Origin: a virus
Virus record (IMG/VR): IMGVR_UViG_3300028258_000017
Span: 1-20,626 of that record
Reading direction: 5' to 3' (one strand)
Length of the DNA: 20,626 nt
Positions 1 to 20,626 of this stretch are shown piece by piece (the first letter of the stretch is position 1; every line of letters starts with the position of its first letter). Below the pieces are notes generated by a model that was not told the origin of the DNA, did not search any database, and was given only the letters and a program-made list of their open reading frames with translations. The position numbers were made by a program, and so were the translations under genes.

Positions 1-179
1 GTTACATACTCAAGACGCCTTCGGCATTCTGTATTTGTCACGAAGTGACGTTATTCAATACGTCATGCGGAGCATCATGTGTATCCAGGGTTGTTCCCTA
101 TTGTGCGACACAGTGTTTCTGTGCTATCGCGTGACACGCTTCTAGCTGTATGGTTGATTACGTATTAGGGTTTGTCCTA
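1..179. other. Left-end non-coding stretch with hairpins
   Basis: I see no supported gene here. A perfect hairpin GTCAC-GAA-GTGAC lies at 37-49, a CACAG/CTGTG hairpin around 111-125, and ATTAGG/CCTAAT pairs across 164-181. One forward frame is open from base 2 to the TAG at 143-145, so the tail of a gene entering from the left cannot be excluded, but its internal ATG at 65 has no ribosome binding site. The stretch could be part of a phage terminal repeat; this cannot be tested inside one window. Confidence 0.4.
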
Positions 180-208
180 ATGACAAGCTCGATTGTCTGC
201 CCTATAGT
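180..208 (+). promoter_or_regulatory. Candidate sigma70 promoter P0
   Basis: A -35 of ATGACA (180-185, 5/6) and a -10 of TATAGT (203-208, 5/6) are separated by exactly 17 bases. It would start transcription near 215 and make the first stem-bounded unit. The -35 partly overlaps the ATTAGG/CCTAAT hairpin. Confidence 0.5.
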
Positions 209-235
209 TCATTCCATGCCGGGTGCGAATCAACA

Positions 236-329
236 CTCTGCACCGTTAAAGGATGCCTGATGCCGTCGCAAGGTGGCTAGGGACAAAGTGAGGGGCGCGC
301 TTAGGCCGCTTGGCTCACACGGTGCAGGG
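236..329 (+). repeat. Inverted repeat closing unit 0
   Basis: Bases 236-246 (CTCTGCACCGT) pair with 319-329 (ACGGTGCAGGG) over 11 positions, with one G-U pair in RNA. The 3' arm ends two bases before the TTGACA of promoter P1. The enclosed 72 bases hold only a 12-codon frame (ATG 252) with no properly spaced ribosome site, so the unit looks non-coding. It is the first of four similar long-range stems. Confidence 0.5.
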
Positions 330-331
330 GG

Positions 332-360
332 TTGACAAAGCCGAAAGCATATGCTCTAAT
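332..360 (+). promoter_or_regulatory. Sigma70 promoter P1
   Basis: A perfect -35 TTGACA (332-337), 17-base spacer and -10 TCTAAT (355-360) form a strong host-type promoter. Transcription would begin near 367, right at a boxA-like CTCTTTAACAA. This is the best sigma70 promoter in the window and fits an early region read by unmodified host polymerase. Confidence 0.8.
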
Positions 361-366
361 GAGCAC

Positions 367-378
367 GCTCTTTAACAA
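367..378 (+). promoter_or_regulatory. boxA-like antitermination element
   Basis: GCTCTTTAACAA is nearly identical to the boxA of E. coli ribosomal RNA leaders (TGCTCTTTAACAA), which binds NusB/S10 and helps transcripts escape Rho. Related copies lie at 583-594 (GTTCTTTAATAA) and 1076-1087 (GTTCTTTAACAT). The copies at 367 and 583 start 6-8 bases after a -10 hexamer, so they would be the very 5' end of the RNA. The sequence match is seen; the antitermination role is inferred. Confidence 0.5.
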
Positions 379-553
379 TCTGTCAACCTATCGGGTGCAT
401 AAGATGCACACTTAAACTGTTTTTGCAGGGCATCCGTGCCTGAGCCATTCGGGACTAAAGGAAAAGCGAACACTGGGTGTTTAAATGGGAAAGCGGCCTA
501 CCTGCGTTTATAGTGGGTGCTGTTAGTAACTACCTAATCAATGGTTGACAGAT
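367..553 (+). ncRNA. Candidate structured RNA, unit 1
   Basis: Transcript predicted from promoter P1. It begins with the boxA-like element, then ATCTGTCAACC (378-388), which pairs perfectly (11 bp) with GGTTGACAGAT (543-553). Inside are GTGCAT-aag-ATGCAC (394-408) and a GGCA-tccg-TGCC hairpin. An AAAGGA at 458-463 is not followed by a usable start codon at normal distance, and no frame longer than about two dozen codons has a ribosome site, so a non-coding RNA is more likely. The 3' arm overlaps the -35 of the next promoter. Confidence 0.45.
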
Positions 554-574
554 CGTTAGAAGTGTGCCTACAAT
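545..574 (+). promoter_or_regulatory. Sigma70 promoter P2
   Basis: TTGACA (545-550) and TACAAT (569-574, 5/6) are separated by 18 bases. The -35 lies inside the 3' arm of the unit 1 stem. The transcript would start near 581-583 at GTTCTTTAATAA and read the 47-residue gene at 650. Confidence 0.7.
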
Positions 575-595
575 GGCGACACGTTCTTTAATAAT

Positions 596-842
596 TCAAT
601 AGACTATGGGTGTTTGAGGGTGTCAACCCTTAAACTAATGGAGATTGCTATGCAATTCCTTATCACCCTCATCAACGATAAAGGCGTCATCCTTAAACGG
701 TTTCAGGTTGAACACACGCCCCTTACCACGCAGATTCTGGCATGGAAACAGGCCAGCGGATGCGTGAGGGTAATCGTTGATATTGCATGTTAATAATGGG
801 GGAGGGCTTGCCCCTCCACCCTCAAACATCCTAGTCTATTGA
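596..842 (+). repeat. 26-bp inverted repeat enclosing a small gene
   Basis: Bases 596-622 pair with 817-842 as an almost continuous helix: TCAATAGACTA with TAGTCTATTGA (11 bp), one bulged T at 607, three pairs including one G-U, then TGTTTGAGGGTG with CACCCTCAAACA (12 bp). The arms enclose the gene at 650-793. A GGAGGG/CCCTCC hairpin (801-806/812-817) abuts the 3' arm but has no T run, so it is a poor Rho-independent terminator. The 3' arm runs into TTGACA (839-844), for which I find no good -10. Such a stem could protect a transcript or be an RNase III site. Confidence 0.7.
650..793 (+). CDS. Small hypothetical early protein (47 aa)
   Basis: It encodes a 47-residue protein beginning MQFLITLINDKGVILKRF. 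The ATG at 650 follows TAATGGAG (GGAG 640-643) with good spacing; the same AATGGAGA-type leader precedes other genes here (2111, 5627). No domain, signal peptide or membrane segment is evident; the N-terminal half alternates hydrophobic and polar residues as in a beta strand. It is the only credible gene inside the 26-bp inverted repeat and would be read from P2, so it is probably made immediately after infection. Function is not recognisable; a host-takeover role is only suggested by position. Confidence 0.6.
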   Translation: MQFLITLINDKGVILKRFQVEHTPLTTQILAWKQASGCVRVIVDIAC

Positions 843-1075
843 CAATCTAGCGTAGGTGTTCCTCAGACCGTCAGCGTACAAAGCCCGGACTGATTCATAG
901 CCCGTATTGTGTCCATTCATATAATCCCCCGTGGGAGGCGGCATACCGTCTGCCCTAAGGTAAACGTGAGTGCATACATTAGGCCAATGGCTCGGTTCTT
1001 CTCGCCCCCGTTTGACCCTGAGTAGGACTAGGGAAAGATGATAGCTCCCTAGTTAGTAGCAGCCCTACGGCTAGC
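843..1075. other. Non-coding spacer before unit 3
   Basis: No supported gene. A perfect -10 TATAAT sits at 920-925 without a recognisable -35. A stem CTAGGGA/TCCCTAG pairs 1028-1034 with 1046-1052. GATGATAGCTC (1037-1047) in its loop and 3' arm recurs at 3016 and 5798. CCGTCTGCC at 946-954 recurs at 1125-1133. TTGACC at 1012-1017 lacks a well-spaced -10. A 19-codon GTG frame at 966-1025 follows TAAGG but is too short to support. Confidence 0.4.
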
Positions 1076-1272
1076 GTTCTTTAACATCTTGCCCCGTCTG
1101 ACTTTATCCCTCACTAGGATTAGTCCGTCTGCCTGTTGCCAGGCTAGAACATGCACCCCCTATGGTTAGTAGTGGGTATGCACATGAACACCAATATGGT
1201 GCATGTTTGAAAAGGATGGATGAAACAAAATGAAGGAAGCCCTTAGAAATAAGGGGCTTGACAGACGGGGCA
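1076..1272 (+). ncRNA. Candidate structured RNA, unit 3
   Basis: It starts with GTTCTTTAACAT (boxA-like). TGCCCCGTCTG (1090-1100) pairs perfectly with CAGACGGGGCA (1262-1272), closing a domain of about 180 bases. Inside are GCCTG-TTGC-CAGGC (1132-1145), AACATGCACC with GGTGCATGTT (1148-1157/1198-1207, 10 bp) and CCCTTA-GAAA-TAAGGG (1240-1255, a GNRA-type tetraloop). Short ATG frames inside have no good ribosome site. Nested stems closed by an outer helix look like a folded RNA; I do not recognise the class. Its own promoter is unclear. Confidence 0.5.
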
Positions 1273-1285
1273 GAATGTTTACACT
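1258..1285 (+). promoter_or_regulatory. Sigma70 promoter P4 for the first gene block
   Basis: TTGACA (1258-1263), 16-base spacer, TACACT (1280-1285). The -35 overlaps the 3' arm of the unit 3 stem. It would drive the genes at 1330, 1485, 1887 and 2111, ending at the terminator at 2797-2820. A second element, TAATGTAAA at 1305-1313, resembles what I recall as the phiEco32 sigma-factor promoter motif (tAATGTAtA). Confidence 0.6.
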
Positions 1286-1329
1286 AGAGCCTAACGACAG
1301 ACTCTAATGTAAACAGTCGGAGAACCAAA

Positions 1330-1482
1330 ATGGACGATTTTGGAAACGATTATCAGGACGATTCTTGGTTCATGGAATGCCAGGAATACGGTCATTCGAT
1401 GGCCACCTACGGGTTCTTTGACGAAGTGTGTTTCGACATTTGCTTCAATCATTCAATTGATTGGGCAGCATGTGAGGTTTAA
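1330..1482 (+). CDS. Small acidic Cys-containing protein (50 aa)
   Basis: It encodes 50 residues starting MDDFGNDYQDDSWF. The ATG at 1330 has GGAG at 1319-1322, seven bases upstream. The product is strongly acidic at its N-terminus and carries four cysteines, two of them in DEVCFDICFN. The cysteines are not arranged as a clear zinc finger, and no family is recognised. It is the first gene after promoter P4 and is followed two bases later by the next start codon, so both are probably co-translated early products. Small acidic early phage proteins often bind host enzymes, but nothing here shows a target. Confidence 0.65.
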   Translation: MDDFGNDYQDDSWFMECQEYGHSMATYGFFDEVCFDICFNHSIDWAACEV

Positions 1483-1484
1483 CC

Positions 1485-1583
1485 ATGCCTGAATTCTATC
1501 TGATTGAATCGGATATTCGTCGATGGTATATCGACGGAGAACATCGTGCATTCGACTGGTGGGATATGCTGGTCAATTGGTGA
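1485..1583 (+). CDS. Very small hypothetical protein (32 aa)
   Basis: A 32-codon gene beginning MPEFYLIESDIRRWYIDGEH, rich in tryptophan (4) and aromatic residues. GAGG at 1474-1477, inside the end of the preceding gene, lies seven bases before the ATG at 1485, and only two bases separate it from the upstream stop, so translational coupling is likely. No domain is recognised and its small size keeps confidence moderate. Confidence 0.5.
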   Translation: MPEFYLIESDIRRWYIDGEHRAFDWWDMLVNW

Positions 1584-1886
1584 AACCTTGGCCGATAAGT
1601 GACGCACACTTACTCGCCAGCAGAATAATCTGCCCGTAGGAGGTGGGGCAAGAATGGTTTAATTGATTGGAAGCCAGCCGGATGTGCGAAGCATGGCACA
1701 TGGAGCAATAGGCATGAATCATGCACCGGAAAAATTAGGGATACGGCTAGGCGTCTACCGGATGCGTCAATAGCCCCCGACATACTTACAATGTACGGCT
1801 CTGCCAGGCTTGCCCTGGCATCCCCATGCACATCTAAATGGTGTGTATTGGGATGCATGTCGCATCAATAATTTCTGGAGAACATC
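1584..1886. other. Structured non-coding stretch of about 300 bases
   Basis: No ordinary gene is present. Hairpins follow one another: GCAGA-ataa-TCTGC (1620-1633), ATGTGC/GCACAT (1682-1687/1696-1701), GCATG-aat-CATGC (1712-1724), GCCAGG/CCTGGC (1803-1819) and GCATCCC with GGGATGC (from 1818 to about 1857). GCCGATAAGTG near 1591-1601 resembles a segment I recall from betaproteobacterial rRNA leaders. TACAAT at 1787-1792 could be a -10 but has no good -35. The stretch could be a structured RNA or a long leader of the gene at 1887. Confidence 0.45.
1638..1662 (+). other. Two-codon minigene with ideal Shine-Dalgarno
   Basis: AGGAGGTG (1638-1645), a full complement of the 16S rRNA 3' end, is followed eight bases later by ATG GTT TAA (1654-1662). 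This is the strongest ribosome site I find in the window, yet it drives only Met-Val-stop. The lambda bar minigenes have the same form and act by trapping tRNA as peptidyl-tRNA. It may also be a ribosome landing site or chance. Confidence 0.35.
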
Positions 1887-2030
1887 ATGTCTGGTAGCAA
1901 TCGCAAGTTTGGTCGCAACAAGAATCGTCCGGCAGATAAGCGTTACACTGGCGAAAAGCGTTGGGAAAAGAACAAAGCCCGCCGCATCGCCCGACATGCC
2001 GAGTTTGTGGCTGAAAAAGCAGCCGCATAA
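1887..2030 (+). CDS. Small basic protein (47 aa)
   Basis: It encodes 47 residues, very basic, starting MSGSNRKFGRNKNRPADKRY and ending in an alanine/lysine-rich helix (residues 24-47, KRWEKNKARRIARHAEF). The ATG at 1887 follows CTGGAG at 1875-1880 at normal distance. Its charge pattern suggests nucleic-acid binding. From memory, similar short basic proteins occur in other phages, usually unnamed. It sits directly upstream of the 214-residue gene, with a stem-loop between them. Confidence 0.65.
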   Translation: MSGSNRKFGRNKNRPADKRYTGEKRWEKNKARRIARHAEFVAEKAAA

Positions 2031-2042
2031 GGCACTCAACCC

Positions 2043-2066
2043 ATAGCCCATGTAATTGTGGGCTAT
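2043..2066 (+). other. Intergenic stem-loop
   Basis: ATAGCCCA (2043-2050) pairs perfectly with TGGGCTAT (2059-2066) around an 8-base loop. No T run follows, so it is not a typical terminator. It lies between two genes likely to be co-transcribed and may be a processing or mRNA-stability element. Confidence 0.5.
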
Positions 2067-2110
2067 ATGATGCGTGCCGCATCGTTTAACTTTCTTCAAT
2101 GGAGAATACC

Positions 2111-2755
2111 ATGCCCGCAAAGATTAATGACGTTCGTGCTTTCGATGCTGAATTCGATAAGGCCCTCGCCCTGCTGGGTGAATCTGAAAAGATCACCAAA
2201 GACACCTTGAAGGTGTACGCCAATCTGGCTATTGATGCCACTCATCAATTCAATCAACCCGCCTACCTGAACAAGCTCCGCGCTGTTCTCTCCCCGGTGA
2301 ACATGCGAGCTTTCACCGAGTTCGCTTCCAAGTTTTCGGGCTACCATTTCGATCAGGATGCGATGCTGTTCGATAAGAAGTCGAAGAAGCGTTACTCTCC
2401 TGCCCTGGAAGCATGGACTGCTTTCCGTGAAGATCCGTTGAACAACATCTGGACGTGGCAAAAAGAGCATCTGAAGGTGGAGGCACAGCCCTACAATGTC
2501 GAAGATCTGAAAGCATCCTTCACTAAGTCGTGGCGCAAGGCTCACACTGCCAACATCAGCAACGTGGAGATTCTGAAGGCAATGTTGTCTGTCACCGACA
2601 AGACCGAAGGTGTGGTGTTCAGCATCGAAGACGTGAGCGAAGCCCTCATGAGCATGGGCATTGAAGGGAACCTGAGCGTGGAAGAGGATAGCATCCTCGC
2701 CCCCAAGAATGACAACGTGGGAAACGTTGCAAAGGCAGAGCCTGCCCCGTTCTAA
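2111..2755 (+). CDS. Hypothetical protein (214 aa)
   Basis: The protein starts MPAKINDVRAFDAEFDKAL at the ATG at 2111, chosen because GGAGA at 2101-2105 sits at correct distance; an in-frame ATG at 2099 would overlap that site. It is soluble, mainly helical and acidic towards the C-terminus (VEEDSILAPKND), with a predicted helix-rich core around residues 55-150 (DKKSKKRYSPALEAW, TFREDP-type segments). No signal peptide or membrane span is seen. I do not recognise the family. It closes the early block, with a strong terminator 42 bases downstream, and its regular codon use suggests it is well expressed. Confidence 0.85.
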   Translation: MPAKINDVRAFDAEFDKALALLGESEKITKDTLKVYANLAIDATHQFNQPAYLNKLRAVLSPVNMRAFTEFASKFSGYHFDQDAMLFDKKSKKRYSPALEAWTAFREDPLNNIWTWQKEHLKVEAQPYNVEDLKASFTKSWRKAHTANISNVEILKAMLSVTDKTEGVVFSIEDVSEALMSMGIEGNLSVEEDSILAPKNDNVGNVAKAEPAPF

Positions 2756-2796
2756 GCATGTGGCCCTGGCCCCCAATGGGCTAAGCTATAAACAAC

Positions 2797-2820
2797 AAAG
2801 CCCCCAATACGGGGGCTTTT
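2797..2820 (+). terminator. Rho-independent terminator
   Basis: AAAGCCCCC (2797-2805), a five-base loop and GGGGGCTTTT (2811-2820) form a GC-rich stem flanked by A and T runs. It is the clearest terminator in the window and ends the block started at P4. Confidence 0.9.
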
Positions 2821-2861
2821 CCTATTGGGAGCACGAAAGTGTGACCTATTGGGAGAGTGGA

Positions 2862-2996
2862 ATGTTGGATATCTTCGATGACGCTCGCACATCCATGGAG
2901 ATATGGTGGAATGATGAAGTGCTCTTTTGGGAGAGCGCGCCTCTACACCATCGACTCATGGATAACATGGGAGAGCTGCGATTGTCCTGGATTTAA
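2862..2996 (+). CDS. Small Trp-rich hypothetical protein (44 aa)
   Basis: It encodes 44 residues starting MLDIFDDARTSMEIWWNDEV. The ATG at 2862 is preceded by GGGAG at 2851-2855, six bases away. The product is acidic with four tryptophans and no recognisable domain. It begins just past the strong terminator, so it needs read-through or its own promoter, which I cannot identify. An 11-base repeat CCTATTGGGAG occurs at 2821 and 2845, the second copy supplying the ribosome site. Confidence 0.5.
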   Translation: MLDIFDDARTSMEIWWNDEVLFWESAPLHHRLMDNMGELRLSWI

Positions 2997-3052
2997 CAGA
3001 TGCCTAACGGCAAATGATGATAGCTCCCACCCACTGAACTGAAGGGCCTGCC

Positions 3053-3190
3053 ATGTTCTATTTCCTGCTTTTGTGCCTCGCTTTGTTTTGTTTCATCTTG
3101 TCCACTGACGAGGATGCTGATGAAGCGGATGCGTTATTCCTATGGACGGTCACTGCGATCAGTCTGTTTACAGCATTTATTCTCATTTGA
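3053..3190 (+). CDS. Small two-span membrane protein (45 aa)
   Basis: It encodes 45 residues with a hydrophobic helix at residues 1-17 (MFYFLLLCLALFCFILS), an acidic loop TDEDADEADA, and a second hydrophobic helix at 28-45 ending AFILI. This is the layout of a hairpin inner-membrane protein. An AAGGG at 3042-3046 gives a usable though slightly close ribosome site. Tiny membrane proteins in phage early regions often alter the host envelope or block superinfection, but no family assignment is possible. The next gene starts 11 bases after its stop. Confidence 0.6.
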   Translation: MFYFLLLCLALFCFILSTDEDADEADALFLWTVTAISLFTAFILI

Positions 3191-3201
3191 AAGGAATTGT
3201 T

Positions 3202-3504
3202 ATGACCACCACCCCCGCAATGCCTGAGTTGCCAGAGACCGACTATTACCTTGGCTTCTGTGACGAAGGTGGAGAGCATTTGCATAGCCTATGCGGCTAC
3301 ACCGCCGACCAGATGGACGCCCACTACCTGCGCGGCTACAACGACGCCCTCGCCACCCTGCAAGCGCAACCGGCAGAGGTGTCGGATGAATTTCTATATG
3401 AGCTATGGGATCAGAAGTATCGGAGTTGGATCGGTGGAGAACAATTTGAATCTATTGCCCGCGCCATCCTCGCCCTGCGCCCGCAGGCGGTGCCGAAGAC
3501 GTAA
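3202..3504 (+). CDS. GC-rich hypothetical protein (100 aa)
   Basis: It encodes 100 residues starting MTTTPAMPELPETDYYLGF, with AAGGA at 3191-3195 before the ATG at 3202. The middle (YLRGYNDALATLQAQPAEV) and the C-terminal segment (ARAILALRPQAVPKT) are encoded by visibly GC-richer DNA than the neighbours, with a strong bias to C or G at third codon positions. The same style returns in the gene at 11615, including the AQPAE segment. This suggests transfer from a high-GC phage or host. The fold appears helical and the function is unknown. Confidence 0.75.
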   Translation: MTTTPAMPELPETDYYLGFCDEGGEHLHSLCGYTADQMDAHYLRGYNDALATLQAQPAEVSDEFLYELWDQKYRSWIGGEQFESIARAILALRPQAVPKT

Positions 3505-3624
3505 GCATACTTCTAGTATATAAACTCTCACTCTGCACTCTCCACTCCGCATCTTCGCTGCGTCGTTAGATTGCATCGTTCGATTTATCTACCGATAAGA
3601 CCCCAAATTTGAGGATTTTTAGCC

Positions 3625-4626
3625 ATGAAATTCTACCGTTTCAAGAAAGAATTCGCTGCGTACGGTGCATCACGCACCGGGGATGAGAATTTTGATCCTT
3701 CGTTCGTGATGATTTTCTTTGATGATGTTGTTCCTTCGTATGATTACGCCCGTCCAATCAATGATCCTCGTCTCTGGGCTTATGAATGTGAAGTGGATGA
3801 GGTGACGGATAAGAAAGAGATTGCCTCTATTGAGAAGGAATTGAATCAGGATGTGGAAATCCTCCTGAAGAAAACCAATCCTAAGCGAGGGCTCGGTTCT
3901 TTCGCAATGAAGGGCCAAGGTGGAGCATTTTATGCTTCACATCGAATTGCCTGCCATGCAGGATTTAATGGAAAAGGGAGGGTTGCTGCCTGCACTTGGA
4001 ATCTGTTCCTTCTGAAAGAAGAACAGAAGCCTCTTATTCGTGAGCTTGTCGAATGGCTCGTGAACGACAGTCCCTGGCTGCATTGTATTGCCTCTCGCTG
4101 GGATATCCTCTCTGCCCAGGAACGCACTGACCGTGCTATGGAGGGTCCTGTACCTGTCAACATGGACGCTCCAGCGAATGAAGTGGTAGGTTTTGCTGTT
4201 GCCATGCGTACCATCACTGAACATCCGTGGGTGATTCAAACTTACGTTGAACTGCGTAAGCTGGGGGCGTCTAAGGCTGTTGCCTTCATGCTCACTGGCT
4301 ATGTTCAATTCGACAATGGTAAATGGCTTCCGTACTCCAACACCAATTGGCATCATTACCTCGATGAACGGATGAATGTCAAGGACGTGTGCAAGTTCTT
4401 CAAGGGAGGCTATTTCCTGGAGAGACGCTCGTTGCACAAATTCTCTGAACGGAGGTACGACAGGATTGCAGAACAAGTGACCTATTTGGAAGAGGAAGGA
4501 GAAATGACATTCCGTTCCATTCGTGGTAAACATACTGAAACTACAGGCCGTGGATTCTACAGACAGGCTACCGTCGATGTGCCCTCCCTCATCCGTGAAG
4601 TGAATCAAATCTGGAGCGAAGCATGA
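3625..4626 (+). CDS. Hypothetical protein (333 aa) coupled to GATase
   Basis: It encodes 333 residues starting MKFYRFKKEFAAYGASRTGD at ATG 3625, with GAGG at 3611-3614. I cannot assign a family. The protein is soluble; a central section (RIACHAGFNGKGRVAACTW, about residues 107-125) is rich in Cys and Gly and is followed by mixed helix and strand. The C-terminus (SLIREVNQIWSEA) is helical. Its stop overlaps the start of the class I glutamine amidotransferase by four bases (ATGA), so the two are translationally coupled and likely act together, perhaps as synthase and glutaminase partners. That pairing is inference from position only. A 120-base gap upstream holds a possible TATAAA -10 at 3519-3524 but no clear -35. 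Confidence 0.85.
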   Translation: MKFYRFKKEFAAYGASRTGDENFDPSFVMIFFDDVVPSYDYARPINDPRLWAYECEVDEVTDKKEIASIEKELNQDVEILLKKTNPKRGLGSFAMKGQGGAFYASHRIACHAGFNGKGRVAACTWNLFLLKEEQKPLIRELVEWLVNDSPWLHCIASRWDILSAQERTDRAMEGPVPVNMDAPANEVVGFAVAMRTITEHPWVIQTYVELRKLGASKAVAFMLTGYVQFDNGKWLPYSNTNWHHYLDERMNVKDVCKFFKGGYFLERRSLHKFSERRYDRIAEQVTYLEEEGEMTFRSIRGKHTETTGRGFYRQATVDVPSLIREVNQIWSEA

Positions 4627-5240
4627 AGCGTGTATACATCGAACAGAGCAGCTTCCATTACCAAATGCTGTTCATCAAGCTGGGGTTTACTGTCGTCAGT
4701 GACCCTGATGAGGCCGATTTGATTTGCTTCACAGGTGGGGCAGACGTGTCTCCCTATCTGTACGGGGACAAACAGCATGAATTGACAGGGAACAACGCTG
4801 TCCGCGATGAGAAGGAACATCGTCTGTTCGACAAGGCCCAGGAGAACGGAACGCCTTGCGTAGGTATCTGTCGTGGCGGTCAGTTCCTGAACGTCATGTC
4901 TGGTGGACGTATGTTTCAACATGTCGAGAAGCATACGAACAGCCATTACATCACCGATCATGAGACAGGTGAGGTGGTGTATGTGTCTTCCACGCACCAT
5001 CAGATGATTATGCCTGGTCCTGGTGCTCAGGTTGTGGCTACTAGCAATCTGAAAGGCAAGCGTGAATGGTATGACGGTGTTGTCTTCCAGAAGGATGTGG
5101 CAGATGAGGACTACGAGGTGGTGTTCTATCCAGCGACACAATCCCTTTGTTTCCAGCCTCATCCTGAATTCACTGGCGAATCCTACGAGCCTATGGCTCA
5201 GTATTTCAAGAGTCTCATCACTCGTCTTTTGAAGGTTTAA
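4623..5240 (+). CDS. Class I glutamine amidotransferase (peptidase C26-like)
   Basis: The 205-residue protein has the triad of class I amidotransferases: nucleophile Cys83 in GICRGGQ, and His180 with Glu182 in FQPHPEF. FTGGADVSPYLYG (residues 36-48) and STHHQM (123-128) match the gamma-glutamyl-GABA hydrolase/C26 branch. Such enzymes hydrolyse glutamine, passing ammonia to a partner, or cleave gamma-glutamyl amides. There is no fused synthase domain, so it either acts alone as a gamma-glutamyl hydrolase or serves the coupled 333-residue protein or the ligases at 8478-11613. It starts at the ATG of an ATGA overlap and is directly followed by tRNA-Arg. The catalytic residues are intact, so it is probably active. 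Confidence 0.93.
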   Translation: MKRVYIEQSSFHYQMLFIKLGFTVVSDPDEADLICFTGGADVSPYLYGDKQHELTGNNAVRDEKEHRLFDKAQENGTPCVGICRGGQFLNVMSGGRMFQHVEKHTNSHYITDHETGEVVYVSSTHHQMIMPGPGAQVVATSNLKGKREWYDGVVFQKDVADEDYEVVFYPATQSLCFQPHPEFTGESYEPMAQYFKSLITRLLKV

Positions 5241-5245
5241 CAAAT

Positions 5246-5322
5246 ACCACCGTAGCTCAATAGGATAGAGCAGCAGATTTCTAATCTGTAGGTTGGGGGT
5301 TCGAGTCCCTCCGGTGGTGCCA
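5246..5322 (+). tRNA. tRNA-Arg (UCU)
   Basis: A full cloverleaf: acceptor ACCACCG pairs with CGGTGGT; D arm GCTC/GAGC; anticodon stem GCAGA/TCTGT with loop TTTCTAA, giving anticodon TCT at 5280-5282; T arm GGGGG/CCCTC with loop TTCGAGT; encoded CCA at 5320-5322. It reads AGA/AGG codons, often rare in GC-rich hosts. It begins six bases after the amidotransferase stop and so is probably processed from the same transcript. Confidence 0.95.
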
Positions 5323-5329
5323 TATAATC

Positions 5330-5515
5330 ATGCTTATCAAATCAAAAGTCTTTAATTGGGATGTTGTTGATGCCAAAGATATCAAACCAACTCTAGACGA
5401 GTTTGTTGATAAGTACGGTATTGAGAATGTCCAACTTCGAGTTGGTTACAGGTACAACGGCGGCTATGAATACAAAACCATAGGTGTTTTTGCCTACTCT
5501 CCCGAAAAGAAGTAA
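5330..5515 (+). CDS. Hypothetical protein (61 aa) between tRNAs
   Basis: It encodes 61 residues starting MLIKSKVFNWDVVDAKDIKP and ending VFAYSPEKK. The ATG at 5330 is only seven bases after the CCA of tRNA-Arg and has no clear Shine-Dalgarno, so after tRNA processing its message would be nearly leaderless. An alternating hydrophobic pattern (VQLRVGYRYNGGYEYKTIGV) suggests a small beta-sheet protein. The family is not recognised. It is flanked tightly by tRNA-Leu five bases downstream. Confidence 0.65.
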   Translation: MLIKSKVFNWDVVDAKDIKPTLDEFVDKYGIENVQLRVGYRYNGGYEYKTIGVFAYSPEKK

Positions 5516-5520
5516 TTAGC

Positions 5521-5604
5521 GCCCCGATGGTGAAATTGGTAAACACATCGGATTTAAGCTCCGACGCTTATGGCTTGCGAGTTCGACTCTCGCTCGGGGC
5601 ACCA
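5521..5604 (+). tRNA. tRNA-Leu (UAA)
   Basis: Acceptor GCCCCGA pairs with TCGGGGC; anticodon stem TCGGA/TCCGA with loop TTTAAGC gives anticodon TAA at 5555-5557; a long variable arm (CGCTTATGGCTTG region) as in class II tRNAs; T arm GCGAG/CTCGC with TTCGACT; encoded CCA at 5602-5604. It reads UUA/UUG and, like the Arg tRNA, would help translate an AT-richer phage in a GC-rich host. Confidence 0.95.
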
Positions 5605-5626
5605 ACACATTCAATGGAGAAACGTC

Positions 5627-5836
5627 ATGAAGAAAGTTTATGAGCCTGGTGAGATGTTCCGTGAGGCTTATTTAGGTGCTGTCGCTGATGAATATGCTTG
5701 GAGCAAGATAGGTTCCATTGCCAAGAAAACATACGCTGAACAAGAGCGGAGGTTTATGAACCTGCTCTCCCTGAAAGCAGAGAACGACGAACAAACCGAT
5801 GATAGCTCGGGCCTGCCAGCCTCGCTGATGAATTGA
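5627..5836 (+). CDS. Hypothetical protein (69 aa)
   Basis: It encodes 69 residues starting MKKVYEPGEMFREAYLGAV. The ATG at 5627 follows GGAGA at 5616-5620; frame-compatible codons upstream lie inside tRNA-Leu and are rejected as start. The protein is mainly helical and charged (KKTYAEQERRFMNLLSLKAE). Its last codons carry GATGATAGCTC plus GGGCCTGCCA (5798-5818), which also appear, in the same order, upstream of the membrane-protein gene at 3053, so the tail may derive from recombination. Confidence 0.65.
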   Translation: MKKVYEPGEMFREAYLGAVADEYAWSKIGSIAKKTYAEQERRFMNLLSLKAENDEQTDDSSGLPASLMN

Positions 5837-5844
5837 AAAGAATT

Positions 5845-5980
5845 TACCCTTTAGCATCAGTGGGAGATGTTAGATTAACACAGTTAATTCCAGACGGACA
5901 CGGGATAATTTATTATCTTAGCCCCTAGGTAGGTAACAACTGTCAGCTTCTAGGCACAGGTTCGATTCCTGTAAGGGTGA
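5845..5980 (+). other. tRNA-like segment split by a 60-80 base insert
   Basis: The 5' part TACCCTT (5845-5851) pairs with AAGGGTG (5973-5979) like an acceptor stem. It is followed by T8-A9 and a D arm GCATC-AGTGGGA-GATGT with the conserved A14, G15, G18, G19 and A21. The 3' part has a perfect T arm, ACAGG-TTCGATT-CCTGT (5956-5972). Between them are about 80 bases instead of about 30, including stems ATTAAC/GTTAAT and GATAA/TTATC. No clean anticodon arm and no CCA are encoded. It may be an interrupted or decayed tRNA, or a structural mimic. The insert is too short for a usual group I intron. Confidence 0.4.
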
Positions 5981-5982
5981 AC

Positions 5983-6171
5983 ATGATTCTTAAAAACCTT
6001 CTACAAGCGATTATTTGCCTCTCCCTAGGGGCAGGTATTGGCTGGTATGTAAAACCCTCTCCAAAGCCCGTTAAAGAGCTTGTAGAGCTACCTGCAACTG
6101 ATGAACAACTCCTTGCCTTCTGGTTTGGCCCAGGGGATAAGGCTAAATTGAGAAAGAGAGTTTGTAAATGA
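5983..6171 (+). CDS. Small single-span membrane protein (62 aa)
   Basis: It encodes 62 residues from ATG 5983; a GTG two codons upstream is possible but lies in the tRNA-like stem. Residues 4-22 (KNLLQAIICLSLGAGIGWYV) form one hydrophobic span, followed by a Pro/Lys-rich linker KPSPKPVKELVELP and a soluble tail of about 30 residues. This layout suits an inner-membrane anchor with a small domain. It has no lipobox or recognisable family. Its stop overlaps the next start (ATGA). Its ribosome site is weak. Confidence 0.6.
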   Translation: MILKNLLQAIICLSLGAGIGWYVKPSPKPVKELVELPATDEQLLAFWFGPGDKAKLRKRVCK

Positions 6172-6491
6172 AACATCCACATGCAGAGGTAATTAAGGCT
6201 TGGGCCGATGGTAAGACCGTTCAAGGCCGTCCTCCGAGGACTGAGTGGCAAGATTTCACATACAACGGAGATAATTACATGACTTTCGACAAGAACCTAG
6301 AATACCGCATCAAGCCTGAAGAAGTGGTGGATTACGGTATGATTTTCCATACTGGTACTACTTCTAGTCAGTATTTCCAAGACAAAGAAAAACTACTCTC
6401 GTATTATGTACGAGAAACGGAGTATCAAGGATTCCTCAAGCGCACCACTGTCGATGGCAAAGTGGTGAAGATGGAATTCATCCCTAAATAA
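6168..6491 (+). CDS. Phage protein of unknown function (107 aa)
   Basis: The N-terminus MKHPHAEVIKAWADGKTVQG followed by W-x-D-F and NLEYRIKPEE resembles, from memory, a small protein common in many phages, with a conserved His-Ala-x-x-Ile-x-x-Ala-Trp-Ala-Asp-Gly opening and a YRIKP motif. Its function is not established. Start and previous stop overlap (ATGA), giving coupling. The next downstream sequence is the remnant start of the class II amidotransferase. Confidence 0.8.
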   Translation: MKHPHAEVIKAWADGKTVQGRPPRTEWQDFTYNGDNYMTFDKNLEYRIKPEEVVDYGMIFHTGTTSSQYFQDKEKLLSYYVRETEYQGFLKRTTVDGKVVKMEFIPK

Positions 6492-6522
6492 CTCTCTCAT
6501 TCAATCGAACTAAGGAAAAACT

Positions 6523-6534
6523 ATGTGTGGCTAA
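6523..6534 (+). pseudogene. Orphan start of class II amidotransferase
   Basis: AAGGA (6512-6516) and ATG TGT GGC TAA (6523-6534) encode Met-Cys-Gly-stop. Met-Cys-Gly is the mandatory opening of class II glutamine amidotransferases. I read it as the original ribosome site and first codons, cut off from the rest by the HNH gene inserted downstream. A second ATGTGTGG copy is at 6557-6564. Confidence 0.55.
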
Positions 6535-6589
6535 TTAATTCTGAAATTGGAGTCTTATGTGTGGTAGGAATAACCGCACAGGAGATTTT

Positions 6590-7069
6590 ATGAAAAGAAT
6601 TGTTAGACCAAATGCGACCAAACAAGAAGAAATCGAGGACTTGCTCAAGCAAACCGTTAGATCGGGGGATTGCCTAGAATGGGTAAGATGTTTTAATACG
6701 GATGGTTACCCTAGAATGGCAGGTAATGTAAAAGTCCACAGGAGGATTTATGAAATAAGTTCTGGATTAGATATTGCTGGATTGGTTGTAAGGCATAAAT
6801 GTGACAACCCAAGGTGCATCAATCCTGAGCACTTATCGCATGGAACACAATCTGATAATGTCAGTGACCGTGATTCTCGTGGGAGAACTTTCCGCAAAAT
6901 CACCCCTGAAATTATCGCACGAGTGAAAGACCTTCTTCAGGTTAAAATTCTATCGAACAATGAGATTGCTGATATAGTCGGTATCGACTATCGACGTGTC
7001 AGTGATATTTCTAACGGCTTATATAGCGACGACGGGAAATTCTTTCGCCGCGGAATACGGAGATTTTAA
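6590..7069 (+). CDS. HNH homing-type endonuclease
   Basis: The 159-residue protein has the HNH_3-type core: GDCLEWVRC near residue 26, HRRIYEISSG, then VVRHKCDNPRCINPEHLSHG with the paired cysteines and catalytic histidines, and TQSDNVSDRDSRGR after it. The C-terminal part (ILSNNEIADIVGIDYRRVSDIS) is a helix-turn-helix DNA-binding module. Start ATG 6590 has GGAG at 6581-6584; an in-frame ATG at 6557 (also with GGAG) would add 11 residues beginning MCGRNN. The DNA is AT-richer than the neighbouring enzymes. It is inserted at the very start of the class II amidotransferase gene and its stop is one base before the presumed new AUU start of that gene. Confidence 0.9.
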   Translation: MKRIVRPNATKQEEIEDLLKQTVRSGDCLEWVRCFNTDGYPRMAGNVKVHRRIYEISSGLDIAGLVVRHKCDNPRCINPEHLSHGTQSDNVSDRDSRGRTFRKITPEIIARVKDLLQVKILSNNEIADIVGIDYRRVSDISNGLYSDDGKFFRRGIRRF

Positions 7070-7070
7070 A

Positions 7071-8456
7071 ATTTGTGGACTCGTTGGTATCGCCGGTAAT
7101 CTCGGCATCAAGCATGAACGTGCATTCAAGACAATGCTAATTCTCGACACCCTCCGTGGAATCGACAGCACGGGTGCTGTTATTGTCCATCGTGACGGTA
7201 CATTTGACACTCCGAAGGCTATTGGACATGCCTACAACCTTTTGGAATCCCGTGTCTTCAATGAAGGAATGAAAGGGATTCACACGGCATTGATTGGACA
7301 CAATCGCTTCGCCACACAGGGTCGTGTCTCTGTTCGCAATGCTCACCCTTTTGAATTCAACAAGGTTGTGGGTGCTCACAATGGTACGCTGAAGAACAAA
7401 TACTACCTCGAGGCAGGTCACAAGTTTGATGTGGACAGTGAGGCTCTCTACCATCACATCAACTCTAAGGGTGTTGAGGATGCCATCAAGGGTTTGGATG
7501 GTGCTTGGGCACTAACTTGGTACAACATCGAGGAAGGCTCTCTCAACTTCCTTCGTAACAAGGAACGTCCGTTGTGGATGACTGTTCTCAAGGGAGGTCA
7601 GTTGGCCTGGGCCTCCGAGCAATGGATGTTGGAAGTTGCTTTGTCTCGTGAGGAACTGGAATACACCGATCCTGAGCAACTGCCTGTCGATCAATGGCAC
7701 AAGATTCAGCTCCATGCTGATGGCTCCCTTGGCAAACCTCATGTGGTGCCGCTGGCCTCCCGATTTCAACCCTACGTCTCACAAGGGAGCGGGGAATGGC
7801 GAAACGGAGCTTGGCACTCCAAACCGACGATTGTCACGACGGGAACGCAAACGACTGGAACGTCAAATGTTGCAAGTGTTCAAACCCCTGTTGCTGGAGC
7901 CGCAGGAGTAATCATTGACAACAAGAAGATCGAAGACAGTGGTGTGGACAATGGCTCTCCTTATGCCAAGGGTATTGAGGTGAAACTGTATGTTTTCGGG
8001 TGTGGCCACGATACCAGTGGTGGTAAGTATTACATGTGTCGTGATGCAGCCTCTCCTCAACGGAACATCAAGCTGTTCATCAATCAGAATGACAAGACAG
8101 AGCTGCTGAATAAGCACATCTGGGCAGAGATGCACACATATTCTGTCCGTGATCGTTATGGCTTGTATTACAAGGTGCAACACAGCACTGTCCGTCTGGA
8201 TAAGGCTGACATCAACACAGTTACTAAGGAGGTGGTGGAAGAGCTGGCTGACGGCACTTCTGCTGGTCGATTTTTCCACGACAGTAAAGGAGCCCTCATC
8301 CCTGAACAAGACTGGTACAAGAAGCACGGAGAATGTGCTTGGTGTTCTGGTCATGTCAACCCTAACATGGCTTTCAAATTCACTCAATCTGGCGAAGCTG
8401 TTTGCCACGAATGCGTCGCCCAAGGCGAAGTAAATCAATACGTTCAATTCCACTAA
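7071..8456 (+). CDS. Class II glutamine amidotransferase, apparent AUU start
   Basis: An Ntn-type glutaminase domain with a C-terminal extension, 461 residues if started at ATT 7071. All family motifs are present: Cys2-Gly, RGIDSTG (29-35), GHNRFATQG (76-84), NAHPF (90-94), HNGTL (103-107) and DSEAL (122-126). The enzyme attacks glutamine with its N-terminal cysteine and releases ammonia. The C-terminus has a zinc-ribbon-like CxxC (422/425) and CxxC (445/448). No ATG lies directly before the cysteine: the codon is ATT, with GGAG at 7059-7062 eight bases upstream, an ideal place. The alternative start ATG 6996 would add 25 residues and require propeptide removal. The ligases and ATP-grasp gene follow directly, so it probably supplies ammonia or acts in the same amide-forming pathway. 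Confidence 0.88.
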   Translation: MCGLVGIAGNLGIKHERAFKTMLILDTLRGIDSTGAVIVHRDGTFDTPKAIGHAYNLLESRVFNEGMKGIHTALIGHNRFATQGRVSVRNAHPFEFNKVVGAHNGTLKNKYYLEAGHKFDVDSEALYHHINSKGVEDAIKGLDGAWALTWYNIEEGSLNFLRNKERPLWMTVLKGGQLAWASEQWMLEVALSREELEYTDPEQLPVDQWHKIQLHADGSLGKPHVVPLASRFQPYVSQGSGEWRNGAWHSKPTIVTTGTQTTGTSNVASVQTPVAGAAGVIIDNKKIEDSGVDNGSPYAKGIEVKLYVFGCGHDTSGGKYYMCRDAASPQRNIKLFINQNDKTELLNKHIWAEMHTYSVRDRYGLYYKVQHSTVRLDKADINTVTKEVVEELADGTSAGRFFHDSKGALIPEQDWYKKHGECAWCSGHVNPNMAFKFTQSGEAVCHECVAQGEVNQYVQFH

Positions 8457-8477
8457 CTGAAGCTAAAAGGAATCATC

Positions 8478-9272
8478 ATGTCTCAAATTCTCGTCGGTTG
8501 CGATCCTGAAGTGTTTGTCAAACAGAACGGTATCTTCCGTTCCGCTCATGGCCTCATCAAAGGCGACAAGAAGAACCCTCACAAGATTCGATCTGGCGCT
8601 GTCCAAGTGGATGGTATGGCTCTCGAATTTAACATCGACCCTGCCAAGAGCGAGGACGAGTTTGTCTTCCTTGTGAATGACGTGTATGAACAGATGCGCC
8701 TGATGGTGCCTGAGTTTGAAGTGGTGGCTGTCCCTGTCGCCAAGTTCGATGAGGCATACATGAAGGAGCAGCCCAAGGAAGCCTTGGAACTTGGTTGCGA
8801 TCCTGACTTCAATGGTTGGGATGGCAACGCCAACGTCAAGCCTGATGGTGACCGTCCTATGCGTACTGCTTCGGGGCATGTCCACATTGGTTGGACGGAT
8901 GGTAAGAACCCTCTGGATGGCAACCACCTGAACCAATGTCGTATGGTGGCTCGACAGATGGACTTCTTCCTGGGCCTCGGCTCCCTGTTCTATGACCAGG
9001 ACAAGGAACGTCGTCAGATGTACGGCAAGGCTGGCTGCTTCCGTCCGAAGCCTTATGGCGCGGAGTATCGTACTCTCTCGAATGCTTGGCTCAACAGTGA
9101 GAAGCTGATGCGCTGGGTGTATCGAAACACTGTCAAGGGTATGAATCAACTCATGGATGGTGTCGACCTGGCTGACAAGTACGGAGACATTCAGAAGATC
9201 ATCAACACTTCCAATCGCAAGGAAGCCCTGAAGATCATGAAGGCTGAGAACCTGGAGATCCCTAATGCTTGA
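8478..9272 (+). CDS. COOH-NH2 ligase type 2 (phiEco32-like amidoligase)
   Basis: The 264-residue protein matches the glutamine-synthetase-fold amidoligases known from phiEco32. Visible motifs are GCDPEVFV (7-14), VQVDGMALEFN (42-52), ASGHVHIGW (131-139) with metal/ATP-binding His residues, and YGAEYRTLSN (193-202). The family joins a carboxylate to an amine with ATP; substrates are unknown. The ATG at 8478 follows AAAAGGAATC. It lies 21 bases after the class II amidotransferase and overlaps the next gene by eight bases, so the cluster is translated as a unit. It is shorter than the second ligase at 9866 and belongs to a different branch. Confidence 0.88.
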   Translation: MSQILVGCDPEVFVKQNGIFRSAHGLIKGDKKNPHKIRSGAVQVDGMALEFNIDPAKSEDEFVFLVNDVYEQMRLMVPEFEVVAVPVAKFDEAYMKEQPKEALELGCDPDFNGWDGNANVKPDGDRPMRTASGHVHIGWTDGKNPLDGNHLNQCRMVARQMDFFLGLGSLFYDQDKERRQMYGKAGCFRPKPYGAEYRTLSNAWLNSEKLMRWVYRNTVKGMNQLMDGVDLADKYGDIQKIINTSNRKEALKIMKAENLEIPNA

Positions 9273-9894
9273 CCCACGAGTTTCTGTAGAAGACCTCCGT
9301 ACCTTCTGGAAGGGCTGTATTGCTATCCACGAAGGGGAGCCTGTTCTTGTAATCAATGTCGGCTCTGACGGCAACAAGAAGGTTGCCCAAGTTAAGAGCT
9401 TGAAGGATGGCAACATCGAACGTGTGTGGATTAAGGAGGACAACACCCTGACCCCTCCTGACTCTCGTCTCGGCTATGTCAATCTGAATGGCCTTGTTGT
9501 CTACGTCAGCCGTGCCCCTGTCCGTCGATTCATGATGGGCATTAACGACAGTAACATCAAGGTTGGTAAGCTGATTGACTTCTTTCGTTATGAACGTGGT
9601 GAGATTCATAGCCTCTCCACGTCTAGCATGGAGTTCTATCGAACCCTGAAAGGTATCTACCCTTCTCTTCCTGAAGCTATTGAGCAAGTGAAGACATTTG
9701 GAGGTGTCTGCGCATTCGATAGGCAGTTCGCTGTCTGTGAGAATCGTCACCTGTATTACAAGAAACGTAAGGTTGGTCGTGTCCTGCGTGGAGCAACTGA
9801 CCTCCGTGGCCTGGAATTCTCCCCTGAATTCCAATATCTGAAATCTGTTGTCTGGAACTTTGACTATGACCAAGCTGCACGCACTGTTGGGTAA
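9265..9894 (+). CDS. Hypothetical protein (209 aa) within ligase cluster
   Basis: It encodes 209 residues starting MLDPRVSVEDLRTFWKGC at the ATG at 9265, which overlaps the end of the first ligase. Residues 18-60 (CIAIHEGEPVLVINVGSDG, IERVWIKEDN) look like a small beta-barrel. The section around residues 98-135 is more helical, and a basic stretch YYKKRKVGRVLRG lies near residue 165. I do not recognise a family. Sandwiched between two amidoligases with overlaps on both sides, it may be an accessory subunit or the acceptor substrate; both are inference. Confidence 0.82.
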   Translation: MLDPRVSVEDLRTFWKGCIAIHEGEPVLVINVGSDGNKKVAQVKSLKDGNIERVWIKEDNTLTPPDSRLGYVNLNGLVVYVSRAPVRRFMMGINDSNIKVGKLIDFFRYERGEIHSLSTSSMEFYRTLKGIYPSLPEAIEQVKTFGGVCAFDRQFAVCENRHLYYKKRKVGRVLRGATDLRGLEFSPEFQYLKSVVWNFDYDQAARTVG

Positions 9895-10855
9895 GAACAA
9901 CCTTCAAGGAGAGGTTGTCGGTATCGAAATCGAAGCCGAAGGTAACGGCATGAAGGCTGTCGTCTTAGACGACTGGCGGAGCGAGGATGATGGTTCCCTT
10001 CGTGGCGAATTCCCTAGCTCCCGTCACGAGTTTGTCTCGTCCCCTTTGAAGGCGGCGGATGTGAGCCAGGCTCTCGATAAGCTGATTGATTCACAGAAAG
10101 GTGCGGAGATTGATTTCAGCTTCCGTACTTCCTCTCATGTCCATGTGAATTGTTTGGACATGGATGTCCAGGCTATCGGCGCCTTCGTCTACACCTACTT
10201 CCTGTTGGAGAAAGACTTGATGCGTTATTGCGGTGAACATCGTAATAACAATCGATTCTGTCTCCGAATGGTGGATAGTGATGAACTCACTGAAATCCTG
10301 AAGTGCCTCATTCAACTTGGCTTCCGTGACATGCGGGTGTTTGTCAACGAAGAGCTTCGCTATGGTGCATGTAACATGGCCTCTCTGTCGAAGTACGGCA
10401 CTCTCGAGTTCCGTGGGATGCGTGGCACTATGGATAAGAAAGTGTTGCTGAACTGGATTGGTGCATTGCTGAAGATTCGTCAGTATGCGATTGAAAAAGG
10501 GAATGCTTGGAATGTCTACACTGAAGCAGTGAATGACCACGACGCTTTCCACAAGAAAGTTCTTGGTGATCTGACGGATGTGTTCATCCAGCCTGATGCG
10601 GCTTTCCATCTTGCTGAAGCTCTCAGCTTGACAATTGAAGTGCCTTTCGAGGCCAAGGAATATGCCTCTCGTCAAGCGGAAGCGAAGGAAAAGAGACGTA
10701 TTGCAAAACCCGGCGGTAAGGATATGTTCGTCGCACGAGGGGGTATTTTTGATCCTGTCCCTCCTATCCCTGAGGGGCACCGCGTTCGCCTTGTACCTCA
10801 AGGATGGGAAATTGTTGATGACCGAGTGAACCCTGTTAACATCGTGGAATTCTAA
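9866..10855 (+). CDS. Amidoligase enzyme (second COOH-NH2 ligase)
   Basis: The 329-residue protein has the amidoligase pattern: GIEIEAE (19-25), DDGSLRG (41-47), HEFVSSPL (54-61), TSSHVHVN (88-95) and RYGACNMASLSKYGTLEFRG (165-184). These are the acidic metal ligands, the His pair and the Arg-containing strand of the glutamine-synthetase-like fold, so an ATP-dependent amide or peptide bond is the expected product. The C-terminal 90 residues are an extension with a charged helix (ASRQAEAKEKRR) and a tail VPQGWEIVDD. I chose ATG 9866; a TTG at 9848 would add six residues. It overlaps the preceding gene by 29 bases and is followed two bases later by the ATP-grasp gene. Confidence 0.87.
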   Translation: MTKLHALLGKNNLQGEVVGIEIEAEGNGMKAVVLDDWRSEDDGSLRGEFPSSRHEFVSSPLKAADVSQALDKLIDSQKGAEIDFSFRTSSHVHVNCLDMDVQAIGAFVYTYFLLEKDLMRYCGEHRNNNRFCLRMVDSDELTEILKCLIQLGFRDMRVFVNEELRYGACNMASLSKYGTLEFRGMRGTMDKKVLLNWIGALLKIRQYAIEKGNAWNVYTEAVNDHDAFHKKVLGDLTDVFIQPDAAFHLAEALSLTIEVPFEAKEYASRQAEAKEKRRIAKPGGKDMFVARGGIFDPVPPIPEGHRVRLVPQGWEIVDDRVNPVNIVEF

Positions 10856-10857
10856 TC

Positions 10858-11613
10858 ATGACACACATCTACGCTTACAACAATGCTTCTGAGTCGGCTA
10901 AGGCTCTCTCTGCTGCTACCGGGTACAAGCGTATCCGACATGAAGGGAGACCTCTTCGTGTTGGTACGGTGATTAATTGGGGGGCTTCCAAGATTGAACG
11001 GGAAATCGAGGGCGCTATCATCAATAAACCCGAGGCAATTGCGAAAGCCTCTAATAAGCTCTCTGCCTTCAAATTGTTTAAGGGCGAGGGGGTAGCCACC
11101 CCTGCCTTCACTGAGAGCCTAGAGGAGGCTAATAAATGGCTTGCTGAAGGTTCGGTTGTTGTGGCTCGTACCAAGCTCAACGCCCATAGTGGGGATGGAA
11201 TTGTCATTGTCGATCCCGACTCCGAGCCGAAGGTGGACATCCCTAATGCCAAGCTGTATACTAAGTACATCCCTAAGGCAGAGGAATACCGTCTCCACGT
11301 CTTTCGTGGGAATGTCTTCTTTGTTCAGCGTAAGGCTCGTAATAAGGACATCCCTGATGAGAAGGTGAATTGGAAGGTGCGAAATCATGGCAATGGTTTC
11401 ATCTATTCCAATCAGGATGTGAAGGTGTTCAATTTGGAAGATGCGTATTATCAGTCCATCTCTGCTGTAAAGGCGCTTGGTTTGGACTTCGGTGCTGTCG
11501 ATCTTGTTTACAATCGTAAACAGAACAAGCATTACGTTCTGGAAGTGAACACTGCCCCTGGATTGTCTGGAGCTACGCTTCAGGCTTATGTTGATTTGTT
11601 CAAGGATTTGTGA
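10858..11613 (+). CDS. ATP-grasp ligase (RimK-like)
   Basis: The 251-residue protein carries an ATP-grasp fold: a variable N-terminal domain with RHEGRPLRVGTVINWG, the nucleotide loop VVARTKLNAHSGDGIVIVD (101-119), LYTKYIPKAEEYRLHVF (133-149), and the Mg/ATP-binding end with Asp215 (FGAVDLVY) and Glu229/Asn231 (LEVNTAPGLSG). Such enzymes activate a carboxylate as acyl-phosphate and couple it to an amine or thiol; RimK relatives add glutamates to proteins. As the last gene of the cluster, with a two-base gap to the amidoligase, it probably performs a successive ligation on the same target. The length is near the minimum for the fold, consistent with a compact phage version. Confidence 0.92.
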   Translation: MTHIYAYNNASESAKALSAATGYKRIRHEGRPLRVGTVINWGASKIEREIEGAIINKPEAIAKASNKLSAFKLFKGEGVATPAFTESLEEANKWLAEGSVVVARTKLNAHSGDGIVIVDPDSEPKVDIPNAKLYTKYIPKAEEYRLHVFRGNVFFVQRKARNKDIPDEKVNWKVRNHGNGFIYSNQDVKVFNLEDAYYQSISAVKALGLDFGAVDLVYNRKQNKHYVLEVNTAPGLSGATLQAYVDLFKDL

Positions 11614-11614
11614 A

Positions 11615-12049
11615 ATGTCTAAGGAAAACCAACTGCTGCGCGAGGCGCTGCAACGCTACGTTTCCTTCGCTGCAACCCGCCGCGCCTGGCTGGGCGAACT
11701 GTCCGAGGAAATGGAGGCTGTCGATGCTTTCGCCCGCGACGCCCTCTCCCATCACGCCCAGCCCGCAGAGGGTGGGGAGGTGCTTGGCCTGTCTTGCGGT
11801 GAGGCTTGCAAACTCGTTGAACAGCTTTGCACCAATCTGAACGAATACCACTGCGCAAAACACCAAGATTACCGAGACCTCTTCAACACTAGGGCAACGG
11901 AGTGCGAAGGCAAACTGAAGGATCTCCTTCGTGCGCTCTACACCGCCCCGCCCGCCAGCCATGTTCCCGAAGCTGATTTCGGGAACAACCAGCCCGCCAG
12001 CCAGGAGCAGGCGCAGCAGCCTAGCCGGAGCCTTAATGAAACGTCTTAA
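11615..12049 (+). CDS. GC-rich hypothetical protein (144 aa)
   Basis: It starts MSKENQLLREALQRYVSFAA at ATG 11615, one base after the ATP-grasp stop, with AAGGA upstream at 11602-11606. An N-terminal helix and a mid-section LVEQLCTNLNEYHCAKHQDY are followed by a disordered Ala/Pro/Gln-rich tail (HVPEADFGNNQPASQEQAQQ). Much of the DNA is GC-rich with C/G-ending codons, unlike the flanking genes, and shares style with 3202-3504 (AQPAE in both). This suggests recent acquisition from a high-GC source. A perfect 10-bp palindrome flanked by 11-bp direct repeats lies in the tail. Function unknown. Confidence 0.75.
   Translation: MSKENQLLREALQRYVSFAATRRAWLGELSEEMEAVDAFARDALSHHAQPAEGGEVLGLSCGEACKLVEQLCTNLNEYHCAKHQDYRDLFNTRATECEGKLKDLLRALYTAPPASHVPEADFGNNQPASQEQAQQPSRSLNETS
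11951..12003 (+). repeat. Palindrome flanked by 11-bp direct repeats
   Basis: TGTTCCCGAA (11962-11971) pairs perfectly with TTCGGGAACA (11978-11987) around a six-base loop. The direct repeat CCCGCCAGCCA lies at 11951-11961 and 11993-12003. All of it is within coding sequence for a low-complexity tail. It resembles a small mobile palindromic insert or slippage product. Confidence 0.6.
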
Positions 12050-12266
12050 CGACAGCCCGAACCACCCTCTTCGCTTTATAACTGAGAGTCGAACTGTGGG
12101 TCAGTTTTACAATTCGTGGGATAAGAAATTCCATTTAGCGGAGTATAAACCATACGACATGCCTCCGACAAAATATCTATGTGGCAAGATCGGAAATTTC
12201 TCCATCAGCCGAAGAGAAGGGAGTCGTATGACTTGTGCAGATTGCTGGAAAGGTTTTGAAAAATGA
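12036..12266 (+). CDS. Hypothetical protein with CxxC (76 aa)
   Basis: It encodes 76 residues starting MKRLNDSPNHPLRFITESRT at ATG 12036, with GGAG at 12027-12030. It overlaps the previous gene by 14 bases and the next by four (ATGA). YLCGKIGNFSISRREGSRMT then CADCWKGFEK shows one upstream Cys and a CxxC near the C-terminus, possibly half of a zinc-binding ribbon. Basic patches suggest nucleic-acid binding, but no family is recognised. Confidence 0.65.
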   Translation: MKRLNDSPNHPLRFITESRTVGQFYNSWDKKFHLAEYKPYDMPPTKYLCGKIGNFSISRREGSRMTCADCWKGFEK

Positions 12267-12451
12267 GCAACACCATTCGTCGAACTAAGTACCGAGAGAA
12301 AGACCCTATGACCATCGACTTCCAACGGGAGATTGAACGTATCGAGCTTGAAGAGGCTCTCAATGAGCCGTATGACATTGATGAAGACGAGGACCCGTAC
12401 TCCTTGTCTGACATGCAATTGATGGAAGATTCGTATAATCCTCGTGGGTAA
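12263..12451 (+). CDS. Small acidic hypothetical protein (62 aa)
   Basis: It encodes 62 residues: a basic N-terminus MSNTIRRTKYREKD followed by a strongly acidic helix and tail (FQREIERIELEEALNEPYDI, DEDEDPYSLSDMQ). It is coupled to the previous gene through ATGA. Acidic tails like this are common in phage proteins that mimic DNA or bind positively charged partners, but there is no family evidence. The following 55 bases contain CTGGGAA/TTCCCAG (12466-12492), a stem without a T run just before the NinX-like gene. Confidence 0.65.
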   Translation: MSNTIRRTKYREKDPMTIDFQREIERIELEEALNEPYDIDEDEDPYSLSDMQLMEDSYNPRG

Positions 12452-12506
12452 TTGGCTAAAAATCTCTGGGAATCAGGTCTTATCCTTCCCAGCTTGAAAG
12501 GTTGAT

Positions 12507-12875
12507 ATGAAAGTCAAAGTGTCAGAGTTGTCTGGTGCAGCACTTGATTGGGCAGTGGCCAAGTGCGAGGGCTACCTCGTGGATGAGAATTCTTGGATGC
12601 TCAACGCTACCGTCAAGGACGTAGACGAAGGCCACTACAAGCCTTCACAATATTGGGGACAAGGCGGGCCGATCATTGAGCGGGAGATCCGAGGGCGAGG
12701 GCTGGACCTTTGGTCACGCTGCCCGCCCGTACCAGACGGGGTGTGCGCTGCGACCTATGGACGGGGCGCTCCCGACTCTTATGTCTACGGCCCCACTCCC
12801 CTCATCGCCGCCATGCGCTGCTATGTAGCGTCGAAGCTGGGGGAAGAAGTAGAAATTCCAAAGGAACTCGTATGA
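12507..12875 (+). CDS. NinX-like protein (DUF2591)
   Basis: The opening MKVKVSELSGAALDWAVAKC and the later TPLIAAMRCYVASKLGEEVE match the lambda NinX/DUF2591 family as I remember it, in which SEL-G-ALDWAVA and the AMRC-x-V-x-S-x-LG helix are the signature. Length 122 fits the family. Its function is unknown; lambda ninX lies in the nin region next to recombination genes. AAAGG at 12498-12502 precedes the ATG at 12507. The middle part is GC-rich. It overlaps the next gene by four bases. Confidence 0.85.
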   Translation: MKVKVSELSGAALDWAVAKCEGYLVDENSWMLNATVKDVDEGHYKPSQYWGQGGPIIEREIRGRGLDLWSRCPPVPDGVCAATYGRGAPDSYVYGPTPLIAAMRCYVASKLGEEVEIPKELV

Positions 12876-13120
12876 GCAACGAATTTGAAATTGCCAATCT
12901 CGAAGATCAGATTGAAGAGCTTCAAGAAATGGTTCAGAGTCTCTCCTATGACATTGAGCTTATGAAACTAGAGATTGTGGAGCGAGGGGACATGATTAAG
13001 GCTCTTACTGTCCAGAACACAACTTTGAAGAAACAACTTATGAAGAAAATCGAGACGGACGTAAAAGTCGCTGCAATTCTAAAACCAACTGTGAGGGAGG
13101 ACAATGGGGAAGTCAGTTGA
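12872..13120 (+). CDS. Coiled-coil protein (82 aa)
   Basis: It encodes 82 residues starting MSNEFEIANLEDQIEELQEM. Residues 5-62 show heptad-like spacing of Leu/Ile/Met with acidic and basic residues (LEDQIEELQEMVQSLSYDIE), a coiled coil likely to oligomerise. It is coupled by ATGA to the NinX-like gene and overlaps the primase-helicase start by 17 bases. It may bridge or load a replication protein, judged only from the neighbour. Confidence 0.75.
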   Translation: MSNEFEIANLEDQIEELQEMVQSLSYDIELMKLEIVERGDMIKALTVQNTTLKKQLMKKIETDVKVAAILKPTVREDNGEVS

Positions 13121-14750
13121 AAAACTAAGGCACTCGTGTGGTTCCCATGCTTTGCAGGTTTTCCTACAGGACGACGGAACGTATGATGCTTTCTGTTTTG
13201 CCTGTGGCAAGTACGAACCCAATCCTTACGGAGACAAGCCTCCTGGCTACCGCCCTCAAATCAAAATCAAAAGCCCTGAAGAAATTCAGGCTGAGATTGA
13301 TGAGGTTAAGGATTACCAAGTTGTAGCGATTGAAGATCGTAAGCTCCGTAAAGAGTCCCTTGAATACTTCGGTGTGAAAGTGGGAGTATCTGAAGAGGAC
13401 GGTGTAACACCTTATTCCGTCTACTTCCCTTACTTCCGTAACGGAGAGCTTCAAGGATATAAGGCTCGTGTTCTTAACCCGAAGAAGATGTGGGCCATTG
13501 GCTCTACGAAGGATGTTGACTTGTTCGGATGGGAGCAAGCTCTCAAGACTGGCGCTAAGAAGCTATTCATCACTGAAGGTGAATTCGATGCCATAGCCCT
13601 TTATCAGATTTTTAAAGATCAAAACAAGTTCTCCCAATATGCTCACCTTGATCCTGCTGTTGTCTCTCTGCGGACTGGAGCAGGCAATGCTTACAAAGAA
13701 CTCCCTTCCAAAATCAAGGAGATCCGTCAGCATTTCAAGGAGATCATTCTAGTATTCGATACTGACGAGCCAGGTAAGAAAGCTGCCGAAGACGTTATCA
13801 AGATTCTCCCGGATGTAATGGTTGCCACTCTTCCGGGTAAGGATGCTAACGAATGTCTTCTGGAGGGTAAGTCCAAGGCTTGCTACAATGCTTGTCAGTT
13901 CAGGGCTGAAAAGCCTAAGAACACTCGTATCGTCTCAGGGGATGAATTGCACGAGAGTGCAAAGGAAATCCCTAAGATTGGTTTGGACTGGCCTTGGAAA
14001 CACATCACTAAAACCACTCGTGGCTTACGATTCGGAGAGACAATCTACCTAGGTGCAGGGCAGAAACAAGGCAAGTCAGAAGTGGTTAACACTTTGGCTG
14101 CTCACTTCATCAAGAACTACGGTTTGAAGGTGTTCCTTGCGAAGCCAGAGGAGAGTAACAAGAAAACTTACAAGTTAGTGGCAGGTAAGTTGGAAGGTAA
14201 GTTCTTTCACGATCCTGACAAAGAGTTTGATGAACAGGCTTACAACAAGGCAGGTGAGACGCTCAAAGGCCACCTCTACATGCTCAATCTCTACCAACAC
14301 GTCGGTTGGGATTCTTTGAAAGAAGACATCCGTCATGCGTGTACGGTGGAGGGTTGTAAGGTTGTGATGATCGACCCCATTACCAACTTAACAAACGGCA
14401 TGGACGCCGCTACAGCAAATGTCAAACTTCAAGAAATTGCTCAAGAACTCTCGGCTATGGCTCTTGATCTCAACATTCTCATCTTTATCTTTTGCCATTT
14501 GCGTAATCCTGATTCAGGTCCGCCACATGAGCGGGGAGGTGAAGTTTTATCCTCTCAATTTGCTGGCAGTCGTGCTATGGCTCGTAGCTGCAATCTCATG
14601 CTCGGTCTGGAGGGCAATCGAGATCCAAACCTCTCCACTGAGGAGAGGAATTTGAGAACTCTAGTTCTTCTTGAGGATCGAGAGTTTGGTGAGGTCGGTC
14701 GGTTCAAGCTGTATTGGGATCGAGCAACTGGATTGTTTAACGAGGTGTGA
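13104..14750 (+). CDS. DNA primase-helicase (T7 gp4-like)
   Basis: A 548-residue bifunctional enzyme. The N-terminal zinc module has Cys12, His15, Cys31 and Cys34 (CGSH, CFAC). The Toprim primase core shows LFITEGEFDAIAL with Glu158/160 and VFDTDEPG with Asp219/221. The helicase half has Walker A GAGQKQGKS (317-325), Walker B VVMIDP (420-425), the motif FIFCHLRNP and the C-terminal EDREFGEVGRFKLYWDR. It unwinds DNA and lays primers for the polymerase at 15398. The length is close to T7 gp4. GGGAGG at 13095-13100 precedes the ATG at 13104, inside the end of the coiled-coil gene. Confidence 0.96.
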   Translation: MGKSVEKLRHSCGSHALQVFLQDDGTYDAFCFACGKYEPNPYGDKPPGYRPQIKIKSPEEIQAEIDEVKDYQVVAIEDRKLRKESLEYFGVKVGVSEEDGVTPYSVYFPYFRNGELQGYKARVLNPKKMWAIGSTKDVDLFGWEQALKTGAKKLFITEGEFDAIALYQIFKDQNKFSQYAHLDPAVVSLRTGAGNAYKELPSKIKEIRQHFKEIILVFDTDEPGKKAAEDVIKILPDVMVATLPGKDANECLLEGKSKACYNACQFRAEKPKNTRIVSGDELHESAKEIPKIGLDWPWKHITKTTRGLRFGETIYLGAGQKQGKSEVVNTLAAHFIKNYGLKVFLAKPEESNKKTYKLVAGKLEGKFFHDPDKEFDEQAYNKAGETLKGHLYMLNLYQHVGWDSLKEDIRHACTVEGCKVVMIDPITNLTNGMDAATANVKLQEIAQELSAMALDLNILIFIFCHLRNPDSGPPHERGGEVLSSQFAGSRAMARSCNLMLGLEGNRDPNLSTEERNLRTLVLLEDREFGEVGRFKLYWDRATGLFNEV

Positions 14751-14751
14751 T

Positions 14752-14919
14752 ATGGAAAAACAACTGTGTGAGTATTGTGGTTGCGATAACGACGCCACTA
14801 TCTATGATGAAGAGTTGGAAGCATGGTTTTGTGACGAGCATGAGGGCGGTTCAGGGAACTCGACAGGGTACTGTGGTCGCAGTTGTCAATTAGGTTACGG
14901 TTGCGACGATTCTTGTTAA
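14752..14919 (+). CDS. Cys-rich zinc-finger mini-protein (55 aa)
   Basis: It encodes 55 residues with eleven Cys/His candidates: CEYCGC at the N-terminus, WFCDEHE in the middle, and CGRSCQLGYGCDDSC at the C-terminus. CxxC plus CxxH gives one plausible zinc site, while the tail has a second Cys cluster. It is acidic. GAGG at 14742-14745 precedes the ATG at 14752, and the gene lies between primase-helicase and sigma factor. It may be a regulatory adaptor; no family is recognised. Confidence 0.7.
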   Translation: MEKQLCEYCGCDNDATIYDEELEAWFCDEHEGGSGNSTGYCGRSCQLGYGCDDSC

Positions 14920-14930
14920 TAGAGGTATAA

Positions 14931-15401
14931 ATGTACGAAATCATCGAGAATCACTACCGAGAGAATTACGGTAGAATCATGAAACGAATGACCTTCCGTG
15001 CAGGAGGTGTTCACCAAGCTGAAGACATTGTTCAGGAGGCATATGCACGAGCCATGAAATACTACAACACCTTGCGTGTTGATGAATTCGAGAAATGGTT
15101 TTCGATGATTTTGAACAACTCTTACAACGACTACATGCGTGACGAGATTGGTCTTTCGTACATCGAAGAGGATGATGAGCCTCTTGGTTTAGTCGAATGT
15201 GGTCTGGTAACCGATCAGACACGAAGGGAAGTGTACGACATCATCTCCACGAAGAGCGAAGCTCAGAAAGAGATTCTGACAATGCACCTTCGTCATGGCT
15301 ACAGCGCCACTGACATTTCCAATCTGACTGACTACACCTATGCTAAGATCCATCACATCATCAGCAGGTTCAGGGATGAGCTTAGGAGTTTATACACATG
15401 A
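14931..15401 (+). CDS. ECF-like RNA polymerase sigma factor
   Basis: The 156-residue protein has both ECF sigma domains. Region 2 is AEDIVQEAYARAMKYY (about residues 31-46) with FEKWFSMILNNSYNDYMRDE (59-78), matching the core-binding and -10-recognition helices. Region 4 is QKEILTMHLRHGYSATDISN then TYAKIHHIISRFRDELRSLY, a -35-recognising helix-turn-helix. It should direct host RNA polymerase to phage middle/late promoters, as phiEco32 gp36 does. GAGG at 14921-14924 precedes the ATG at 14931; its end overlaps the polymerase start (ATGA). No anti-sigma gene is visible. TAATGTAAA at 1305 is a possible target site. Confidence 0.88.
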   Translation: MYEIIENHYRENYGRIMKRMTFRAGGVHQAEDIVQEAYARAMKYYNTLRVDEFEKWFSMILNNSYNDYMRDEIGLSYIEEDDEPLGLVECGLVTDQTRREVYDIISTKSEAQKEILTMHLRHGYSATDISNLTDYTYAKIHHIISRFRDELRSLYT

Positions 15402-17272
15402 GAATTGCATTTGGTGACCTAGAGGCTGATGGTCTTCTCGATACAGTCACCAAAGTGCATTGTGGTGTGTTTAGAGAAAAGGGACAGGAAGCCCTTAAAT
15501 TCGGCCCAGGTGACGTTAAAAAGATGTTGGCATACCTAGATACTGTCGATGTCTTAATCATTCACAACGGGCTTGGATACGATCTCCCATTACTGGAGAA
15601 GTTGTACGGATATACCTTCAAAGGTAAAGTTGTTGACACACTCATCATGTCTCGACTGCTCAAGCCTAAGAGGCTGCTTCCGTTCAACTGTCCTGATAAG
15701 AAGATTGGCCCTCATTCGATTGCAGCCTGGGGCTATCGAGTGGGAAGAGGTAAGCCAGAGCATAACGATTGGGAAGTGTTCTCCCCAGAAATGCTTCACC
15801 GTTGTTCCGAGGACGTAGAGATCCTTATCCTCGTGTATGATGCTCTGATGGAAGAGGCCAAAGGAAAGGGCTGGCGTAATGCTTTCCTTCTAACTTTCGA
15901 GCTGTTCAAGAATCTTCAGAAACAAGAGCAGTATGGCTGGTTAGTAGACACCGATCACATGCGCAAGTGCATCCATCAACTAGAACGATGGATTGATCGT
16001 ATCGACAGATCGATTCACAAATATCTCCCTACTGTTATCGAAGTAGAGGAGTCTAAAACAAAAGGAGAATATGGGTACATCAAGAAACCGTTCCTCAAAT
16101 CTGGGCAGTATTCTCAAAGTGTTTGCGACTGGTATTCTAGTAATTGCATCGATCGGAGCCATTCTCCCGTTGGTGCTTGCTTCTCTCGCATAACATTTCG
16201 TAAAACCAATCTCAATTCTAATGATGAGACGAAGAGATTTCTACTCGACTTAGGATGGGAACCTAAAGAATGGAATACAAATGACGAAGGAGAACGTACC
16301 TCCCCAAAGCTCAGTAAAGACGACCCTTTCGAGGGGATTAATGGCGCTCTTGGCAGACTTGTTGCTAAAAGGGTTCAGTGTCGTCAGAGAAAAGGGATCA
16401 TCGAGGGACTTTTGGAGATTGTTCGGGCTGACGGTGCTATTGCTAGTAGTGTTGCTAATCTGGCTGAAACCGGACGGGCAACTCATCGTGGAATCGTTAA
16501 CATCCCTGGTGCTAAGTCTTTCTACGGTAAGCAGATGAGGCAGATTTTTGTGGCAAGACCCGGAATGGTGATTGTAGGGACAGACTCCGACAGTTGCCAG
16601 ATTCGCATGCTTGCTGCGAGAATGAAAGACCCGGCGTATACTGAGGCAATTCTTAACGGTAAAAAAGAAGATGGTACGGACCTGCACAGTGTTAACATGC
16701 GAGCAGCAGGTCTTAAAACCCGCGATCAAGCAAAATCTTTCTTCTATGCCTTCTTGTTCGGTGCTGGTGACGAAAAGATAACCAAGTTGACAGGTAAAAA
16801 CGGAGGGGCTTTGAAAAGAGAGTTCTTAGCCGGGCTCCCAGCACTAGGCGCTCTAATCGAGAAGCTAAAAGCAGAATGGCGTAAGAATGCAAAACAAAGA
16901 TTCAATCCTAAATTCAACCGTATGGAGCACTACGATGGTTGGGTTACAGGGTTGGATGGGCGACCCATCTATATTGCTTCTGAACACGCCATCTTGGTGT
17001 ATGTGCTTCAATCTGATGAAGCGATTATGATGGCAAAAGCATATAATTTCGCTAACCAGCGATTGCTCGATGCAGGGCTTGAATACGGAAAAGATTTTGG
17101 ATTCCTTACCTGGATGCACGATGAGTACCAGGTCGAGTGTCTAGAAAAGTGGAAGTTTGTAGTCAAAGAAATATGCGAGGCATCTATATCAGATGCAGCT
17201 AAGTTCTATAACATAGATTGTCCACATATAGGGAGTTCTGATTTTGGATACAATTGGGCCGAAACGCATTAA
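15398..17272 (+). CDS. Family A DNA polymerase (T7-like)
   Basis: 624 residues. The 3'-5' proofreading domain has Asp7 and Glu9 (GDLEADG), Asn57...Asp62 (IIHNGLGYDLP) and Asp139 (CSEDVEIL). Pol motif A is TDSDSCQIRMLA with catalytic Asp396; motif B is RDQAKSFFYAFLFGAG (442-457) with Arg442, Lys446 and Tyr450, the latter aligning with T7 Tyr526; motif C is MHDEYQVEC with His574, Asp575 and Glu576. Both activities look intact. The motif B LFGAG has Phe where T7 has Tyr (LYGAG). It is somewhat shorter than T7 gp5. It is coupled to the sigma factor gene by ATGA, an unusual pairing that ties replication to the transcription switch. Confidence 0.97.
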   Translation: MRIAFGDLEADGLLDTVTKVHCGVFREKGQEALKFGPGDVKKMLAYLDTVDVLIIHNGLGYDLPLLEKLYGYTFKGKVVDTLIMSRLLKPKRLLPFNCPDKKIGPHSIAAWGYRVGRGKPEHNDWEVFSPEMLHRCSEDVEILILVYDALMEEAKGKGWRNAFLLTFELFKNLQKQEQYGWLVDTDHMRKCIHQLERWIDRIDRSIHKYLPTVIEVEESKTKGEYGYIKKPFLKSGQYSQSVCDWYSSNCIDRSHSPVGACFSRITFRKTNLNSNDETKRFLLDLGWEPKEWNTNDEGERTSPKLSKDDPFEGINGALGRLVAKRVQCRQRKGIIEGLLEIVRADGAIASSVANLAETGRATHRGIVNIPGAKSFYGKQMRQIFVARPGMVIVGTDSDSCQIRMLAARMKDPAYTEAILNGKKEDGTDLHSVNMRAAGLKTRDQAKSFFYAFLFGAGDEKITKLTGKNGGALKREFLAGLPALGALIEKLKAEWRKNAKQRFNPKFNRMEHYDGWVTGLDGRPIYIASEHAILVYVLQSDEAIMMAKAYNFANQRLLDAGLEYGKDFGFLTWMHDEYQVECLEKWKFVVKEICEASISDAAKFYNIDCPHIGSSDFGYNWAETH

Positions 17273-17291
17273 CGAAAATAAAGGAAAAAAG

Positions 17292-17702
17292 GTGGAAACT
17301 GTGACCACCGAAACAGGGTGTATTGAGTGTACCTCGCACAGTCTGAACAAAGACGGGTACGTTCGCCTTTTCGTCAGCAAGCATTCAAAACCTAGAATGC
17401 AGTTCTTACACCGAATCGAATGGGAGAAAAAGTACGGATCTGTTCCCGAAGGGTTTGAAATAGATCATGTTTGTAGGAACAGGGCGTGTTGTAACACAGA
17501 CCACCTTCAGTTACTGACGGTTTCTGAACATAAAATCAAAACAAACAAAGAGAGATACTTAGATCGAAAACTAAAAATCCTAAGCGACCTTCTTGAAGGG
17601 ATTTCTATTAAAGAAATCGCTATTAAATACTCCGTATCGGAAGCAACCGTACGGCGTTTAAAAAGAGAAAATAAGGAATTAAATGAACGCAAATTTCGGT
17701 GA
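17292..17702 (+). CDS. HNH homing-type endonuclease
   Basis: 136 residues from GTG 17292, chosen because AAGGA at 17281-17285 lies six bases before it; earlier TTG 17244 lies inside the polymerase gene. The core is GCIECTSHSLNKDGYVRLFV, FLHRIEWEKKYG, then FEIDHVCRNRACCNTDHLQL with catalytic His and paired Cys, the HNH_3 pattern of the gene at 6590. The C-terminal ISIKEIAIKYSVSEATVRRL is a helix-turn-helix. The DNA is AT-rich. It separates the polymerase from the ssDNA-binding operon. GAAAATAA(A)GGA appears just before the gene (17274-17285) and again near its end (17668-17678), so the insertion seems to bring a replacement ribosome site for the next gene. Confidence 0.9.
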   Translation: METVTTETGCIECTSHSLNKDGYVRLFVSKHSKPRMQFLHRIEWEKKYGSVPEGFEIDHVCRNRACCNTDHLQLLTVSEHKIKTNKERYLDRKLKILSDLLEGISIKEIAIKYSVSEATVRRLKRENKELNERKFR

Positions 17703-17886
17703 CATTGGCACCATCACTATCAATTTCCGGGATCGTCGTAACGACACCCTTATCTACGATAACGTTGTTGGTTATCAAATCGGTGGAGGTGCAGTGAGCA
17801 TCTCTCGTGCAACTGGCGAGAATGAAATCATTCCTCTGGATTTGATTTCCAACGTCAGTTTTAAGTTGAACGAACAAGGAGAGTAA
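17683..17886 (+). CDS. Hypothetical protein (67 aa)
   Basis: It encodes 67 residues starting MNANFGDIGTITINFRDRRN, a mainly beta pattern (VVGYQIGGGAVSISRATGEN, ISNVSFKLNEQGE). The ATG at 17683 lies within the last codons of the HNH gene and uses AAGGA at 17674-17678. Three bases separate its stop from the ssDNA-binding-type gene. It may be a replication accessory; no family is recognised. Its base composition matches the polymerase operon rather than the HNH gene, so it is probably an original member. Confidence 0.75.
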   Translation: MNANFGDIGTITINFRDRRNDTLIYDNVVGYQIGGGAVSISRATGENEIIPLDLISNVSFKLNEQGE

Positions 17887-17889
17887 TAC

Positions 17890-18576
17890 ATGGCATTGTT
17901 TGCACCTAAAGGTAGTAAGAGCACTAAGTTTGTCGAACAGAAGAACATTGCGCCAGGTGTGTATCCTGCTCGTCTTGTCCAACTGATTGACTTCGGACTG
18001 CAAGCTCAGAAGCCCTATAAGGGTCAGGACAAGCCTCCTGTGAATGAGATTGGTCTGACGTATGAACTTGTTGATGAGTTTATGCTGGACGAGAATGGTA
18101 AGCCTATCGAAGATAAGCCTCGGTGGATTAGCGAAACTCTTCCGTTCTACGGTTTGTACGCTGACAAAGCTAAGAGCACTCAACGCTATCTGGCTTTCGA
18201 TCCTACGCAAGAGTGGGGTGGGGATTTCAGTCGAGCTATCACACAGCCTGTGAACATCACTATTGTCAACAATCCTGGTAACAACGGTAAGGTTTACGAT
18301 AACGTGGCCTCTATCGCTGCTATGCGTCCTCGTGATGCAGAGAAGTGCCCTGAGCTGGTTAACGAACCTCGGGTATTCGATCTTGACAATCCCGATCTCA
18401 AGGTGTTTGAATCATTCCCTGAATGGATTCGGGACAAGATCAAGGGCAATCTGAATTACGAAGGCAGTAAGCTCCAGAAGCTGCTGGGAGGTCAGCCTGC
18501 CAAAGCTCCTGCTCAAGAGCCCCCGAAGGAAGAAGAAGCTCCTTGGGACGGTAAGGATGAGGATGCTCCCTACTAA
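17890..18576 (+). CDS. Phage ssDNA-binding-type protein
   Basis: 228 residues. The N-terminal two thirds (NIAPGVYPARLVQLIDFGLQ, VNEIGLTYELVDEFML, ITQPVNITIVNN) form a predicted beta-barrel like the OB-fold ssDNA-binding proteins of T7-like replisomes. The C-terminus is a disordered acidic tail, EEEAPWDGKDEDAPY, ending in an aromatic residue as in T7 gp2.5 and bacterial SSB, where the tail recruits polymerase and helicase. Position between polymerase and 5'-3' exonuclease supports this. The call rests on tail, fold pattern and context, since the family is poorly conserved. CAAGGAGAG at 17876-17884 is a strong ribosome site. Confidence 0.8.
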   Translation: MALFAPKGSKSTKFVEQKNIAPGVYPARLVQLIDFGLQAQKPYKGQDKPPVNEIGLTYELVDEFMLDENGKPIEDKPRWISETLPFYGLYADKAKSTQRYLAFDPTQEWGGDFSRAITQPVNITIVNNPGNNGKVYDNVASIAAMRPRDAEKCPELVNEPRVFDLDNPDLKVFESFPEWIRDKIKGNLNYEGSKLQKLLGGQPAKAPAQEPPKEEEAPWDGKDEDAPY

Positions 18577-19355
18577 TGCAACCTCTGGTGGACGGTGACG
18601 TTCTCCGATATGAAGTAGGGTTTGCTGCGGAGGCAGGATGGCAAAATGAGGGACCTCCTCCATTCGACTATGTAGAAGAGATTCTTCGTAGTCGTATTGA
18701 CAACATCTGCGGTGTTGTTGGGGCTACGGCCCCTCCCGTCCTGTATCTTACAGGCAAGCATAACTTCCGAGAACAATTGGCTACACGTCAGCCATACAAA
18801 GATCGACCGAGCAATAAGCCTTGGCATTTTGCCAACATTACGGCTTACATGAAAGGAAACTACGATGTCAGAATTCAAGACGGACTGGAAGCAGATGACC
18901 TTATGGCCATCGAGCAAACAAGACGAGGATTGGAAACAATCATTTGTACCAGAGACAAAGACCTGCGAGCTGTTCCTGGATGGCATTATGGTTGGGAGCT
19001 GGGAAATCAGCCTCAATTTGGTCCGTTTCTTACCGACGAGATTGGACACATCTCGCTGTCTGCTGATAGAAAATCCATCAAAGGTACGGGTTTATTGTTT
19101 TTCTACTCGCAATGCCTCACAGGCGACCGCACGGACTCTATTCTCGGCGTTGAGGGATTGGGACCTGTTAAAGCCCTTGGAATCCTCGAAGGATGTCTGA
19201 CTACCCAGGAAGCATTTAATCGCGTCAGAGAGGCTTATAGGGCCGTCTATGGGGGTGATGGAGATAGATTCTTATTGGAATCTGGAAGGCTCCTCTGGAT
19301 GACTAGAGAATTACATGAGGACGGTAGTCCTGTTTTGTGGGAGTTTCCTGAATGA
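18576..19355 (+). CDS. 5'-3' exonuclease (FEN/T7 gp6-like)
   Basis: 259 residues with the metal-binding acidic set of the 5' nuclease family: VDGDVLRYE (Asp6, Asp8), EADDLM (105-110), TRDKDL (125-130) and GDRTDSILGVEGLGPVKA (183-200), the last being the helix-hairpin-helix clamp. It should remove RNA primers and degrade host DNA 5' to 3'. The start ATG at 18576 shares its A with the preceding stop, so it is coupled to the ssDNA-binding-type gene. The length is near that of T7 gp6 (about 300). Confidence 0.93.
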   Translation: MQPLVDGDVLRYEVGFAAEAGWQNEGPPPFDYVEEILRSRIDNICGVVGATAPPVLYLTGKHNFREQLATRQPYKDRPSNKPWHFANITAYMKGNYDVRIQDGLEADDLMAIEQTRRGLETIICTRDKDLRAVPGWHYGWELGNQPQFGPFLTDEIGHISLSADRKSIKGTGLLFFYSQCLTGDRTDSILGVEGLGPVKALGILEGCLTTQEAFNRVREAYRAVYGGDGDRFLLESGRLLWMTRELHEDGSPVLWEFPE

Positions 19356-19525
19356 AAACTAAGTATCGGATTCTGAAGCATTGTGGCTACTATTTTGTTC
19401 AAGAGAGGTTTCTCTTCTTATGGAGTGATGTGAATGAGTACGGATTCAGATCATTAGATGCTGCCGAGAGATTCATTAAAAGTCTCAAAGAGACTGAGAG
19501 TTCAAAAGTAGTGGGGTATTACTAA
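19352..19525 (+). CDS. Small hypothetical protein (57 aa)
   Basis: It encodes 57 residues starting MKTKYRILKHCGYYFVQERF and ending KSLKETESSKVVGYY. The ATG is in an ATGA overlap with the exonuclease stop. The pattern is beta-strand, then DAAERFIKSLKE helix, a layout like short phage proteins that fold as a strand-helix unit. No function is recognised. The next gene starts at the last base of its stop (TAATG). Confidence 0.65.
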   Translation: MKTKYRILKHCGYYFVQERFLFLWSDVNEYGFRSLDAAERFIKSLKETESSKVVGYY

Positions 19526-19683
19526 TGAGAGTGTATATTGTCTATCGGGAAGATGGCTATGGGAGTTATTCAGTAGTCAAGCTGTTCGCCCTGTACGATT
19601 CAGCAACCCGTTATATTGAAATTCAAGAGCCGTATGAGAGAGGTCTCCTCTCTATTGAAGAGGATTTTGTTGAGCAAAACTAA
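19525..19683 (+). CDS. Small hypothetical protein (52 aa)
   Basis: It encodes 52 residues starting MRVYIVYREDGYGSYSVVKL, with a strand-turn-strand opening, then FALYDSATRYIEIQEP and an acidic end. It is coupled by TAATG to the previous gene; the two have similar size and pattern and could be diverged relatives, though identity is too low to claim. Its end overlaps the HNH gene at 19670. Confidence 0.6.
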   Translation: MRVYIVYREDGYGSYSVVKLFALYDSATRYIEIQEPYERGLLSIEEDFVEQN

Positions 19684-20071
19684 AACAAGAAACGGGGGTC
19701 AATGGACGGAGAGCCGACATAGATCCTTCATTATCTCTGCTTTAAGGAAGGCTTCTTCTAGATACCCTCCAAGATTCTCTGCACTCGAAGAAGCTAAGAC
19801 TGAGAAAAAAGTCAACCCAAAAACCAACAGGGTTGCGCAGCATTATCTTTGTGCTGCATGTCAAAAAGACTTCACATTGAAAGATGTCCAAGTGGACCAT
19901 GTTGATCCTGTTGTTGGCCCTGAGGGCTTCACAACATGGGATGAATATATCAAGCGGATGTTTTGTGAAGCTGATAACTTACAAGTCTTATGCAAGGAGT
20001 GCCATGGATTCAAAACAGAAGTGGAAAGAGAAAAATCCAAACTATCAAAAAGAGTATTACGAGAAGAATAA
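19670..20071 (+). CDS. HNH endonuclease
   Basis: 133 residues from TTG 19670 (MSKTKTRNGGQWTESRHRSF), chosen because GAGGA at 19660-19664 lies five bases before it and the TRNGG-W-T-E-R opening is the one I recall from related phage HNH proteins. An ATG at 19634 would extend it into the previous gene. HNH core: YLCAACQKDF (CxxC), VQVDHVDPV (catalytic His), ADNLQVLCKECHGFK (CxxC and His). It may be a replication or packaging-associated nuclease rather than a selfish element, since it lies directly after the 5'-3' exonuclease block. It overlaps the next nuclease gene by 68 bases. Confidence 0.85.
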   Translation: MSKTKTRNGGQWTESRHRSFIISALRKASSRYPPRFSALEEAKTEKKVNPKTNRVAQHYLCAACQKDFTLKDVQVDHVDPVVGPEGFTTWDEYIKRMFCEADNLQVLCKECHGFKTEVEREKSKLSKRVLREE

Positions 20072-20501
20072 AGATAAAATTACTGAAGGTAAACGGCTAT
20101 GTCGGGCTCGCAAGAGAGAGCACTATGCTGAAGTAGCTAAAAAGAGGTACGACGCTAAAAGAGAAGTGATAATTGCTCAAGAAAAAGCACGAAGAAAAGC
20201 TAATCCTAGAAAACACCTTCTAAATGCCGCTAGGGCGCGAGCAAAACGAAAAGGAATTCCGTTCGAAATCACGGAAGAAGATTTCACCATTCCTAGTGAA
20301 TGCCCTCTTTTAGAGATCCCATTGTTCCCTGGGGAGGGTAAGGTATGCGATAACTCCCCTACTTTAGATCGTAAAGTGCCCGAGCTTGGGTATGTTAAAG
20401 GCAACGTGTGGGTTATCTCTTTCCGTGCGAATATGATAAAAAATTCATCATCATTTGATGAATTTCAATTAATAAGTAAGAATTGGAGTAAATACAAATA
20501 A
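20004..20501 (+). CDS. Predicted HNH-like endonuclease
   Basis: 165 residues starting MDSKQKWKEKNPNYQKEYYE at ATG 20004, with AAGGAG at 19994-19999. The first 90 residues are a highly basic helix (DKITEGKRLCRARKREHYAE). The C-terminal half has CPLLEIPLF, SPTLDRKVPELGYVKGNVWV and ISFRANMIKNSSSFDEF, a pattern I recall from a widespread phage/plasmid nuclease-like family (S-P-x-L-D-R, GYV-x-GNV, S-x-RAN-x-x-K). The DNA is clearly AT-rich. The gene overlaps the 3' end of the preceding HNH gene in another frame and its stop overlaps the next start (TAATG), so it seems to have inserted here. Confidence 0.7.
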   Translation: MDSKQKWKEKNPNYQKEYYEKNKDKITEGKRLCRARKREHYAEVAKKRYDAKREVIIAQEKARRKANPRKHLLNAARARAKRKGIPFEITEEDFTIPSECPLLEIPLFPGEGKVCDNSPTLDRKVPELGYVKGNVWVISFRANMIKNSSSFDEFQLISKNWSKYK

Positions 20502-20626
20502 TGACCCAAGAATTTAAAGGCTTCTCCCTCTTCAACGACATTGAAGATCGTGACCTCCGTACTCGTAATCAGGCTGTTGTTCTTGCTAATATGGCAGAGT
20601 CTAGCAGCAAGAATCGTAAGATTTCA
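20501..20626 (+). CDS. Phage protein, cut by window end
   Basis: The first 42 codons of a gene starting MTQEFKGFSLFNDIEDRDLR and continuing TRNQAVVLANMAESSS. The FKGFSLFxDIED-x-LRTRN-x-A-VVLANxAE pattern is familiar from phage genomes next to replication genes, with unknown function. GGAG at 20484-20487 is a plausible though distant ribosome site. The base composition returns to that of the core operon. The 3' end is beyond the window. Confidence 0.8.
   Translation, partial: MTQEFKGFSLFNDIEDRDLRTRNQAVVLANMAESSSKNRKIS

Follow-up and report, generated by a model that had tools for sequence, protein, structure and literature searches.

A phage amidoligase cassette in a Zobellviridae-like podophage fragment and its possible use of a removable gamma-glutamyl cap

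In the PuuA/PuuD and BtrJ/BtrG systems a gamma-glutamyl group is added and later removed. The PuuA/PuuD gamma-glutamyl-polyamine pathway pairs a ligase with a C26-family gamma-glutamyl hydrolase. In butirosin formation an ATP-grasp enzyme adds the gamma-glutamyl protecting group and an enzyme of the gamma-glutamyl cyclotransferase (GGCT) fold removes it (BtrJ/BtrG). A phage gene set with several ligases occurs in phiEco32, RIO-1/PSA-HP1, PA11, CW02, LUZ24/tf and phiM6. For phiEco32, RIO-1, LUZ24 and relatives it has been described as a 'peptidoglycan modification cassette' (PMC5498523, PMC6256558, PMC10580990), and a gamma-glutamyl cyclotransferase is listed there as a variable component. As these citing papers trace it, the literature goes back to Iyer 2009 and Hardies 2013, and the job of the cassette has been guessed at since 2009.

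The window is the whole 20,626-nucleotide stretch analysed, a fragment of a Zobellviridae-like podophage whose polymerase relatives belong to the Zobellviridae. It carries two amidoligases, an ATP-grasp ligase and a glutamine amidotransferase in a single operon beside podophage replication genes (primase/helicase at 13104-14750, then DNA polymerase at 15398-17272). Ligases, glutaminase, gene order and the primase/helicase neighbourhood are the same as in the published cassette. The window differs in that GAT-I is present and no GGCT lies within the 20.6-kb fragment, in its tRNA and HNH insertions, and in a GAT-II gene that probably starts at ATT. The cassette itself is thus previously described, and its product is a matter of hypothesis in the literature. 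To that description we add the exchange of GAT-I and GGCT, the conserved residues of U1, the AUU/AUC starts of GAT-II and two relatives that lack the cassette.

Table 1. Features of the cassette region, in window positions
Feature	Position	Strand	Remarks
U1	3625..4626	+	333 aa, first gene of conserved order; no Pfam or PDB match
GAT-I	4623..5240	+	class-I-fold GATase, Peptidase_C26 family
tRNA-Arg (TCT)	5246..5322	+	ARAGORN; insertion within operon
tRNA-Leu (TAA)	5521..5604	+	ARAGORN; insertion within operon
Small accessory ORF	6168..6491	+	weak phrog_21668/34112 match
HNH endonuclease, inserted gene	6557..7069	+	PF13392 E=4e-9, phrog_6254
Shine-Dalgarno-like GGAG	7059..7062	+	8 bases upstream of GAT-II ATT codon
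GAT-II	7071..8456	+	class II glutaminase (Ntn type), C-terminal CxxC..CxxC part
LIG2, type-2 COOH-NH2 ligase	8478..9272	+	PF14395 E=3e-6; phrog_3815 E=7.5e-88
U2	9265..9894	+	209 aa, phrog_11055
AMIDO2, Amidoligase_2 family	9866..10855	+	PF12224 E=4e-11; phrog_7469 E=5e-49
GRASP, RimK-like ATP-grasp ligase	10858..11613	+	phrog_2599 E=5e-82; weak Pfam ATP-grasp_3/RimK

All five named enzymes were found in frame by Pfam and PHROG profile matches, which bears out the sequence-only reading of an amide-bond cluster with a class I and a class II amidotransferase, two amidoligases and an ATP-grasp ligase. That reading had also pointed to related phage operons of which the product is not known, and the literature indeed describes the same cassette with a hypothesis on its target. 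Its range, 4623-11613, does contain the five enzymes but starts too late, as U1 belongs to the set and its frame overlaps that of GAT-I by 4 bases. Nor is the range a pure cluster: both tRNA genes, the small ORF, with relatives in just 8 loci, and the HNH gene lie outside the conserved seven, and the tRNAs are not assigned to the pathway. AMIDO2 probably starts at ATG 9866 rather than TTG 9848. Promoter and terminator scans did not improve on shuffled controls (13 versus 10.1 and 10 versus 8.7, respectively).

The conserved order U1>GAT-I>GAT-II>LIG2>U2>AMIDO2>GRASP recurs without change in 52 of 105 loci; nearly all other loci have the same gene set. Brevibacillus loci L099-L103 and L104 were excluded from the cassette counts, being LIG2 relatives without other cassette genes. 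Catalytic residues are retained in 93-100% of alignment rows, except at two of the positions counted. Shared order, near-constant gene content and residue retention together place the set beyond chance. Loss of catalytic residues in relatives, named beforehand as an outcome that would speak against the cluster, was looked for, and the residues proved essentially invariant. More than 300 sequenced phages match LIG2, including Pseudomonas, E. coli, Klebsiella and Vibrio phages, and the cassette adjoins replication genes in every lineage examined; from two related phages it is absent as a whole. Scans of IMG/VR with the single proteins LIG2, U2 and U1 returned no matches, and an alignment query was required. 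None of the cassette proteins matched a PADLOC defence model at E<=0.1.

GAT-I matches Peptidase_C26 (E=3e-20), GATase (E=8e-5) and phrog_7218 (E=8.5e-48), and its triad Cys83/His180/Glu182 is kept in 87/87 sequences. Within the C26 family it lies near PuuD, which is among its nearest solved structures, and near gamma-glutamyl-CDP-amidate hydrolase. Scores against the equivalog models are 25.7 bits for PuuD (cut-off 266) and 32.1 bits for gamma-glutamyl-CDP-amidate hydrolase (cut-off 250). No named hydrolase has a curated cut-off that GAT-I comes near to, and by its profile scores it is a C26 family member without substrate assignment. A GGCT with its catalytic motif was found in 10 of the 11 cassettes that lack GAT-I, in three of them in the exact GAT-I slot; neither gene was seen in Proteus phage P59. 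The association of GGCT with the lack of GAT-I gave a Fisher value of 3e-6, or 1e-4 when collapsed by lineage, with kinship among GAT-I-bearing phages ignored. Among full-flank cassettes with GAT-I, 41 of 48 lack GGCT and 7 carry both, so GGCT was not counted as defining the cassette. Because GGCT takes the place of GAT-I in other phages, GAT-I is probably a gamma-glutamyl hydrolase that removes such groups, and not an ammonia donor. The earlier functional label 'class I amidotransferase' is therefore not retained. The exchange also offers a simple chemical handle, namely a gamma-glutamyl intermediate to look for.

GAT-II matches GATase_6 (E=5e-15) and phrog_4736 (E=7e-75) and its active-site residues are invariant. 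The most likely start is the ATT codon at 7071-7073, immediately before the codon for the catalytic Cys (7074-7076) and downstream of the GGAG motif, so that translation would begin at an AUU codon. AUU or AUC is the start in 22 of 89 relatives; in 15 there is no canonical GAT-II start at all, a situation with zero cases in the other families. Motifs similar to the GGAG occur in the relatives. With such recurrence, standard gene callers shorten GAT-II and the catalytic cysteine is lost from public records; the recurrent starts also form a natural set for studies of near-cognate initiation. Many phage records name the protein 'GlmS', a label that we rejected. Pfam found only GATase domains, and the missing SIS domain makes the name wrong. 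The glmS model aligned to residues 1-188 with 43.9 bits against a cut-off of 418. Only the N-terminal glutaminase domain is common to both proteins; where GlmS has SIS isomerase domains, GAT-II has a different C-terminal part with CxxC motifs.

In LIG2, assigned by family as GS-like, ten polar residues are retained in at least 104 of 105 sequences, and AMIDO2 keeps Glu21, Glu23, His91, His93 and Arg126 in 101/101. Profile comparison revealed no similarity between the two, and searches of PDB sequences returned nothing meaningful for either. Neither has a solved relative by sequence, and 'gamma-glutamyl ligase' is for them a putative label at the family level. The metal ligands Asp215, Glu229 and Asn231 of GRASP are present in 106/106 sequences. 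The enzymes nearest to GRASP are the RimK/MptN glutamate ligases, along with the ribosomal-peptide ligases MvdC/MvdD; with 37 bits against the 143.4 of the RimK S6 glutamate ligase model, GRASP is classed as RimK-like, not as RimK.

The two proteins previously taken together as unknowns are both present and are unequal. U1, outside the earlier range, has a conserved Cys/Arg/Glu/His set and occupies the same slot in other cassettes: Cys110 and Arg195 are invariant (78/78 each), Glu199 and His243 nearly so (75/78 and 77/79). It is probably a cysteine enzyme. Structural relatives were found only in cassette-type phages. Comparison with the PDB (Foldseek, VIA) gave a best E of 1.2 and a best Z of 3.1 over 95 residues at 4.1 Å, which is not credible, and we therefore claim no fold. 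In phiEco32-like phages, the two genes without assigned function that precede LIG2 match U1 weakly at profile level in the Arg195 segment, with probabilities of 47% and 16%. U2 has an N-terminal SH3-like barrel. Kinship with SH3/KOW/Tudor/EF-P-like barrels was not accepted, the matches being short (best Z 5.9 over 51 residues, 1.7 Å) and the arrangement common.

We put at about an even chance that the region, a phage amidoligase cassette, encodes a short pathway in which an amine receives a temporary gamma-glutamyl cap, more amides are formed and the cap is removed. We infer the step order, the cap logic and the acceptor. LIG2, perhaps together with AMIDO2, would join the glutamate side chain to an acceptor amine at the expense of ATP. 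AMIDO2 and the RimK-like ATP-grasp ligase would form further amide bonds, one of them using ammonia that GAT-II releases from glutamine. GAT-I, or GGCT in other phages, would remove the cap; U1 would be an additional cysteine enzyme, and U2 may hold the ligases or the substrate. The acceptor may be a cytoplasmic cell-envelope precursor, our first guess, or a protein tag, our second. The butirosin pair serves as a works-like model, as the cassette has an ATP-grasp ligase and, in many relatives, GGCT; the cassette has neither a carrier protein nor aminoglycoside genes, and the likeness is meant as one of function. We would give only a small share of belief to the wider combination of a new compound or tag made via the removable cap, U1 as a new cysteine-enzyme family confined to cassette-type phages, and an output set by the repeatedly gained AUU/AUC starts of GAT-II, which would link it to initiation factor IF3.

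Alteration of host-wall stem peptides, for example on cytoplasmic precursors so that superinfection is blocked, is a possible but less favoured reading. Since it concerns the target, it may hold alongside the cap mechanism. The literature proposes it as a hypothesis for the same cassette (PMC5498523; PMC6256558; PMC10580990), and the hosts named among the 312 records matching LIG2 are Gram-negative genera; a literature search for experimental support, however, gave none, and the cassettes have no wall-specific gene in common. GGCT, moreover, needs a gamma-glutamyl residue whose amino group is free, which is not the case for gamma-D-Glu within the stem peptide, so GGCT could not simply degrade peptidoglycan as suggested.

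RimK adds amino acids to ribosomal protein S6, and the closeness of GRASP to RimK and to MvdC/MvdD would suit a tagging reaction in which a host or virion protein receives amino acids or short peptides. The Brevibacillus relatives of LIG2, which adjoin mutS and lie near spore-coat and miaB-type genes, offer a plausible setting for tagging. We nevertheless regard this reading as rather unlikely, since three ligases and a glutamyl remover exceed the needs of a simple tag and no small gene family, as expected of a precursor peptide, is common to all cassettes. In the same comparison, small-gene families 3 and 9 look like out-of-frame shadows of LIG2.

Capping of putrescine or spermidine with gamma-glutamate, as by PuuA/PuuD and the Pseudomonas Spu/Pau enzymes, would fit the PuuD-type neighbours of GAT-I and the ligase/hydrolase pair found in nearly every cassette. 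In Pfam, however, LIG2 does not match the glutamine synthetase family, to which PuuA belongs, and AMIDO2, the ATP-grasp ligase, GAT-II, U1 and also U2 are additions to that pathway, the first four left unaccounted for. Polyamine chemistry is accordingly improbable.

A role in host ammonium assimilation or amino-acid synthesis was proposed by the authors who observed growth effects of phage ZRK32 (PMC10945688), the fragment of which has LIG2, U2, AMIDO2, GAT-II, GRASP and GGCT. We consider it highly improbable: three ligases and a gamma-glutamyl remover match no known assimilation route, the 'GlmS' naming does not hold, and the cassette genes are kept or absent as one set. Hypermodification of DNA bases with an amino-acid or peptide group, which the adjoining replication genes might suggest, is the least probable of all, as virion DNA of the cassette phage tf is cleaved by RsaI, HpaI, EcoRV, SmaI and HaeIII (PMC3517423). 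Two E. coli phages, phiEco32 and StefiGeyer_Bas88, have the cassette, which makes it testable in standard hosts.

In the window, Pfam and PHROGs matches confirmed what had been noticed from the sequence alone, an amide-bond chemistry cluster of two GATases, two amidoligases and an ATP-grasp ligase; U1 and U2 are further cassette members. All genes discussed lie on the plus strand, and the cassette is interrupted by two tRNA genes and one HNH gene. No near DNA match to the window, an IMG/VR virus record of 20,626 bases, was found among 50,697 phage records, and the closest relatives of its DNA polymerase are those of Zobellviridae podophages (48-56% identity). The cassette itself is already known and the window is an additional divergent member. 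Useful new points are its all-or-none presence, the exchange of GAT-I with a gamma-glutamyl cyclotransferase (GGCT), the conserved residues of U1 and a putative AUU or AUC start of GAT-II.

Cassette genes and tRNA genes in the window
Feature	Position	Strand	Matches
U1	3625-4626	+	
Class-I-fold GATase (GAT-I)	4623-5240	+	Pfam, PHROGs
tRNA-Arg(TCT)	5246-5322		
tRNA-Leu(TAA)	5521-5604		
Class-II GATase (GAT-II)	to 8456	+	Pfam, PHROGs
Type-2 COOH-NH2 ligase (LIG2)	8478-9272	+	Pfam, PHROGs
U2	9265-9894	+	
Amidoligase_2 (AMIDO2)	9866-10855	+	Pfam, PHROGs
ATP-grasp ligase (GRASP)	10858-11613	+	Pfam, PHROGs

Loci were gathered with a type-2 ligase profile (80 from IMG/VR, 14 from bacterial assemblies) and searched for all seven families with iterated profiles; being selected for LIG2, they give counts of order and content that apply to LIG2-bearing phages only. 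The exact order U1, GAT-I, GAT-II, LIG2, U2, AMIDO2, GRASP was found in 52 of 105 loci, and most of the remainder have the same genes with a second or relocated ATP-grasp gene, or are truncated at the edge of a contig. The seven-gene set is thus a fixed unit. Two Zobellviridae relatives traced by their polymerase (Vibrio phages 1.235.O and PS32B.1) have none of the seven genes within 34-36 kb around it, which indicates that in these cases the cassette is all-or-none and not essential to the lineage; other genes occupy the stretch before their helicase. Catalytic residues, the loss of which in relatives would count against such a cluster, are conserved across the aligned families: Cys/His/Glu of GAT-I in 87/87, Cys1/Arg/Asn/Gly/Asp of GAT-II in every aligned row, ten polar residues of LIG2, each present in 104 or more of 105, and the metal ligands of the ATP-grasp ligase in 106/106. 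Two other ATP-grasp positions, K140 and R161, are variable.

Several loci carry a second, shorter ATP-grasp gene upstream of GAT-II (L012, L013, L015, L018, L027, L030, L033, L035, L038, L043, L061); in those that have GAT-I, it lies in the interval from that gene to GAT-II. The two tRNA genes recur in or near the cassette in L014, L018, L019, L027, L033, L035 and L038, often in that same interval. In Klebsiella phage Asterion (L006, 12272-14603) an HNH endonuclease gene separates two parts of the primase/helicase gene. A longer LIG2 relative lies on the Brevibacillus reuszeri chromosome (L099, 9041-10534) directly upstream of mutS, with a miaB-like gene nearby and the other cassette genes absent.

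GAT-I belongs to Peptidase_C26. Among solved structures it comes closest to Lin1909, to three chains named 'probable glutamine amidotransferase' and to PuuD, and its best NCBIfam matches, both far under cut-off, are gamma-glutamyl-CDP-amidate hydrolase and PuuD. Ten phages with a cassette and no recognisable GAT-I have a GGCT (phiEco32, Bas88, tf, TL, LAh_8, TacPo2, ZRK32, Vibrio 172P1, Vibrio 275E43-1, Slicky01); Proteus P59 is the only GAT-I-less cassette phage showing neither. In 172P1, 275E43-1 and Slicky01 the cyclotransferase sits exactly at the GAT-I position, between U1 and GAT-II, and the catalytic motif is retained in an alignment that includes the 172P1 and Slicky01 proteins. Of the full-flank cassettes that have GAT-I, 41 were without cyclotransferase and 7 had one (Fisher's test 3e-6, or 1e-4 with the GAT-I-less phages merged into eight lineages by our grouping; both values ignore kinship among GAT-I-bearing phages). 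Two unrelated folds in one slot, both gamma-glutamyl removers, point to a gamma-glutamyl removal step. The class I assignment holds for the fold and probably not for the function, GAT-I being probably a gamma-glutamyl remover as judged from its family and the GGCT exchange.

We favour a removable gamma-glutamyl cap: LIG2 would attach it, the other ligases would extend or amidate, and GAT-I or GGCT would take it off. GGCT-type enzymes act only where the amino group of the glutamyl residue is free, so a capped amine is the expected substrate, rather than the gamma-D-Glu bond inside peptidoglycan. Modification of host peptidoglycan, thereby blocking superinfection, is the published proposal (Iyer 2009 and Hardies 2013, as cited in PMC10580990, PMC5498523 and PMC6256558); our literature search found no experiment on this proposal. 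DNA modification is unlikely, because phage tf virion DNA is cleaved by five restriction enzymes (PMC3517423).

In U1, Cys110 and Arg195 are invariant, and Glu199 and His243 nearly so; we regard it as a probable new cysteine enzyme. Of 70 members, 69 had no Pfam match and the other had a single stray hit. U1 had no match in the PDB and 13 at E<=0.001 among predicted viral structures, those named (phages CVT22, CW02, RIO-1, LAh_6, GAP52) all being from cassette-carrying groups. One or more genes with a CFG motif and no assigned function precede LIG2 in L108 and the phiEco32-like L105, L106 and L109, and some LAh-type proteins resemble the U1 model structurally, hinting at a paralogous family. 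The structure of U2 is predicted well (pLDDT 89.6) and has an N-terminal small barrel of a common type.

In class-II GATases the Cys must directly follow the start Met. The window has ATT (7071-7073) before the catalytic Cys codon of GAT-II, with GGAG 8 bases upstream (region 7059-7076); two in-frame canonical starts lie 24 and 26 codons upstream, within the HNH gene, so that an ATT start is likely here rather than forced. The preceding codon is ATT in 16 and ATC in 6 of 89 genes. In 15 of the 89, the stretch from the preceding stop codon to the Cys contains no ATG, GTG or TTG (L006, L007, L013, L014, L020, L023, L031, L039, L040, L041, L044, L051, L056, L080, L090), so a non-canonical start is forced in these relatives; the same test gave 0/101, 0/101, 0/92, 0/91, 0/85 and 0/9 (the testable U1 genes) for the other families. 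Well-supported branches of a quick tree force at least 12 start-codon changes, and near-identical proteins differ in this codon (ATG in L012 vs ATT in L013; ATC in phage O4 vs TTG in L086). Because isolates (Pseudomonas phage O4, Klebsiella phage Asterion) are among the cases, they are not only an assembly fault. A search of the available literature found no paper on such a start in phage. AUU starts (infC, pcnB) are known to be kept in check by IF3. Public annotation starts three of these genes downstream of the Cys. In Pseudomonas phage TL (L112, 10780-11881) GAT-II is recorded as two separate pieces and may be broken.
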